Assembly: GCA_002717515.1 (NCBI GenBank)
Contig: PBEC01000018.1
Coordinates: 262,630 to 326,629, forward strand
Length of the DNA: 64,000 nucleotides
DNA from: Flavobacteriales bacterium
Lineage (GTDB): Bacteria > Bacteroidota > Bacteroidia > Flavobacteriales_C > GCA-002722245
Direction: 5' to 3'
Shown one piece after another: positions 1 to 64,000 of this stretch (position 1 is the first letter of the stretch; each line of letters opens with the position of its first letter). Under the pieces are notes generated by a model, which worked only from the letters and a program-made list of their open reading frames with translations, was not told the DNA's origin and did not search any database. Made by a program: the position numbers and the translations under genes.

Positions 1-2061
1 AATTCTAATGTCTTTAATATCTAAAACGTAAGCTTTTAAAGAACTGTATTTTTTTAATTTTTCAATCTTTGCTTCATCCGATAGAAAGTAAAGTTTTTTC
101 AAATCACTTTCTAAACTATCTCCCACATACCTCCATTTAATTCCTTTATAGTGTTTAAGTTCAGGATAACCTTTGATTCTATCTCCGAAAGGGTTTAGTA
201 GTTGATCCCTGTATCCATATTCCGGTGTTATTTCAAAATTCAGTTTCTTCTTCTTTTTCTTTCGCATCAATTTTACAAATACTTTGGATACTTTTAAATC
301 CTGTGATATTTTGGGTAGATTGCTGTAGTCTGTACAATGTGGAGTTATTTTAGAATCTGATTCGCTCCGGCAAATGTTGGATGCTTGATTCAATCTTTGC
401 CACTCTGATTTGTAATTGAGATAAAAGTATTTATCCAAAGAAAATTGTTTTTTAAAGCTTGGGTAAATTAGAATGGGTTTTTCCGATTTAACGTACACTT
501 CTTTGTTTTTGTGAAAGGCTCTTATTTCTATTGCGTATTTGGTGTCGGAAATTTCTCCATTTGGTAAATAAGTAGGATATTTTGTCAATGCGTAATCTGC
601 AGGAGTTGTAAATTCTTTAATTTCAATTTTGACATCTCCTAAAATGGTAACATTTCCTGTTCCAATAAAACATTCCGCAGGAACTTCAACTTTTGCTCCT
701 GATGGGAGAGTGAAGAAATCACCTACTTCAGTGTAAATCATTCTTTTAATTGTTGTTTGGTTTTGAGAGTACCTCCAACTGTTCAATACTTTAGGTTCAT
801 AGGATAGGGTCTGATAATGGGCGCCAATTATAGTTTTTGGAGATTTCCAGGTGATTTTGTTTTTTGCTATTTTATTCCCCTTTAAATTAATAAGATTCAG
901 GTTTGGAAATTTGCTTATATCAAATGGAATGTAGGTTAAATAACAATTGTTTATGTGAATCTCTTCCAATTTTTCGGATGCACCTATTTTCCAGTCAGAA
1001 CGTCCAAAAACACAGTCTTTGATGTAAAGTCTCTTAATCTTTTTGCTCTTACCCATTTCTTTAAAAACCTGAGAGGGATTGGGAAAACTGCAATTTGAGA
1101 ATGAAATATCTTTTCCACGAAAACGTGCTATAGAGCTTGATAATTTTTTAAAACAGGAATTATCTATTTGTAATCTTTCTATTTTTTTGAGCTTTGAAAT
1201 GTTGTAGGGTACTGTAGTTAAGTTTTTGTGTCCGATTTTAAGATTCCTAAGTGTTGAGTAACTACCAATCAGAGATTCCACTAGGTCAGAAATTTTTAAT
1301 TTTTTACAACCTCTAACATCGAGATTTCTTAAATTATTTAACTTTTTAAAATTTTCCGGTAGGTTTTCTAAAGTTCCATTATTTATTATGAGTTCTTTTA
1401 AAAAATGAATTTTATGTATTTCTTCAGGCAATTTGTTTGCTCCTGACAGATTAAGTATTTCAAGATTTTTTAAAAATTCAACGGTATAGTATGTGAATTT
1501 ATTTTCAATTGCAGGAGTATAGCTTATATCTAATTTTTTTAATGTATTCATGAATACCAATGTACTTGGAAGAGTATCAATACAATTGTAGGATAGATCT
1601 AATTTTTCCCAAAAGGTATATTCAAAGATAGGGGGCAGATGCTTAATGTGGTTATCGGATATGCATACTTCTTTAAGGGTTTTTATTCTTCTAATGGAAA
1701 CTGGTAAATAAAACATATTGCAATGGTTTGCAACCAGTTTTTTAAGTTTTGGCAGTTTACTAATAATGGAAAAAGCTTGCTTAATATTTAAGCTCCTATT
1801 TCCCGAAATATCTAGCTCTTCAAGATTATCTAAATTTTTAAACCATGCAGGTAAAAAAGCCAGGTGGTTATTTTTAATGTTTAATTTTTTTAGTTTTTTA
1901 CATTCTTTAATAGAGAAAGGAAGTTCTGTAAAACCCTCATTCGATAAGTTTAAAACTTCAATTCTTGCAGAATTTTTTGGGATATCTATGTACTTGTACT
2001 CTCTCTGTGTATGTGCAGTGAGAGAAAACAAAATAATTGATATAAAAAATCCAAGTTTCAT
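1..2061 (-). CDS. Secreted leucine-rich-repeat protein, C-terminus off window
   Basis: An open frame runs on the minus strand from an ATG at 2061 to the left edge, giving 687 codons without a stop, so the C-terminus is missing. It begins with a Sec signal peptide (MKLGFFISIILFSLTAHTQ). About 350 residues of leucine-rich repeats follow, spaced roughly 23 residues apart, with motifs of the type LEELDISGN, LKKLVANHC and LEILNLSGA. Around residues 440-520 the repeats give way to a beta-rich stretch with PSGAKVEVPAECF and IEIKEFTTPADYAL, which resembles the ZU5-like segment seen in some Bacteroidota surface proteins. The substrate or partner is unknown. LRRs usually bind proteins, so a surface or periplasmic binding role is an inference. 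It is divergent from hemW. Confidence 0.8.
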   Translation of the reverse strand, partial: MKLGFFISIILFSLTAHTQREYKYIDIPKNSARIEVLNLSNEGFTELPFSIKECKKLKKLNIKNNHLAFLPAWFKNLDNLEELDISGNRSLNIKQAFSIISKLPKLKKLVANHCNMFYLPVSIRRIKTLKEVCISDNHIKHLPPIFEYTFWEKLDLSYNCIDTLPSTLVFMNTLKKLDISYTPAIENKFTYYTVEFLKNLEILNLSGANKLPEEIHKIHFLKELIINNGTLENLPENFKKLNNLRNLDVRGCKKLKISDLVESLIGSYSTLRNLKIGHKNLTTVPYNISKLKKIERLQIDNSCFKKLSSSIARFRGKDISFSNCSFPNPSQVFKEMGKSKKIKRLYIKDCVFGRSDWKIGASEKLEEIHINNCYLTYIPFDISKFPNLNLINLKGNKIAKNKITWKSPKTIIGAHYQTLSYEPKVLNSWRYSQNQTTIKRMIYTEVGDFFTLPSGAKVEVPAECFIGTGNVTILGDVKIEIKEFTTPADYALTKYPTYLPNGEISDTKYAIEIRAFHKNKEVYVKSEKPILIYPSFKKQFSLDKYFYLNYKSEWQRLNQASNICRSESDSKITPHCTDYSNLPKISQDLKVSKVFVKLMRKKKKKKLNFEITPEYGYRDQLLNPFGDRIKGYPELKHYKGIKWRYVGDSLESDLKKLYFLSDEAKIEKLKKYSSLKAYVLDIKDIRI

Positions 2062-2142
2062 TTTATGCAAAATAATAATGTTCACAATACATTACAGGAT
2101 CAACTTCAATTGCTATTCCATAATTAAATGTTAATTAGTTTT

Positions 2143-2150
2143 AACTTTGT
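2143..2150 (+). promoter_or_regulatory. Candidate -7 box (TAACTTTG) of hemW
   Basis: TAACTTTG matches the Bacteroidota -7 consensus TAnnTTTG and ends 18 bases before the hemW ATG. I see no good TTG -33 element at 19-22 bases, so the call is weak. Confidence 0.4.
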
Positions 2151-2168
2151 ATATCCAGAATCAAATTT

Positions 2169-3296
2169 ATGTCGGGGATTTATATTCATATTCCATTTTG
2201 TAAGAAGGCTTGTCACTACTGTAATTTTCATTTTTCTACAACTTTTGACAACTATCGTTCTCAGATGATTGATTCCATTTGTAAAGAACTTGAACTGAAA
2301 AGGTCTCTTTTCAAGGAAGTTGCCATTCGTACAGTTTATTTTGGTGGAGGAACACCATCGATACTTGAAAACAAAGAAATAGATCGTATTTGGAATGCTT
2401 TAAGTTCTAATTATAATATAAATTCAGTTGAAGAAATAACAATTGAAGCCAACCCTGAAGACATAAGCTATTCAAAATTGAGTTATTGGAAATCAGTAGG
2501 AATCAATCGAATCAGTCTCGGTGTCCAATCTTTTTTTGAGGAAGATTTAAAGCAAATGAATAGAGTTCATGACTCGGCACAAGCTTTAAAAGCTATTGAG
2601 TGTATAAAACAGGCTGAATTTGATAATTTTTCTATTGACTTTATGTTTGCTCTGCCGTTGTTGTCTGATGATCAATTGCTTAAAAACTTAGAAATAGCAA
2701 TAGATCTTGAAGTACCACATATATCATGTTATAATTTAACTCTGGAGGAGCAAACAGCATTGGTTAAATTGATAAAAAAGGGTGAAATTAAAGATTTAAG
2801 CGAGGAGAAGTCTATTTGTCAATTTCAAATCATCATGGAAAAATTAGGGAAACATAAATATTTACAATATGAAATTTCCAATTATGCTAAAGTGGGATAC
2901 AAAAGTAAACACAATTCAGCTTATTGGGAACAGAAACCATATATAGGTTTTGGTCCATCTGCACATAGTTTTTATAATAACGTAAGAACTTACAATGTCT
3001 CAAGTAATACAAAATATATGAACCAAATTCAAAGAGGTTCTGGTTATTACGAAATGGAAAAATTAACGAGTAATGACTTTTATAATGAGTTTGTTATGAC
3101 TCGATTAAGAACTTCTAAGGGTGTAAATATCCGTGAACTTGAGCTTTTGTTTCCGGAGTATATTAATGGTTTCAAAGAGAAAACATCAACCTTTTTAAGG
3201 TCTGGCCATCTTGCTTTTTTTGGTGAAGAATTCCGGTTAACAAAAGAAGGAAAACTAATGGCAGATTATATCGCAAGTGAATTTTTTGAACTTTAA
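2169..3296 (+). CDS. hemW: HemW-type radical SAM heme chaperone
   Basis: This 375-residue radical SAM protein carries the iron-sulfur motif C11-x3-C15-x2-C18 followed by Phe20 rather than a fourth cysteine. That pattern marks the HemW subgroup, which binds and delivers heme, and sets it apart from the true oxygen-independent coproporphyrinogen oxidase HemN (CxxxCxxCxC). Other supporting motifs are GGGTPS at residues 59-64, the TIEANPED segment, and LGVQSF. Length fits HemW (about 375-390). It is a single gene, divergent from the LRR gene and convergent with the PAP2 gene. The family is often misannotated as coproporphyrinogen III oxidase. A heme-insertion role is inferred from family membership. 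Confidence 0.9.
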   Translation: MSGIYIHIPFCKKACHYCNFHFSTTFDNYRSQMIDSICKELELKRSLFKEVAIRTVYFGGGTPSILENKEIDRIWNALSSNYNINSVEEITIEANPEDISYSKLSYWKSVGINRISLGVQSFFEEDLKQMNRVHDSAQALKAIECIKQAEFDNFSIDFMFALPLLSDDQLLKNLEIAIDLEVPHISCYNLTLEEQTALVKLIKKGEIKDLSEEKSICQFQIIMEKLGKHKYLQYEISNYAKVGYKSKHNSAYWEQKPYIGFGPSAHSFYNNVRTYNVSSNTKYMNQIQRGSGYYEMEKLTSNDFYNEFVMTRLRTSKGVNIRELELLFPEYINGFKEKTSTFLRSGHLAFFGEEFRLTKEGKLMADYIASEFFEL

Positions 3297-3331
3297 CAAA
3301 AACAGGTAAGGAGATATTTCCTATATACAGA

Positions 3332-3946
3332 TTAAAGCTTGAGTTTCTTTTTGAGTATCAAATACATTCCGAGAGCTGTTGCAACTCCAAGAAAAGAACC
3401 CGCAACTAAGTCCATTAAAAAATGATAGGACAAATAGGTTCTGGAAAATCCAATTAGAACAGCTATTACAACAAGTATTGTTCCAACCTTTTTATTTGGT
3501 ATAATAAGAGCTAAACTAAAAAAAATACAAAACGCTACTGTAGTGTGTCCGCTGGGAAAACTCAGGTTTGAAGGCATTTCAACATCTTTCAACCAATTAT
3601 AATTCTCATCTTCAATTAATTGTTTTAACCCATGTGGGCGTTTAAAGTTTGCAAATACAAAACGTTTTAATACCGCTACCAATAATGAAGCTATTCCATA
3701 TGCAAGCCCAATATATAAACCTTTTCTCCAATTGTAAACAAATAGAAAAATTAGTAAAGGGACAGTAAACCATCCTTCAGCCAAATGAGTAATGAATTTA
3801 AAAACGGCACTTGATGCTGGATGATAAAAAGAGTTGAAGTAGTACTGTGTTTCTACTTTTGTATAGGCTACAGAAAAAATTAATCCTGTAAAGAAAAACA
3901 GAAAAAAAACAACTAAGGGCCCTCTATTTTTTTTAATCGTATTCAA
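3332..3946 (-). CDS. PAP2-family membrane phosphatase
   Basis: This 204-residue integral membrane protein of the phosphatidic-acid phosphatase type 2 family has about five to six hydrophobic segments. All three catalytic motifs are visible: K94 to R103-P104, PSGHT at 131-135, and SR168-169 with H175 and D179. Known members dephosphorylate undecaprenyl pyrophosphate, phosphatidic acid, phosphatidylglycerol phosphate or lipid A, and the sequence does not say which applies. The only plausible start is TTG at 3946, because no ATG occurs in the first 120 codons. A TAnnTTTG box lies only five bases upstream of that TTG, so the message may be leaderless. It is convergent with hemW. Confidence 0.85.
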   Translation of the reverse strand: MNTIKKNRGPLVVFFLFFFTGLIFSVAYTKVETQYYFNSFYHPASSAVFKFITHLAEGWFTVPLLIFLFVYNWRKGLYIGLAYGIASLLVAVLKRFVFANFKRPHGLKQLIEDENYNWLKDVEMPSNLSFPSGHTTVAFCIFFSLALIIPNKKVGTILVVIAVLIGFSRTYLSYHFLMDLVAGSFLGVATALGMYLILKKKLKL

Positions 3947-3951
3947 TTCGA

Positions 3952-3959
3952 CAAAGTTA
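3952..3959 (-). promoter_or_regulatory. Candidate -7 box of PAP2 gene
   Basis: On the minus strand this reads TAACTTTG, an exact TAnnTTTG, ending five bases before the TTG start. A TTTG lies 15 bases upstream, which is shorter than the usual spacing. Confidence 0.35.
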
Positions 3960-4006
3960 AGTGCATATTTTAATCAAACTTAACTTTTGTGAAGAATCTT
4001 TGAACA

Positions 4007-4747
4007 TCAATAAATTATCCTGATTGAAGCTGAATGAGCGGTTCCCATCAGCTGGTTATTTAAAGATTCTTGCATTCTATTGATTTCAATCTGATAGAAT
4101 ATTCCCCATTTGAATCCAAACTTTGAAAAAATGTAACCTATTTCAGAATTTCCATTGAATAATCTGTTTGAAAATCCGGAATAAAATTTGGTATACCTAT
4201 TTCCTGGAATTTTACCGGTAAGTCTATTCATTCTGTTATAAAAAACAGTGGATAAAATAGGGAGATGCATGTTAAAGTCTATTCTGTTTTTTTTCAATTC
4301 AAACTTACTCATGACAGCGATTCCGGTAAAAGACTGATTGAACCATAACAGGTTATTGTTATCGATTTTCGGAAAAAAATTTAAGTTGAAGTCATTTCCT
4401 ATATGGAATCCAAAATAATGACGAGAATTTTTTAACGCTATCGACTGAACTGTAAAATCGTAATATATATTAGCTGCAGTGGCTGCTGAGACATATAGTA
4501 TATCCATTTCAACTTCTCTATTGGAGTTTGAAATTTGAAACTGAATTCTATTCAAGTATTGATTTCCAAATTCATAAGAAAATCCTCCGTATAAATACTT
4601 TGCAGAATGAATTAGTTTTTTATGAGAAGCGAATTCATATGTTTTGTAGCCCATTCCGTATTTCACATATTTTTCTCCTGAAAAAACAAAGTAATAAAAC
4701 AGACAAAGTATGCCTGTAAGGATGATATTTTTCCTTTTTAAAATCAA
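4007..4747 (-). CDS. Putative outer-membrane beta-barrel protein
   Basis: I do not recognise a named family for this 246-residue protein. It has a short positively charged N-terminus and a hydrophobic segment (residues 8-23) that looks like a signal peptide. The rest shows alternating polar and aromatic or hydrophobic residues, many Asn and Tyr, and a final IRIIY, as expected for a small outer-membrane barrel. The frame starts with TTG at 4747; there is no ATG near the N-terminus. It lies downstream of the groESL terminator, so it is probably transcribed separately. The barrel call is an inference from composition. Confidence 0.6.
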   Translation of the reverse strand: MILKRKNIILTGILCLFYYFVFSGEKYVKYGMGYKTYEFASHKKLIHSAKYLYGGFSYEFGNQYLNRIQFQISNSNREVEMDILYVSAATAANIYYDFTVQSIALKNSRHYFGFHIGNDFNLNFFPKIDNNNLLWFNQSFTGIAVMSKFELKKNRIDFNMHLPILSTVFYNRMNRLTGKIPGNRYTKFYSGFSNRLFNGNSEIGYIFSKFGFKWGIFYQIEINRMQESLNNQLMGTAHSASIRIIY

Positions 4748-4829
4748 TATAAAGAGTGTAAAATTTGTTTCGTTGGGCTTACCTTAGATTACGAAATTAT
4801 TCAACATATTGTTTCTTAAAAGAACATAA

Positions 4830-4855
4830 AAAAAGCCCGCAATTGCGGGCTTTTT
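4830..4855 (-). terminator. Rho-independent terminator after groEL
   Basis: The palindrome GCCCGC-AATT-GCGGGC (4835-4850) is flanked by A-run and T-run on both sides, so it can work in either direction. It lies 23 bases beyond the groEL stop and closes the groESL transcript. Confidence 0.9.
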
Positions 4856-4877
4856 AATTTATTTAGAGAACAAAATT

Positions 4878-6805
<1,928 letters not shown>

Positions 6806-6842
6806 TTTTCTAAATATTTAGGTTATAAAATTTTGTTTTACT

Positions 6843-6859
6843 TAACACTTTATGTGCCA
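6843..6859 (-). promoter_or_regulatory. Possible sigma-54-like promoter of groES
   Basis: The minus strand reads TGGCAC-N5-GTGTT. The -24 box TGGCAC is perfect, but the -12 box differs from TTGC at two positions. It lies about 40 bases before the groES ATG. The activator of this sigma factor is encoded about 2 kb upstream. This is a weak call, given because the context makes it worth testing. Confidence 0.3.
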
Positions 6860-6892
6860 TTCTAAATTGAGCATAAAAATAGTCTTTTTGTA

Positions 6893-6956
6893 CGTCAGTT
6901 TTACTGATTAAAAGCTATTGCCAATAAATATTGTCAGCCGAAATGACACACTGACG
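6893..6956. repeat. Nested inverted repeats upstream of groES
   Basis: An inner dyad TGTCA-N7-TGACA lies at 6932-6948. An outer pair CGTCAG (6893-6898) and CTGACG (6951-6956) shares the same TCAG/CTGA core. The inner dyad is about 130 bases from the groES start, the usual position of an upstream activator or repressor site. The binding protein is unknown. Confidence 0.5.
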
Positions 6957-6973
6957 CATTTTCCGAGAGCTAC

Positions 6974-7270
6974 TTAATTATCTGAATTATCAAAGTTATC
7001 GCTTTGTTCAGTTTGATATTGATCAGTCACATTTTGTTGACTTGAGGAACTAGATGAAATAGATTTAGTAGAGATGATGCATAAAATAGCCAAAGCACCT
7101 ATCAAGTACCACGTTACTTTTTCTACGATTTCAGTAGTTTTTTTTGCTCCGAAAGATTGGTTTTGTGATGCTATGTTAGCGTCTAAACCACCACCCTTAC
7201 TGTTTTGAATAATTACCACTAACACTAGCAGTACACAAATAATTATAATTAAAATACTTAAAAAAGTCAT
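6974..7270 (-). CDS. secG: Preprotein translocase subunit SecG
   Basis: This 98-residue inner-membrane protein has two transmembrane helices (about residues 3-22 and 53-71). They flank the family hallmark IQNSKGGGLDANI and the conserved FGAKKTTE loop. SecG assists SecYE and SecA in moving proteins across the inner membrane. The C-terminal tail is Ser/Gln/Asp-rich and not conserved. ATG at 7270 lies nine bases after the upstream TPR gene's stop, so they are co-transcribed. The partner secA is at 36.6-39.9 kb of this window. Confidence 0.93.
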   Translation of the reverse strand: MTFLSILIIIICVLLVLVVIIQNSKGGGLDANIASQNQSFGAKKTTEIVEKVTWYLIGALAILCIISTKSISSSSSSQQNVTDQYQTEQSDNFDNSDN

Positions 7271-7279
7271 ATCTAAAAT

Positions 7280-8221
7280 CTATTCTGACCTCAAATCCTT
7301 AATGAGGGATGCAAAGTAACTCTTTTTTTCTGGATTTTTCAAAATTAACTGCTCATAAATACTTTTTGCCTTAGCCATATTTCCTTGTTCAGCATAAACT
7401 CTGGCTAAAGTTTCGGTTACCATAGCCTGAGAATCCTCGATGCTTTTTTTCGCCATATTTTCAGGAGAGTAAAACTCAGTCTTTGGCTTAATCTTTGGCT
7501 GGTTTAGGATAAATTGATCGATAAGTACTTCGGCTTTTTCTCTAAACTCTTTACGTTCCTTCTCTTTTGGCGAAAGATTTGATCTTATTTCTTTGGTTTC
7601 GCTCGCTTTGATCCATTCTAAAAACGATTTCGTTCCTTCTTCTTGTACTTCTTCTTGTACTTCTTCTTTTATTTCAGTAGATATTTTATCAATGTCTAAA
7701 GAAATTGATGCCCCAATTGCAGAACTTATAATTAAATCGTCGAGCTCTTTTAGAGACTGATTTTTTGATTTTTCAGAACGATTGAACTCTTTTTCCTGGG
7801 AACTCTTTTTTTCTTGTGTTATTTCTTCGGATTTATTTTCTTTTTCTTCAACCGTATTCTCACCTTCAATTTCTTTTTGATTTACCTTTCCAATATTCTC
7901 TTGATTACATTCCAGATTTTCATTGCTCTTGTCTTCTCCCGACAGAACTTTCATTTTTGATTCTTCAATTATGTAGGCGTCTTTACTGAGCGGTTTTGAG
8001 ATTATTTTTTTCAAAACACTTCTATCTGAAATGTAGGCTGCAGTTTTTTTTAGTTCTTGTTCAAAAAGAACATCGGCGTCATTCAGCAATGAGGACAAAT
8101 AAAGCAGACGAATGTTTGCAGAGTATGGAAAATTATCTACTAATTTTTTTAAATCGCTCTTATGTTTTGGATCAACATGAGCAGGATTTTTTAAAAGGTG
8201 GTTAAAAACTTCCTTGTTCAT
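7280..8221 (-). CDS. TPR-containing protein of the lptE-secG cluster
   Basis: This is a 313-residue cytoplasmic protein without a signal peptide. The N-terminal ~70 residues form a helical domain (LKNPAHVDPKHKSDLKKLVDN and following). A long low-complexity Glu/Lys/Ser region follows, and the C-terminal ~50 residues contain a recognisable tetratricopeptide repeat (ARVYAEQGNMAKAKSIYEQLILKNP). The function is unknown. Members of this family sit between an LptE-like gene and secG in other Flavobacteriales as I recall it, which hints at an envelope-related adaptor role. Start ATG at 8221 is three bases after the lptE stop. A 12-base tandem repeat in the acidic region encodes the VQEE units. Confidence 0.8.
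   Translation of the reverse strand: MNKEVFNHLLKNPAHVDPKHKSDLKKLVDNFPYSANIRLLYLSSLLNDADVLFEQELKKTAAYISDRSVLKKIISKPLSKDAYIIEESKMKVLSGEDKSNENLECNQENIGKVNQKEIEGENTVEEKENKSEEITQEKKSSQEKEFNRSEKSKNQSLKELDDLIISSAIGASISLDIDKISTEIKEEVQEEVQEEGTKSFLEWIKASETKEIRSNLSPKEKERKEFREKAEVLIDQFILNQPKIKPKTEFYSPENMAKKSIEDSQAMVTETLARVYAEQGNMAKAKSIYEQLILKNPEKKSYFASLIKDLRSE
7637..7668. repeat. 12-base tandem repeat inside the TPR gene
   Basis: TTCTTCTTGTAC occurs twice in tandem plus a partial third copy and codes for repeated VQEE in the acidic linker. It is in frame, so unit changes would alter linker length only. Confidence 0.6.
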
Positions 8222-8224
8222 AGC

Positions 8225-8716
8225 TTACCATTCCATCAATGTTTCATTGTATACTAAATCTACTAGTTTTTTTGATATAGACTCCATTAATTCGTCCTCA
8301 ATTGAGGAAAAGTCTTCAGTTGCTTTGAAGTTGTCGTAAGATTCAAACGTTTTATTAAAGTCTTGATCTCCATTTTCAGAGTTTGTATATGTTATTTTAA
8401 TTGAAATGGTTAAACGATTCAAAGCTACTATATCACTTCCCGTACCTTGCTCGGGAGTTATTGTATATCGTGTAATTACGCCTGTAAATTGAGCATCTCC
8501 AATACCGTTTGTGTACTTTAAATTGGACTCATTCGTGAATTTTTCTTGTAATGCGTCTTGCAGTACAATGGCTAAATTAGGATTAACCAATGAAGCCGTA
8601 TTCGTAATGCTTTCAATGCTAAAGGTTTGCCCTGGTATTTCTCCTCCTCTGAAGGAATAACTTACCTTACAACCTAATGCAACAATGGTAACGAGAATTA
8701 AAAGCAGATTTTTCAT
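8225..8716 (-). CDS. lptE: LptE-like outer-membrane lipoprotein
   Basis: This 163-residue lipoprotein has a signal peptide and lipobox ending at C16 (VALGC). The GEIPGQTFSIESITN segment, followed by a mixed alpha-beta domain of about 130 residues, matches the LptE family of Bacteroidota. LptE plugs the LptD barrel and helps place lipopolysaccharide in the outer leaflet. Its ATG overlaps the stop of the upstream sigma-54 activator gene by four bases (ATGA), so the two are translationally coupled. The identification rests on motif pattern and conserved context; sequence identity in this family is low. Confidence 0.75.
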   Translation of the reverse strand: MKNLLLILVTIVALGCKVSYSFRGGEIPGQTFSIESITNTASLVNPNLAIVLQDALQEKFTNESNLKYTNGIGDAQFTGVITRYTITPEQGTGSDIVALNRLTISIKITYTNSENGDQDFNKTFESYDNFKATEDFSSIEDELMESISKKLVDLVYNETLMEW

Positions 8717-9975
8717 TGTTGAATATTGTATTCTTTTATTTTTCGATAAAGTGTTCTTTCTGAAATACCCAATTCCTTTGCAGCGTTTTTTCTTCTGCCT
8801 CTGTGTTTTTCAAGTGCTTTGATGATGAATTCCTTCTCTCGTTCCGCTAAAGATAAACTTTCTTCCACCACTTCATGGCTCTCGTCAAAATCATCTTGAT
8901 TGGCATCCTGCTCAAAATTAGGGTTGACCTTCATTGGAAAAGTAGGGTGATCTTGAGTGGGGGCTACATCAGAGTTTAAGTGCAAACGCTGATAGGCTTT
9001 TTCAGTATCACCAACGTTTCCTCTGTTTCTCACTAATTCAGCAACAACCCCTTTTAAATCTCCAAGTTCTTTTTTCATGTCAAAAAGAGCTTTGTATAGA
9101 ATTTCACGTTCTTTTTTCCATTCGGACCCTTCAAAAGACTCGTGTTCATTTTCATTTACACCAATAATAACAGGTAGGTTAGAGGAGCTTGCTTCGGGAA
9201 GATATTTTAAGAGTTGGTTGCGAGTAACCAAACGATTTTCTTCGATTACTGAAATTTGTTCAGCAATATTTTTTAGTTGTCGAATATTTCCTGGCCACCG
9301 GTAGTTTTCTAAAATCTCTTTTGATTCATCGTCCAAACGAAGTGGAGGCATTCTATATTTTTCTGCTAAGTCGATTGAGAATTTTCGAAAAAGTAAGTAT
9401 ATGTCTTCTTTTCTTTCTCTCAACGAGGGAACTTTAATGGGAATTGTATTTAAACGATAATACAAATCTTCGCGGAATTTCCCCATTTTTATGGCCTTAG
9501 GAATATCCAAATTGGTTGCCGCAACAATCCTTATGTTTACTTTTTGTACTTTGGAAGATCCAACTTTTATAAACTCTCCGGCTTCCAGGACTCTGAGTAA
9601 ACGAGCTTGAGTACTCATTGGTAATTCTCCAACTTCGTCTAAGAATATAGTACCATTGTTGGCAACCTCAAAATAACCTTTTCTCTGATCTACAGCTCCT
9701 GTAAAGGCTCCTTTTTCGTGACCAAATAGTTCTGAATCAATAGTTCCATCTGGAATTGCACCACAGTTGACGGCTATAAAGTCGTTGTGCTTTCTTTTAC
9801 TTTGAAAGTGTATGATTTTCGCAAAATTTTCTTTACCAACTCCACTTCCTCCGGTTACTAAAACAGATAGGTCAGTGGGAGCTACCTGCATAGCTATATC
9901 TATTGCATCGTTGAGCAATTTTGAATTCCCGATTATTCCAAATCGTTGTTTTATGCCTGTAAGCGTTGCATTCAT
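8713..9975 (-). CDS. Sigma-54-dependent activator, no receiver domain
   Basis: This 420-residue AAA+ enhancer-binding protein activates sigma-54 RNA polymerase. The ATPase starts almost at the N-terminus: Walker A GGSGVGK (42-48), the sigma-54 contact loop GAFTGA (89-94), Walker B FLDE (111-114), and a downstream arginine finger region (FREDLYYRLN). The C-terminal ~45 residues form a Fis-type helix-turn-helix (AAKELGISERTLYRKIKEY). No receiver or sensor domain precedes the AAA+ core, so it resembles PspF. Between AAA+ and HTH lies a ~130-residue, poorly conserved linker. It is coupled to lptE, secG and groESL downstream and follows miaB closely, suggesting a role in envelope or protein-folding stress (inference). 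Confidence 0.9.
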   Translation of the reverse strand: MNATLTGIKQRFGIIGNSKLLNDAIDIAMQVAPTDLSVLVTGGSGVGKENFAKIIHFQSKRKHNDFIAVNCGAIPDGTIDSELFGHEKGAFTGAVDQRKGYFEVANNGTIFLDEVGELPMSTQARLLRVLEAGEFIKVGSSKVQKVNIRIVAATNLDIPKAIKMGKFREDLYYRLNTIPIKVPSLRERKEDIYLLFRKFSIDLAEKYRMPPLRLDDESKEILENYRWPGNIRQLKNIAEQISVIEENRLVTRNQLLKYLPEASSSNLPVIIGVNENEHESFEGSEWKKEREILYKALFDMKKELGDLKGVVAELVRNRGNVGDTEKAYQRLHLNSDVAPTQDHPTFPMKVNPNFEQDANQDDFDESHEVVEESLSLAEREKEFIIKALEKHRGRRKNAAKELGISERTLYRKIKEYNIQQ

Positions 9976-9980
9976 ACGGC

Positions 9981-11435
9981 TTAATAAGTTACGGGCTCTA
10001 CAGCCTTACCGATTAACGTTGCAGAGGTGGATTTTTCAATTACAACGTTCACATAATCTCCTATTTTGTAATTTTCTTTTGGAAATATGATCATTTTGTT
10101 TTGGCTGTTTCTGCCTCTGAAATCATTTTCGTCGCGTTTTGAGATGCCTTCAATCAACACTTCATAGGTTTTTCCAATTTCGTTTGAATTCAGCTCTTTA
10201 TTGATTTGAGTTTGAATATCAATGATTTCCTTAAGTCTAGCCTTCTTTACTTCTTCAGGGACATCGTCTTCAAACTTTTTTTGTGCTAAGGTTCCAGGTC
10301 TTTCAGAGTAAAAGAACATATAGGCTAAATCGTAACGAACTTGTTTCATTAATTCTACAGTATCATGATGTTCCGCATCCGTCTCAGAACAAAATCCCGT
10401 AATTATATCTGTTGATATAGCACAATTCGGTATGACTTCTCGAATTCGAGAAACTTTTTCGTCGTACCATTCTCTAGTATAGGTACGATTCATTTTTTTT
10501 AGAATTCTTGTGTTTCCACTTTGAGCCGGTAAATGTATGTATTCACATATGTTCTCATAATCCCGAATCGCATACATAACTTCATCAATAATGTCTTTAG
10601 GGTGTGAAGTGCTGAAACGAACTCTTAAATCTGGAGATATTTCTGCTACCATAATCAGTAATTTTGCAAAATCAATAACATCTTCTCTTGGAGCTTCTTT
10701 TAAAGCTCTTCCCCTAAGTTCTTTATTTTCGGACCACCTGTATGAATCAACATTTTGACCCAGTAAGGTAACTTCTTTGTAGCCTTTTTTATGAAGGTCT
10801 TTACATTCTTTTACAATAGAATTTGCATTTCGTGAACGTTCGCGTCCTCTGGTGAAAGGGACAACACAAAAAGTACACATATTGTCGCAGCCTCTCATTA
10901 TAGATACAAATGCAGTAACCCCATTGGAGTTTATTCTAACGGGTTCTATATCCTCATAAGTTTCCTCTCTGGAGAGTAAAACATTTACTGCTTTTTGACC
11001 GTCTTCTATATCGTCGACCAGTTCAGGTAATTTCCGATACGCATCAGGCCCGGCTACTAAATCAACAAGCTTTTCCTCTTCAAGTAACTTTTCTTTTAGG
11101 CGTTCTGCCATACAACCCAAAACACCAACTTTGACATCTTTTTTCTTTTTTGGATCATGCTTAATGGATTTCAATCGTTTCCTTATCGTTTCCTCTGCTT
11201 TGTCTCGAATGGAACAAGTATTTAAAAAAACTAAATCCGCTTCTTCCATGTTGGTTGTTGTTGTATACCCTTCATTTCCGAGAACGGAGGCAACAATTTC
11301 ACTGTCGGAAAAATTCATTTGACATCCGTAACTTTCAATGTATAATTTTTTACCCTTTTGGGTTTCATTGAATGGGTTTAGCTCTAAAGCTTCACCCTGA
11401 CGACTTTCCTCCAACATTTCTTCCTGTAATCCCAT
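9981..11435 (-). CDS. miaB: tRNA-2-methylthio-N6-dimethylallyladenosine synthase MiaB
   Basis: This radical SAM methylthiotransferase adds a methylthio group to i6A37 of tRNAs reading UNN codons. It has the UPF0004 domain cysteines C38, C74 and C108, the radical SAM triad C183-x3-C187-x2-C190 ([11 protein letters not shown]), and a C-terminal TRAM domain ([10 protein letters not shown] to GKAVEPVTY). I start at ATG 11435, giving 484 residues. An in-frame TTG at 11483 would add 16 residues, but it coincides with the -33 element of a good promoter and lies upstream of the expected transcription start. The next gene, the sigma-54 activator, follows after five bases. Confidence 0.95.
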
Positions 11436-11452
11436 TTTTGATAATTGTTCCA

Positions 11453-11483
11453 CAAAGGTACGTTTTAATTGAATAAATGACAA
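11453..11483 (-). promoter_or_regulatory. Promoter of miaB cluster (TTG-N20-TACCTTTG)
   Basis: On the minus strand TTG (11483-11481) and TACCTTTG (11460-11453) are separated by 20 bases, a good fit to the Bacteroidota -33/-7 promoter. The dyad ATGACA-N3-TGTCAT (11477-11491) overlaps the -33 element and could be an operator. Confidence 0.65.
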
Positions 11484-11555
11484 TATGTCATATTGTTAAA
11501 AATCATTAACCTTTAGGTTAATAGTATATATAATAAGGTAACTTCTGAAAAAGGA

Positions 11556-11588
11556 TTTGGAACATATGAAATGAAATGCTTTATTTTG
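11556..11588 (+). promoter_or_regulatory. Candidate promoter of topA
   Basis: TTTG (11556-11559), 21 bases, then TTATTTTG (11581-11588), one mismatch from TAnnTTTG. It leaves a leader of about 38 bases before the ATG. Confidence 0.45.
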
Positions 11589-11631
11589 CAAATCCAAAAT
11601 TTGTATAAAAAAAGTTTTAAAAGTAACATAA

Positions 11632-13968
11632 ATGGCAAAAAACCTAGTTATTGTCGAGTCCCCTGCAAAGGCTAAAACAATTGAAAAGTATTTGGGTAAG
11701 GATTACACTGTTCGATCAAGTGTAGGGCACATAAGAGACTTAGTGAAGAAAGGGTTAGGAGTTGATACCGAAAATAATTTTGAACCTACTTACGAAATTT
11801 CACCCGATAAAAAAGCTGTAGTTAAAGAATTAAAAGATTTAGCAAAAAAAGCTGAAGTAGTATGGTTAGCAACGGATGAAGATCGAGAGGGAGAAGCGAT
11901 TTCCTGGCATTTACTTGAGGCCTTGAAATTAGACGAATCTAAAACTCGTCGTGTGGTTTACAACGAGATCACAAAAGATGCGATTATTAAAGCAATTAAT
12001 AAGCCCAGAACCATTGACTTTAATTTAGTAAATGCCCAACAGGCAAGAAGAGTATTGGATCGATTGGTCGGTTTTGAATTGTCACCCGTTTTATGGAGAA
12101 AAGTTAAACCTTCGCTTTCAGCTGGTCGAGTTCAATCGGTAGCGGTTCGTTTAATAGTTGAACGTGAAAGAGAGATACAAGATTTTGTTCCACAAAGTTC
12201 ATTTCGAATAGTTGCCTATTTTGATGCTGAGGGAAATGTTTTTAAAGCAACATTAACAAAAAATTTAAAAACAGAATCCGAAGCTTTTGAATTTTTACAA
12301 AAGAGTGCAAATTCTATTTTTTCAGTTGCAAAATTGGATAAAAAACCAGCAAAGAAAAGTCCCGTTGCTCCTTTTACAACTTCAACTTTGCAGCAAGAAG
12401 CTGGACGTAAATTAGGTTATGCCGTTGGTCAAACTATGTCTGTAGCTCAAAAATTATATGAGCAAGGATATATTACTTATATGAGAACGGACTCAACAAA
12501 TTTGTCTAATCTCGCGTTAGAGGGAATTGAAGATGAAGTAATAAATTCGTACGGAAAAGAATACCATAATAAACGTATTTTTAAAACGAAGAATAAGGAC
12601 GCGCAAGAGGCTCATGAAGCAATTCGTCCAACCGATTTCAGTAAGCATCAAATTGACGGAGATTATCAGAATCAAAGGTTATATGAATTGATATGGAAAC
12701 GAGCTGTAGCATCACAAATGTCAGATGCTCAATTGGAGAGAACAACCGTTACAATAAACGTTTCTGAGTCAGAAAAAGACTTGATAGCAAAAGGTGAGAT
12801 TTTAAAGTTTGATGGATTCTTAAAACTATATCTTGAATCAACCGACGACGATCAAGAAGAGGAAGAGGGAATGTTACCTGAATTAAAGACAAATCAAGAG
12901 TTAATTTTAACCAACCTGAATGCTCGTGAACGGTTTACAAAACATCCTCCGAGATATACGGAGTCCAGTTTGGTTAAGGCAATGGAGGAAAGAGGGATAG
13001 GTCGTCCTTCAACATACGCCCCAACAATTTCTACGATTCAAAAGAGAACTTATGTAGTAAAGGAAGAGCGGGATGGAGTTGAAAGAAACTATAAATTCTT
13101 GACTTTGGAAGGAGGACATTTAAATACCATGAACCGAACTGAGCTTACAGGTGCTGAAAAAAACAAACTTTTTCCTACAGATATTGGAATTCTAGTGAAT
13201 GATTTTTTGGTACAAAATTTTAGTAAGATTGTCGACTATGGATTTACAGCTGAAGTTGAACAGCAGTTTGATCAGATTGCTCAAGGATTAAAGGACTGGA
13301 AATCCATGATTGATTCTTTTTATCATCCATTTCATGAGAATGTTGAAGAAACTATTGAAAAATCCGAAAGAATAACTGGCGAGCGACAGTTGGGAATTGA
13401 TCCAAAATCAGGTAAAAAAGTAATTGTCCGAATGGGTAAGTTTGGTCCTATTGCTCAAATTGGTGAAGTTTCCGAGGATGGTGCTGAAAAACCTAAATTT
13501 GCGGGTCTTCGAAAAGGTCAAAGCATACAAAACCTTAGTTTAGAGGATGCTTTAGAACTTTTTAAACTTCCAAGGACGTTGGGAGAACTGGAAGGAAAGC
13601 CTGTGAAGTCAAACATTGGAAGATTTGGACCATATGTCCAAAACGGTTCTCTTTTTGCCAGTATTCCAAAAGAAGAAGATCCCTTGGATATTACTTTTGA
13701 CAGAGCATTGGAATTAATTGCTGCAAAAAAGAAAGCTGATGCTGAAAAATTCATAAATTCATTTGAACATGAGGATGGAGAAATTCAAGTTTTAAATGGT
13801 CGTTGGGGACCATACATAAAACAAGGGCGTAAAAATTATAAAATTCCAAAAGATGTCGAAGCCAAAGATTTGGCTTTCGATGAAGTACTTCATATCATGA
13901 AGAATCAACCTAAAAAAGCGATTAAAAGAAAAAGTACTAAGAAAAAAACAACGAAAAAGAAACAATGA
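11632..13968 (+). CDS. topA: DNA topoisomerase I
   Basis: This 778-residue type IA topoisomerase relaxes negative supercoils through a 5'-phosphotyrosine intermediate. It has the Toprim domain with catalytic Glu9 (IVESPAKAKTI) and acidic triad DEDRE (82-86), then the active-site Tyr283 in ITYMRTDST. The C-terminal part lacks the zinc-finger cysteines of E. coli TopA. Instead it has at least three short repeats of the form GKFGPIAQIG, GRFGPYVQNG and GRWGPYIKQG, and then a very Lys/Thr-rich tail that probably binds DNA. The stop overlaps the next gene's ATG by four bases, so the arginase-like protein is translationally coupled. Confidence 0.97.
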   Translation: MAKNLVIVESPAKAKTIEKYLGKDYTVRSSVGHIRDLVKKGLGVDTENNFEPTYEISPDKKAVVKELKDLAKKAEVVWLATDEDREGEAISWHLLEALKLDESKTRRVVYNEITKDAIIKAINKPRTIDFNLVNAQQARRVLDRLVGFELSPVLWRKVKPSLSAGRVQSVAVRLIVEREREIQDFVPQSSFRIVAYFDAEGNVFKATLTKNLKTESEAFEFLQKSANSIFSVAKLDKKPAKKSPVAPFTTSTLQQEAGRKLGYAVGQTMSVAQKLYEQGYITYMRTDSTNLSNLALEGIEDEVINSYGKEYHNKRIFKTKNKDAQEAHEAIRPTDFSKHQIDGDYQNQRLYELIWKRAVASQMSDAQLERTTVTINVSESEKDLIAKGEILKFDGFLKLYLESTDDDQEEEEGMLPELKTNQELILTNLNARERFTKHPPRYTESSLVKAMEERGIGRPSTYAPTISTIQKRTYVVKEERDGVERNYKFLTLEGGHLNTMNRTELTGAEKNKLFPTDIGILVNDFLVQNFSKIVDYGFTAEVEQQFDQIAQGLKDWKSMIDSFYHPFHENVEETIEKSERITGERQLGIDPKSGKKVIVRMGKFGPIAQIGEVSEDGAEKPKFAGLRKGQSIQNLSLEDALELFKLPRTLGELEGKPVKSNIGRFGPYVQNGSLFASIPKEEDPLDITFDRALELIAAKKKADAEKFINSFEHEDGEIQVLNGRWGPYIKQGRKNYKIPKDVEAKDLAFDEVLHIMKNQPKKAIKRKSTKKKTTKKKQ

Positions 13969-15131
13969 GCTTAAGTATTTATCTAAATCAACTTGATTCA
14001 CATCTTCTAACAAAAGAAAATTGGAATAATAATACAATTGGAAAAACTGTTGTTTCTTATTCTGATGATGTTAATATGGTTGACTTCGATGTTGCCTTAA
14101 TTGGTGTCATGGAGCAACGTGGAAATATAGAAAATGATGGTTGCGGCTCGGCACCAGATAAAATTAGAGAACAGCTATACAGCCTGTATCATCGATTTGG
14201 GAAAGGTGTTCGTATTTTAGATATGGGCAACGTGCTTGCCGGAAATACATACAAAGACACCTATTTTGCATTAACCACAGTTGTCACTGAGTTGATAAAA
14301 AGAGAGGTTGTTCCAATTATTATTGGAGGAAGCCACGACTTAACTTACGCAAATTACCAAGCCTATGAAAATTTAGAACAAGTTGTAAATCTCGTAAGTA
14401 TAGATCGTTCAATTGATTTGGGTGTAATAAATAATGAAATTACGGAGGAAAATTTCATCAATCATATTATTATGCATCAACCAAACTTTTTGTTTAATTT
14501 CAGTTCCGTTGGTTATCAATCCTACTACGTGGAAAAGGAAATTGATGCGATGATGGAGAGAATGCATTTTGATGCATATCGCTTAGGGGTAGTGAGACAA
14601 AACATTCAAGAAATGGAGGCTATTGTAAGAAATGCGGACATTCTTAGTTTTGATGTAAATGCCATAAAAAGTTCCGAATTTTCAGGGTATGCCAAACCAA
14701 ATCCAAACGGATTTTTAAGTGATGAAATATGCAGAATTTCCCGTTATGCAGGGCTTTCAGATAAACTTACTTCTTTTGGAGTATACAATTACAATCCAGT
14801 ATACGATTCGACTAGAAATGGGGCGATGTTATTGGCTCAGATGATTTGGTATTTTATTGAAGGTTATCGGGAAAGAAAGGGTGATTATCCAGTAGCGAGC
14901 AAATCAAAATATAAAAAATACCATGTTGCTATTGAAAAAAATAAAGAGTACGAATTGATTTTCTACAAAAGCGACAGTGGAAGATGGTGGATGGAAGTCC
15001 CTCACCCTTCTGATTTTAACAGTCGATTTGTTCGACATCAAATGGTTCCATGCAGTTATTCAGACTATGAATCTGCATTAAATGGTGAAGTACCGGATAG
15101 ATGGTATCAAACTTTTCAAAAACTGGCTTAA
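13965..15131 (+). CDS. Arginase/formimidoylglutamase-family protein with altered metal site
   Basis: This 388-residue ureohydrolase-fold protein belongs to a Bacteroidota group usually labelled formimidoylglutamase. Several metal ligands of the family differ. His124 is kept in GGSHDLT, and Asp147 and Asp151 are kept in SIDRSID. The histidine of the canonical DAHxD is Ser149, and the second Asp of the SFDVD motif is Asn232 (SFDVN). The final ~65 residues (after about 320) form an extra Tyr/Lys-rich tail absent from plain arginases. It overlaps topA by four bases. It may be a degenerate, non-catalytic member or use a different metal site; hut pathway genes are not nearby. Function is unresolved. 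Confidence 0.8.
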   Translation: MSLSIYLNQLDSHLLTKENWNNNTIGKTVVSYSDDVNMVDFDVALIGVMEQRGNIENDGCGSAPDKIREQLYSLYHRFGKGVRILDMGNVLAGNTYKDTYFALTTVVTELIKREVVPIIIGGSHDLTYANYQAYENLEQVVNLVSIDRSIDLGVINNEITEENFINHIIMHQPNFLFNFSSVGYQSYYVEKEIDAMMERMHFDAYRLGVVRQNIQEMEAIVRNADILSFDVNAIKSSEFSGYAKPNPNGFLSDEICRISRYAGLSDKLTSFGVYNYNPVYDSTRNGAMLLAQMIWYFIEGYRERKGDYPVASKSKYKKYHVAIEKNKEYELIFYKSDSGRWWMEVPHPSDFNSRFVRHQMVPCSYSDYESALNGEVPDRWYQTFQKLA

Positions 15132-15133
15132 AA

Positions 15134-15694
15134 TTGTTTGAAATTCATGACATATTAATTTCAGATGATTTGTATGAACGTAAATTTCTATGTGATTTAA
15201 ATTCATGTAAGGGAGCCTGTTGTGTAGAGGGCGACAGTGGAGCTCCTTTGGAGGAAGAAGAGTGTTCGAAATTGGAAGAAATTTTTTCAGATGTAAGACC
15301 CTACATGCGACCTGAGGGAATTAAAGCTGTTCAAGAGCAGGGAGTTTTTGTTGTTGATAGTGATAACGACTTGGTTACCCCTTTAGTAAACAACAGAGAG
15401 TGTGCTTATGTTTATTTTGCAAAAGATGGTGGTACAAGATGTGCCATTGAATCAGCGTATAAGGAAGGAAAAATTGACTGGAAAAAACCTATATCGTGCG
15501 AGCTTTTTCCAGTGCGTGTAACAGAATATCCCACATTTACCGCAGTTAATGTTCAATTCCTGGATATATGCGAATCGGCATGTAGTTTAGGGAAAGCACT
15601 TGAGATTCCAGTTTATAAGTTTCTTAAAGACCCTCTTATTAAGCGTTTTGGAAAAGAGTGGTACACGGAAATGGAAAAAATTGCCGGAGGATAA
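15134..15694 (+). CDS. DUF3109 family cysteine-rich protein
   Basis: The protein is about 186 residues long with a cysteine cluster near the N-terminus (CDLNSCKGACC) and further cysteines in NRECAYVYF, RCAIESA, CELFPVRV and ICESACSLG. This is the pattern of DUF3109, a widespread Bacteroidota family thought to bind metal or an Fe-S cluster; its function is unknown. Two starts are possible: ATG at 15101, overlapping the arginase-like gene by 31 bases, or TTG at 15134, two bases after that gene's stop. I favour TTG because family members begin close to the equivalent of FEIHDILIS, but this is not certain. It likely forms an operon with topA and the arginase-like gene. Confidence 0.8.
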   Translation: MFEIHDILISDDLYERKFLCDLNSCKGACCVEGDSGAPLEEEECSKLEEIFSDVRPYMRPEGIKAVQEQGVFVVDSDNDLVTPLVNNRECAYVYFAKDGGTRCAIESAYKEGKIDWKKPISCELFPVRVTEYPTFTAVNVQFLDICESACSLGKALEIPVYKFLKDPLIKRFGKEWYTEMEKIAGG

Positions 15695-15857
15695 AGTGTT
15701 TTTAAATTCGACTATTCTCATTGTTGAATTTGTAATTCAAAGTTTTTTCATCCTCTTTCCAGGACAATTATTCTCCAAAATTTGCGTAGAATTAAAATCA
15801 GTTTAACAGAATTTGTCTTAAGCACTTACAAATAACTAAAAAATACTATTTTTACGT

Positions 15858-16601
15858 ATGTCCATTTTTTCACATTTAGGAAAATATTACATCTTAATGG
15901 CTCAAGCATTTGCTAAGCCGGATAAATTTAAAGTTGTTTGGAAACGTGTAATAGATGAAATGGAGGCTATTGGAGTTGGCTCAATTCCTATTGTAGCGAT
16001 TCTTTCAATATTTATGGGAGCAGTTACGTTGCTTCAAATGGCATATAATTTCAGCAGCCCTTTGGTTCCGGACTACACAGAGGGATTAGCAACTCGGGAT
16101 ACAATGATACTAGAGTTTGCTCCCACCATCATTTCATTGATTTTAGCGGGTAAAGTGGGGAGCTCCATTGCAGGTAATTTGGGAACCATGAAAGTAACAG
16201 AGCAAATAGATGCCTTGGAAATCATGGGAGTAAATCCACAAAGTTATTTGATTATGCCAAAAATGGTTGCAGCTCTTTGTGTGTTTCCTTTTATAGTAAT
16301 TGTCTCCATATTTTTAGGGACGATGGGAGGGTATCTTGCATCTTTACTTACTGGAGTTGTTTCAATTGATAAATATGTTTACGGAATACGCTACGATTTT
16401 GAACCTTTTTACATCACATATGCACTGGTAAAAGCAGAGTTTTTCGCGATGATAATAACATCTGTTTCTGCTTATCAAGGCTTTATTACGTCAGGTGGAC
16501 CAAAAGAAGTAGGAGATAGTATAACCAGAGCTGTTGTATACAGTTGTATTATTATTCTTCTATTTGATTTGATTTTAACTCAGTTATTACTTACTGCTTA
16601 A
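15858..16601 (+). CDS. mlaE: MlaE-type lipid ABC transporter permease
   Basis: This 247-residue inner-membrane permease has five to six hydrophobic segments and the family signatures EFAPTIISLILAGKVGSSIAGNLGTM and EQIDALEIMGVNP. MlaE/YrbE proteins move phospholipids between inner and outer membrane with the ATPase MlaF. The stop overlaps the mlaF start by one base (TAATG), so both are made from one message. A 163-base gap precedes it and holds no clear consensus promoter. The substrate-binding MCE protein MlaD is not adjacent. Confidence 0.93.
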   Translation: MSIFSHLGKYYILMAQAFAKPDKFKVVWKRVIDEMEAIGVGSIPIVAILSIFMGAVTLLQMAYNFSSPLVPDYTEGLATRDTMILEFAPTIISLILAGKVGSSIAGNLGTMKVTEQIDALEIMGVNPQSYLIMPKMVAALCVFPFIVIVSIFLGTMGGYLASLLTGVVSIDKYVYGIRYDFEPFYITYALVKAEFFAMIITSVSAYQGFITSGGPKEVGDSITRAVVYSCIIILLFDLILTQLLLTA

Positions 16602-17365
16602 TGATTGAGATTAAAGGCATATCGAAATCGTTTGAGAACAAAGATGTTTTGACAAATATTGACCTTAATCTTGAGAGAGGAAAAGTCAATATGATTATTG
16701 GTAAAAGTGGAGCAGGAAAATCAGTTTTGTTGAAATGTTTAGTTGGACTTTTTGATATTGATTCAGGTCATATTCTCTATGATGGGCGACCTTTTTCTGA
16801 TATGGGATATCAAAAGAAAAAAGAAATTAGAAAAGAGATAGGAATGCTGTTTCAAGGTTCAGCTCTGTTCGATTCAAAAACAGTATTGGAAAATGTTATG
16901 TTTCCCTTAACCATCTTTTCTGAAAAATCACAAGAAGAAATCAAAGAGAGAGCTTTATTTTGTTTACGAAGGGTCAAAATTGAAGAACAAGCTAATAATC
17001 TTTTTCCTGCAGAAATATCAGGAGGTATGAAGAAACGAGTTGCAATAGCTCGGGCAATAGCTCTTCAACCTCGTTATTTATTTTGTGATGAACCCAATTC
17101 AGGATTAGACCCCCAAACATCAATAGTAATTGATAATCTAATCAAGGAAATTACATTAGAGTTTGATATTACCACCGTTGTTATATCTCACGATATGAAT
17201 AGCGTTATGGAAATTTCAGATTTTATTTCGTTTATTCACCAAGGGCAAAAATGGTGGGAAGGATCCAGAGACGATATTTTAACGAGTGAAAATAAGGAGG
17301 TCGTTGATTTTGTATATGCTTCTAATTTTATGAAAGCGGTTCGAGAAAGTTTTAAGAAAAAATAA
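16601..17365 (+). CDS. mlaF: MlaF-type lipid ABC transporter ATPase
   Basis: This 254-residue ABC ATPase has Walker A GKSGAGKS, Q-loop FQGSALFDS, signature ISGGMKKRVAIARA, Walker B YLFCDEPNSGLDP and H-loop VISHD. The GSALFDS sequence after the Q-loop and the MKKR in the signature are characteristic of MlaF/Mkl ATPases of the lipid-trafficking class. It is coupled to mlaE and energises it. It is convergent with the cysteine desulfurase gene; the 19 bases between the stops hold no obvious terminator. Confidence 0.93.
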   Translation: MIEIKGISKSFENKDVLTNIDLNLERGKVNMIIGKSGAGKSVLLKCLVGLFDIDSGHILYDGRPFSDMGYQKKKEIRKEIGMLFQGSALFDSKTVLENVMFPLTIFSEKSQEEIKERALFCLRRVKIEEQANNLFPAEISGGMKKRVAIARAIALQPRYLFCDEPNSGLDPQTSIVIDNLIKEITLEFDITTVVISHDMNSVMEISDFISFIHQGQKWWEGSRDDILTSENKEVVDFVYASNFMKAVRESFKKK

Positions 17366-17384
17366 TTTATTCTTCGATTGATAA

Positions 17385-18527
17385 TTACAATTCTGGATTC
17401 AGTGAATTCCAAAAATAATTTTTAGCCTTTTCAATTTCTTCTTTTGTTATTTCGGGCGAAAAAGAAAGTCTAAAGGAACAAAAACAATTTTCTTTGGAAA
17501 TACCCATTGCAGTAAGTACTAATGAAGGATCAAGTGTCTCAGATGTACAAGCAGAACCTAGGGAATAGCTTAAGTTTCTTGTTTTTTTGATGAGCTGATT
17601 TGATTTAACTCCGGGTAAGGTTATGTTTAAAATATGTGGACTTGTATTTCCTTCAGATTCATTGAAAACAGCATTATGAGAAGTGAAAAAGTCTTTGAAT
17701 TCCTTCTTAATATCCTTTAAACGCCTTACATTTTTTTCCATTTCTCGTGTTGCTAACTCAATAGCTTCACCAATACCCACAATACCTGGAGTATTTAGTG
17801 TGCCTGCTCTTAGCTTGTTTTCTTGTCCGCCTCCTGTAATCAAAGGACAAAGAGTAATTCTTGGTTTTTTTCGTCTAACAAATAGAGCTCCAACACCCTT
17901 TGGACCAAAAAATTTGTGCGCCGAAATCGGCATAACTCCAATTTTATTATCCTGCATATTTATTGATAATTTACCAACTGCCTGAGTTCCGTCGCACAAA
18001 AATGGAATGTTGTTTTCGTAGGCTTTTTCTGATAGTTTTTTTACGTTTTGTATGACCCCCGTTTCGTTATTAACCCACATAACTGCAACCAAAACAGTGG
18101 TTTCTTTTAAGGCATTTTGGTACTCTTTAAAGTCAACTAACCCTTGAGAATTAACATCTAAATAGGTTACTTCAGCACCTTTTTTTTCTAATTCTGCAAC
18201 AGTATCTAAAACTGCTTTATGTTCAGTTTTTGAGACTACAATATGATTTCCCTTGTTACTATATAAGTCATAAATTGCTCGAATACTCTGATTGATTCCT
18301 TCGGTTGCACCCGAAGTGAAAATAACTTCCGATTCTTCACAATGAATTGCTTTAGCAACTTGCTTTCGAGCACGTTTTATTGCACCTTTTGCGTACCATC
18401 CGTCTTGATGAGTAGCACTACTGGAATTTCCAAAATGATCAGTGAAAAAAGGCAGCATCTTTTCAAGTACCTTTTCTGAAACAGGAGTAGTTGATGCATA
18501 ATCCAAATATATACTTTTTGTTTTCAC
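17385..18527 (-). CDS. Cysteine desulfurase (NifS/IscS-like)
   Basis: This PLP enzyme converts cysteine to alanine and transfers sulfur for Fe-S cluster and tRNA thiolation pathways. The PLP lysine is in SAHKFFGPKG (near residue 202). The sulfur-carrying cysteine is in GSACTSETLDPS (near residue 327), with the short group I-type loop. I start at GTG 18527 (380 residues). A TTG two codons upstream (18533) lies just three bases from a TAnnTTTG box, upstream of where transcription should begin. No isc or suf partner genes are adjacent. Confidence 0.9.
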   Translation of the reverse strand: MKTKSIYLDYASTTPVSEKVLEKMLPFFTDHFGNSSSATHQDGWYAKGAIKRARKQVAKAIHCEESEVIFTSGATEGINQSIRAIYDLYSNKGNHIVVSKTEHKAVLDTVAELEKKGAEVTYLDVNSQGLVDFKEYQNALKETTVLVAVMWVNNETGVIQNVKKLSEKAYENNIPFLCDGTQAVGKLSINMQDNKIGVMPISAHKFFGPKGVGALFVRRKKPRITLCPLITGGGQENKLRAGTLNTPGIVGIGEAIELATREMEKNVRRLKDIKKEFKDFFTSHNAVFNESEGNTSPHILNITLPGVKSNQLIKKTRNLSYSLGSACTSETLDPSLVLTAMGISKENCFCSFRLSFSPEITKEEIEKAKNYFWNSLNPEL

Positions 18528-18535
18528 GTGCAATT

Positions 18536-18543
18536 CAAAGGTA
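18536..18543 (-). promoter_or_regulatory. -7 box (TACCTTTG) of cysteine desulfurase gene
   Basis: Exact TAnnTTTG on the minus strand, identical to the miaB box. A TTG lies 24 bases upstream, slightly too far. The expected transcription start is within a few bases of the GTG, so the message may be leaderless. Confidence 0.5.
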
Positions 18544-18667
18544 CTAAAAACATATCCTATATAGAATCAAGACTCGTTTTGTATATTCATTTTAGATCCA
18601 TAAAAATCTGTTATTTACCTTTAAAAGCGGTTCAACGGGCTTCAATTGTGAAAAAATCAAAAAACTG

Positions 18668-18678
18668 CAGTTAAACTG
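18668..18678. promoter_or_regulatory. Palindrome CAGTT-A-AACTG upstream of ispG
   Basis: A perfect 11-base dyad 35 bases before the ispG -7 box, in the divergent intergenic region. A possible operator; no regulator is assigned. Confidence 0.3.
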
Positions 18679-18712
18679 TCCTAAAATCCTACCAAACAAG
18701 ATGTGTTTTGTT

Positions 18713-18720
18713 TATTTTTG
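18713..18720 (+). promoter_or_regulatory. -7 box (TATTTTTG) of ispG
   Basis: Exact TAnnTTTG, 16 bases before the ispG ATG. No TTG is found at the usual -33 distance. Confidence 0.5.
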
Positions 18721-18736
18721 GTGAAAGTAATTTTGA

Positions 18737-20635
18737 ATGTCGACAGACAATTGGAAATATTGCAACGATTATTTAAACTATTCTCGATTTATAACTCGAG
18801 AGGTTAATATTGGGGACATAGCATTGGGTGGAAAGAATCCGATACGTATTCAAAGTATGACTACAACAGATACAATGGATACAATTGGAACCGTTGAACA
18901 AACCATTCGAATGGTTGAATCGGGTTGTGAGTTCGTTAGAATTACTGCACCTACAAAAAAAAGTGCTGAAAATCTTCGGGAGATAAAAAAAGAACTGAAA
19001 AGGAGAGGTTGTCATGTTCCTTTAATTGCAGATATTCATTATACACCAAATGCCGCTGAGATTGCCGCTCGTCTTATTGAAAAAGTTCGAGTTAATCCGG
19101 GGAACTATGCGGATAAAAAAAGATTTCAGCAAATTGAATATTCTGACTCCCAATATGCTGCAGAACTTGATAGAATTCGAGAAAAATTTACTCCATTAGT
19201 AAAAATTTGTAAAGAATACGGAACAGCAATTCGAATTGGTACAAATCATGGTTCACTGTCCGATAGAATTTTAAGTCGTTATGGAGATACTCCTATTGGT
19301 ATGGTTGAGTCTGCCATGGAGTTTTTAAGAATATCTGAAGACTTAAATTTCCACAATTTAGTTCTGTCTATGAAGGCTAGTAACCCTAAAGTGATGGTTC
19401 ATGCATACCGTCTATTAGTTAATCAAATGATGAGTGCGGGTATGAATTATCCTCTTCATCTTGGAGTTACAGAAGCAGGAGATGGAGAGGATGGAAGAAT
19501 TAAAAGTGCAACGGGAATAGGAACTCTTCTTGAAGATGGAATTGGAGATACCATTAGAGTCTCTTTAACTGAAGATCCTGAATTTGAAGCGCCGGTCGCC
19601 AAAGCTTTGGCGAATCGATATTCTTCAAGAGAAAACGCCATAAAATTATCTACCACTGATAAGTTTGTTATTAATCCTTTTGAATACAAAAAAAGAACAA
19701 CTCATCAAATTCTTAATATAGGAGGTGATAATGTCCCTAGAGTCATTGCTGATTTGAGTAATGTTGAAAAGATAAAGCCTGCTCATCTTTATCCATTTGG
19801 TTATGTATATAACATTAGTGATGATAAATGGACAATTCAAGACGTATCAGCGGATTATATTTACATTGGAAACCAATCAATTGAATTCGATATTCCAGGA
19901 ACAATAGGGGTTATTCAGAATAGAGCTAAATGGGAGCAAAAAGAAAGGCATTATCCAGTTTTTGAATTTGGAGCCGAAATCGATACAAATGATTTATGTT
20001 TTGTTGAGGCTAAGACAGACGAGATAATGACCGAAAACTTAAGTCTACCATCTCAGGCTGTTTTAATTCTTACAACGACTCATCCTCATGGAATGGCCGA
20101 TCATCGAAGAGTTTTTAATAAACTCTTTAATGATTCTGTTTCAAATCCTGTAATCATTAGAAGAGGATATAAAGAAGTTACTGAAGATCTTTTCCAGCTT
20201 CATGCCTCAACAGATTTTGGAGCACTGTTAATTGATGGATTGGGTGATGGCGTTTGGGTTGAGTCCGACCTTTCCTCCCAAAAAGTTATGGCTACCATAT
20301 TCGGTTTTTTACAAGCTACTAGAACAAGAATTTCAAAAACTGAATATATTTCATGTCCAAGCTGTGGAAGAACACTATTTGATTTACAAGAAACGACTCA
20401 ATTGATTCGCTCTCGGACTTCGCATTTAAAAGGAGTTAAAATTGGAATTATGGGATGTATTGTAAATGGACCTGGAGAGATGGCTGACGCAGATTATGGT
20501 TATGTTGGCTCTGGTCATGATCGAATTACTCTGTATAAAGGACAGGAAGTCGTCGAGAAATCAATTCCTTCTGCTGAAGCTGTAGACAAACTTATTGAAC
20601 TCATACAGGAAAATGGAGATTGGGTAGAGAAATGA
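18737..20635 (+). CDS. ispG: Long-form 4-hydroxy-3-methylbut-2-enyl diphosphate synthase IspG
   Basis: This 632-residue Fe-S enzyme of the MEP isoprenoid pathway converts MEcPP to HMBPP. The N-terminal TIM barrel (RIQSMTTTDTMDT, LIADIHYTPNAA) is followed by a large inserted domain of about 260 residues, as in plants, chlamydiae and Bacteroidota. The C-terminal reductase domain has cluster cysteines in SCPSCG (near 537-540) and GCIVNGPGE (near 571). Ordinary bacterial IspG is about 370 residues. It feeds UppS, encoded 5 kb downstream. It is convergent with the omega-amidase gene, with only four bases between the stops. Confidence 0.95.
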   Translation: MSTDNWKYCNDYLNYSRFITREVNIGDIALGGKNPIRIQSMTTTDTMDTIGTVEQTIRMVESGCEFVRITAPTKKSAENLREIKKELKRRGCHVPLIADIHYTPNAAEIAARLIEKVRVNPGNYADKKRFQQIEYSDSQYAAELDRIREKFTPLVKICKEYGTAIRIGTNHGSLSDRILSRYGDTPIGMVESAMEFLRISEDLNFHNLVLSMKASNPKVMVHAYRLLVNQMMSAGMNYPLHLGVTEAGDGEDGRIKSATGIGTLLEDGIGDTIRVSLTEDPEFEAPVAKALANRYSSRENAIKLSTTDKFVINPFEYKKRTTHQILNIGGDNVPRVIADLSNVEKIKPAHLYPFGYVYNISDDKWTIQDVSADYIYIGNQSIEFDIPGTIGVIQNRAKWEQKERHYPVFEFGAEIDTNDLCFVEAKTDEIMTENLSLPSQAVLILTTTHPHGMADHRRVFNKLFNDSVSNPVIIRRGYKEVTEDLFQLHASTDFGALLIDGLGDGVWVESDLSSQKVMATIFGFLQATRTRISKTEYISCPSCGRTLFDLQETTQLIRSRTSHLKGVKIGIMGCIVNGPGEMADADYGYVGSGHDRITLYKGQEVVEKSIPSAEAVDKLIELIQENGDWVEK

Positions 20636-20639
20636 CGTG

Positions 20640-21416
20640 CTACTGAATTTTGAATTCGTCAGCATCTAAATGAGCTGGGAATTTTAACCTGTATTCATGG
20701 AGATTGTCCATATTTAAAAATAAATTTTCTGTTTTTTGCTCTCTTGTCTTGGTAGTAGATATTTTTTTCCCAAGATAATCATAAACGGCTGAATCTCCAG
20801 AATACTCAATATTATTTCCATCCCTACCAATTCTATTGACACCAATAACGAAAGATTGATTTTCAATAGCTCGTGCTTTTAATAAAGAGCTCCAGTGTTC
20901 TTTTCTTTTCTCTGGCCAGTTTGCAATATAAACTGCAACATCGTATTTGAGTTGGTAATTTCTGCACCAAACAGGAAACCTTAAATCATAGCAAATAAAA
21001 AAAGCAATTTTGATTCCTTCAATAGATACAATTAACTCTTTGTTTCCAGGCGTGTAGTTTTTGTCCTCGCTGGCGTAACTAAATAAATGTTTTTTATCGT
21101 AAAAACTAATTTTTCCATTTGGAGAGACAACCACAAGCCGATTGAAGAAACAACCATTTTCTTTTATAATTAAACTTCCTACGATGTGTTTTTTAGTAAT
21201 CTCTGATTGTTTAATCATCCAATGAATGGAATGCCCGTTCATTTCCTCAGCAAGGTTTTTTGCATTCATTGAAAATCCTGTTGTAAACATTTCAGGAAGT
21301 ATGATTAATCTTGATTTTTCGGACGTTTTTTGAATGGCTTCAGCGAACAATTTGAAGTTGGCTTTTTTATCTTCCCAATATAAATCTGATTGAACGGTTG
21401 TAATTGAAAAATCCAC
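20640..21416 (-). CDS. Omega-amidase (nitrilase superfamily, YafV/Nit2-like)
   Basis: This 258-residue carbon-nitrogen hydrolase has the Glu-Lys-Cys triad: Glu42 in ILPEMFTTGF, Lys in the YDKKHLF segment (near 108) and Cys in FICYDLRFP (near 142). MFTTGFSMN and VWCRNYQ are typical of omega-amidases that hydrolyse alpha-ketoglutaramate or 2-oxosuccinamate, a metabolite-repair role linked to glutamine transamination. It starts with GTG at 21416; no ATG lies near. The skp terminator sits just upstream, so it is transcribed on its own. Confidence 0.85.
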   Translation of the reverse strand: MDFSITTVQSDLYWEDKKANFKLFAEAIQKTSEKSRLIILPEMFTTGFSMNAKNLAEEMNGHSIHWMIKQSEITKKHIVGSLIIKENGCFFNRLVVVSPNGKISFYDKKHLFSYASEDKNYTPGNKELIVSIEGIKIAFFICYDLRFPVWCRNYQLKYDVAVYIANWPEKRKEHWSSLLKARAIENQSFVIGVNRIGRDGNNIEYSGDSAVYDYLGKKISTTKTREQKTENLFLNMDNLHEYRLKFPAHLDADEFKIQ

Positions 21417-21445
21417 GAGCTCAAATTATGGAATTTATTAGTAAT

Positions 21446-21473
21446 AAAAAAGTCCTCATAAATATGAGGACTT
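21446..21473 (-). terminator. Terminator after the second Skp gene
   Basis: An 11-base perfect stem AAGTCCTCATA/TATGAGGACTT (21450-21473) with a two-base loop. On the minus strand it is followed by a run of T, 25 bases past the gene's stop. It ends the uppS-bamA-skp-skp operon. Confidence 0.85.
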
Positions 21474-21497
21474 ATATAATGTAAAATTTTATTTTTT

Positions 21498-22049
21498 TTA
21501 GTAACCAAATTGACTTTGGATTCCACCATTGAGAGGTAATGGTTCTGCTTCTTCAGGTAATCCCAGCTCTAAACGAACTAATTTTGTGATATCGTCTCCT
21601 CCTGCAAAAAGGGCAGTTTCTTTACTTATGATGTATGTAAAGGAATTTTCTTTAGCGATTTTTTCAATTGCTTTTGTTATTTTTTCCTCTATTGGCTTTA
21701 CAAGATCGAGCTCTTTCAACTGAAATCTTTTCTGCATGTTTGGTAATGTAACCGTTTGAAATTCAGAATAATCTTGCTGAAGCCTTTGGACTAAATTATT
21801 GAAAGATTCTTCAGATATGGAGTCTTTTAATTTTTGTAAACCGTGCTCACGTTCTTGAAGTTCTTGTTGAAGGTATATTGATTCCTTTTCCAATTGTTTT
21901 CTAAATTCCATCAGTTTAAATTGAATGGAATCCTTGATATACATAGATTCCATAATTTCTGTTGTGTTCACATGGCCAATTTTTTGTTTTTGTCCAAACA
22001 CCATTGAAACACTGAAAGTAAGAACAACTATTAATATGCTTTTTTTCAT
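21498..22049 (-). CDS. Skp/OmpH-family periplasmic chaperone (copy 2)
   Basis: This 183-residue secreted protein has a signal peptide (ending near FGQKQ) and then the OmpH fold: a short beta strand GHVNTTEIMESM, a long Gln/Glu/Lys-rich coiled coil (residues 45-120) and a C-terminal strand region. Skp trimers hold unfolded outer-membrane proteins in the periplasm. It follows a sister gene after a 31-base gap, and both lie downstream of bamA. It has a ~15-residue Pro/Leu-rich C-terminal extension not present in the sister protein. Confidence 0.9.
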   Translation of the reverse strand: MKKSILIVVLTFSVSMVFGQKQKIGHVNTTEIMESMYIKDSIQFKLMEFRKQLEKESIYLQQELQEREHGLQKLKDSISEESFNNLVQRLQQDYSEFQTVTLPNMQKRFQLKELDLVKPIEEKITKAIEKIAKENSFTYIISKETALFAGGDDITKLVRLELGLPEEAEPLPLNGGIQSQFGY

Positions 22050-22080
22050 AATTCTAATCTTTACAAGAGCTGCAAAAGTA

Positions 22081-22587
22081 CTATAAATATCCTAAATTCT
22101 TAAGAACATCATTGGTTTTGTCGTACTTATCGCTGTAATAGAGAACTGCAATCTCCGATGAAGAATCCAACACAAATGCAAATCTTTGGATTGTGGCCAT
22201 GTCTTGTATAGCTTTGTAAATTTTGTCTTGTATTGGCTTTACCATCTTTTGACGTTCTTTGTATAAATTTCCTTTTGGTCCAAAATATTTTTTTCGTAAT
22301 TCTGAAAGTTCAAATTCAGCTCTACTAATTTCTTCCTTTCTTTTAATGCGCATTGATTTTGATAACAATATCTTATCGGCCTGAAAGGAAGCATTCAATT
22401 GGTTTATAAATGCTTGTTTTTCTTCAATTTCTTTTTGATATTGAACAGCCAGTGCATCTAGTTTTTCTTGAGCGCTCTTGTATTCAGGAATTTTTTCTAA
22501 AATTTTATCTGTATTAACAAAAGCTATTTTTTGAGCTTGCCCAGATAAAGCAAACAACATACCAAATATTAAAATGATCTTTTTCAT
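22081..22587 (-). CDS. Skp/OmpH-family periplasmic chaperone (copy 1)
   Basis: This 168-residue protein has a signal peptide ending at SGQAQ and the OmpH pattern: KIAFVNTDKILEKIPEY, a long coiled-coil arm (about residues 40-110), and a final FAFVLDSSSEIAVLYY. It acts as an outer-membrane protein holdase. It starts 12 bases after bamA ends, so it is co-expressed with the insertase that receives its clients. The tandem duplication with the next gene is common in Bacteroidota. Confidence 0.92.
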   Translation of the reverse strand: MKKIILIFGMLFALSGQAQKIAFVNTDKILEKIPEYKSAQEKLDALAVQYQKEIEEKQAFINQLNASFQADKILLSKSMRIKRKEEISRAEFELSELRKKYFGPKGNLYKERQKMVKPIQDKIYKAIQDMATIQRFAFVLDSSSEIAVLYYSDKYDKTNDVLKNLGYL

Positions 22588-22599
22588 ACTGTTTAATTT

Positions 22600-25167
22600 T
22601 TACCACCCACTTATGTTTCCTCCGAATGTAAACGTAAATTGTCCAGGGAAGGAAGTGAATGAAGGTTCAAGTTCACTGTTTGCAGCATTGAAAGGAAACC
22701 CATAGTCAAAACCTAACATTCCAAGCATTGGGAGGTATAATCGAATTCCCATTCCTGCTGCTTTTTTTACGTCAAATGGATCGAATTGTCTTAAAGAGGA
22801 GAATGTATTCCCTGCTTCAGCAAAAGCCAACGCATATATCGTTGCTTGCTGCTCTAAGCTAATTGGATACCTCAATTCAAAAGTGTATTTTATTGCTCCT
22901 ACACCTCCATTTTTACCATCTCCATTGAAAACCACATTTTGCGAATTGGCTTCAGAAAAACCTCTCAATGGAATTATTTCTCTTCCGTCGATGTTGAATC
23001 CAGTTAGACCCGACCCTCCCATGTAAAATCTTTCAAAAGGTGAAATTGGAATGTTTTTATTGTATGAGGCCAACAAACCAAAATTAACCTTTGAATATAG
23101 AACTAAATTATCTATGATTTTATTGTACCACCCTGCGTGAAACTTGTATTTATGATACTCAATCCATTTGTATTGATTTACTTCACTCATTCCTTTCACC
23201 TCGTCGGGAGAGTTCAGTAAAGAAACAAATGGTGCAGTAAGTTGGGCAATTATATTAAATTCAGAACCAGAGCGAGGGTAGAGGGGTTGATCTATACTGC
23301 TTCTGGATATTGTTATCTTGGTATTTAAGTTGTTAAACGTTCCTGGGTCGTTTGTTGCGATATTTAACCCGGAATAATTGAAAACATCGTATTTTTGATA
23401 CCCTAATGAATACTGAAATCTAAAAAAATTATCGGGCCATTTTAACCTCTTCCCCAGTCCAACAGTTGCACCTGTGATGTATTGATAACCTCCAGTATTT
23501 ACACTTTGAAGTCTTGTGTGATAAACGGATGTGCTTAGAGCGTTTGGTTTCTTTCCACCAAACCAAGGTTCAGTAAAGCTAAAATTATACGATTGGTACC
23601 AAGGTCCTGAAGATTGAGCCCTTAAAGTTAGCGTTTGTCCATCTCCAGATGGAATAGGATTCCAATATTTTCTTTTCCAAAATCGCTTCGTAGAAAAATT
23701 ATTAAAACTTAAACCTAGTGTTCCAACTACTCTCCCTGCTCCAAACCCTCCTTGGAGTTCAAATTGATCTGAAGGTTGTTCTTCTACCACAAACTCAATG
23801 TCTACAGTCCCATTTGCAGGATTGGGTTTAGGATTTACCTGAAGCTTTTCAGGGGCAAAATATCTCAACGCATGTAGAGATTGCTGGGATCTTATAATAT
23901 CGGATCGTTTAAATAAATCTCCAGGACGCATGAAAATCTCTCTCAAGATAACGTGATCACTGGTTTTGGTATTTCCCACTATTGTAATTTGTCCTACAAC
24001 AGCTTGCTTTCCTTCAAAAATTTGTATTTCTAAATCAACTGAGTCGTTTTCTATTTTTACTTCTTTTGCGTTTAGGTTAAAGAACAAGTAACCGTCATCC
24101 AAATATAGAGAACTGATGTCAGTTTGTCGAGGGTCCATTGTTAATCGCTGCTGAAGCCTTTGCTCGTTGTAAACATCTCCCTTTTGAATGTCTAAATACT
24201 TAATTAAAAATTCATTGGAATATTGAGTGTTTCCAACAAAATTAATTTTTCTAAAGTAATATCTCTTTCCTTCATCGACTGTAATGATTAATTTAATTTT
24301 ATCCTCTTCGGTTTTAATAATCGAATCGTTTAAAATTTTAATATCTCTAAAACCGTATTGAAGGTATGCGGCCTTAACTAGGTTTAAATCTTCAGTATAT
24401 TCGGACTCTATAAATTTAGCGCCACGAATAATATTCCACCATAATTTTCTTTTTGTTTCCTTCATAGCCTTCCTTAATTTTGAGTCTGGAAGAGCTCTGT
24501 TTCCTTTGAAAACAATGTCCTCTATTTTCACTTTAGGACCCTCGTCAACTTCAATAAAAAGGATTACTTTATTGTTTTTAGTCGTGTCATTTTTTATGTA
24601 ATGTTTGATTTTTGGATATAATTTTCCTTCATCAGAATAATATTTTTCAATAATTTCTTTAGCTCTAAAAACTACATTAGGATTATACGACCTGTAAGTA
24701 AGATTTTTTAAATTACCCTCAAGGTCTTCTCGTTCACTTTTTGAAGGGTTTTTTCCAGTTTCGGATTTTACAACCTTAATTTTTCCAATTTGTGGCGTTT
24801 CTTTGAATTTAAAAATAAGTTTGACATCATCTCCTTTGATTTTTTCAGCATACAACTTGACATCTGTAAATAATTTAGATTCCCATAGTTTTCGAACCGC
24901 TTCTCTGGTAGCTTCACTTGGTATTTTGATTTTATCTCCTTCAGCAAGTCCGCTTCTTATTAATACAGCACTCTTGTTTTTGTTGGTTCCTTCTAGTACG
25001 ATTTCCTTAACGGTATATATTTTACCTACTTCAAGATTATTGGTTGGTAACGAATTTTTACTTAACTGAGTTTTTAGTGAATCAATCTTTTCAGTAAGAG
25101 TATCCGATTGAGTGTAACCACAAAAACTAAGAACAAGAAAACAATATAGTGCAAGCTGCTTTTTCAT
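22600..25167 (-). CDS. bamA: Outer-membrane protein assembly factor BamA
   Basis: This 855-residue Omp85 insertase has a signal peptide (to about residue 19) and five POTRA domains (roughly residues 48-460). A 16-stranded barrel follows, with the conserved YLPMLGMLGFDYGF-like segment near the end and VRGF-equivalent GLTGFNIDGRE in loop 6. It inserts beta-barrel proteins into the outer membrane. The start ATG overlaps the uppS stop by one base (TAATG). Skp genes follow directly, making a functional block for outer-membrane biogenesis. Confidence 0.96.
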   Translation of the reverse strand: MKKQLALYCFLVLSFCGYTQSDTLTEKIDSLKTQLSKNSLPTNNLEVGKIYTVKEIVLEGTNKNKSAVLIRSGLAEGDKIKIPSEATREAVRKLWESKLFTDVKLYAEKIKGDDVKLIFKFKETPQIGKIKVVKSETGKNPSKSEREDLEGNLKNLTYRSYNPNVVFRAKEIIEKYYSDEGKLYPKIKHYIKNDTTKNNKVILFIEVDEGPKVKIEDIVFKGNRALPDSKLRKAMKETKRKLWWNIIRGAKFIESEYTEDLNLVKAAYLQYGFRDIKILNDSIIKTEEDKIKLIITVDEGKRYYFRKINFVGNTQYSNEFLIKYLDIQKGDVYNEQRLQQRLTMDPRQTDISSLYLDDGYLFFNLNAKEVKIENDSVDLEIQIFEGKQAVVGQITIVGNTKTSDHVILREIFMRPGDLFKRSDIIRSQQSLHALRYFAPEKLQVNPKPNPANGTVDIEFVVEEQPSDQFELQGGFGAGRVVGTLGLSFNNFSTKRFWKRKYWNPIPSGDGQTLTLRAQSSGPWYQSYNFSFTEPWFGGKKPNALSTSVYHTRLQSVNTGGYQYITGATVGLGKRLKWPDNFFRFQYSLGYQKYDVFNYSGLNIATNDPGTFNNLNTKITISRSSIDQPLYPRSGSEFNIIAQLTAPFVSLLNSPDEVKGMSEVNQYKWIEYHKYKFHAGWYNKIIDNLVLYSKVNFGLLASYNKNIPISPFERFYMGGSGLTGFNIDGREIIPLRGFSEANSQNVVFNGDGKNGGVGAIKYTFELRYPISLEQQATIYALAFAEAGNTFSSLRQFDPFDVKKAAGMGIRLYLPMLGMLGFDYGFPFNAANSELEPSFTSFPGQFTFTFGGNISGW

Positions 25168-25916
25168 TAATTAGGTTCTGTAATTTGTTCACTTGTTTTC
25201 CCAAATCGTCTTTCTCTCTTTTGAAAGCTCAATAGTGCATCGTACAAATCTTGTTCTCTGAAATCTGGCCATAGTTTGGGCGTGAAATATAGTTCAGCAT
25301 AGGCCAATTGCCATAAAAGAAAGTTACTTATTCTATGTTCACCCGATGTTCTAATCATTAATTCAGGATGAGGAATACCAACAGTTGACAAGCTGTTATC
25401 AATTAATTTTTCATTTATCTCTTCTGATGATATATTACCTGATGCTACTTGGTTCGATATTTCTTTTACTGCGTTTATAATTTCCCATTTTGAGGAATAA
25501 CTTAACGCTAAAATTAACGTCATATGTTCATTTTGAGCAGTTTTATCAATAGCATTTTGTAATTTTTCTCTGGCTTTTTTGGGAAGCGTATTTAAATCCC
25601 CAATGGCTTGCAAACGAATTTTATTTTTGTTTAGGGTGGCGATTTCTTTTTGAATGGTATCGACCAAAAGCTCCATTAATGCGTTTACCTCAAATTGTGG
25701 ACGATTCCAGTTCTCAGTTGAAAAGGCATATAGGGTAATATAATTAATGCCCACTTTAGCTGCGCCCTCAATAGTGGACTGAACAGCTTTTACTCCATTT
25801 TTATGACCAAATACACGAAGCTTTCCTTTTTGTTTAGCCCATCGTCCATTTCCGTCCATAATTATGGCAACATGCTTTGGGATATTCTTATTATTAACCT
25901 CGTTTATTTCAGCCAT
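25167..25916 (-). CDS. uppS: Isoprenyl transferase (undecaprenyl diphosphate synthase)
   Basis: This 249-residue cis-prenyltransferase makes the lipid carrier for peptidoglycan and surface sugars from FPP and IPP. Motifs seen are HVAIIMDGNGRWAKQ with the catalytic Asp, GHKNGVKAV, TLYAFSTENWNRP, and LMIRTSGEHRISNFLLWQ near the end. It is coupled to bamA by a one-base overlap and has its own candidate -7 box upstream. Confidence 0.97.
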   Translation of the reverse strand: MAEINEVNNKNIPKHVAIIMDGNGRWAKQKGKLRVFGHKNGVKAVQSTIEGAAKVGINYITLYAFSTENWNRPQFEVNALMELLVDTIQKEIATLNKNKIRLQAIGDLNTLPKKAREKLQNAIDKTAQNEHMTLILALSYSSKWEIINAVKEISNQVASGNISSEEINEKLIDNSLSTVGIPHPELMIRTSGEHRISNFLLWQLAYAELYFTPKLWPDFREQDLYDALLSFQKRERRFGKTSEQITEPN

Positions 25917-25946
25917 TAAAAAAGTAGTGTATTGAACATCAGTCTA

Positions 25947-25954
25947 CAAAAATA
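25947..25954 (-). promoter_or_regulatory. -7 box (TATTTTTG) of uppS-bamA-skp operon
   Basis: Exact TAnnTTTG on the minus strand, leaving about 25 bases of leader before uppS. No clear -33 TTG. Confidence 0.45.
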
Positions 25955-25969
25955 AGCTTTTAATTACTA

Positions 25970-26746
25970 TTATCTGCATACCTCCTCAGGAGTTAGATTC
26001 ACAAAAATTGTTAATCCTGTAAAAACATACCAGTCTTTATTATAGCGATCGCCTCTTTTAACGTTAGCCACGTTGTCGTATTGTGTTGTGTTTGCAATAC
26101 TCGACTGACCTGTAGAGTTAGAGTTTGAAAAATCTATGAAATTTGTACTAACATCATCTAAGTAATCAGAATTTGTTTTTCTAATTCCCCAGCTTAATTC
26201 GAATCCGAATCTGTTGGTTCTCATTTTATAGCCGATTCCCATAGGTACAGAGAGAATATTTTTTTTGTAGGCTATTCCTTCAGTTTGAAGACTTTGAGTG
26301 CTTAATAATATTCCATTCAATATTGCTTTAGGGTTGTGTTTTGTGTATCCCATTCCAACGAAGATAAACGGAGTAGAAAGTCTGGATTTGCCATCTAAAA
26401 CAGAATAAGGATAAAAATTAAATTCACCCACAAGGGCACCTTCTATGAGTTGAGATGTAAAAGCAAAGTTTCTGTCTCTTTTGAATGAGTTATTACTGGA
26501 TGCGTCGTCACCGCTTATCTCACCTATTGTTAATAAACCTTTTAAACTGATTCTTTGATCGTAGTTGTATCTTAAGCGGGGTCCAAAAGAAAAGTTAATA
26601 GGTTGAAAATGAGTTTGATTAATTTCACCTAAATAATAAGACTCACCTGCATATATGCCAAGTTCCCAACTGGAATAAGGCGTTTGAGTTAAACCTGAAA
26701 GCGTTAACATCAAAAGCAGAGTGATTTGACAAATTCTGTTTTTCAT
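25970..26746 (-). CDS. DUF6089-type outer-membrane protein (copy 2)
   Basis: This 258-residue protein has a signal peptide (MKNRICQITLLLMLTLSG) and then YSSWELGIYAGESYYLGEIN, a small beta-barrel pattern shared with its upstream neighbour. RFGFELSWGIRKTNSDYLDDVS aligns with the neighbour's SIEYGIRKTFTDYIDDVS. I start at ATG 26746; a TTG three codons earlier is less likely. Function unknown; family members accompany uppS-bamA in Flavobacteriales. A perfect hairpin sits eight bases upstream of the ATG. Confidence 0.8.
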   Translation of the reverse strand: MKNRICQITLLLMLTLSGLTQTPYSSWELGIYAGESYYLGEINQTHFQPINFSFGPRLRYNYDQRISLKGLLTIGEISGDDASSNNSFKRDRNFAFTSQLIEGALVGEFNFYPYSVLDGKSRLSTPFIFVGMGYTKHNPKAILNGILLSTQSLQTEGIAYKKNILSVPMGIGYKMRTNRFGFELSWGIRKTNSDYLDDVSTNFIDFSNSNSTGQSSIANTTQYDNVANVKRGDRYNKDWYVFTGLTIFVNLTPEEVCR

Positions 26747-26753
26747 AAAAGAC

Positions 26754-26780
26754 AAAACCTAAACGCAAGGTTTAGGTTTT
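26754..26780 (-). terminator. Hairpin between the two DUF6089 genes
   Basis: An 11-base stem AAAACCTAAAC/GTTTAGGTTTT with a five-base loop (CTTGC on the minus strand). A terminator of the upstream gene is likely, but there is only a short T-run and the next ATG follows after eight bases, so it could instead be an attenuator. On the plus strand it is followed by six T. Confidence 0.6.
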
Positions 26781-26805
26781 TTAGTACTTTAAATATTATT
26801 AAATT

Positions 26806-27699
26806 CTACCGGAATTTCGGTAAACCACCTCTCGTAGTTTTTAATTTATAGTTAGCACCAATGATTAAAAACATGTAAGAGTCATTATCTGTTGGGTCAC
26901 CACGTTGTTGGTATGATTCTGAGCCTACCCAAGTACCTTCAGTAGGATCTGCAGCTAAAGCAGAATACGAACCTACTTCACTTAGTAAAATGTCGTTAGG
27001 GAAATAAGTAGAACTGACGTCATCAATGTAGTCGGTGAACGTTTTTCTTATACCGTATTCGATACTTATTAACCATCTTCTATCAACTGCGTATTTTATA
27101 CCCACTCCCAAGGGAATAGCTACCTGTACTAAGCTATAAGGTTCTCTTGAAGGGGCTAATGTTTGTCCTTCAGTTTTAAGGGGCTTTAACCATTTCCAGT
27201 CTCCACCTACTTTACCTTGAGGTGCGAAAAAGAATCCGGATATTCCGAAAAATCCATAAGGGTATAAACCCATATTTCTCAAACCTCTAACACCCCTCAG
27301 TTTGAAACGGTGTCCTCTCTTTTCTTTTTTCAAATAAAATTCAAAATTATATCCTAATTCAACAATTGGAGATCGGAAATTTAGGTTTCTAATTTTTCTG
27401 TAGGTTTCTGTTGTCCATGCATCATTACCAGCCACCATACCAAAAGTGAAATTTGCTTTATGGGATATTTGTTGGGTTTGTTTGAAACGCATTCCAACCA
27501 TAATTGCTGGCCTTGTTGCTCTAGGGTCAGTATCATACAAATAATTAGTACCAACTTGATTAGCACCTCCAAGTTCACCAAGGAAATTAGTCACACCTAT
27601 TCCATAGATCGTTTCCCACCTGTACCTTTTCCAACGCTGAGCATCAGCACTAAAGAAAGCTCCTAATAAAATGGTAAGTAAAAGTACTTTCGTTCTCAT
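26806..27699 (-). CDS. DUF6089-type outer-membrane protein (copy 1)
   Basis: This 297-residue secreted protein has a signal peptide (MRTKVLLLTILLGAFFSADAQ) and begins RWKRYRWETIYGIGVTNFLGELGGANQ, typical of DUF6089. The rest looks like an eight-stranded barrel with GIKYAVDRRWLISIEYGIRKTF. It is paralogous to the next gene in the same orientation. Its role is unknown; an outer-membrane location is inferred. A good TTG-N22-TATATTTG promoter lies upstream. Confidence 0.82.
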   Translation of the reverse strand: MRTKVLLLTILLGAFFSADAQRWKRYRWETIYGIGVTNFLGELGGANQVGTNYLYDTDPRATRPAIMVGMRFKQTQQISHKANFTFGMVAGNDAWTTETYRKIRNLNFRSPIVELGYNFEFYLKKEKRGHRFKLRGVRGLRNMGLYPYGFFGISGFFFAPQGKVGGDWKWLKPLKTEGQTLAPSREPYSLVQVAIPLGVGIKYAVDRRWLISIEYGIRKTFTDYIDDVSSTYFPNDILLSEVGSYSALAADPTEGTWVGSESYQQRGDPTDNDSYMFLIIGANYKLKTTRGGLPKFR

Positions 27700-27728
27700 C
27701 TTTAATTATTTAGAACACTACAAGTTAA

Positions 27729-27761
27729 CAAATATATAAATTTCAAAGTTTTAGCCCACAA
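27729..27761 (-). promoter_or_regulatory. Promoter of DUF6089 copy 1 (TTG-N22-TATATTTG)
   Basis: TTG (27761-27759) and TATATTTG (27736-27729) on the minus strand, 22 bases apart; leader about 24 bases. Confidence 0.55.
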
Positions 27762-27778
27762 CAAGCATGAATTAATTT

Positions 27779-28660
27779 TTAGTTTCTACTATCCAATCCC
27801 CAGTTCAACTTGTTTCGTATGGTTGAAAAGAAAGAATGGTTGGGTGTTCTTACAACATTCATATAAAATTCACCATGTTCAATGGTAAGTTCTTCATTAA
27901 TTTTTATGGGTTCACTCCTTGCGTCCAAGGCGACGAGAAATTCATCGTCTCTTCCTTCGAGCTTGAGTGTGATTTTCTTGTTGTCGGGAATGATGAGAGG
28001 TCTTACGTTTAGATTGTGAGGGGCAATTGGCGTAATTATGAAAACTTCGCTTCCCGGCATAATAATAGGTCCTGAACAGCTTAGGTTGTAACCGGTTGAA
28101 CCTGTTGGAGTAGATACTATCAAACCATCTGCCCAATAAGAATTCAAATATTCATCATCAACATAAGTGTGGATGGTCATCATGGAAGATGAATCTTTCT
28201 TTTGAACGGTAACTTCGTTTAGAGCGTAATTAATGTCTCCAAAATGATTCGATTTAGTGGTCAATTTTAGTATACTCCTTCGGTCGTATTTGAGATTTCC
28301 AGAAAGAATTTTATCCAAAGGTTTTTTAACCTCCTCGGAGGAAACACTCGATAAAAACCCAAGTCTTCCTGTATTTATTCCAAATACCGGAACGTTTGAA
28401 CTTCTAACAATTGAGAGTGAATCAAGAATAGATCCATCGCCACCTAAACAAATGAGTAAATCGTAATTTTTTATTTCATCGGAGTAGGAAAAAGCATCAA
28501 AACCATCGATATCTTTAATCTTGCCTACAAGTTGCTTGAATAATCCTGAGTATATGGATATAGTATTTTTATCAAGCTTTGTTTTTAAATAAGTAAATAA
28601 GTTTTGAAAAGTACTTATTTTCTCCGGGTTGAATTTTATTCCGTAAACGCCAATTTTCAT
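27779..28660 (-). CDS. nadK: NAD kinase
   Basis: This 293-residue enzyme phosphorylates NAD to NADP. The GGDGS motif is in LLICLGGDGSILDSL, preceded by a Rossmann-like N-terminus (MKIGVYGIKFN). NEVTVQK, DGLIVSTPTGSTGYNLS and the ITPIAPHNLNVRPL segment complete the family signature. It is monocistronic or the end of the unit above; 62 bases separate it from the Omp85 gene. It sits within the envelope block, as is usual in Flavobacteriales. Confidence 0.96.
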   Translation of the reverse strand: MKIGVYGIKFNPEKISTFQNLFTYLKTKLDKNTISIYSGLFKQLVGKIKDIDGFDAFSYSDEIKNYDLLICLGGDGSILDSLSIVRSSNVPVFGINTGRLGFLSSVSSEEVKKPLDKILSGNLKYDRRSILKLTTKSNHFGDINYALNEVTVQKKDSSSMMTIHTYVDDEYLNSYWADGLIVSTPTGSTGYNLSCSGPIIMPGSEVFIITPIAPHNLNVRPLIIPDNKKITLKLEGRDDEFLVALDARSEPIKINEELTIEHGEFYMNVVRTPNHSFFSTIRNKLNWGLDSRN

Positions 28661-28722
28661 ACTAAACTCAATATGACTCTAATGTACAAATAAATGATTG
28701 ATGAGGTTACAATAAAAATGTC

Positions 28723-30093
28723 TTAAAGTGGCGACACAAAGCTAATGTTAAAGTTGGTGTTGCCAAATTGATTAATGGAATACTCAGTACGAATTACAAC
28801 GTCATAGTAGGTTACCCAGTCAATTCCGGAACCTCCGCCAAGCAATAATTGATTGGCCAGTTCATTGGTTGAAGGATTTGGTAGATGAACATAACCAGCA
28901 TCTAAAAAACAATTCCAATATACAGCGAAGTATATTTTACTGAATTTTTTAATTTTCTTGATTAGTGGGACAGTAAACGGTTTAGTTTTTAATAATTTAG
29001 TTTTGAAATTACTTTTTAATAAACCAGATGTTTTTCCATAAATTATGTAAGGCTCAAAACCTCTCACATAATTACTGAACCCTAAACCGCTTTGTAAATA
29101 AAACGGTGTGTTTTTATTAAAATAATGATTTAAGAAAGCTCCTGCTGCAAAAAAATATTTGTGATTTATTTTCCAATATTTTCTATAGCTTGAAAGTAGC
29201 CTGGAAACAAATATGTTTGATTGATCTAAATTTCCAAATCCAAATTGATCGATTTGTACGTCAAAAAAATAGCCATTTAGTGGGTAGTTTTGACTAAATC
29301 TTCTGTCGTATTTATAACGATAGCTAAAATTAATAAACCGAAGAGATGAAGAATTATTTCCGAAATAAGAATTTGAGAAAGGATTTAAAATATCCCAACC
29401 CTCAAGACGAATAAATCTTAAGTTAAAAAATTGAGTTTGATAAAAACCTGTTCTTCTGGTATATTCTAATTGAAGTTTCAGGGAAGATTGAATTGGGGTT
29501 GAATCGTTTTTAATATAAACCATTTCATCTTTATCAATATCCACAAAAACCTCATTTTGAGTACTGTAATCGGCTGCGATTTTAAATCCATCTTTCAATT
29601 TTTCATTGAAATATGGCACCTTGTATTGGAATCCAAAACTTTCAGTAAACCCCAGGTAAGAATTCAACTGAACGGTTTGATTGAGACCAAGAAAATTTAA
29701 TTTATTCAGATGTAATCCGAAATCTACTCGGGATAAGTTTTTATTTTTCCACCATTCAGCAAAGTTTCTTTCTTGAAATTTAACAATTACCTCAGGCCAT
29801 ATATACCATCTCTCTTGAAGTTCAACACATACATTCCAATTATTCAAAGAATCCTTAAAGGTTACTTTGGTAAAATTGAACAGTGCTGTATTGAACAAAT
29901 TGTTCTCAGACTTTTTTATGTGGTTTAATGTGTCGGTTGATGATATAGTGTCTCCAATGGAAAAAGACAACTCTCTTAAAATGATTTTTTTCTTTGTAGT
30001 TGAGTTTCCAATGATTTCAATGCTCTTTACAATTTGACTGTAACCATTAAAAAGAGTCAAACAAAAAAATATTGCAATCCAATATCCTCGCAC
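28723..30093 (-). CDS. Single-POTRA Omp85-like outer-membrane protein
   Basis: This 456-residue protein has a signal peptide (RGYWIAIFFCLTLFNGYSQ) and one POTRA-like domain (about residues 20-95: VKSIEIIGNSTTKKKIILRE, then VCVELQERWYIWPEV). A barrel of about 330 residues follows and ends in VVIRTEYSINQFGNTNFNISFVSPL-like strands. NYVRGFEPYIIYGK in the last third corresponds to the Omp85 loop-6 VRG(F/Y) motif. BamA has five POTRAs, so this is a minimal relative of unknown client. It starts with GTG at 30093, five bases after the CBS gene, so they are one operon. Confidence 0.75.
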   Translation of the reverse strand: MRGYWIAIFFCLTLFNGYSQIVKSIEIIGNSTTKKKIILRELSFSIGDTISSTDTLNHIKKSENNLFNTALFNFTKVTFKDSLNNWNVCVELQERWYIWPEVIVKFQERNFAEWWKNKNLSRVDFGLHLNKLNFLGLNQTVQLNSYLGFTESFGFQYKVPYFNEKLKDGFKIAADYSTQNEVFVDIDKDEMVYIKNDSTPIQSSLKLQLEYTRRTGFYQTQFFNLRFIRLEGWDILNPFSNSYFGNNSSSLRFINFSYRYKYDRRFSQNYPLNGYFFDVQIDQFGFGNLDQSNIFVSRLLSSYRKYWKINHKYFFAAGAFLNHYFNKNTPFYLQSGLGFSNYVRGFEPYIIYGKTSGLLKSNFKTKLLKTKPFTVPLIKKIKKFSKIYFAVYWNCFLDAGYVHLPNPSTNELANQLLLGGGSGIDWVTYYDVVIRTEYSINQFGNTNFNISFVSPL

Positions 30094-30098
30094 GGAGA

Positions 30099-30761
30099 TT
30101 AGATGTTTAAATACTTTAAAAATTGATCGTACCTACTCTGCAAATCCTCTTCATGTGCACTTTCGTGAAAAGAAGCTTTTATTTCATAATTGAAACGATC
30201 AAAGCTTGCAATTAAAGGAGATAGATCAGATTTATTTATTTTGAGGACCAAATCCATTTTTAATGAGTTTTCCTGGCTGCTGGTGTAGGCAGATAATATT
30301 TTAGCACCTTCGCTTTCTACAATTTGAGCTACTTGAACCATTGAATAGTCTCTAACGTTTAAGCCCAGAACAATTACTCCGCCGGGTTCATTTGCATTGG
30401 TTATTTTTCTTAGAGCTTTAACAATTTGTTCTTGTCCAATAACCCCAAGGTATTGTTCATTATCATCTAAAACAGGAAGAGCTGTAATATTGTTTTCGGC
30501 AAATATTCCCAGTATATCGTAAATATAGTCGTATTGCTTAACCGACGGATTAATAAGAATTGGTTTTAGTTTATTTATGGGTACAAAAGTGTCTTCTAAA
30601 TCGTAAATTTCAGTATCTGAAATTAATCCGTGATACTCTCCATTATCAACAACGGCAAGATGTGAAACGCGATTTTCATCCATAATAAGCAATGCTTTTT
30701 CTCCGTCATCGTTTCGTGAAATGGATGGAATGTGGATTGAAATTAATTCTTTAGCTATCAA
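30099..30761 (-). CDS. CBS-domain protein
   Basis: This 220-residue cytoplasmic protein has two CBS motifs: residues ~5-60 (IHIPSISRNDDGEKALLIMDENRVSHLAVV) and ~70-125 (YDYIYDILGIFAENNITALPVL). An ACT-like C-terminal domain (GGVIVLGLNVRDYSMVQVAQIVE) follows. CBS pairs usually bind adenosyl nucleotides. The target is unknown, but the gene is co-transcribed with an Omp85-like gene. The start is TTG at 30761, as the first ATG is 26 codons in and would remove the first CBS strand. Confidence 0.82.
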   Translation of the reverse strand: MIAKELISIHIPSISRNDDGEKALLIMDENRVSHLAVVDNGEYHGLISDTEIYDLEDTFVPINKLKPILINPSVKQYDYIYDILGIFAENNITALPVLDDNEQYLGVIGQEQIVKALRKITNANEPGGVIVLGLNVRDYSMVQVAQIVESEGAKILSAYTSSQENSLKMDLVLKINKSDLSPLIASFDRFNYEIKASFHESAHEEDLQSRYDQFLKYLNI

Positions 30762-30855
30762 CTTTAAATGGTCTTTTTAATTTGTAATTAATTTTTAGGC
30801 GAGTAAATGGAATTTTATTTGCCCCAAAATTCAGTTTATAAAAGTAGTATTTTTT

Positions 30856-30863
30856 TAGCTTTG
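30856..30863 (+). promoter_or_regulatory. -7 box (TAGCTTTG) of pdxJ
   Basis: Exact TAnnTTTG, 23 bases before the pdxJ ATG; no clear TTG at the -33 position. Confidence 0.45.
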
Positions 30864-30886
30864 TATTCGATTATTAAATAAAAGTA

Positions 30887-31621
30887 ATGACATCACTTAG
30901 TGTTAACATAAACAAGATTGCCACCCTTAGGAATTCACGCGGAGGAAATACACCGAATTTACAAAAAGTGGCAAAAGATTGCGAAAGATTTGGAGCTCAA
31001 GGAATAACAGTACATCCACGACCAGACCAAAGACACATAAGATATCAGGATATTAGAGAATTGAAGCCTATTTTAACTACAGAATTTAATATTGAAGGAT
31101 ATCCAAGTAATGATTTTATAGAGTTGGTTAATGAAAATAAACCGGCTCAAGTTACACTTGTTCCTGATTCTCCCACAGCACTTACTAGTAATTCAGGTTG
31201 GGATGTTAAGAGTAATTTTGAATTCCTCAAGGATGTTGTGCAAGAATTTAAAAACAATGGAATTAGAGTTTCAATATTCATTGATCCCATTTTACATCAG
31301 ATTGAGTGGGCTAAAAAGACAGGAACCGATCGTATTGAATTGTATACCGAAAATTATGCCGTTCAATATGCAAAAGGAAATAAAAAGGGTATTCAACCTT
31401 ATATTGAAGCAGCAAGATTTTCTAAAAACATTGGATTAGGAATCAATGCAGGTCATGATTTAAATTTGGATAACTTAAATTTTTGGGCAAAACAAATTCC
31501 AGAAATAGCTGAGGTTAGTATTGGACATGCTTTGATTTCCGATGCACTTTATTTAGGATTGGAAAATACGATTCAATTGTACAGAAGAGCTTTAAACATC
31601 GAACATGGGATTGAACTTTAA
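30887..31621 (+). CDS. pdxJ: Pyridoxine 5'-phosphate synthase
   Basis: This 244-residue TIM-barrel enzyme condenses 1-deoxy-D-xylulose 5-phosphate with aminoacetone phosphate to make pyridoxine 5'-phosphate (vitamin B6). Motifs: [16 protein letters not shown] at the start, [32 protein letters not shown] and [14 protein letters not shown] with the catalytic residues. The next gene starts 17 bases before its stop. It is divergent from the CBS gene. Confidence 0.97.
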
Positions 31622-32369
31622 AAAATACGGTACTGGTGAAGAGAATCTTGTGATTCTTCATGGATTATTTGGTTCTTTGGATAATTGGCAGTCTTTGGGA
31701 AAATTGTTTGGTGAGTATTTTACAACCTACATAGTTGATCAGAGGAATCATGGTAAGTCCCCTCATTTCAATGAACACAACTATTCAGTTATGGCCTCAG
31801 ATTTGAAAGGCTTCCTTGAAGAGCAATCGATTGAAGAGACTCATTTATTGGGTCATTCAATGGGAGGTAAAACGGTAATGCAATTTTCAATTCAAGAGCC
31901 TCAATTTATAAAAAAGATGATTGTTGCTGATATTGCTCCTAAGTATTATCCTCCTCATCATCATGAAGTTATCTCAGCATTAGAGTCGGTTGATTTTTCT
32001 ATTCATACTGATAGGAAAAAAGTACAATTAAAAATAGAAGAAACAATAGAAGATAAGGGTATTGTTCAGTTTCTGATGAAGGGATTAACCTGGGTGGATA
32101 AGAGTCAACTGGGGTGGAAGTTTAATTTGAAAGTACTAAGTGAAAAAATAGAGAATATTGGCGAGGAACTTGAGGGATTCGCCTATTTTACAAATCCAAC
32201 GCTTTTTCTCAGAGGAGAAAACTCCAATTATATTACTTTGGATGATATAGATTCAATTGAGGAAATCTTCCCTATGGCTCAATATTCAACAATTGAAAAT
32301 TCGGGACATTGGATGCATGCAGAAAATCCTGAGCAATTCTTCGAGGAAGCATTAAATTTTCTTAAATAA
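31605..32369 (+). CDS. Alpha/beta hydrolase (YbfF-like esterase)
   Basis: This 254-residue hydrolase has the early [10 protein letters not shown] oxyanion motif, [10 protein letters not shown], a nucleophile elbow GHSMGG with the catalytic serine, and a C-terminal His in [12 protein letters not shown]. Overall it resembles the E. coli YbfF/Abhd11 class. The natural substrate is unknown; acyl-CoA or esters are suggested for the class. The ATG is inside the end of pdxJ (17-base overlap), so translation is coupled. Confidence 0.88.
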
Positions 32370-32412
32370 ATAACTCCTTTGAATTTTATAATTATCTTGG
32401 TTGCAGACAAAA

Positions 32413-33138
32413 ATGTCCGATACTTTAATAATCATACCAACTTACAATGAAATCGATAACGTCGAAGAGATTCTTCGCGTTGTTTTTAGTCTTGAAAAAT
32501 TATATCATGTCCTAATTGTTGATGATGGTTCTCCGGATGGGACTGCTGATGCAGTAAAAAAGTTACAAACAGAATTTCCATCCCAATTGCATATTGAGGA
32601 GAGGACAGGAAAGTTAGGCTTGGGAACTGCATATATTCATGGATTTCAATGGGCCTTAAAAAGAGATTACAAATATATAATTGAAATGGATGCAGATTTT
32701 TCTCATCCACCCAATTCTATTATTGAACTTTACAACGCGTGTGAAAAAGATGGAGCAGATGTATCTGTAGGTTCAAGATACGTTAGTGGTGTTAATGTTG
32801 TTAATTGGCCAATGAGCAGGGTGCTAATGAGTTATTTTGCATCGGTTTATGTTCGTTGGGTTACGCGTCTTCCCGTTCGAGATACCACAGCTGGTTTTGT
32901 ATGCTACAATCGCTCTGTTTTGGAAAGGATGCGTTTAGATAAAATCAATTTTGTTGGTTATGCGTTTCAGATTGAAATGAAATTCACAGCGTGGCGATTA
33001 GGGTTCAAAATAAAAGAAGTTCCAATTATTTTTACCGATAGAAAAAAAGGACAGTCAAAAATGAGCTCCTCAATTTTTAAAGAGGCTGTATTGGGCGTTT
33101 TATTCATGAAAATCAAATCTTGGTTTAAAAAATATTAA
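32413..33138 (+). CDS. Polyprenol monophosphomannose synthase (GT2, DPM1-like)
   Basis: This 241-residue family 2 glycosyltransferase transfers mannose from GDP-mannose to a polyprenyl phosphate. It has IIIPTYNEIDNVEEIL, LIVDDGSPDGTAD, the metal-binding EMDADFSHPP (DAD), and VGSRYVSGV near residue 120. It has no C-terminal membrane domain, unlike some homologues. I start at ATG 32413; the TTG four codons earlier is less likely. The substrates are supplied by ManC and UppS, both in this window. Confidence 0.9.
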   Translation: MSDTLIIIPTYNEIDNVEEILRVVFSLEKLYHVLIVDDGSPDGTADAVKKLQTEFPSQLHIEERTGKLGLGTAYIHGFQWALKRDYKYIIEMDADFSHPPNSIIELYNACEKDGADVSVGSRYVSGVNVVNWPMSRVLMSYFASVYVRWVTRLPVRDTTAGFVCYNRSVLERMRLDKINFVGYAFQIEMKFTAWRLGFKIKEVPIIFTDRKKGQSKMSSSIFKEAVLGVLFMKIKSWFKKY

Positions 33139-33173
33139 CGTAAGGTATTATATTGAAAGTTTAGTCTTTAAAG

Positions 33174-33206
33174 TTGTTTTCATCAGTTTTTAAAGTGCTA
33201 TTTTTG
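33174..33206 (+). promoter_or_regulatory. Promoter of pyrC (TTG-N22-TATTTTTG)
   Basis: TTG (33174-33176) and TATTTTTG (33199-33206) are 22 bases apart, ending 18 bases before the pyrC ATG. Confidence 0.55.
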
Positions 33207-33224
33207 TGATTTAAAATCTAGATT

Positions 33225-34574
33225 ATGTCCACATTGTATATAAAGAACGCAACAGTTGTAAACGAAGGAGATGAATTTCTCGCAACTGTAATTGTCCAGG
33301 AAGGAGTAATTAAAGATGTTGTAAGAGGAGAATATGTTGTGTCCAATGAAAATTCAGAAATAATTGATGCGACAGGGTTACATCTTTTACCTGGAATGAT
33401 TGATGATCAGGTTCATTTTCGTGAGCCAGGTTTGACTCACAAAGCAAATATAAGAACTGAAAGTAGAGCCGCCGTTGCAGGAGGAATTACCTCGTTTATG
33501 GAAATGCCGAATACAAATCCTCAAACCACCACCCATCTGGAGTTGGAAAAAAAGTTTGAAATTGCTTCTAAGGATGCCTTGGCGAATCATTCATTTTTCT
33601 TTGGTGCAACGAATGAAAATATTGATGAAGTGTTGGCAGTAGACGGAAAAAATGTTTGTGGGATTAAAATATTTATGGGCTCATCCACTGGGAATATGCT
33701 TGTAGATAATCGAGAAACACTTAGAAATATTTTTGGAAAATGTGACTTGCTAATTGCTACTCATTGTGAAGATGAGGCAACCGTTCGCGGAAATGAAGCA
33801 AAATATAGAGCTAAATTTGGAGAAGAATTACCCATAAAATATCACCCTATAATTAGAAACGAGGAGGCATGTTATAAGTCATCAAGCATGGCTGTTGATT
33901 TGGCTAAAGAGTTAGATGCAAGATTGCATATTCTTCATATTTCTACCGCTAAAGAAACAAATCTTTTCAGGAATGATATTCCTTTAAAAGAAAAAAGAAT
34001 AACAGCTGAAGCTTGCGTACATCATTTATGGTTTTCAGATGAGGAGTATGAAACAAAAGGAACTCATATCAAATGGAATCCTGCTGTGAAATCTGCTGAG
34101 GATAGAGCTGGAGTACTGCAAGCTGTTTTAGATGACAGAATAGATATTATTGCTACCGATCATGCACCGCATACTTTGGATGAAAAAAACAATAAGTATT
34201 TTTCCGCTCCATCGGGAGGCCCATTGGTTCAACATGCAATGATAAGTGTTCTGGAGTTGGTGCGTCAAGGGAAAATATCTTTATCTAAAGCGGTCGAAAA
34301 AATGTGTCATGCTCCCGCTGAATTGTTTCAAATTCCAAATCGTGGATACATCAAAAAAGGTTTTCAAGCCGATATGGTGTTGGTGAACTTAAACAATCCA
34401 TGGGTAGTTTCAAAGTCAAATATTTTGTACAAATGCGGTTGGTCTCCATTCGAAGGACAAGAGTTTTCGGCTCAAATAAAGGCCACGTTCGTTAATGGTG
34501 TCAAAGTATATGAGGATGGGGAAATTATTGAGCCAATTTCAAATCCTGCTCAAAAATTAATTTTTTCGAGGTAA
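33225..34574 (+). CDS. pyrC: Dihydroorotase
   Basis: This 449-residue class I amidohydrolase of pyrimidine synthesis cyclises carbamoyl-aspartate to dihydroorotate. Key sites: DDQVHFREPG (60-69), the likely carbamylated lysine in GIKIFMGSSTG, ATHCEDE, LHILHIST and the catalytic Asp in IIATDHAPHT. The usual metal motif is HxH; here the first His is Gln62. I recall the same QVH in other Bacteroidota dihydroorotases, so this is probably a lineage trait and not damage. No other pyr genes are adjacent. Confidence 0.93.
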   Translation: MSTLYIKNATVVNEGDEFLATVIVQEGVIKDVVRGEYVVSNENSEIIDATGLHLLPGMIDDQVHFREPGLTHKANIRTESRAAVAGGITSFMEMPNTNPQTTTHLELEKKFEIASKDALANHSFFFGATNENIDEVLAVDGKNVCGIKIFMGSSTGNMLVDNRETLRNIFGKCDLLIATHCEDEATVRGNEAKYRAKFGEELPIKYHPIIRNEEACYKSSSMAVDLAKELDARLHILHISTAKETNLFRNDIPLKEKRITAEACVHHLWFSDEEYETKGTHIKWNPAVKSAEDRAGVLQAVLDDRIDIIATDHAPHTLDEKNNKYFSAPSGGPLVQHAMISVLELVRQGKISLSKAVEKMCHAPAELFQIPNRGYIKKGFQADMVLVNLNNPWVVSKSNILYKCGWSPFEGQEFSAQIKATFVNGVKVYEDGEIIEPISNPAQKLIFSR

Positions 34575-34639
34575 TCGAAGAAAAAGACCTTAACTGTGCG
34601 GTTTTGTCTGTACTTGTTTTTTTAATGTATTTTTAAAGT

Positions 34640-36430
34640 ATGAAGAATATAAGAAACTTCTGTATAATTGCTCATATTGATCATGGAAAGTCAACTTTAG
34701 CAGATCGTTTATTGCAAGAAACAAATACAGTTTCTGATCGAGAGTTAAGTGAACAAACTCTTGATGATATGGATTTGGAAAAAGAGAGGGGTATAACTAT
34801 AAAATCTCATGCAATCCAAATGGATTATGAGCAAGATGGGGAGGCTTATACTCTTAACTTAATAGATACGCCAGGTCATGTTGATTTTTCCTATGAAGTT
34901 TCTAGAAGCATCGCTGCTTGTGAAGGCGCCTTACTAATTGTAGATGCAGCACAGGGTATTCAAGCTCAAACAATATCCAATTTATACTTAGCCCTTGAAA
35001 ACGATTTGGAAATAATTCCAGTTCTAAATAAAATGGATTTACCCGGTGCCCAGCCTGAAGAGGTGAAAGATCAAATAGTTGATTTAATTGGCTGTGAACG
35101 AGATAAAATCATTCCTGCATCCGGAAAGACAGGTTTGGGAGTTTCTGATATATTAAAAGCGATTGTTGCTGATGTTCCACCTCCCGAGGGGAACCCTGAA
35201 TCCCCTTTACAGGCTATGATTTTTGATTCTGTATTTAATCCTTTTAGAGGAATAATCGCTTATTACAGAGTGTTGAACGGATCAATAAAAAAAGGAGATA
35301 AAGTCAAGTTTTTTAATACAGGAAAGAGCTACAATGCCGATGAGATTGGGATTCTGCGTTTGGATATGGAAACCAGAAATGAGGTTAAAACAGGTGATGT
35401 CGGATATATAATCTCAGGAATAAAAAGTGCTGCAGACGTAAAAGTAGGGGATACAATAACTCACTTTGAAAACCCCTGTTCTCAAGCAGTAGAGGGATTT
35501 GAAGACGTTAAGCCGATGGTTTTCGCAGGAGTATATCCCGTTGTTACCGAAGATTATGAAGATTTACGTACTGCAATGGAAAAACTTCAATTAAACGATG
35601 CGTCTTTGACTTTTGAACCTGAAAGTTCAGCAGCTCTTGGATTTGGTTTTCGATGTGGTTTTTTGGGGATGTTGCATATGGAAATCATCACCGAAAGACT
35701 AGAGCGTGAATTCGAAATGGATGTTATTACCACTGTACCTAATGTTTCGTATCTGGCATATACTAAAAAAGGTGAAGAAGTAGTAGTGAATAATCCTTCC
35801 GAGTTACCGGATCCTTCAGCAGTTGATTGGATTGAGGAACCCTATATTAAAGCGCAGGTAATTACAAAATCAGATTATGTTGGGGCAGTTATGACTCTTG
35901 CAATTGAAAAGAGAGGAGAGTTGAGTAATCAGGTGTATTTGAGTGCAGATAGAGTTGAACTATCTTTTGAAATGCCTTTGGCTGAAATAGTATTTGATTT
36001 TTACGATAGATTGAAATCGGTATCAAAAGGATATGCATCATTTGATTACTATCCGTCGGGTATGCGTCAATCCAATTTAAAAAAAATGGATATTCTTTTG
36101 AATGGTGATCAGGTAGACGCATTATCGGCCTTAATTCATGCAGACAATGCGTTCACATTAGGTAAGAAAATTTGTAAAAAATTAAAAGAACTTATTCCTC
36201 GCCAACAGTTTGTTATAGCTATTCAGGCCGCTATAGGTTCAAAAATAATCGCAAGAGAAACTATTTCAGCATTGAGAAAAGATGTAACGGCTAAATGTTA
36301 CGGAGGGGACATATCTCGTAAGCGTAAGCTCCTTGAAAAACAAAAAGCAGGAAAGAAAAAAATGCGTCAAATAGGTTCCGTTGAAATTCCTCAGAGTGCG
36401 TTTTTAGCGGTTTTGAAACTGGATGATTAA
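34640..36430 (+). CDS. lepA: Elongation factor 4 (LepA)
   Basis: This 596-residue translational GTPase back-translocates or remodels stalled ribosomes and assists initiation. The G1 motif AHIDHGKST is at the start, followed by RGITIKS (G2), DTPGHVD (G3) and NKMDLPGA (G4). The LepA-specific C-terminal domain ends in [22 protein letters not shown]. Length matches the family. It is alone between pyrC and secA with separate gaps on both sides. Confidence 0.97.
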
Positions 36431-36482
36431 TGACTCAAATTACATTGTTTTGAAAATCAGGTTTATCTTCACGAAATTTATC

Positions 36483-36494
36483 TGTTTATAAACA
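36483..36494. repeat. Perfect palindrome TGTTTATAAACA upstream of secA
   Basis: A 12-base perfect palindrome in the 178-base gap between lepA and secA, about 115 bases before the secA ATG. There is no T-run after it. A protein-binding site is possible, but AT-rich palindromes arise by chance in this base composition. Confidence 0.3.
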
Positions 36495-36608
36495 ATTTGT
36501 CAGCTAGAAACCTTCTTTTCCTGCCGATTTTACAGGGAATTAGTTTAAATTTATACTTTGCATTCTTTTTGTTAAGCGTGTGCATCATATACAAGAAATA
36601 AATAACCA

Positions 36609-39600
36609 ATGATAGGTTCAATAGGAAATGTAATTACTAAGCTTTTTGGGAAGAAAAGCGATAAGGATATCAAAGATATTTCACCACTTGTAAATCAAGT
36701 TTTACTTGAGCAAGAGAAATTAAAAGATGTTTCATCCGATGAATTAAGAGCGAATTCTCAAAAATTTCGATTGGAAATTCAAGAATACATAAAACCAGAA
36801 GAAGAACAAATTTTAAAAATCAAATCTGAGGCTGATAAGATTGGTGTTCCTGTAAAGGAGAAGGAGGCTCTTTACAAGAAGGTCGATGAAATTAATAAAG
36901 AAATCGACGAAAAGATAGAAGAAATTCTTAATAAAATATTGCCTAAAGCATTCGCAAACATTAGAGAAACAGCAAGAAGGTTTAAGGACAATGAAACCAT
37001 AGAAGTAACCGCTTCGGAATTTGAAAAAAGCATTGCTCACGAAAGAGACAATTTTGAGATTAAAGGTGATCAAGCCGTTTATTCAACAACATGGGAAGCT
37101 GGTGGAAATGAGATAAAATGGGACATGGAACACTATAAAGTTCAATTGGTGGGCGGTATAGTTCTTCATTCTGGTAAAATTGGCGAAATGGCCACTGGAG
37201 AAGGAAAAACACTGGTAGCGACACTGCCTGTTTATTTGAATGCATTGGCAGGAAAGGGGGTTCATTTGGTTACGGTTAATGATTACCTCGCAACTCGAGA
37301 CTGCGAATGGATGAGACCACTTTTTGAATTTCATAGTATATCCATTGATTGCATTGACAAGTATCAACCCAATAGTGAAAATAGGAGAAAAGCGTACAAC
37401 TGTGATGTGACCTACGGTACAAACAATGAATTTGGGTTTGATTATTTGAGAGATAATATGGCCAGTGATGTTAATGATTTGGTTCAACGCAAACATCACT
37501 ATGCAATTGTAGATGAGGTCGATTCTGTATTGATTGATGATGCAAGAACTCCTTTGATTATTTCCGGTCAAATGACTCGGAAAACCAATATGGAGTTCGA
37601 TAAGTTAAAGCCTTTTGTGAACCAATTGGTTCAAGCTCAACGTCAGTTCGTGACTAAAAAATTGGCTGAAGCCAAAAAGTTGTTTAAGGATGAAAATTCA
37701 AAAGAAGCGGGGGTTGAAATTTTAAGAGCCTATAGAGGGTTACCTAAGAATAAAGCTTTAATTAAGTTTTTATCTGAACCAGGCGCGAAGCAGTTACTTC
37801 AAAAGACAGAGAATCATTACATGCAGGAGCAAGGCAAAAATATGCATGTCATTGATGACGAGTTGTTTTTTGTAATTGATGAAAAAGCGAATACTATTGA
37901 GTTAAAAGATAAGGGTGTTGATTTGATTTCTCAGTCTATTGAGGACAAGGATTTTTTCGTAATGCCTGACTTGGGTAGTTTGTTAGCTGGAGTAGATCAG
38001 ATGAAGGGTACGGATCAAGAAAAGGCTCAAGCTAAAACTAAAGTTACACAAGAATACAGTGTCAAGGTAGAACGATTGCATACTATGCAACAATTACTGA
38101 AAGCATTTACTCTTTTCGAAAAGGAGAAAGATTACGTAGTCATGGACAATTCTGTTAAAATTGTTGATGAGTCCACCGGTCGTATAATGGACGGAAGAAG
38201 ATGGAGTGATGGTTTACATCAGGCCGTTGAAGCTAAGGAAGGTGTTAAAATTGAGGCCGCTTCTCAAACATATGCCTCTGTTACACTCCAAAATTACTTT
38301 AGAATGTACCATAAGCTCTGTGGTATGACGGGTACGGCAATTACAGAAGCTGCAGAGTTTTGGGATATTTATAAATTGGATGTCGTTGAAATCCCCACCA
38401 ATAAGCCTATAGTAAGAGATGATCGTAACGATAAGGTGTATAAAACACAGCGTGAAAAATTTAATGCAGTAATTGAAGAAATTGGTGAAATCACAAAACA
38501 GGGAAGACCCGTTCTTGTTGGAACTACTTCGGTAGAAATTTCCGAATTGCTCAGTAGAACGTTAAAGATGCGAGGTATAAAGCATAATGTGCTTAATGCA
38601 AAACGTCATGGGCAAGAAGCTCAAATTGTTCGCGAGGCAGGTCAAGCGAATATGGTTACCATTGCAACGAATATGGCGGGTCGAGGTACAGATATTAAAC
38701 TTTCTGACGATGTTAAGGCAAAAGGAGGTTTAGCAATAATAGCTACCGAGCGTCATGAATCTCGTCGAGTTGACCGTCAATTGAGGGGTCGTTCCGGACG
38801 TCAGGGTGATCCGGGTTCTTCTCAGTTTTTCGTTGCCTTAGAAGATCCATTGATGAGGTTGTTTGGTTCAGAACGAATTTCAAAATTAATGGACAGAATG
38901 GGGCTTAAAGAGGGAGAGGTTATTCAACACTCTATGATTTCAAAGTCCATTGAAAGAGCCCAAAAGAAAGTAGAGGAGAATAATTTCGGAATGCGAAAGC
39001 GTTTATTGGAGTATGATGATATTTTAAATGCTCAAAGAGAAGTTATATATACCAAGAGAAGAAACGCACTATATGGCGATCGTCTTTCGGTTGATGTATC
39101 TAATATGTTTATGGATGCAATTGAAACTTTAGTTTTAAAGTATTCTCATAAAAAAGATTTTGATTCATTTAAGGTTGATTTATTTACTCAGCTTGGAATA
39201 GAATCTCCGTTGTCATCCGAGGAATTTGAAAGTTCATCCGACAAGGATATTTTTGAAGCAGTTGTTAAAAACGTTTCAGAATCTTATAAAGCTAAGAAAG
39301 ATGGTTTAGCCATAACAACATCGCCTATAATAAATGACGTGTATAAAAATCAAGGCGATCAATATACCTCTATGAATATTCCTTTTACGGACGGGAAAAA
39401 GATATTGAACATAACTGTAAATTTAGAAAAGGCATTTGAGTCAAATGGTCAGGAAGTTGTTAAGCAATTTGAAAGAGGGATAACACTTTCTATTATTGAT
39501 GCTGAGTGGAAAGAACATTTAAGAGAGATGGATGACTTGAGAACGAATGTTCAAAACGCTTCCGTAGAACAAAAAGATCCATTACTTATCTACAAGAGAG

Positions 39601-39881
39601 AATCCTACGATGTTTTTCTGGTTATGATGGATAAGATAAACAGTGAGGTAGCTTCGTTTCTTATGAAAGCAGGGATTCTTAAACAAGATTCTAATCAACA
39701 ACAGTCTGTTGCTCCGAGAAAGTCATCTGCTCCAAAGGTTGTAGCATCCAGAGGTGATGTGAATGGAGCAGTGAAAGAAGATTCTAAAACACCCGTTGTG
39801 GCTCAAAAAACAGTAGGGAGAAATGAACCTTGTCCTTGTGGAAGTGGTAAAAAATACAAACAATGTTGTGGCAGGGGATAA
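36609..39881 (+). CDS. secA: Preprotein translocase ATPase SecA
   Basis: This 1090-residue motor pushes preproteins through SecYEG. Walker A is MATGEGKTLVATL and the DEVD box is in VDEVDSVLIDDARTPLIISG. The second ATPase half has TNMAGRGTDIKL and RQLRGRSGRQGDPGSS. The C-terminal zinc motif is CPCGSGKKYKQCC, which binds SecB or ribosomes in other species. It is about 190 residues longer than E. coli SecA owing to insertions (residues ~70-110 and ~330-420), usual in Bacteroidota. A 15-base-stem terminator follows. SecG is at 7 kb. Confidence 0.97.
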   Translation: MIGSIGNVITKLFGKKSDKDIKDISPLVNQVLLEQEKLKDVSSDELRANSQKFRLEIQEYIKPEEEQILKIKSEADKIGVPVKEKEALYKKVDEINKEIDEKIEEILNKILPKAFANIRETARRFKDNETIEVTASEFEKSIAHERDNFEIKGDQAVYSTTWEAGGNEIKWDMEHYKVQLVGGIVLHSGKIGEMATGEGKTLVATLPVYLNALAGKGVHLVTVNDYLATRDCEWMRPLFEFHSISIDCIDKYQPNSENRRKAYNCDVTYGTNNEFGFDYLRDNMASDVNDLVQRKHHYAIVDEVDSVLIDDARTPLIISGQMTRKTNMEFDKLKPFVNQLVQAQRQFVTKKLAEAKKLFKDENSKEAGVEILRAYRGLPKNKALIKFLSEPGAKQLLQKTENHYMQEQGKNMHVIDDELFFVIDEKANTIELKDKGVDLISQSIEDKDFFVMPDLGSLLAGVDQMKGTDQEKAQAKTKVTQEYSVKVERLHTMQQLLKAFTLFEKEKDYVVMDNSVKIVDESTGRIMDGRRWSDGLHQAVEAKEGVKIEAASQTYASVTLQNYFRMYHKLCGMTGTAITEAAEFWDIYKLDVVEIPTNKPIVRDDRNDKVYKTQREKFNAVIEEIGEITKQGRPVLVGTTSVEISELLSRTLKMRGIKHNVLNAKRHGQEAQIVREAGQANMVTIATNMAGRGTDIKLSDDVKAKGGLAIIATERHESRRVDRQLRGRSGRQGDPGSSQFFVALEDPLMRLFGSERISKLMDRMGLKEGEVIQHSMISKSIERAQKKVEENNFGMRKRLLEYDDILNAQREVIYTKRRNALYGDRLSVDVSNMFMDAIETLVLKYSHKKDFDSFKVDLFTQLGIESPLSSEEFESSSDKDIFEAVVKNVSESYKAKKDGLAITTSPIINDVYKNQGDQYTSMNIPFTDGKKILNITVNLEKAFESNGQEVVKQFERGITLSIIDAEWKEHLREMDDLRTNVQNASVEQKDPLLIYKRESYDVFLVMMDKINSEVASFLMKAGILKQDSNQQQSVAPRKSSAPKVVASRGDVNGAVKEDSKTPVVAQKTVGRNEPCPCGSGKKYKQCCGRG

Positions 39882-39890
39882 GAGATAAAA

Positions 39891-39924
39891 CACAAAAGAG
39901 CCGTCGATAGACGGCTCTTTTGTG
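39891..39924 (+). terminator. Terminator after secA
   Basis: A perfect 15-base stem CACAAAAGAGCCGTC/GACGGCTCTTTTGTG with GATA loop, nine bases beyond the secA stop. The T-run lies inside the stem end. It may also act on minus-strand transcripts from the PpiD-like gene. Confidence 0.85.
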
Positions 39925-40032
39925 ATAAAAACTTTTGTTAAAGTTACGGAATCATTGAAGTGAGACTTCTAAATTAAGTAAGGGAAGTAGAGCCATCTTC
40001 GTAGTTGGCTAGAATATGAATCAGCATATTCT

Positions 40033-42291
40033 TTACCTTAAAATCTTTCGATTGTCTGTTAAATCTGACTTATCATTGATGTATTCATCAACCAACAAAT
40101 TCCCGTTTCTTTGAGCAGTATATTGAAGTTGATTTTTTTCTAAATCAAAATTGGTGTTTTCCGTTATTTCAGCATCGTGTTCCTTTACAATTTTTACGAT
40201 GTATATACCTTCTTCACCTTTTATTAAATCTGAAGTTTTGTCTTTGGTTAATCCTGCAATATTTCCAATCACTTCAAATTCATTAGAAAACTCTGACGAA
40301 CCACTTTTTAAGTTCACGGCTGTTTCTTTGATAACTTTTATTGCATTGTTTGTCTGAGCCAAAGATTGTAAGTTTTTAGCATTTAGTTCAGGGAAATCAC
40401 TTAATATTTTTGCTTTTTGCTTTTCTTTACGGGCATGAGCTTCACATGCAGTTTTTACATAAGGGTCATCAAGTGATCTATATTTACTACTGTTTTCACT
40501 ACGAACAACTCCTACCACAAAGGCATTGGGCGTGATGAATACATTCGAGGGTTCATTTAAATCAGTATTAAATGTCCAGTAAATTATTTGTCTGGAATCA
40601 GGGATGCCTTTTAAACTGTAAGTAGAACCTTTTACATCGGCTGAGTCAACAACATAATCTAAACTATCTGCGAAGGAAATTAAGTCTTTTCCTTCTTTAA
40701 TTATGAATGCAACTTGATTGGCTCTAGCCATATAATCTTCTTGAGTTTCATCACCAGGTAAAACGTTTTTGATAATGGTACCAATTTGCATTTTTCGCGA
40801 TTTGATACCAAATTTTTTGACTTTTATTATCCCGTAAATACCACCTCCTTGACCGGTCGGAATAAATACCTTTTTCACATCTCCAACTTCGCAAGATATG
40901 ATTGTATCCATAAAATTTCTACCGTAAGTGTTTTTAGACAACTGAGCCCATTCTAATTTACCGTTTTTTATGTATGTAGAATCGATTGAAACAAAGTCTT
41001 TTGAAAAAGAAGAAAGTTTTTTCGATTGCGCTTCTTCTAATAGACTGTCCGAAAGCTTTACATATAATTCCCGAAATTTTTGTTTGTCTTCAGCGGTAAA
41101 CTCATACTCAGGATCTCCTTTTGTAATTTGTTTTATTACAGGTTCAGAGTTAACAAAAGCCATTTCAACTTTAGCAGAGTCCGCAAGTTGTTTTACATCT
41201 AATATTTTAGCAATACCGAATTTACTTTGATTTGTATTTGTAAACGGACCATAGGTGTCGCCCTTTTTTAAGCGATATAAAACAGTATCGATTCCTGCAA
41301 TTTTTTGAGGATACTCTCCTCTTTTGTAAAAGGTAAAATCTACGATTTCATTCGCGTCCGTTTCATTCTTGATGAAAAGTTTTGGATTAATTTCTTCGTT
41401 AAGAGTAGTTTTAAGACTTGCTATATCCTGCAAAACAGTTTGGCGGTCCTTATCGGATGGTTGTAAATTAAAAGTTGCAAATATTAATTTTCTTGAATTT
41501 TCCTTTTCAATAAATTGATGTTTTATTTCTTCGTAGGCAGATTTTATTTCTTCCTCAGTTGGCTCGATGGATTCATCGTTAATTTGGCTGTATTTTACAA
41601 ATCCTAATTCAATATCTTTTTTGGAGTTCTTGGCTAAAAACTCATCCTTCGCTAAACTTGTTGTTGTATAGAAACAATTCGATAAAATTCTTTGAAGTTT
41701 CTCTTGCTCTTTTAGTTTAATTCCGAAATCTCTCACCCACAATGAACTTCCTTTGAGAGGGATTTGTTGAACAATGTTTCTTCTCTGTTGATCAAAAACA
41801 GCCATGTATGCATAATCGGATAAATCGGATGTGTTTTTGGCGATATTATCTCTATTCTTTTCGTACATTTCAGAGCCTCCGAACAAGTAGTTTACATAAA
41901 ATGCAAAAGGAGGATTTTTTGAAATGTCATTTCCACCAATAAGCATTTCTTGCTCCTCATCACTTGTTACTTTTATACCAAGTTCTTCTGCCTCATTTTT
42001 GTAGAATTTATCTCTTAAAATACTGTTCCATGCCTCATTTGTGAACCTGCCTTTTTGTCTAGTAGCGCTAAAAGATTCACCGCCATTCATAAGAAAAACA
42101 AGTTTTTCTCTTTCTGCCGAAAATTCTTGATCTGATATTTCAATTCCGTTAAAGGCACCTACTGTTGTGTCCAATTCATTATTTGAAAAGTTACTACTCA
42201 GATATTCAGTAAGAATAAAGGCCAGAAGAGCTCCACCTAGAACTATAAACATCAAAGCAGACTTTTCTCTTGTTTTTTGAATGATTCCCAT
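40033..42291 (-). CDS. PpiD/SurA-like periplasmic foldase
   Basis: This 752-residue membrane-anchored protein has one transmembrane helix near residues 12-30 (SALMFIVLGGALLAFIL). An N-terminal SurA-like chaperone region with GISDQEFSAERE-type residues follows, and a central parvulin-like region (about 320-470) holds GDTYGPF and GIAKI. A second similar segment lies further on. PpiD-type proteins help outer-membrane proteins leaving SecYEG. Whether the parvulin part is catalytically active cannot be judged by eye. It lies downstream of the CNNM gene with its own TAnnTTTG box. Confidence 0.85.
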   Translation of the reverse strand: MGIIQKTREKSALMFIVLGGALLAFILTEYLSSNFSNNELDTTVGAFNGIEISDQEFSAEREKLVFLMNGGESFSATRQKGRFTNEAWNSILRDKFYKNEAEELGIKVTSDEEQEMLIGGNDISKNPPFAFYVNYLFGGSEMYEKNRDNIAKNTSDLSDYAYMAVFDQQRRNIVQQIPLKGSSLWVRDFGIKLKEQEKLQRILSNCFYTTTSLAKDEFLAKNSKKDIELGFVKYSQINDESIEPTEEEIKSAYEEIKHQFIEKENSRKLIFATFNLQPSDKDRQTVLQDIASLKTTLNEEINPKLFIKNETDANEIVDFTFYKRGEYPQKIAGIDTVLYRLKKGDTYGPFTNTNQSKFGIAKILDVKQLADSAKVEMAFVNSEPVIKQITKGDPEYEFTAEDKQKFRELYVKLSDSLLEEAQSKKLSSFSKDFVSIDSTYIKNGKLEWAQLSKNTYGRNFMDTIISCEVGDVKKVFIPTGQGGGIYGIIKVKKFGIKSRKMQIGTIIKNVLPGDETQEDYMARANQVAFIIKEGKDLISFADSLDYVVDSADVKGSTYSLKGIPDSRQIIYWTFNTDLNEPSNVFITPNAFVVGVVRSENSSKYRSLDDPYVKTACEAHARKEKQKAKILSDFPELNAKNLQSLAQTNNAIKVIKETAVNLKSGSSEFSNEFEVIGNIAGLTKDKTSDLIKGEEGIYIVKIVKEHDAEITENTNFDLEKNQLQYTAQRNGNLLVDEYINDKSDLTDNRKILR

Positions 42292-42313
42292 TTCTACAAA
42301 ATTTTAAGGTTCA

Positions 42314-42321
42314 CAAATATA
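42314..42321 (-). promoter_or_regulatory. -7 box (TATATTTG) of the PpiD-like gene
   Basis: Exact TAnnTTTG on the minus strand with about 17 bases of leader after the predicted start; no TTG at -33. Confidence 0.45.
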
Positions 42322-42403
42322 TTACAGATTCATCTATTAATGAAAAATATCGGGCGATAATTAGTCTTTAATAGGTGTTGTTTTGAGATATTGATTTATT
42401 TTT

Positions 42404-43660
42404 TTATTCAATGGAATAAACTGTAAGCTTTATGAGTTCTATTCTAGTCTCACCTACTTTCTCGATTTGAAAGCTAAAATGATCGATTTCAATTTTAGCT
42501 CCTTTTTCTGGAATGGATTCTGTGTGCATGAAAATGTAACCTGCTAGTGTTTCATAGCTTTCGTCGGTAGGTATATTTAAACCGTATTTTTCATTTAAGG
42601 CATCTACTTTCAATCTACCTGAAAATAAAAATTCTTTATCCGACATCTGTTCTTCGACATGGTCTACTTTGTCGTGCTCGTCTTCAATCTCTCCCAATAT
42701 TTCCTCTAAAATATCCTCTATAGTAAGCATTCCTGCTGTACCTCCGAACTCGTTTACTACTACCAATACGCTTCTTCGCAGATGAATAAAAGTATTTAAA
42801 GCTCGTTGCGCTGTCATTGATTCAGGTACATAACCAACGGGAAGAAGTATTGAAGAAATGTCTTCGGGTAGTTTGAATACTTCTTTGGAGTGAACAAAAC
42901 CGATAACTTCATCAACAGATTCTTTAAAAATTAAAATTTTTGAATGCCCTGTTTCAATAAATATTTTATTTAATTTTTCAATTGAAGTTTGAACATCCAA
43001 AGCAATTATTTCCGTTCGGGGAACCATACACTCGCGTACTTTAACCGATTGAAAATCGAGTATGTTTTTATAATATTGAACTTCTGCATCTAATTCTTCA
43101 ACATTTTGAGTGTTTTCTACACGTTTTTCAAGGTATTGTTGAAGTTCTAATCTTCCAATTATTGGTCGGTCCTCCTGAATATCTACTTTTAAAAACTTTT
43201 TCAAGATGAATTTAGAAAACCCTACTATAATATTTACTACCCATTTTAAGCTCCAGAAGAGAAAAAACATTGGGTATGCAAAAATCCTTAAAGCATGATT
43301 CGGTTTAATTCTAAAAATAGTTTTCGGAATATATTCTGCAAACAAAAGGATTATAACAGTGGATATTATGGTTTGAATTAATAAAACAAGAATGGTTTTG
43401 TCTGTATATAAGGCAACCTTAGGTTCCAGTATTTTTTCTATATAAATACCAAATGTTACCAATGCCAGATTGTTACCTATTAATAACGTCGCAATGAATC
43501 TCGACGGATAAGAAACAAATGAATTCAGAATTTTTGCAATTAAACCTCCTCTTTTATTTATAATTTCAATTTGCATTTTGTCAGCGGTAACAAATGCAAT
43601 TTCTAGTCCTGAAAAAATGGCGGACAACAAAATGGTAGAAATTAAAATAATCCAAGTCAT
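42404..43660 (-). CDS. CNNM/CorC-type transporter with CBS pair (hemolysin family)
   Basis: This 418-residue protein has an N-terminal CNNM (DUF21) membrane domain with four helices (residues 1-150, starting TWIILISTILLSAIFSGLEIAF). A cytoplasmic CBS pair follows (VRECMVPRTEIIALD; ESMTAQRALNTFI), and a CorC_HlyC domain at the end (FLFSGRLKVDALNEKYGLNIP). Such proteins export Mg or Co, or regulate them; GldE of flavobacteria belongs to the same superfamily, but I cannot assign that identity here. Its ATG overlaps the upstream small gene's stop by four bases. Confidence 0.88.
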   Translation of the reverse strand: MTWIILISTILLSAIFSGLEIAFVTADKMQIEIINKRGGLIAKILNSFVSYPSRFIATLLIGNNLALVTFGIYIEKILEPKVALYTDKTILVLLIQTIISTVIILLFAEYIPKTIFRIKPNHALRIFAYPMFFLFWSLKWVVNIIVGFSKFILKKFLKVDIQEDRPIIGRLELQQYLEKRVENTQNVEELDAEVQYYKNILDFQSVKVRECMVPRTEIIALDVQTSIEKLNKIFIETGHSKILIFKESVDEVIGFVHSKEVFKLPEDISSILLPVGYVPESMTAQRALNTFIHLRRSVLVVVNEFGGTAGMLTIEDILEEILGEIEDEHDKVDHVEEQMSDKEFLFSGRLKVDALNEKYGLNIPTDESYETLAGYIFMHTESIPEKGAKIEIDHFSFQIEKVGETRIELIKLTVYSIE

Positions 43661-43872
43661 TCTTCAGAATCCATTTTTTTTCCTCGTCGTCGTCGTGAAA
43701 TATAAAATAATACAGAAACTGGAACGATGAACAAAAGCGGTTTAACATCCTCTATTCGGCCATCTAAATAATAGTAAACCAGAGCAACAATTGAGCTGAT
43801 TCCTATAAGTAACCATGTTATTTCTAATATTTTATTTAGGCGCTTCTTCACGTTGAAATGGTAATTCTCCAC
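43657..43872 (-). CDS. Small two-helix membrane protein
   Basis: A 71-residue protein with two hydrophobic stretches (ILEITWLLIGISSIVALVYYYL and PLLFIVPVSVLFYI), ending in a basic RRRRGKK tail. The possible starts are GTG at 43872 or GTG at 43851; both overlap the end of lptC. It sits between lptC and the CNNM gene and is coupled to both by overlaps. Function unknown; the conserved position hints at an assembly or regulatory partner of its neighbours. I do not recognise a named family. Confidence 0.65.
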   Translation of the reverse strand: MENYHFNVKKRLNKILEITWLLIGISSIVALVYYYLDGRIEDVKPLLFIVPVSVLFYISRRRRGKKMDSEE

Positions 43873-44419
43873 TCACTTTTGTGATTTTATAATTCTCAAA
43901 TCTTTCATCAGATTCTAAACTGCTCCCAACAATTTTTTGTCCATTAGGTTTGGTTATCACAACTGTGGTATCGCAAATTATCTTTTTTGTTTGAGAGTTC
44001 CAAGTTAGACGTTCAGTATTTAACTTTTCTTTTTTACTATTTACAACAACAACGTTTCCTTTAGCATGCATTTCGTTGGTTTTGTTATTTCTTATTGCAT
44101 AATCAGCATAAAGTTGACTGGATACCGTTTGAGTTTGATTATAAAACCGAACATGTATACTGTCTCTCATAATATCTTTTCCAGGTTTTTCTTTTGTTTT
44201 TGAATATTGTTCGAGAATACGTCCAGTTATTTTAACTTTTAAAATTCCTGAATCAGAATATATGATGTTAAAATTTGTATAGTAGGCGTTGGGAACAACC
44301 CCTGTTATTTCAACATTATTTTTGTTGAGTCGATCCAAATCGCTTTGACAACAGTAAAGAAAAAGCACAAACACCATAATGCTCATGCTTTTAAAGAGTA
44401 TATTAAATATTCGTTTCAA
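43832..44419 (-). CDS. lptC: LptC-like LPS export periplasmic protein
   Basis: A 195-residue protein with an N-terminal hydrophobic segment ending in cysteines C23/C24 (VLFLYCCQS), possibly a lipoprotein or membrane anchor. The beta-jellyroll pattern that follows (VKITGRILEQYSKT, DSIHVRFYNQ, SQLYADYAIRNNKTNEMHAKGNVVVVNSKKEKLNTERLTWN) fits the LptC/OstA fold, which passes LPS from LptBFG to LptA. It begins with TTG at 44419 directly after the upstream stop. Pairs with the LptE-like gene at 8.2 kb. Confidence 0.82.
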   Translation of the reverse strand: MKRIFNILFKSMSIMVFVLFLYCCQSDLDRLNKNNVEITGVVPNAYYTNFNIIYSDSGILKVKITGRILEQYSKTKEKPGKDIMRDSIHVRFYNQTQTVSSQLYADYAIRNNKTNEMHAKGNVVVVNSKKEKLNTERLTWNSQTKKIICDTTVVITKPNGQKIVGSSLESDERFENYKITKVSGELPFQREEAPK

Positions 44420-45739
44420 TTATTTTTTTGCTCGAATAATTGTGGAAGCATTCACCCAACAACCTACTTGATAAGAGTCTCCAACATTTAAGGTTTGTAA
44501 GAAAATGTCCTTTTCTCGCGGAAAATAATTCGAGTTGGCGGCAGCTTTTTTCAATGCTTTTGCTTTAACTTCAGGGTCTTCAGCAATTGATGCGGCTTTG
44601 TTGTAGTAATCGACAGCGACCCAAAACACTTCAGGACCACCAAATTTAAGGCCCTTACAACTACTTGCTCCATAGCTAATTGCATTTCCAATAACAATGC
44701 ATGCTTCAGCTTTTTTGGGATCAATATTTAAGGCTTTTTTAGCTGTTAGTCTAGCTCCTGAATAGTTTCCTATTTTATTTTGAAATTTTGCCTTTTTTAT
44801 TAAATATTTTGTCAGTTTTACTGAATCCTTCTGCATTGATATAGCTTGGTCAAAGTAATTTAAAGCTTTTTCGTTTTCTTCTTTATTTCCAAAGTATAGA
44901 GCAAGAACAATTGCTGTTTTTGCTGCTGGAGAACTTTCAAATCTTTTTTCCATCATTTTTACCAGTACTTCACTTGATGCACATTTTTTATCGTACAATA
45001 AGCTGATTCCTGCATCCAGCCAATTTGTGTCGTTTTGGTTTTGATCAAAGTTTAATGAGTATAAGGAGTCCAACAAGTCACAATCCAGGCATTTGTCAGC
45101 ATAATCCAAACTTTTTTGTTTGAGCTTAATGTAACTTTTCTTTTCCGGATCCTGCTTCACAACGTTTTCAATTTTTAAATAATTACTTATCACGTCTGTA
45201 CATTCCAGTTTTCCTTTTTTATTCATGATTTTTGTAACATACATGTAGCGTGTTGCAGTTGAAGATTTAGTATTGGGAAATGTATAATTCACAACTGAGT
45301 CCAAAAGTGAATAAGCTTCTTCCATGGATTCATTTATTCTGTACTGAGCCAGTACCTTTCCCTTTGACTCAAGGATTTTCATTTGGGATTTTTGATCTCC
45401 TGGAAAATACTTCATTCGTAAGTCGTACACCATTAATAAGGAATCTACGTATTTGCTTCTCAATTCTTTATTGTCTTTATTTATTTTGACAAAGTGTTTC
45501 ATTATCCTTTCACCTACGATGTAAATGTTTTTAGAGGATTCTGGACATCCTTCTAAACATTTTCTGTAAGATCGAGCAGCATCCTCGTATGCCTTTTGTT
45601 TGTAGTAAGTTTGCATAATAGTCAGATTCTTCTTGCACTCCTCTGGGTTTTCTCCGTAGTTAACCTCCTTTGAATCTTGTGCTGCAAGTGAAAAGCTTAT
45701 TGAAACTAAAAGCAAAGATGTTCTAATTATATTTTTCAT
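44420..45739 (-). CDS. Secreted TPR protein
   Basis: A 439-residue protein with signal peptide (KNIIRTSLLLVSISFSLAAQ). An all-helical domain follows: residues 30-70 (CKKNLTIMQTYYKQKAYEDAARSYRKCLEGCP) and 270-350 (ALNYFDQAISMQKDSVKLTKYLIKKAKFQNKIGNYSGARLTAKKALNI) are recognisable TPR arrays. Cysteine pairs in the middle (CLDCDLLDS, KKCASSE) may form disulfides. No enzymatic motif is seen. A scaffold or partner-binding role in the periplasm is inferred. Located between an outer-membrane protein and lptC in the same operon. Confidence 0.8.
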   Translation of the reverse strand: MKNIIRTSLLLVSISFSLAAQDSKEVNYGENPEECKKNLTIMQTYYKQKAYEDAARSYRKCLEGCPESSKNIYIVGERIMKHFVKINKDNKELRSKYVDSLLMVYDLRMKYFPGDQKSQMKILESKGKVLAQYRINESMEEAYSLLDSVVNYTFPNTKSSTATRYMYVTKIMNKKGKLECTDVISNYLKIENVVKQDPEKKSYIKLKQKSLDYADKCLDCDLLDSLYSLNFDQNQNDTNWLDAGISLLYDKKCASSEVLVKMMEKRFESSPAAKTAIVLALYFGNKEENEKALNYFDQAISMQKDSVKLTKYLIKKAKFQNKIGNYSGARLTAKKALNIDPKKAEACIVIGNAISYGASSCKGLKFGGPEVFWVAVDYYNKAASIAEDPEVKAKALKKAAANSNYFPREKDIFLQTLNVGDSYQVGCWVNASTIIRAKK

Positions 45740-45743
45740 GTCG

Positions 45744-47051
45744 TTATTGAAATTTTCGCTTGATAAACCATTTATCGTTTAAGACAATACTGGCGTTAAT
45801 ATTTAAATAGTTTTCGTAATAATTGTTTTTGTAGTTTGCTCTTGATGAATAGCCAAAACCCAGAAATACAGAGGATCCAAAAGTTTCTGTTTGGTATTTG
45901 AATTTTTTCATCGGAAGACCAAAGGCAAAATTAATGCCAAATTCATAGAGCTCATTGTTGTTCAGGAAATAACCAGAATTTCCGTAGAATCCACCAAAAT
46001 TATACGTAATCGTTTTCCAATAATTTGATTTCCCTAAAGCTTTTGAATTGGGTACAATTCTGGCCCCCGCAATAACTGTACTTCTATTGCCCAAATTTGA
46101 AGCTTCATCGTTCAATTGGTAAGTACTTAAGTTATTGTGTCTAAACTCTAATGAGCCTTCCCATTTTTCATGTTTTCCTACCGATAAACCAAATTGAAGC
46201 TGAGAAGGAAGGCTGATTTGTCCTTTTTCGGGAGTTTCCCTTGTGTCGATGATATTTTCATTTTGATGAATCTCAACATTGCCAAGTTCTGGGTTTTGGT
46301 GAGATTGCTCGTTGAAGTAATTTCCAATTCTATAGTTGGAGGTGGCGTAATCTTTTCCAAGCTCAAACGAACCACCTAATTTCACATAATTATTATCGGA
46401 TATAGGGAAATTCAATTGTAATCCTGTATTGAAACCAAAACCGTTTACATTACTGTAGTTTCTGATTCTTAAACTATTATAGGTTAGGTTATCTTCGGTT
46501 GGGTGTTTTACTTTATTAATTGAATTAAGCCTACCAAATATATAATGACCATTGAGGCCAAAAGAGATGTTTTTTATTTCTATTCCATATCCCAGGAAAA
46601 CCTTGCTAAGCCCACCGTCTCCTGAATAAACGTATTCAATAGGACTATTGTTTATGGAATCCTCGTAAATCTTTTCAAAATTTTGTTTTGAATAAGGAGT
46701 TAAACCAAAAGCAAGACCCATTCCCTTTTTAAGAGGAAGACCTAGGCCGAAAGAACTCAAGTTTGTATAATTGAAAAACCCATTTTTTTCACCATATTTC
46801 ACAAAATTATTAGAGGAATATATCCCTGTTTCTCCTGTAGTTAATGTAATTTGTGAATAGCTTGCAGGGTTAATGGGATTTAACGTGTTTCCAGAGAAAC
46901 TACTGGCTCCAATACCACCTCTTGAAAAGTTCGATTGAAAGTTACTCAAGTAAAAATCTCCTGGTCCAAATTGGGAAAATGGAGAGTTTCCTTGAGAAAA
47001 AACTATTAAACTAAATACAGTAAATAGTATGCTAAGTATACTATGCCTCAT
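45744..47051 (-). CDS. Outer-membrane beta-barrel protein (FadL/OmpP1-like)
   Basis: A 435-residue protein with signal peptide (ILSILFTVFSLIVFSQ) and an N-terminal segment SPFSQFGPGDFYLSNF...GGIGASSFSGNTLNPINPASYSQI, reminiscent of FadL-type barrels that include an N-terminal plug. About 14 predicted strands follow, ending with YLNINASIVLNDKWFIKRKF. A transport role for hydrophobic molecules is only a guess. It overlaps coaX by 11 bases, so translation is coupled. Confidence 0.7.
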   Translation of the reverse strand: MRHSILSILFTVFSLIVFSQGNSPFSQFGPGDFYLSNFQSNFSRGGIGASSFSGNTLNPINPASYSQITLTTGETGIYSSNNFVKYGEKNGFFNYTNLSSFGLGLPLKKGMGLAFGLTPYSKQNFEKIYEDSINNSPIEYVYSGDGGLSKVFLGYGIEIKNISFGLNGHYIFGRLNSINKVKHPTEDNLTYNSLRIRNYSNVNGFGFNTGLQLNFPISDNNYVKLGGSFELGKDYATSNYRIGNYFNEQSHQNPELGNVEIHQNENIIDTRETPEKGQISLPSQLQFGLSVGKHEKWEGSLEFRHNNLSTYQLNDEASNLGNRSTVIAGARIVPNSKALGKSNYWKTITYNFGGFYGNSGYFLNNNELYEFGINFAFGLPMKKFKYQTETFGSSVFLGFGYSSRANYKNNYYENYLNINASIVLNDKWFIKRKFQ

Positions 47052-47754
47052 TTAACTTGATTAAAGAGTTTAGTCCTTTGAGAACTAAATTTTGGTCTAC
47101 AAAGATGCCACTTTTTAATTCAGTACCCAAAAAAATGGAGTCTCCTCCTGTTAAGAAAACTTTAAGATTTGTACTTTTTGATTTAAAATATTTAATAAAA
47201 CCTTTAATTTCATGAATAATTCCATTTATGGTTCCTGATTGCATGCATAAATTCGTTGTGGTACCCAAAATTTCAACGTGATTTTTAAATTGAGAAATTA
47301 ACGGGAGTTTATCTGTAAAATTGTTCATTGAACGAAATCGCATTTCAATTCCTGGTGAAATCGCTCCCCCCATATATCCTTGATCTCTGGAAACAAAATC
47401 ATAAGTAATACAACTTCCTGCGTCAATAACGAGTGTATCGAATTCATTAGAATACGCTCCAACAGAAGCAACAACTCTATCGATTCCCATTGTTTCTGGG
47501 CTTTCGTAGGAAATAGGAAAGGGAAAAATAGAGTCCTGATTGATTAAGATGTGATTTTCATGTGGTAAATCTGATATTTTTAATTCGTTTAAAACACTAC
47601 ATGAAATTGTGGTATTAATCTTATTGAACTTTTCCTCAGGGATGAAGTTCTTCAAGGATTGACCTTTCAATAATTTTCCATTAATCAGTAGTTCGTTGTT
47701 TTCAAACAAACCATACTTTATACTTGAGTTCCCAGCGTCAATAGCGAGTTGCAT
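47041..47754 (-). CDS. coaX: Type III pantothenate kinase
   Basis: A 237-residue ASKHA-fold kinase that phosphorylates pantothenate, the first step to coenzyme A. The N-terminal LAIDAGNSSIKYGLFE is the phosphate-binding motif; GIDRVVASVGAY and VIDAGSCITYDFV with GGAISPGIEMR follow, diagnostic of CoaX rather than CoaA. Slightly short but complete. Start ATG overlaps manC stop by one base (TAATG) and its end overlaps the outer-membrane protein gene. Confidence 0.95.
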   Translation of the reverse strand: MQLAIDAGNSSIKYGLFENNELLINGKLLKGQSLKNFIPEEKFNKINTTISCSVLNELKISDLPHENHILINQDSIFPFPISYESPETMGIDRVVASVGAYSNEFDTLVIDAGSCITYDFVSRDQGYMGGAISPGIEMRFRSMNNFTDKLPLISQFKNHVEILGTTTNLCMQSGTINGIIHEIKGFIKYFKSKSTNLKVFLTGGDSIFLGTELKSGIFVDQNLVLKGLNSLIKLNEA

Positions 47755-48842
47755 TAAAGATATTTCTTATATTTTTTTGTCGATTTCAAATCCGTTACGA
47801 ATTGTTTGATTTTTTGCTCATCTTCTTTCTTACAGATCAGTAAAGCCTCATCTGTATTGACAACAATAAAGTTGTTTAATCCATCAATTACCATTAGCTT
47901 GTCTGTCGGGTTGGATATTACATTTTTTGAGCTGTTATATGTTTTGACGCTATCGCCAATAATGGCATTTTTTTTATCATCGTGATTGACCTGGGTGTAA
48001 AGAGCTCCCCATGTTCCTAAATCTGTCCAGCCTATATCGCATGAAAGAACATAAACATTTTTGGCTTTTTCGAGAATGGCATAATCCACAGATATATTTA
48101 CACATTGTGCATATATTTGATTGATGAATTCTTTTTCAGTTTCCGAACTATATATTCCAAAACCATCTGAAAATAATTTATGAATTTTAGACATATGCTC
48201 TTGGAATGCTTTTATGATACTTTTTGAACTCCATATAAACATTCCGGAGTTCCAGGAAAAGTCACCACTTTCATAAAAAGCTTGAGCGATTTCCTGATTT
48301 GGCTTTTCAGTAAATGTTTTCACTTTAACAATACTGGAAATCGATTCTAATTCCTGGTCTGTAGCCTGAATGTATCCATATCCTGTGTCTGGTCGGGTAG
48401 GTTTTATACCTAATGTTATTAAAACATCATTTTCCGATGCTGCCTTGTAGGCCGTTCGAATTGCTTTAAGGTATTCTTCTTCTTTAGTGATTAAATGATC
48501 GCTTGGTGCAACAAGAATATTTGCATTCGGATTTTTGTCGTGAATTTTATAACATCCATAAGCTACACAAGGTGCGGTATTTCTTCTAACGGGTTCAAAA
48601 AGAATATTGTCTTTCGGTATTTCCGGAAGTTGTTCGGCAATTAGCTCATCATATTCATTGTTTGTAACGATATAAATCTGATTGCTGGGACAAACTTTTG
48701 ACAACCGGTCAAAGGTGAGTTGAATTAAGCTTCTTCCAGTTCCCAGTATATCCAAGAATTGTTTGGGTTTTTCATGTGTGCTGAAGGGCCAAAATCGACT
48801 TCCAATTCCTCCAGCCATTATAATTGCGTAATTATTTTCCAT
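47754..48842 (-). CDS. manC: Mannose-1-phosphate guanylyltransferase
   Basis: A 362-residue nucleotidyltransferase making GDP-mannose, used for polysaccharides and the mannosyltransferase at 32.4 kb. The signature AIIMAGGIGSRFWPFSTHEKPKQF lies at the N-terminus, and EKPNQEIA and FSWNSGMFIW follow. It lacks the C-terminal phosphomannose isomerase domain found in bifunctional ManC. I start at ATG 48842; a TTG at 48854 lies inside the -7 box of the promoter and cannot be in the transcript. Confidence 0.93.
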   Translation of the reverse strand: MENNYAIIMAGGIGSRFWPFSTHEKPKQFLDILGTGRSLIQLTFDRLSKVCPSNQIYIVTNNEYDELIAEQLPEIPKDNILFEPVRRNTAPCVAYGCYKIHDKNPNANILVAPSDHLITKEEEYLKAIRTAYKAASENDVLITLGIKPTRPDTGYGYIQATDQELESISSIVKVKTFTEKPNQEIAQAFYESGDFSWNSGMFIWSSKSIIKAFQEHMSKIHKLFSDGFGIYSSETEKEFINQIYAQCVNISVDYAILEKAKNVYVLSCDIGWTDLGTWGALYTQVNHDDKKNAIIGDSVKTYNSSKNVISNPTDKLMVIDGLNNFIVVNTDEALLICKKEDEQKIKQFVTDLKSTKKYKKYL

Positions 48843-48851
48843 ATTCAACCT

Positions 48852-48883
48852 CAAAAATACTAATTGACAACAAACATTAACAA
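48852..48883 (-). promoter_or_regulatory. Promoter of manC operon (TTG-N21-TATTTTTG)
   Basis: TTG (48883-48881) and TATTTTTG (48859-48852) on the minus strand with 21 bases between. The ATG is only nine bases after the box, so the leader is zero to a few bases. Confidence 0.6.
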
Positions 48884-48967
48884 TATTTAATTCTTTATTG
48901 ATACAAATAATTCCAATATACCCTCATCAATTGATAAAATTGGTTACCTTAAATCAAATTTTATTTT

Positions 48968-49102
48968 ATGAGAAGCATTTTTTTTGTACCTGTTATATTA
49001 GTTGTAATTTCTTTCGTTTCATGTAAGGGAAGAGATAAATGCTCAACTTGTCCAACATTTAGTGAAGTAGAGAAAATTGACCAGAAACAAATACAATATT
49101 AA
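48968..49102 (+). CDS. Tiny CxxC lipoprotein (44 residues)
   Basis: ATG at 48968 opens a 44-codon frame with a signal peptide and lipobox (MRSIFFVPVILVVISFVSC), so Cys19 would be lipidated. The mature part is only 26 residues and has C25-S-T-C28-P. Similar tiny lipoproteins with CxTCP occur in Bacteroidota as I remember them, but I know no function. It overlaps the start of the SprT-like gene by 26 bases, which suggests coupled translation. The short length leaves some doubt. Confidence 0.6.
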   Translation: MRSIFFVPVILVVISFVSCKGRDKCSTCPTFSEVEKIDQKQIQY

Positions 49103-49655
49103 TTTTTTACCCAAGGATTTTCAAAATTATATTTTGAGACAAATTCAATCAGAGGGAATTTTCTTTCGAATATCCTCTCCAAGAAAATCAAAACTTGGCG
49201 ATTACAGGTATAATAAAATAAGAAATACACACTCCATATCGGTGAATATTGATCTTTCAGAGATTCATTTTTTGATTACCTTCATTCATGAGTTGGCGCA
49301 CAAAAAGTGTCATGAATTACATTTAGGAAGGGTAGCTTCTCATGGAAAAGAATGGAAGCAGATTTTTGTTGAATTGCTTGAGGAAGCAAAAGAAGAATTA
49401 AAGTTAAAATCAACCTGGGAAGAAGAAATTATGAGAAATATCAATTCGCCAAGAGCAACTTTTACAGGTTTTAATTTGGATGATACAGATGCTCTATCTG
49501 TTTCAGACTTGAGTCTTTATTCAAAGTTTGAATTAAAAAATGGCAGAAAGTTTCAGTTAATAAAAAAAAGAAGAACTCGCTATTTGTGTTCAGATTTAGT
49601 TAACGAACAGCTTTATTCGGTATCGGGAAAAGCAATTGTTCAAAAAGTATTATAG
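49077..49655 (+). CDS. SprT-like zinc metalloprotease domain protein
   Basis: A 192-residue protein with the HELAH motif (H71, E72, H75) and a third ligand candidate H89 in VASHGKEW, matching the SprT/Spartan domain. The C-terminal ~60 residues (after 130) lack the usual zinc-ribbon cysteine pattern; only one Cys is present. The frame starts with TTG at 49077, inside the tiny lipoprotein gene. No better start was seen. Spartan proteins cleave DNA-protein crosslinks, but bacterial SprT function is poorly known, so no role is claimed. Confidence 0.82.
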   Translation: MTRNKYNINFLPKDFQNYILRQIQSEGIFFRISSPRKSKLGDYRYNKIRNTHSISVNIDLSEIHFLITFIHELAHKKCHELHLGRVASHGKEWKQIFVELLEEAKEELKLKSTWEEEIMRNINSPRATFTGFNLDDTDALSVSDLSLYSKFELKNGRKFQLIKKRRTRYLCSDLVNEQLYSVSGKAIVQKVL

Positions 49656-49662
49656 TTTCATT

Positions 49663-50697
49663 ATGAAAAAAAATCAATTAGGATCATCTTCTTTATATGT
49701 GAGTAAAGTTTGTCTTGGTACAATGACCTTTGGTGAGCAAAATAGCCAAGATGAAGCTTTTGATCAGATGAGTTATGCTTTTGAAAATGGCGTTAATTTC
49801 TTCGATACAGCTGAAATGTATCCTATTCCTGGTCGAAAGCACACTCAGGGAGATACTGAGAAAATAATTGGAAAATGGTTGGATGAAAGTGGTAAAAGAA
49901 GCGAAATTTATCTCGCTACAAAAGTTTCAGGTCCAGGTTTGAAATGGATTAGAGAGGGTACGAATTTCTCCAAGGATCAAATACACAAAGCGGTTGACTC
50001 AAGCTTAAATCGACTAAAGGTAGATTCAATCGATTTATACCAGCTGCATTGGCCTGAGCGTGCAAACAACAAGTTTGGAAAAAGAGTTTATCCTTGGGGA
50101 TTGAATAAGGGCTATAAACACAACTTTATGATGGTACTGGAAACCATCCTTGAGTTATTAGAGTCTGGAAAAATAAAAAATTGGGGTCTGTCAAATGAAA
50201 CAGCATGGGGAGTTATGAAGTTTTTGGAGCTCTGTAGTCAATATAACATTCCTAAACCTATATCAATTCAGAATTCCTATAGTCTAATGAATCGTCTTTT
50301 TGAATATGGGACATCTGAAGTTGCCCAGTTTGAAAATATAGGTTTAATGGCATATAGCCCATTAGCCTTTGGGGTATTGACGGGAAAGTATCAAAACAAT
50401 GTAAGACCAAAGGGAGCTCGGCTTACTGATTTTCCTGTTTTTGGGAGGTTTTTGAATCCTCAGGCTCATAAAGCGGTAGAGGAGTTTAAAAATCTAGCAG
50501 AAAAAAATGGTTTGTCGGTTACAGAATTGTCTCTGGCATATGTGATGAGTAGGCCATTTGTTTCAACTACCATTATTGGTGCGACAAAAATGAATCAACT
50601 TAGGGAAAATATAGAGTCGGCATATATTGAATTACCCGAAGCGCTTTTGAGTGAAATTGAAGAAATATTTGAAAAACATCCAGACGCAGCAGTTTAA
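49663..50697 (+). CDS. tas: Aldo-keto reductase (Tas-like)
   Basis: A 344-residue NADPH-dependent aldo-keto reductase, close in pattern to E. coli Tas: GTMTFGEQNS, FFDTAEMYPIPGRKHTQG (catalytic Asp and Tyr), ATKVSGPG (Lys), YQLHWPER (His) and FVSTTIIGATKMNQLREN at the end. I start at ATG 49663 (KKNQLGSSSLYVSK); a TTG nine codons upstream overlaps the SprT-like gene and is unlikely. The substrate is unknown. Confidence 0.93.
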   Translation: MKKNQLGSSSLYVSKVCLGTMTFGEQNSQDEAFDQMSYAFENGVNFFDTAEMYPIPGRKHTQGDTEKIIGKWLDESGKRSEIYLATKVSGPGLKWIREGTNFSKDQIHKAVDSSLNRLKVDSIDLYQLHWPERANNKFGKRVYPWGLNKGYKHNFMMVLETILELLESGKIKNWGLSNETAWGVMKFLELCSQYNIPKPISIQNSYSLMNRLFEYGTSEVAQFENIGLMAYSPLAFGVLTGKYQNNVRPKGARLTDFPVFGRFLNPQAHKAVEEFKNLAEKNGLSVTELSLAYVMSRPFVSTTIIGATKMNQLRENIESAYIELPEALLSEIEEIFEKHPDAAV

Positions 50698-50698
50698 A

Positions 50699-51514
50699 AT
50701 GGAACAAAAACAGCCCATAGGTATTTTTGATAGTGGAATAGGAGGACTAACAGTGGCTAAGGCCATATCAGCATTGTTACCCTATGAACAAATAATTTAT
50801 TTTGGCGACACAGCACATTTTCCATACGGAGATAAATCAAAAGAGTCTATCCAGAATTATTCTAAAGAAATCTCAACGTTTCTACTAAAGCAAAACTGTA
50901 AAGCAATCGTAGTTGCATGCAACACAGCATCTTCTCTAGCCTCGAGTTTTCTTAAGTTGATTCTTCCCAAAGATTTTCCGCTTATTGATGTAATTGTTCC
51001 TGTTGCAAATTTTTTGCAAACTTCTGATTATAAAAAAGTTGGAGTAATAGCTACGAAGGGTACAATAAACTCAAGAATATACCCAAAGCGAATTAATGAG
51101 CTCAGTCCAGATATTCAAGTTAGTTCTCTTGCAACTCCACTTTTAGCACCCATGATTGAAGAAGCATTTTTTGATAATAATATTTCACATACTGTAATCA
51201 ATGAATATCTTTCTCATAAAGAACTACATAATATTGACGCATTAATTCTGGGTTGTACTCACTATCCTTTAATAGAGTCTGAAATAAATCAGTTTTACTC
51301 ATCAACAAAAAAGAATGTTTTTGTTGTAAATAGTGCAAAAGTAGTTGCTCAAGAAGTTAAGAAGGTTCTCAAGCATAAATCTTTATTGAGTACATCTTTA
51401 AAAAAAGAACATCATTTTTACGTATCTGATTTCACGGATTCTTTTGAAAAAAGCACCAAAATTTTCTTTGGAAATGAATTAACCTTAAAAAAAGAGAACA
51501 TTTGGGGAGGTTAA
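50699..51514 (+). CDS. murI: Glutamate racemase
   Basis: A 271-residue cofactor-independent racemase making D-glutamate for peptidoglycan. Both catalytic cysteines are present: VVACNTASS and LGCTHYPLIE, with IGIFDSGIGGLTVAKA at the start. I choose ATG 50699, one base after the aldo-keto reductase stop; an upstream TTG (50651) would give a 48-base overlap. In many Flavobacteriales murI lies after bamA-skp-skp; here it is 29 kb away. It overlaps the convergent SIMPL-like gene by four bases at the stop. Confidence 0.95.
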   Translation: MEQKQPIGIFDSGIGGLTVAKAISALLPYEQIIYFGDTAHFPYGDKSKESIQNYSKEISTFLLKQNCKAIVVACNTASSLASSFLKLILPKDFPLIDVIVPVANFLQTSDYKKVGVIATKGTINSRIYPKRINELSPDIQVSSLATPLLAPMIEEAFFDNNISHTVINEYLSHKELHNIDALILGCTHYPLIESEINQFYSSTKKNVFVVNSAKVVAQEVKKVLKHKSLLSTSLKKEHHFYVSDFTDSFEKSTKIFFGNELTLKKENIWGG

Positions 51515-52473
51515 AAATTAACCTCTCTCATTTTGCCGTTTTTATCAAGAATGTAAATCGTTTTCTTTTTTTGATTTTCCATCTTTCTGGCTTCTTTAAT
51601 CCTTGCCTCTTCTTCACGATCGCGTTTTATGAAGCCATAATTGATTTCGTATACAAATTGAATCACAGGTTTAACTTCTTGAGAATTAAAAATATAGTCA
51701 GCGTCTCTCAGGTCAAGATTATAATAAGCATCAATCTCAACCTTTCGATTGTAGTTGATGGTCGAGTTTTGAGAAATATGATGTTTAAATAAACTTGAAT
51801 TTTGTATGTATGACTTAATGTATCTCTCACTTGGATAAATCACATTTTTATTTTTTTCAAAAAATGGTTTCCCGTCCTGTATTTCAAATCCTATTTTTTG
51901 AGCTAATTTTTTTTTCGAGTTTAGTATCTCAATTGCCTTTGAGTATAAGGAATCCTCAATGTACTTACTATTTTTAATAAAGGGAACAATATCGATTATA
52001 TCATAAATATTGTATTTGAAGCAAATTCTTGTGAGTTGATCCACCATGGAAAGATCTGAAATCTTAAAAGTAAAGTTATGAGTCGATTTATAACCAGATG
52101 GATTTTGTTGTGAGGTTGAATCCGGATTTAAATTAAAAATTGGGTCGAGACCTGTAACATCAACAACTAAATCTCTTGCTTTCATTTGAAGTTTCTTTAT
52201 GTCCTTTATGATGGAACTTTTTTTCTTGATAGTTATTTCCTCTAAATCGGCAATAGTTTGACTTATTTCTGTTTGGGTAAAAGTTATGTGGTATCCATCT
52301 GGAACGGCATTAAAAATTACTTTCGTGTTGATTTTGAGTTGGTTTCCCGAAACCGAAACGGATTTTTTTTGATTGTTTCCAAATTCGATTGATTTATTAA
52401 AGGACTGATTGATTAATTGAGCTCTTAAGCTCAAGCTTAGCAGTAAAACTGAGAAAAATATTGTTTGCTTCAT
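51511..52473 (-). CDS. Secreted protein, possibly SIMPL (DUF541)-like
   Basis: A 320-residue protein with signal peptide (MKQTIFFSVLLLSLSLRAQ). The middle (residues 30-200) has an opening VSVSGNQLKINTK with ITFTQTEISQTIADLEE, then HNFTFKISDLSMVDQLTRICFKYN and YSKAIEILNSKKKLAQKIGFEI, an order that resembles SIMPL/DUF541 proteins. The C-terminus is a Lys/Arg/Glu-rich helix (DREEEARIKEARK) and ends in KNGKMREVNF. Function unknown; the SIMPL call is my inference from motif order. A hairpin lies six bases upstream of its ATG. Confidence 0.6.
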   Translation of the reverse strand: MKQTIFFSVLLLSLSLRAQLINQSFNKSIEFGNNQKKSVSVSGNQLKINTKVIFNAVPDGYHITFTQTEISQTIADLEEITIKKKSSIIKDIKKLQMKARDLVVDVTGLDPIFNLNPDSTSQQNPSGYKSTHNFTFKISDLSMVDQLTRICFKYNIYDIIDIVPFIKNSKYIEDSLYSKAIEILNSKKKLAQKIGFEIQDGKPFFEKNKNVIYPSERYIKSYIQNSSLFKHHISQNSTINYNRKVEIDAYYNLDLRDADYIFNSQEVKPVIQFVYEINYGFIKRDREEEARIKEARKMENQKKKTIYILDKNGKMREVNF

Positions 52474-52478
52474 AGTAG

Positions 52479-52508
52479 AGGAGTGTTTTATAATAGTAAC
52501 ACACTCCT
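52479..52508 (-). other. Hairpin in front of the SIMPL-like gene
   Basis: Arms AGGAGTGT/ACACTCCT (8 bases, perfect) with a 14-base AT-rich loop, lying between glyS and the next ATG. There is no T-run, so it is not a classical terminator. It may shape readthrough or translation. Confidence 0.4.
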
Positions 52509-52532
52509 TGAGAAACGTTACAAAAATGAAGG

Positions 52533-54080
52533 TTAACTTAATTTTTTTAGTATGTTTTTTAAGGCCACTTGATCAGAAAGTAATCTTGATAAATCGTTTA
52601 CTTCTACTCGTTCCTGATTCATGGAATCTCTATCTCTCAGAGTTACGGTATTGTCCTCTAATGTTTGATGATCAATCGTAATGCAAAAAGGAGTTCCGAT
52701 AGCGTCTTGTTTTCGATAGCGTTTACCGATTGTGTTTTTTTCATCGTATGTGCAATCGAAATCAAACTTTAGTTCTTTTAAAATTTCTTTTGCTTTTTCA
52801 GGAAGTCCATCTTTTCCAATTAAAGGAAGTAAAGCAACTTTGTAAGGAGCGAGGAAGGCCGGTATTTTTAATACAACACGTTCTGAACCGTCCTCTAACT
52901 TTTCCTCCGTGAAAGAATTACTTAAAATCGCAAGAAACATTCTGTCCACACCTATGGAGGTTTCTACAACATATGGAACATAACTTTCGTTTATTTCAGG
53001 ATCAAAATATCTAAGTTTCTTTTTAGAATATTCTTCATGACTTTTTAAATCAAAATCGGTTCTTGAATGTATACCTTCTAATTCTTTGAATCCAAATGGA
53101 AATTTAAACTCTATGTCTGCAGCTGCATCCGCATAATGGGCGAGTTTTAAATGGTTATGGAATTTGTGGTGTCCTTCAGGGAACCCAATTGCAAGATGCC
53201 ATTTCATTCTAACTTCTTTCCAGTATTCATACCACTTTTCTTGTTCTCCAGGTCGGACAAAAAACTGCATTTCCATTTGTTCGAATTCACGCATTCTGAA
53301 AACGAATTGTCTGGCCACAATTTCATTTCTGAAAGCTTTCCCTATTTGGGCGATTCCAAATGGGATTTTCATTCCACCTGTTTTTTGTACATTCAGGTAG
53401 TTTACAAAAATACCCTGAGCAGTTTCCGGGCGGAGAAATATTTTACTGGCACCATCTGATACAGACCCGATTTCTGTTGAAAACATTAAATTAAATTGTC
53501 GAACGTCCGTCCAGTTTTTAGATCCTGATATAGGACAAGATATTTCGAGGTCTTCGATCAGGTTTTTGAATCCTTCCATATCCTCATTTTCCTGAACCTT
53601 TTTTAATTGCAATTCTACCTCACGAATTTTTTCTTGGTAATTTAAAATTCTTGAATTTGTTGATTTGAATTGAATTTCATCAAAATCTTCACCAAAACGC
53701 TTTTTTGCTTTTTTTATTTCTTTATCAATTTTAGCTTCTAATTTATTTACGATGTAATCTTCAACCAGTACATCTGCTCGGTATCTCTTTTTTGAATCCT
53801 TATTATCTATTAATGGGTCATTAAACGCATCAACATGTCCTGACGCTTTCCACGTTGTTGGATGCATAAAGATTGAAGCATCTATACCAACAATATTTTC
53901 ATTCATTTGAACCATGGAATTCCACCAATAGTCCTTTATATTTTTTTTAAGGGCAGATCCGTTTTGTCCGTAATCATATACAGCACTGAGTCCATCGTAT
54001 ATTTCACTGGATTGAAAAACAAATCCGAATTCTTTAGCGTGTGCAGTAATTTTTTTAAATACTTCTTCTTGTGTTGCCAT
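52533..54080 (-). CDS. glyS: Glycyl-tRNA synthetase (class II, alpha2 type)
   Basis: A 515-residue enzyme charging tRNA-Gly. FVFQSSEIYDGLSAVYDYGQNGS at the N-terminus and the DPLIDNK segment are hallmarks of the archaeal/eukaryotic-like single-chain GlyRS. Motif 2 is in FRNEIVARQFVFRMREFEQMEMQFF and motif 3 in ETSIGVDRMFLAIL. A C-terminal anticodon-binding domain follows (APYKVALLPLIGKDGLPEKA). A -7 box ends four bases before its ATG, so the mRNA is probably leaderless. Confidence 0.97.
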   Translation of the reverse strand: MATQEEVFKKITAHAKEFGFVFQSSEIYDGLSAVYDYGQNGSALKKNIKDYWWNSMVQMNENIVGIDASIFMHPTTWKASGHVDAFNDPLIDNKDSKKRYRADVLVEDYIVNKLEAKIDKEIKKAKKRFGEDFDEIQFKSTNSRILNYQEKIREVELQLKKVQENEDMEGFKNLIEDLEISCPISGSKNWTDVRQFNLMFSTEIGSVSDGASKIFLRPETAQGIFVNYLNVQKTGGMKIPFGIAQIGKAFRNEIVARQFVFRMREFEQMEMQFFVRPGEQEKWYEYWKEVRMKWHLAIGFPEGHHKFHNHLKLAHYADAAADIEFKFPFGFKELEGIHSRTDFDLKSHEEYSKKKLRYFDPEINESYVPYVVETSIGVDRMFLAILSNSFTEEKLEDGSERVVLKIPAFLAPYKVALLPLIGKDGLPEKAKEILKELKFDFDCTYDEKNTIGKRYRKQDAIGTPFCITIDHQTLEDNTVTLRDRDSMNQERVEVNDLSRLLSDQVALKNILKKLS

Positions 54081-54084
54081 AGCG

Positions 54085-54092
54085 CAAAAATA
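54085..54092 (-). promoter_or_regulatory. -7 box (TATTTTTG) of glyS
   Basis: Exact TAnnTTTG on the minus strand, ending four bases before the glyS ATG. Transcription would start at or next to the ATG. Confidence 0.5.
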
Positions 54093-54262
54093 GAACTTTT
54101 TCCATTGAAAGTAGGTTTTATACTCTAGAGCTTTGAAAGAAATTTAAGTAAAAAGTGTGACTTTATTTTAAAACTGCATTATTATTGAAGAACGACTTAT
54201 ATTTTAAGCTTGAAAAGAAGTGTTATCCAAGATTCATTTTTGATTGTTAGGAGATGAAATAT

Positions 54263-54293
54263 TTTGTAGGCATAAAATTTATGACTAAGTTTA
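54263..54293 (+). promoter_or_regulatory. Candidate promoter of the porP-gld cluster
   Basis: TTTG (54263-54266), 19 bases, then TAAGTTTA (54286-54293), one mismatch from TAnnTTTG. It leaves a leader of about 45 bases. The rest of the 262-base gap to glyS shows no other clear signal. Confidence 0.45.
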
Positions 54294-54342
54294 TAGGTTG
54301 TTTAGATAAGTAATCAGGCAAAAAAAACGAAAAACATTGACA

Positions 54343-55326
54343 ATGAAAAGAGCTTTATTAGGAATAGCAATTCTGCTTTCGGTACTAAAAGTTAGTGCTC
54401 AGCAAGATGCTCAGTTTTCACAAAACATGTTTATTTCCGCTCCTATAAATCCTGGTGCGGTTGGTATTAGAGGAATGCACTGTTTTGACTTAGTTGCAAG
54501 GGAGCAGTGGTTGGGATTTGAAGGTCGGCCTGAAACCGGTTTGTTGAGTTACAATGGACCAATTGGTCAGATGAGTAATTTTGGAATAGGAGGAGTTTTG
54601 GTTTACGATAAGATTGGATTTGAAAACAATATTTTCTTTAAAGTAAGTGGTGCACATCACATCGATATAGGAAGTGATGGTGGAAAACTTGGGATTGGAG
54701 TTGATTTTGGGATTATTCAAAAAGGATTTTCAGGAATTGTAAAGGCTGTTGACCCTACTGATCCAACAGTAGCGATTAATGGTACGAATGATATGGGGTT
54801 TGATTTGGGTGTTGGTGCATTTTACTACTCTCCAAAGCTTTATTTCGGTGTCTCTGGTCAAAAGCTATTGCCTCAGAAAATGAAATTTGGCTCTGCCGAA
54901 CCCAGAGTTCGTCCTCATGCTTACATAACTGCTGGGTACAATGTTGAAGGCGAAATGGTTAGTCTAAGACCCAATATGCTGGTAAAGACCGATTTCACTT
55001 CAACACAAGTTGATGTAAATCTAACTGCGTTTTTCTCAGAGACTAAATTTTGGTTGGGCGCTTCCTACAGAGTTCAGGATGCAATTGTCGCTAATGTTGG
55101 GTACAAGATAGGTCCGAATACAAAAGTAGGAATCGCATATGATTATACCACGCAAGGACTAAAAAAGAAAGGTACGTTTAACTCTTGGGATGAACAAGGG
55201 AATGTTGCAAACACTGATAACAATAACAGAAGTGTTGGTTCTGTAGAATTGTATTTTGGTCATTGTATTATTCCTCCTCCACCTAGAGGTTTTGATACTT
55301 ATGTTGATCCTCTTTTCTTACAGTAA
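54343..55326 (+). CDS. PorP/SprF-family type IX secretion outer-membrane protein
   Basis: A 327-residue protein with signal peptide (KRALLGIAILLSVLKVSAQ) and the family opening QDAQFSQNMFISAPINPGAVG, then a 14-stranded barrel pattern (NFGIGGVLVYDKIGFENN, IGPNTKVGIAYDYTTQGL). PorP/SprF proteins anchor T9SS cargo or SprB-like adhesins at the outer membrane. I start at ATG 54343; TTG two codons earlier is weaker. It lies upstream of gldK-gldL-gldM-gldN in the same orientation as porP does in Porphyromonas. Whether it is PorP or SprF cannot be told by eye. Confidence 0.9.
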   Translation: MKRALLGIAILLSVLKVSAQQDAQFSQNMFISAPINPGAVGIRGMHCFDLVAREQWLGFEGRPETGLLSYNGPIGQMSNFGIGGVLVYDKIGFENNIFFKVSGAHHIDIGSDGGKLGIGVDFGIIQKGFSGIVKAVDPTDPTVAINGTNDMGFDLGVGAFYYSPKLYFGVSGQKLLPQKMKFGSAEPRVRPHAYITAGYNVEGEMVSLRPNMLVKTDFTSTQVDVNLTAFFSETKFWLGASYRVQDAIVANVGYKIGPNTKVGIAYDYTTQGLKKKGTFNSWDEQGNVANTDNNNRSVGSVELYFGHCIIPPPPRGFDTYVDPLFLQ

Positions 55327-55417
55327 TATGAGGATATGTAACCAATTGTTTTTGGTGGCGTTTAAAGTGTGTGATGGTGTGTGTTAAGATTTGTGAAGTT
55401 GATTTTTAAGAAAAAAT

Positions 55418-55446
55418 GTTTTAATTTTCCGCCTTGCGGATAAAAC
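55418..55446 (+). other. Hairpin upstream of gldK, CCTTGCG in loop
   Basis: Inner stem TCCGC-CTT-GCGGA (55428-55440) and outer arms GTTTTA/TAAAAC (55418-55423, 55441-55446) separated by a four-base bulge. It ends ten bases before the gldK ATG, with no T-run beyond. Confidence 0.5.
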
Positions 55447-55455
55447 TCGTGTAGT

Positions 55456-56805
55456 ATGAAAAAGTTGCTTTTAAGTTGTGTGGCATTTTCTGGTCTGTTG
55501 TTAACCGGTTGTAAGCCAGGTGCTAACGGTGAGTTAGTAGGTACTTTTAGAGAGCCTTTTTTCCAAGAGACTCCTTTTGGAATGTTATTTATTCCTCTCG
55601 GTTCATTTCATATGGGACCAAGTGATCAAGAAATAACTTTCGCGCTTTCGGCTCAAAAAAAGGTTGTTTCAGTTCAATCTTTTTATATGGATGAAACTGA
55701 AATTACCAATGACGAATATCGTCAATTTACATATCATGTGAGAGACTCACTCGCGCTTTCTCTTTTGGGAGAGGAAGACGAAGAGAAATTCCTCAATAAT
55801 CCTGGAGAATACAATCAGACTTTAAACTGGAGAAGAATACCCTGGTACGATCCAGCATACGAAGAAGTATTAAGTAGTCTTTTTTATGGAGAAAATGATG
55901 AAAGATTTTACAAGCGTAAACAATTGGATGCTCGAAAGTTTAATTACGAATATTGGTGGATCGATTTCAAAACAGCTGCTCTGAAAGCAAAACGGTTCAG
56001 TCATCCCGATATTAAAGATGCTTCTGCATCCACTGAATCTTGGAAATATGGAGATGGTATTTCAGACCGTTCAGATTTTATAAAAAGAGAAGTCATTAAT
56101 ATATACCCTGATACGCTGGCTTGGGTACACGATTTCACCTATTCATGGAATGAACCAATGACTCAGATGTATTTTTGGCATCCTGTTTATGACCATTATC
56201 CAGTAGTGGGCGTTTCTTGGAAGCAAGCTACTGCATTTTGTATCTGGAGAACACACCTTATGAATGATTTCAGACGAGATAGAGGAAAAGTAATAGTGAA
56301 TGATTTTCGATTACCAACAGAAGCGGAATGGGAGTATGCGTCAAGAGGTAATTTCGATCAATCTCCATATCCTTGGGGAGGTCCTTATATTCGAAACAGA
56401 AGAGGGTGTTTCTTAGGGAACTTTAAACCTCTTAGAGGTAATTATGTTGATGATGGTGGAATGCATACCATTGTTGTTGCTCATTATTGGCCGAATGGAT
56501 TTGGTTTATATGATATGGCAGGTAACGTTTCCGAATGGACGTCCAACTCTTTTGAAGAAGCTGCTTACAATTTCGCTCACGATTACAACATGAATTACAC
56601 TTATCAAGCTAATGATGCTGATCCACCAGTTTTAAAAAGAAAAACAATCCGTGGAGGTTCATGGAAGGATATTGGATACTATATGCAAACCGGTTCCAGA
56701 ACCTACGAATATCAAGATACGTCAAAGTGTTATGTTGGATACCGATGTGTTGAAACATACCTTGGACGAAAGGAGGGAGATACAAGAGATTCTCAAGTAT
56801 ATTAA
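55456..56805 (+). CDS. gldK: GldK/PorK, T9SS outer-membrane ring lipoprotein
   Basis: A 449-residue lipoprotein with lipobox LLTGC (Cys19). It forms the periplasmic ring of the type IX secretion system with GldN and is needed for gliding. The rest is a formylglycine-generating-enzyme (FGE/sulfatase-modifying) fold: IPLGSFHMGPSDQE, SFYMDETEITNDEYRQF, RLPTEAEWEYASRG, YDMAGNVSEWTSNS and RGGSWKD. It is a fold without known FGE activity in GldK. It starts 10 bases after a hairpin and is followed by gldL after 122 bases. Confidence 0.97.
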   Translation: MKKLLLSCVAFSGLLLTGCKPGANGELVGTFREPFFQETPFGMLFIPLGSFHMGPSDQEITFALSAQKKVVSVQSFYMDETEITNDEYRQFTYHVRDSLALSLLGEEDEEKFLNNPGEYNQTLNWRRIPWYDPAYEEVLSSLFYGENDERFYKRKQLDARKFNYEYWWIDFKTAALKAKRFSHPDIKDASASTESWKYGDGISDRSDFIKREVINIYPDTLAWVHDFTYSWNEPMTQMYFWHPVYDHYPVVGVSWKQATAFCIWRTHLMNDFRRDRGKVIVNDFRLPTEAEWEYASRGNFDQSPYPWGGPYIRNRRGCFLGNFKPLRGNYVDDGGMHTIVVAHYWPNGFGLYDMAGNVSEWTSNSFEEAAYNFAHDYNMNYTYQANDADPPVLKRKTIRGGSWKDIGYYMQTGSRTYEYQDTSKCYVGYRCVETYLGRKEGDTRDSQVY

Positions 56806-56812
56806 AAACAGA

Positions 56813-56845
56813 TTTAACCTTTTGGCCTTGCGCTGAAAGGTTAAA
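56813..56845 (+). other. Hairpin between gldK and gldL, CCTTGCG in loop
   Basis: Perfect 10-base stem TTTAACCTTT/AAAGGTTAAA with a 13-base loop containing GGCCTTGCGC. It is seven bases beyond the gldK stop with no strong T-run, so readthrough into gldL is likely. Confidence 0.5.
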
Positions 56846-56927
56846 ACGTTTATTTTAGTTAGACTTAAATTTTAAGTACACATATAAATCATTTTGTTAA
56901 ATTATTAATTTTTAAATCAGTTTAGTT

Positions 56928-57776
56928 ATGTCAGGTAGTTACAAGAAGAAGAAGATTATGAATATGATTACAGGGTTCGGAGCAGCTATTGTAATCGTTG
57001 GTGCGATGTTTAAAATCCAACACTGGCCAGGAGCAACAATCGCTCTTATCGGAGGTCTTTCCGTAGAAGCATTATTATTTACATTAGGTGCCTTTGAACC
57101 ACCACACATGGAGGTTGATTGGTCTTTAGTATATCCGGAATTAGCAATTTCTCATGATGATGAACATGGAGATGAGGAACTTGATGAAATTGAAGCAGAA
57201 ATAGATGGATCAACAGAGATGGTCTTGTCTGAAGAAGATGGAGATGCAGTTTCTCAGAAATTGGATCAAATGCTAATGGATGCCAACATTGGTGGAGACC
57301 TTATCGAATCACTTGGAGAAGGATTAAGAAATTTTGGAGAAACGGCTCAAAGTTTAAACTCTGTTGGAAGCGCGAGCCAAGCAACGGAAAGTTTATTCTC
57401 ATCAATGGAAAATGCTTCACAAAGTGTCGACAAAATGTCTGATGCTTATAATCAAGCCTCTGAGTCCTTGTCTGGTATGGCTAGCCTTAAAGGTGAAAGT
57501 GATATGTATGCCGAGCAGTTGGTTACTATGACTAAAAACTTAGGTGAGCTAAATACGGTTTATGAGGAGCAGATTGAAGCAAGTAATGGTTCAATAAAAA
57601 TCTCTGCGGATATTCAGCAGAATATCAATGAGCTTTTGGTAAGCTTATCAGATTCTGTAGAAGATACCAAAAAGTATAAAACTGAAGTTGCTGCTTTAGG
57701 AGAAAACTTATCTAAATTGAATACAGTTTACGGTAATATGTTGTCTGCTATGACCTTAACAGGAGGACAAGCATAA
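56928..57776 (+). CDS. gldL: GldL/PorL, T9SS proton-driven motor subunit
   Basis: A 282-residue inner-membrane protein with two helices near the N-terminus (about residues 14-28 and 36-56). GldL and GldM form the rotary motor of T9SS/gliding, run by the proton motive force. The conserved membrane glutamate is at residue 47 (GGLSVEALLFTLG). The FKIQHWPGA loop between the helices is typical. The C-terminal cytoplasmic part is acidic and rich in Ser/Gln coiled coil (residues 95-270), ending with MTLTGGQA. 44 bases to gldM; both are transcribed together. Confidence 0.97.
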   Translation: MSGSYKKKKIMNMITGFGAAIVIVGAMFKIQHWPGATIALIGGLSVEALLFTLGAFEPPHMEVDWSLVYPELAISHDDEHGDEELDEIEAEIDGSTEMVLSEEDGDAVSQKLDQMLMDANIGGDLIESLGEGLRNFGETAQSLNSVGSASQATESLFSSMENASQSVDKMSDAYNQASESLSGMASLKGESDMYAEQLVTMTKNLGELNTVYEEQIEASNGSIKISADIQQNINELLVSLSDSVEDTKKYKTEVAALGENLSKLNTVYGNMLSAMTLTGGQA

Positions 57777-57819
57777 TCAATCATACGTTATTTTTTTTAA
57801 AAACTTTAAATTTTAAATT

Positions 57820-59502
57820 ATGGCAGGAGGAAAACAAACCCCCCGGCAGGCGATGATTGGAATGATGTACCTTGTACTTCTTGCAATGCTTGCTATGAAC
57901 GCTTCAAAAGACCTTTTGAATGCTTTTGTATCCTTAGATCAAGGAATTTCAAAAACAGTTCAGAGTTTCGAAAAAGCAAATGAAACATTCTACAGAACTA
58001 TTGATAAAGCGGCTACTTCAAGTGCCTCATATAAGCCGGTTCAAGAAATGGCAAATAAAATTAAAGCCAAATCTAAAGAGGTGGTTGATATGATGTCCAA
58101 TCACAAAGTAAGTCTTTTTTCATCACAAGAATTCAATTCTACGGCGGATACAGCTAACGAAGCATACAGAGCGTTATTCGAAAATGGAATTCCATTGAAT
58201 AAAGATAACCAAGATATTGGTGGTCAGTTTTACGTTCCTGGTGGAGTACCTAGTGAACCCGCAGTAGCCTTAAAAAAGGCTATGGATGAATTCAGAAATT
58301 TAGTTATCGAAGTATTAAATAACGATGGAGACGAATCCAACGACTTTTTAGTAGAAAGATATACTAAATTATTCAATACAGAGGTAGGACCAAACCCTCT
58401 CGAAGTTGATGGCCCTGACGTAACTTGGGTATCTCGTTTATCGGAGCATATTCCATTAGCAGCCGTTGCGGCCAATTTAACCTTGTGGCAATCATATGTT
58501 AAAAATGCTGAAGCGGACGTTATCAGTTCAATAGCATCTAAAATGGATGGTTCCGGTATGGTTGTTGATGCATCTCAGGGTATTGTTCAGTGGGAAAATC
58601 CTTACGTACTTAAAGGAGACTCTGTTAAAGGAGGGATATTCTTGGCTGCATACAATAGTAAAGCAGATCCGAAAATATATGTCGGTACCGTTGATACCAC
58701 TAAATTTACGAACGGTAATCAATTGACATATCCTCCGGGACAAAGTGTTCAACCACCAATGATAGGTGAGTATAAGACACTTTCCGATATCAAAAATGGT
58801 ACAGGGATGTATAGTGAGTTTGGTGATGCAGTTGGAAGTAAAGAAGTTACTGGAGTAATTGAAAACAAAAACTCTAAAGGAACTTTTTACACTAAATTTA
58901 AATCAAGCTACATGGTTGCAGAACCAACAGCAACAGTTGCTGCAATGAAAATGTCTGTTTTCTATGTAGGTGTTGATAACCCTGTTTCTGTATCAGCGCC
59001 TGGAATTTCTTTGGAGGACATAAAAATAGTAATGGCAGGGCAAACATTTAAACCACAGAAAAAAGCCGGAGAGTACATAATTCGACCAACAAGACCTACT
59101 AACAAAAAAGGTTTAGATGTTGAAGTTAGGAATAAGAATTCTAATGCATTGCTTGGTAAAGCTAACTTTAGAATTAAACGACTACCCGATCCAGCTGCTA
59201 ATGTTTTAGGTCAAAAAGAAGGATTGATTTCGAAAGGTAAATTAAAGGCAATTACAAAGGTTGGTGCGAAGATGGAGAACTTTGATTTTGATTTGGATGT
59301 AAAAGTTCAGCAATTCAGTTTGACGGTGAAAGTTGGGTCCGATCTTATGACTCTAAAGTCAAAAAATAATAAACTCACACCTCAAATGAGAAAGCTTTTA
59401 ATGAAGGTTAGTAGAGGATCGAGAATCTATTTTGAAGACATTAAGGTGGCTATGCCTGGAGGAGCCAGAAAGGTACCTTCTTTGATTTTTAAAGTTAAGT
59501 AA
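57820..59502 (+). CDS. gldM: GldM/PorM, T9SS motor shaft protein
   Basis: A 560-residue protein with one transmembrane helix near the N-terminus (residues ~12-32, MIGMMYLVLLAMLAMNASKDLL) and a long periplasmic region with four Ig-like or beta domains. It passes the membrane GldL ring up to GldK/GldN. The C-terminal KVKVG, SRGSRIYFEDIKVAMPGGARKVPSLIFKVK is highly conserved. It is slightly longer than F. johnsoniae GldM. Start ATG 57820, immediately after an AT-rich leader. Confidence 0.97.
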   Translation: MAGGKQTPRQAMIGMMYLVLLAMLAMNASKDLLNAFVSLDQGISKTVQSFEKANETFYRTIDKAATSSASYKPVQEMANKIKAKSKEVVDMMSNHKVSLFSSQEFNSTADTANEAYRALFENGIPLNKDNQDIGGQFYVPGGVPSEPAVALKKAMDEFRNLVIEVLNNDGDESNDFLVERYTKLFNTEVGPNPLEVDGPDVTWVSRLSEHIPLAAVAANLTLWQSYVKNAEADVISSIASKMDGSGMVVDASQGIVQWENPYVLKGDSVKGGIFLAAYNSKADPKIYVGTVDTTKFTNGNQLTYPPGQSVQPPMIGEYKTLSDIKNGTGMYSEFGDAVGSKEVTGVIENKNSKGTFYTKFKSSYMVAEPTATVAAMKMSVFYVGVDNPVSVSAPGISLEDIKIVMAGQTFKPQKKAGEYIIRPTRPTNKKGLDVEVRNKNSNALLGKANFRIKRLPDPAANVLGQKEGLISKGKLKAITKVGAKMENFDFDLDVKVQQFSLTVKVGSDLMTLKSKNNKLTPQMRKLLMKVSRGSRIYFEDIKVAMPGGARKVPSLIFKVK

Positions 59503-59518
59503 TAAAACAAAATACATT

Positions 59519-59546
59519 CCCTTCCGTACAAGTTTGTGTGGAAGGG
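59519..59546 (+). other. Hairpin between gldM and gldN
   Basis: Arms CCCTTCC/GGAAGGG (7 bases) with a 14-base loop that can pair internally (ACA/TGT), 16 bases past the gldM stop and 23 before the gldN ATG. It has no T-run. Confidence 0.5.
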
Positions 59547-59569
59547 ATTAATTTCTAAATTTGTGTGTT

Positions 59570-60418
59570 ATGAAGGCTATTAAGTTATTTGCATTTTTGT
59601 TGGTGTGCGGTTTGTTTTACTCCAACAATTCAGTTGCTCAGCAAGAAGTTTTGGATGGTATTTATGTTAAAGAACACCACCCAGCAAAAAGAGTTATTCC
59701 AAACACACCTCTAAGAGAAGCCGATGTAATGTGGCTAAAACGTATATGGAGAGTTCTTGATTTGAGAGAAAAAATCAATCATCCTTTATATTATCCTACT
59801 GAAAAGATTATGGATCGTCAGAGCATGACTCAATTGATTTATGAATCGGTTGTTAATCCGGATGCCCCTGCAACAATTACGCCTTATGACGTAATGGACG
59901 ATGAATTCACAATTCGTATGACGCCCGCTGAAGTTGAAGCAAAGACTACTAAAATTGACACTGAGTATGTCGAAAACGATATGGGTGACTTGGAACCACT
60001 TCCCATCAAAGAGGAATTTTCACCTCACGCTGTTAAGCGTTACCGAATGAAAGAGGAATGGTTTTTTGATAATCAAAAGTCGGTTATGGAACCACGAATT
60101 ATTGGAATGTGTCCTGTTCAAGAAAAATTCGATGAAATGGGTGAGTATAAAGGAGAGATGCCTTTATTTTGGTTGTACTTTCCAGAGGCGAGAATTGCCT
60201 TTTCCACTGTTCCAGTTTATAACGAGCACAATGATGCTGAGAGAAGAACTCTCGAGGATTTATTCTGGAAAAGAAAATTTAGTTCGTACATCTATAAAGA
60301 ATCAAGCGTATACGACAGAAAAATTGATACCTACAAACAGGATTTGGATTTATTACTCGAATCTAAAAGAATTGAGCATGAAATATTTCAATACGAACAA
60401 GATTTGTGGGAGTATTAA
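59570..60418 (+). CDS. gldN: GldN/PorN, T9SS ring protein
   Basis: A 282-residue periplasmic protein with signal peptide (AIKLFAFLLVCGLFYSNNSVAQ). LREADVMWLKRIWRVLDLREKINHPLYYP is the most conserved stretch, followed by YDVMDDEFT and RYRMKEEWFFDNQKSVMEPRIIG. GldN joins GldK in the outer periplasmic ring. I start at ATG 59570; three codons further upstream a TTG is less likely. A terminator follows, and then a paralogue. Confidence 0.97.
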   Translation: MKAIKLFAFLLVCGLFYSNNSVAQQEVLDGIYVKEHHPAKRVIPNTPLREADVMWLKRIWRVLDLREKINHPLYYPTEKIMDRQSMTQLIYESVVNPDAPATITPYDVMDDEFTIRMTPAEVEAKTTKIDTEYVENDMGDLEPLPIKEEFSPHAVKRYRMKEEWFFDNQKSVMEPRIIGMCPVQEKFDEMGEYKGEMPLFWLYFPEARIAFSTVPVYNEHNDAERRTLEDLFWKRKFSSYIYKESSVYDRKIDTYKQDLDLLLESKRIEHEIFQYEQDLWEY

Positions 60419-60440
60419 AAATCAACATTAACAAAAAAAG

Positions 60441-60467
60441 GCCATTCAACATTGAATGGCTTTTTTT
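60441..60467 (+). terminator. Terminator after gldN
   Basis: Nine-base stem GCCATTCAA/TTGAATGGC with CA loop, followed by seven T. It separates gldN from its paralogue, so the second copy probably needs its own promoter or readthrough. Confidence 0.85.
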
Positions 60468-60508
60468 GTTACTTTTTTCAAAGTACAGGTTATGCTTTAA
60501 AAAAGTCT

Positions 60509-61351
60509 ATGCGTAATTTGTCTTGTTCCTTCTTTTTTTTCTCTTTTCTAATTACGACTGCTCAATACTGTCACCCGGGAACTACTTTAGAAGGAATTTT
60601 TAAAATGAAGTCGTCTCAATTTTCTTCGATACCTTATCCCTACCTAAGAGAAGCAGACGTTATGTGGAGTAAACGCGTGTGGAGAGTTATTGATATGCGG
60701 GAAAAAATTAATCATACTCTTTATTTTCCTGTTGAACCAATACCCAGTAGAGTAAGTTTTATGCAAATGGTCATGAATTCACTTACGTGTAACGCCACTG
60801 AATATCAAGTAACGCCCTATGACGTTATCGATGATGAGTTTACAACTCGTTTAACAAGAGAAGAGGTTATTGAAAAAGCATTCACGAAGGAGGAAATTAG
60901 CTTTGAAAATGATTTGGGTGAAATAGAAAGTAAAACAGTTGATAATCCATTTGATTTTTCATCCGTAAAAAGATTACGAATCAAGGAAGATTGGTTTTTC
61001 GACAATCAACGCTCTGTTTTTGATGTTCGGATTATTGGTGTTTGTCCTGTAGTCGAAAAATTTGATGAAATGGGTGAATATAAGGGTGAACAACCTTTAG
61101 TTTGGCTTTATTTTCCTGAATTGAGAATGCCTATGAGTATTACTTCAATTTTTAATCCTCGAAACGATGCATCCACTATAACTTATGATCATCTTTTTAT
61201 GAAAAGAATATTTTCCTCATATATTTTTAAGGAATCAAATGTTTATGATCGAAAAATTAATTCATATAAGAAAGGTTTGGATTTACTTTTGGAGAGTAAG
61301 AGAATCGAAAATGTTTTATTTAATTACGAACAAGATTTGTGGGAGTATTGA
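60509..61351 (+). CDS. gldO: GldN paralogue (GldO-like)
   Basis: A 280-residue protein with signal peptide (RNLSCSFFFFSFLITTAQ) and the same core as GldN: YLREADVMWSKRVWRVIDMREKINH, YDVIDDEFTTRLTREEV, RLRIKEDWFFDNQRSVFDVRIIGVCPV, NYEQDLWEY. F. johnsoniae also has a tandem gldN-gldO pair with partly redundant function. I start at ATG 60509, because the longer frame begins inside the gldN terminator. It is convergent with the dnaE-like gene. Confidence 0.9.
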   Translation: MRNLSCSFFFFSFLITTAQYCHPGTTLEGIFKMKSSQFSSIPYPYLREADVMWSKRVWRVIDMREKINHTLYFPVEPIPSRVSFMQMVMNSLTCNATEYQVTPYDVIDDEFTTRLTREEVIEKAFTKEEISFENDLGEIESKTVDNPFDFSSVKRLRIKEDWFFDNQRSVFDVRIIGVCPVVEKFDEMGEYKGEQPLVWLYFPELRMPMSITSIFNPRNDASTITYDHLFMKRIFSSYIFKESNVYDRKINSYKKGLDLLLESKRIENVLFNYEQDLWEY

Positions 61352-61360
61352 TTTTATAGT

Positions 61361-64000
61361 TTAGTTGTATCTTTTATCTTTTTTGTAAAATAACCTTTTC
61401 ATAGTACTTATGATAAGACTGTAAAAATCAAATTCTTCGGATATTCTTCCTTGTAATTCGTAAACTCCTTTTCCTCTGAAAGGGTATTCTGCAGCAATTT
61501 TTGGGAAATGAACACTATCGAAAAAAATATTTTTTTCATCTGTAAATGTTCCAAAATACATTGTTTCTCCTTTTTGTGTTGTGGTTTTTTTAACACTCAC
61601 AAGATACCCGATCATTGTCACCTCTTTTTGACGGTTGTTTTTCATGTCCGTAGCGTTTATATACAATGTTGGCTTTTCGTTTATTATATCAAAGGGTGAA
61701 CATAAAGTAAAGCCAAGCAATTCCAATTCGTCAAATGCATCTTCATGTTGATGATATTCTAAAGCCGGAATGGAATATTTTTTCATGTTTTTTAAAAATA
61801 GTATTGGTGAATCTTTAGGCTTTGATTCATTATTATTTAAACAACTTTCCCAGAGAAGTTCTTTTTTAGTTCTTTTCGTAAACTTGAAAGCGCCTGAACG
61901 TATTAATAAGTTTAGCTGTTTCATCGAGATTGACACTTTATTTATAAAATCATCAAAGTTTTCAAACGGACCTGTTTTACTTTTAATTTGCTCGATTTTA
62001 TGAATAACATCACTTTCAAGTTCACGAATCATATTTAAACCTAGAAATATTTCTTTGTTGTAAATTTGTGTATCCCCTTTACTGTTATTTACACAAGGAC
62101 CGTGAATGTTTCCTCCCTTTATTTTTGCCTCATTTATATAGGTTTCAGCGGTATAAAATCCTCCACCGTTATTGAGTGCTGCAACAATGTGCTCCAGAGG
62201 ATAGTACGCTTTAATGTATAAGCTTTGATAACTTTCAACGGCATAGGATGCAGAATGTCCTTTTGAGAAAGCATAGTTTCCAAAACTTTCAATTTGACTC
62301 CATACTTCATTAGTGATTTTTTGGGAGTAACCGTATTTTTTACAGTTCCTAAAAAATTTATTTTTTATCAATTTAAATTCATTATTTTCTCTGAATTTCC
62401 AAGACATACCTCTTCTTAAAACATCCGACTCTTCTAAGGTTAAACCTGCAAAAAAGTGAGCCACTTTTAAGACATCCTCTTGATAAACCATTACCCCGTA
62501 AGTTTCTTTCATAAGTTCAGCCAGTTTAGGGTGGGTATATTTTCGCTTTTCAGGGTTTCGAAATCGTTTAATGTATTCTTTCATCATTCCTGATTTAGAA
62601 ACACCCGGTCGAATAATAGAGCTTGCGGCCACCAAACGCTTATAGTCACTTGCTTTTAGTTTTTTTAGTAACATTCTCATTCCAGGAGACTCTATGTAAA
62701 AACATCCAATTGTATTTCCTTTTCTTAATTGCGCTTTAATTTTTGAGTCATTTTTTAGGAATTCTATATTTTGAATCGTTTTTGAAACATCTATATTTTG
62801 GTTTTTTTTTATAATTTGGATAGAGTCTTTAATTTTCCCTAAACCTCGTTGACTTAGGATATCGAATTTATGCAAACCAATGTTGTCGGCTTCCTCCATA
62901 CTGAATTGAGTTGTGAGAAATCCTTTAGGGGGAAGATGTTGTGCTGTGTAGTAATTTATCGGTAAATCGGATATAATGATTCCTCCTGCATGAATGCCTA
63001 GATAATTGGGGAAGTATTCAATTGCTTTACTATATTTCCATGTTAATTGAGCAAGTGAATCTTGATGTTTAGTCTTGTAATAAATTATTGATTCAATTTC
63101 TTTTTTAGGAAGTCCAAAAACCTTCCCTAGTTCTCTAACTGCTGATTTATATTTGAACGTATTGTATGTTGCCAGTAAGGCTGTATTTCTTGAATTATAT
63201 TTATTAAAGAGATAATTAATGATGTCGTCTCGTTCGTTCCACGAAAAATCTAAATCGAAATCTGGAGGTGATTTACGATATTCATTAATGAAACGCTCAA
63301 AATAAAGATTCAACTCGATAGGATCTACATTTGTAATATACAAGCAATAGGCAACCATACTGTTTGCTCCACTTCCTCTTCCTACATAATAATATCCTTT
63401 TTTACGAGCATATTGTATGATGTCCCAATTGATTAAAAAATAAGCAGTAAAGCCTAGATTTTTAATACTACTGAGTTCTTTTTCTAATCGTTTTTCGGAC
63501 TCTTTGTTTGGATGGGAATATCGTTCTCTATAACCTAAATAACTGAGGTATTGAAGCTGTATAAAGTCTTCCTCCTCTGAGTTTCCTATTACTTTTTTGT
63601 TTTTTGAGGATTTAAAGGTGAACTCAATATGTGCAGTATTAAGAATAAAGGCAGTATTTTCTATGAGTTTTGGATGTTGAGTAAATTTCTTTAGCAGTTC
63701 TTCCCAGCTCAGGAATACGTCGCAATATGAAGATTGTTCAGTTAAAGGTAGCTTACTAAGTAAGCTGTTATTGTCGATTGCTCGAAGCAACCTATGGGTG
63801 TTAAAGTCTCGCTTATGTCTAAATGTTCCTGTTTGTAAAGCAACTAATCTATGATCTGGAATGTATTTATTCCTAATGCACTTTAGGAACAACTGATGAT
63901 GTTTTACGCCAACATATTCCCAAGGCTTTAGAGGAAATCCTGTGAATTTATCGATGGGATAAATAATAAAACAATCCTCAAAAGAGGGTGCTTTCAATGG
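61361..64000 (-). CDS. DNA polymerase III alpha-type subunit, partial at N-terminus
   Basis: The frame is open from the right edge to the stop at 61361, giving 880 codons; about 100 more N-terminal residues (start of the PHP domain) are missing. The polymerase active site has PPDFDLDFSW with the catalytic aspartates, SSIIRPGVSKSGMM and SFGNYAFSKGHSASYAVESYQS. The C-terminal OB fold (TMIGYLVSVKKTTTQKGETMYFGT) is present. The overall pattern matches the shorter second alpha subunit found near a DinB-like polymerase in Bacteroidota, not the replicative DnaE of ~1200-1400 residues (inference). The neighbour beyond the window is unknown. Confidence 0.88.
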   Translation of the reverse strand, partial: PLKAPSFEDCFIIYPIDKFTGFPLKPWEYVGVKHHQLFLKCIRNKYIPDHRLVALQTGTFRHKRDFNTHRLLRAIDNNSLLSKLPLTEQSSYCDVFLSWEELLKKFTQHPKLIENTAFILNTAHIEFTFKSSKNKKVIGNSEEEDFIQLQYLSYLGYRERYSHPNKESEKRLEKELSSIKNLGFTAYFLINWDIIQYARKKGYYYVGRGSGANSMVAYCLYITNVDPIELNLYFERFINEYRKSPPDFDLDFSWNERDDIINYLFNKYNSRNTALLATYNTFKYKSAVRELGKVFGLPKKEIESIIYYKTKHQDSLAQLTWKYSKAIEYFPNYLGIHAGGIIISDLPINYYTAQHLPPKGFLTTQFSMEEADNIGLHKFDILSQRGLGKIKDSIQIIKKNQNIDVSKTIQNIEFLKNDSKIKAQLRKGNTIGCFYIESPGMRMLLKKLKASDYKRLVAASSIIRPGVSKSGMMKEYIKRFRNPEKRKYTHPKLAELMKETYGVMVYQEDVLKVAHFFAGLTLEESDVLRRGMSWKFRENNEFKLIKNKFFRNCKKYGYSQKITNEVWSQIESFGNYAFSKGHSASYAVESYQSLYIKAYYPLEHIVAALNNGGGFYTAETYINEAKIKGGNIHGPCVNNSKGDTQIYNKEIFLGLNMIRELESDVIHKIEQIKSKTGPFENFDDFINKVSISMKQLNLLIRSGAFKFTKRTKKELLWESCLNNNESKPKDSPILFLKNMKKYSIPALEYHQHEDAFDELELLGFTLCSPFDIINEKPTLYINATDMKNNRQKEVTMIGYLVSVKKTTTQKGETMYFGTFTDEKNIFFDSVHFPKIAAEYPFRGKGVYELQGRISEEFDFYSLIISTMKRLFYKKDKRYN

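Follow-up and report, generated by a model that had tools for sequence, protein, structure and literature searches.

A conserved sigma-54-type promoter and phased TGTCA half-sites upstream of groESL in Bacteroidota, with a linked candidate activator

In many bacteria, groESL and dnaK are controlled by HrcA/CIRCE, the CIRCE element having the consensus TTAGCACTC-N9-GAGTGCTAA. The groESL operon of Bradyrhizobium is under NifA control, and the NifA box reads TGT-N10-ACA. PspF, the phage-shock EBP, for which structures have been solved, exemplifies the sensor-less AAA+ activators (EBPs) that carry a C-terminal Fis-type HTH.

Closer to the organism studied here, mapped transcription starts with a sigma-54-type motif (SM4) lie before groES-groEL, dnaK, grpE-dnaJ, htpG, and lon in F. 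psychrophilum (PMC9723704, Table 2A). According to the part of that study considered here, these chaperone starts share one co-expression cluster, and the activator was left open by the authors, with three PF00158 proteins present. For Bacteroidota at large, promoter scoring found groES, groEL, dnaK, dnaJ, and grpE enriched as predicted sigma-54 targets, and the B. thetaiotaomicron groES is called sigma-54-dependent in the portion of the source used here (PMC12316311). The sigma-54 promoter type at groESL in Bacteroidota is, in short, known already; what our analysis adds is an array of phased half-sites common to these genes, together with a likely activator. Our search of the open-access PMC literature found no description of a TGTCA enhancer, of phasing, or of an activator for these chaperone genes.

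We analyzed a 64-kb stretch of DNA, here called the window, from a Flavobacteriales genome (G000; 2.64 Mb, 91.9% complete). Its groESL genes stand at the end of the following minus-strand order, which includes a gene for a sigma-54 activator:

11483-9981, minus strand: miaB-like gene, first in the minus-strand gene order
8713..9975, minus strand: sigma-54 activator (EBP) gene, encoding an AAA+ domain, AAA lid, variable linker, and Fis-type HTH
8225..8716, minus strand: lptE-like gene (PF04390), directly after the EBP gene
between the lptE-like gene and secG, minus strand: gene with weak TPR matches
6974..7270, minus strand: secG, co-directional upstream neighbor of groES
6952..6956, minus strand: variant half-site CGTCA, 97 bp from the T of the -24 box, about 3 bp off the mean phase
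6944..6948, minus strand: TGTCA, a half-site that precedes the -24 T by 89 bp and is in phase
6932..6936, minus strand: TGACA, a half-site that precedes the -24 T by 77 bp and deviates from the mean phase by about 1 bp
6893..6897, minus strand: TGACG, a variant half-site that precedes the -24 T by 38 bp and deviates from the mean phase by about 1 bp
6844..6859, minus strand: sigma-54-type promoter TGGCAC-N5-GTGTT, with the -24 box TGGCAC at 6859-6854 and GTGTT at 6848-6844
6530..6805, minus strand: groES (Cpn10), start at 6805
4878..6515, minus strand: groEL (Cpn60)

The promoter element TGGCAC-N5-GTGTT, which the initial annotation had placed about 40 bases before groES, is present on the minus strand at 6859-6844 and ends 38 nt before the groES ATG; its -24/-12 spacing predicts a transcription start near 6833. 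The ten-base spacing is exact and TGGCA is present at -24, with GT (G at 6846, T at 6845) rather than GC as the -13/-12 letters. In the window itself, the pattern TGGCAY-N6-YG occurs at chance level (3 seen, 3.16 expected), so that the comparison with relatives had to decide. The window's genome encodes rpoN (PF04963 at G000:C1:73834-74409), a gene that was not found in 3 of the 149 genomes sampled from the class.

For this comparison, groES was found in 147 of the 149 class genomes, and 87 groES upstream regions from 63 families were compared: those of the 10 genomes in two genera that make up the family sample (G000 included), 28 best GroES matches, that of a reduced genome (G032), and 48 covering other families. 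Since 28 of the 87 were chosen as best matches, the sample is not random, and related genomes are not independent of one another. A further set came from a separate collection, as the best 80 of at least 586 confirmed groES stretches; this named set includes Flavobacterium cucumis, Algoriphagus, Chitinophaga, and Dyadobacter, and two of its loci (L278 and L283) repeat loci of the class sample.

The strict pattern TGGCAY-N6-YG lies within 110 nt of the groES start in 78 of the 87 regions, whereas 50 dinucleotide-shuffled sets gave 0.5 such regions on average and at most 2; it precedes groES in 58 of the 63 families. Among the nine regions lacking it are six with weaker or variant sites (L024, L025, L037, L115, L116, and L126), the two loci of family f37, and a second groES copy (L147). 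Our conservation claim rests on this strict pattern; a position score under which the best site reached at least 13 in 86 of 87 regions was rejected as too loose, having no shuffle control and passing both f37 regions. Within the named set (best 80 of 586), the strict site is found in 58 of 80 loci, 56 of which also have half-sites (56 of 78 and 54 of 56 when the two repeated loci are removed); it is missing in 22, some of them with near-matches and some apparently without any site. The promoter is thus significant through its conservation, not from the window sequence alone.

The initial annotation had also called the -12 box poor, an assessment that the relatives do not bear out: GT is ordinary among the 78 matched groES sites, occurring in 16, alongside GA in 43 and GC in 19. 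Within the genus, G001, G002, and G004 have TGGCA[CT]-N6-TGC, in which exactly ten bases separate GG from GC; G003, like the window, has GT at -12.

These data bear on the possibility that groESL is instead read from a sigma-A promoter or by read-through from secG, the TGGCAC match being a product of chance. The chance-level frequency of the pattern in the window and the GT letters at -12 would fit such an arrangement, as would a TAnnTTTG element at 6998-6991, within secG. That element is, however, the nearest one: none occurs on the minus strand from groES to 6990, and hence none between the dyad and groES, and over the whole window TAnnTTTG appears as often as chance predicts (89 seen, 91 expected). 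A sigma-70-type scan of 6700-7100 gave 3 weak matches against 1.4 expected, none of which falls in the groES-dyad interval on the minus strand. Given also the conservation of the sigma-54 site in the class regions and in the named loci (best 80 of 586), we judge sigma-A transcription or read-through to be extremely improbable.

Upstream of the promoter, TGTCA-N7-TGACA at 6932-6948 is confirmed as the sole exact match in the 64-kb window, with 0.07 expected and one present in 7 of 100 shuffles. Its two arms are real, while the palindrome that the initial annotation saw in them is better described as one arrangement of a flexible half-site array than as a fixed element. A fixed palindrome was rejected because pair spacings vary among groES regions, where we counted direct repeats 8 bp apart 21 times, inverted pairs at 12 bp 8 times, and inverted pairs at 20 bp 7 times. 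The outer CGTCAG/CTGACG pair, likewise proposed at the outset, is present; rather than one long dyad, it more plausibly represents a pair of additional variant half-sites, at distances of 97 and 38 bp from the -24 box. The CGTCA at 6956 sits 8 bp upstream of TGTCA, 8 being the commonest pair spacing in groES regions, and in the genus alignment G001, G003, and G004 have TGTCA at its column; TGAC at the 6897 site is invariant in all five members. The block TGTCAG-nn-TGTCA...GCTGACA forms a conserved island in the same alignment. The proposal, which by its own terms would have failed without conservation of the dyad in relatives, passed this check, given the island and the half-sites conserved over the class.

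For the class-wide half-site counts, both f37 regions (L040 and L043) and the second groES copy L147 were left out, reducing the 87 regions to 84. All 84 of these usable regions contain TGTCA or TGACA within the 120 bases preceding the -24 box, where shuffles predict 23.3, and so do all 62 regions of a set reduced to one per family (16.2 predicted). The top 6-mer upstream of groES promoters is TGTCAG/CTGACA (63 of 84, 4.2 expected), and the top two 5-mers are the overlapping words CTGAC/GTCAG and TGACA/TGTCA. In a control stretch 300 to 420 bases upstream of groES at the same loci, TGTCA/TGACA was found in 15 of 84 regions against 17.3 expected, and TGTCAG/CTGACA in 7 of 84 against 3.9 expected. 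The same words lead upstream of dnaK and htpG, where TGTCA/TGACA is present in 42 of 43 (10.3 expected) and 21 of 24 (6.3 expected) regions, respectively.

Inverted half-sites could also form a hairpin, and the dyad might then be only the intrinsic terminator of the secG operon. Consistent with such a role, a hairpin from half-sites followed by a T-run is found in 12 of 41 regions that have secG upstream, compared with 2 of the 43 where no secG was detected (Fisher p = 0.003), and the hairpin of L019 folds at z = -5.3. The window region, however, has no terminator-like site and an ordinary fold (z = -0.42), and half-sites are present in all 84 usable regions, including the 43 without detected secG upstream, as well as before dnaK and htpG. 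We therefore consider it very improbable that the dyad is solely a terminator. In all, a half-site pair forms a hairpin with a T-run in 14 of 84 groES regions (e.g., L019, L022, L028, L102, L114, and L121); in these hairpin-bearing regions, which do not include that of the window, the enhancer seems to double as the secG terminator, the two sharing bases.

The spacing of the half-sites relative to the -24 box has a period of about 10.5 bp, which sets them on one face of the DNA helix. Measured from the start of TGTCA to the T of TGGCA, the spacings concentrate around 17, 27, 38, 48, 59, 69, 79, and 89, some half-sites lying only 15 to 28 bp upstream of the -24 box. With one groES region per family (n = 91 TGTCA), the Rayleigh R is 0.61 at 10.5 bp (p of about 3e-15), the best period being 10.4; before dnaK, R is 0.66 at 10.5 bp with a best period of 10.7, and in the named set (best 80 of 586) R is 0.76, or 0.75 without the two repeated loci, with a best period of 10.4. 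When one half-site was drawn at random per promoter, R was 0.59, 0.63, and 0.68 for groES, dnaK, and the named set, against maxima of 0.43, 0.46, and 0.42 in 20,000 random draws for the same three sets. For htpG, the best period is 8.6, not 10.5; with its half-sites at 16 to 18 and 25 to 27, htpG by itself gives no support for 10.5. Ranked by n*R^2, TGTCA comes first in each set among 5-mers with at least 15 occurrences. Phasing also appears in unrelated 5-mers, whose median n*R^2 (expectation about 1) comes to 3.9, 6.2, and 4.6 across these sets. Upstream of groES and dnaK, A- and T-tracts too keep clear phase with the -24 box; before dnaK, AAAAA even reaches R 0.71 against 0.66 for TGTCA, which leads there by n*R^2 only. 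Since unrelated words and A/T-tracts share the phasing, the upstream stretch as a whole carries a helical pattern, of which TGTCA is the strongest element. The p-values for phasing assume an independence that related genomes do not have, and the recurrence of phasing in other genes and collections is a better argument. Separately, the phased A- and T-tracts before groES and dnaK suggest intrinsically bent DNA.

The promoter and its half-sites are common to several chaperone genes. With a wider pattern, TGGCA-N7-YG within 130 nt of the gene start, sites were found before groES in 78 of 84, dnaK in 43 of 46, grpE in 21 of 29, and htpG in 24 of 31 loci, against shuffle means of 1.5, 0.7, 0.5, and 0.4; the grpE figure refers to 29 of 32 loci, L189 and L198 (no match) and L204 (too short) having been left out. 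Half-sites accompany 78 groES, 42 dnaK, 13 grpE, and 21 htpG promoter sites, TGTCA thus accompanying fewer grpE sites than those of the other three genes. G000 itself has sites before dnaK (L239), grpE (L240), and htpG (L241). The groES and dnaK sites, together with 23 of the 24 htpG sites, have C or T after TGGCA, and 20 of 21 grpE sites have A or G (e.g., L240, L191, and L196), so that the TGGCAY pattern misses them. The use of grpE as a negative control was rejected, as this gene has its own TGGCA[AG]-N6-YG sites; its upstream stretch contains half-sites in 14 of 29 loci against 6.0 expected.

A composite of half-site and promoter, searched in five genomes of the genus, gave 15 matches, of which 4 lie before groES, 3 before dnaK, 2 before htpG, and 1 before a lipoprotein-like gene; the other 5 fall within coding sequence. 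The reversed-pattern control is nearly equal (14 against 15 in the genus, 4 against 5 in G000), so the count is uninformative and the signal lies in the identity of the genes matched. At L351 (G000:C18:165368-165464), half-site and promoter lie 101 nt from the start of the lipoprotein-like gene, a possible extra target. Sequence comparison, then, shows conservation of the promoter and half-sites, a motif common to several chaperone genes, and helix phasing.

The distribution of HrcA and CIRCE adds a natural exchange. HrcA (PF01628) matches were found in 3 of the 149 class genomes, all of family f37, and none in the other 146, G000 included. The absence of CIRCE before groES that the initial annotation reported for the window holds to within 4 mismatches. 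The two f37 groES regions compared (L040 and L043) lack a strict sigma-54 site and contain CIRCE, one with 1 mismatch and the other with 2; no CIRCE match closer than 6 mismatches occurs in the remaining 85. In this one family, judging by these sites, the sigma-54 site is exchanged for HrcA/CIRCE. The f37 genomes still have an EBP match.

At the other extreme stands G032, a genome of 489,825 bases and 21.8% G+C that keeps rpoN and in which tblastn finds a single EBP, HTH-bearing and beside a miaB-like gene. This EBP (L083, G032:150054-151262) has GSFTSA instead of GAFTGA and an intact LGISERTLYRKIK helix. Of 14 strict promoter matches in G032, only two fall outside ORFs longer than 150 aa, and these lie 63 nt before dnaK and 56 nt before groES. 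A looser pattern (135 sites) adds two at promoter distance, before lon (identified by Pfam) and before an ORF named by eye as ribosomal protein L3, where the site is perhaps a chance match. The G032 groES site has two exact half-sites, the dnaK site a variant but no exact TGTCA, and the lon site none.

Our data also point to a candidate activator. As proposed in the initial annotation, a sigma-54 activator is encoded about 2 kb upstream: the protein at 9975-8713 combines PF00158, an AAA lid, and a GAFTGA loop with a Fis-type HTH (PF02954, residues 376-416), and a domain search found no sensor domain in it. Its score stays below the cut-off for each of the 25 NCBIfam families listed. Of the 149 class genomes, 147 have a match to it at E <= 1e-70, and the two without one (G056 and G100) also gave no groES match; in 12 of the 147 the match has no C-terminal part, and one of these, in G063, may be a paralog. 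Across 69 aligned EBPs, in which the window's gene is included twice (also as L046), the recognition helix LGISERTLYRKIK is conserved to at least 90% per column, against an average of 32% in the linker. The loop is GAFTGA in the window; its second letter is mostly S in the aligned set (52 of 69).

Within the family, the linked EBP is present in 10 of 10 genomes, and in 9 of them no other strong PF00158 protein with an HTH was seen; G009 has an additional EBP with HTH (L371), and G001 a third EBP fragment that is cut off before the C terminus. A receiver-AAA+ protein that ends after the AAA lid, without HTH, occurs in 9 of 10 family genomes (L001:1246-2421 and L354-L361), the HTH being judged absent by Pfam for L001 and by reading for L354-L361. 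These comparisons point to the linked EBP as most likely the activator of the groESL promoter, an assignment made by elimination and neighborhood in a genome only 91.9% complete. The conservation of its recognition helix and the exchange with HrcA/CIRCE in one family are themselves features of the sequences compared.

In another scenario, a different regulator, e.g., a repressor, would bind the half-sites, and the EBP that drives the sigma-54 promoter would do so from solution or from sites elsewhere. Half-sites 15 to 28 bp upstream of the -24 box are close enough to touch polymerase, and the second EBP without HTH in 9 of 10 family genomes would act without DNA binding of its own. On the other hand, the half-sites are the most enriched k-mers upstream, leaving no better candidate for the enhancer, the linked EBP has an HTH with almost no variation, and the sole EBP found in G032 is the HTH-bearing one. 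We consider a different regulator rather unlikely.

Considering these data, we hold it to be quite probable that groESL has a sigma-54 promoter and an enhancer of TGTCA half-sites, with the linked EBP as its likely activator. The activator site that the initial annotation had proposed upstream of a sigma-54 promoter is supported by the class-wide conservation of promoter and half-sites and by the HTH-bearing EBP nearby. In our model, RNA polymerase carrying sigma-54 would transcribe groESL from the -24/-12 element at 6859-6844, beginning near 6833. An AAA+ activator would be required and would bind the TGTCA-type half-sites (6956, 6948, 6936, and 6897) located 38 to 97 bp upstream of the -24 box, and this activator would most likely be the sensor-less, HTH-bearing EBP encoded at 9975-8713. 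The same EBP would drive groESL, dnaK, htpG, grpE, and, in some genomes, lon across most of the class, its system filling the place held elsewhere by HrcA/CIRCE. We infer from the comparisons that the promoter would be used in the window's organism, that the EBP would bind TGTCA, and that induction would follow, with heat or misfolded-protein stress as the presumed signal. As a guess, the sensor-less EBP might be switched by its own level or by the binding of free chaperone.

There are about even chances, in our estimate, that this scenario extends further, with the EBP as the heat-shock master activator in almost the whole class, which we take as Bacteroidia from its named relatives and from the two named loci that repeat class loci. 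It would act with sigma-54 through phased half-sites, some 15 to 28 bp from the -24 box, on groESL, dnaK, grpE, htpG, and in some genomes lon; it would be ancient and important enough to have been kept in a 0.49-Mb genome, exchanged for HrcA/CIRCE in one family, and perhaps be switched by its own chaperones. The 146 of 149 class genomes without a match in a search confined to HrcA raise the question of how this group controls its chaperone genes, and our analysis supplies one candidate gene, one motif, and one helix-phase rule. If true, a sigma-54 enhancer of phased half-sites, some of them 15 to 28 bp from the -24 box, would be unusual, because the common view of such activators has them working at greater distances through looping.

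The locus finds its nearest counterpart in F. psychrophilum, where locus tags place an EBP-lptE pair (0733-0732) next to groES-groEL (0729-0728), as in the window (PMC9723704); in the part of that study considered here, unlike in the present analysis, we found no activator-site motif and no phasing. THC0290_0733-0732 is listed there under another motif, SM5 (PMC9723704, Table 2B), and the level of the EBP may itself be regulated. The portion of PMC12316311 that describes the sigma-54 regulon was found to contain no enhancer motif and no activator assigned to chaperone genes, and it calls GAFTGA invariant in EBPs, whereas the second letter is mostly S in our aligned set.

The window's EBP shares with PspF the sensor-less AAA+ layout and the C-terminal Fis-type HTH. 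It differs in its long variable linker and its targets, and against the PspF family model TIGR02974 it scores 265.4 bits, below the cut-off of 443.55. As in Bradyrhizobium, a groESL operon would be under sigma-54 and an EBP, but the window has TGT-N11-ACA in place of the ten-base spacing of the NifA box, and half-site spacing elsewhere is variable. HrcA/CIRCE, finally, differs in acting through a repressor, and among the 87 groES regions of the class its CIRCE element is confined to the two of f37.
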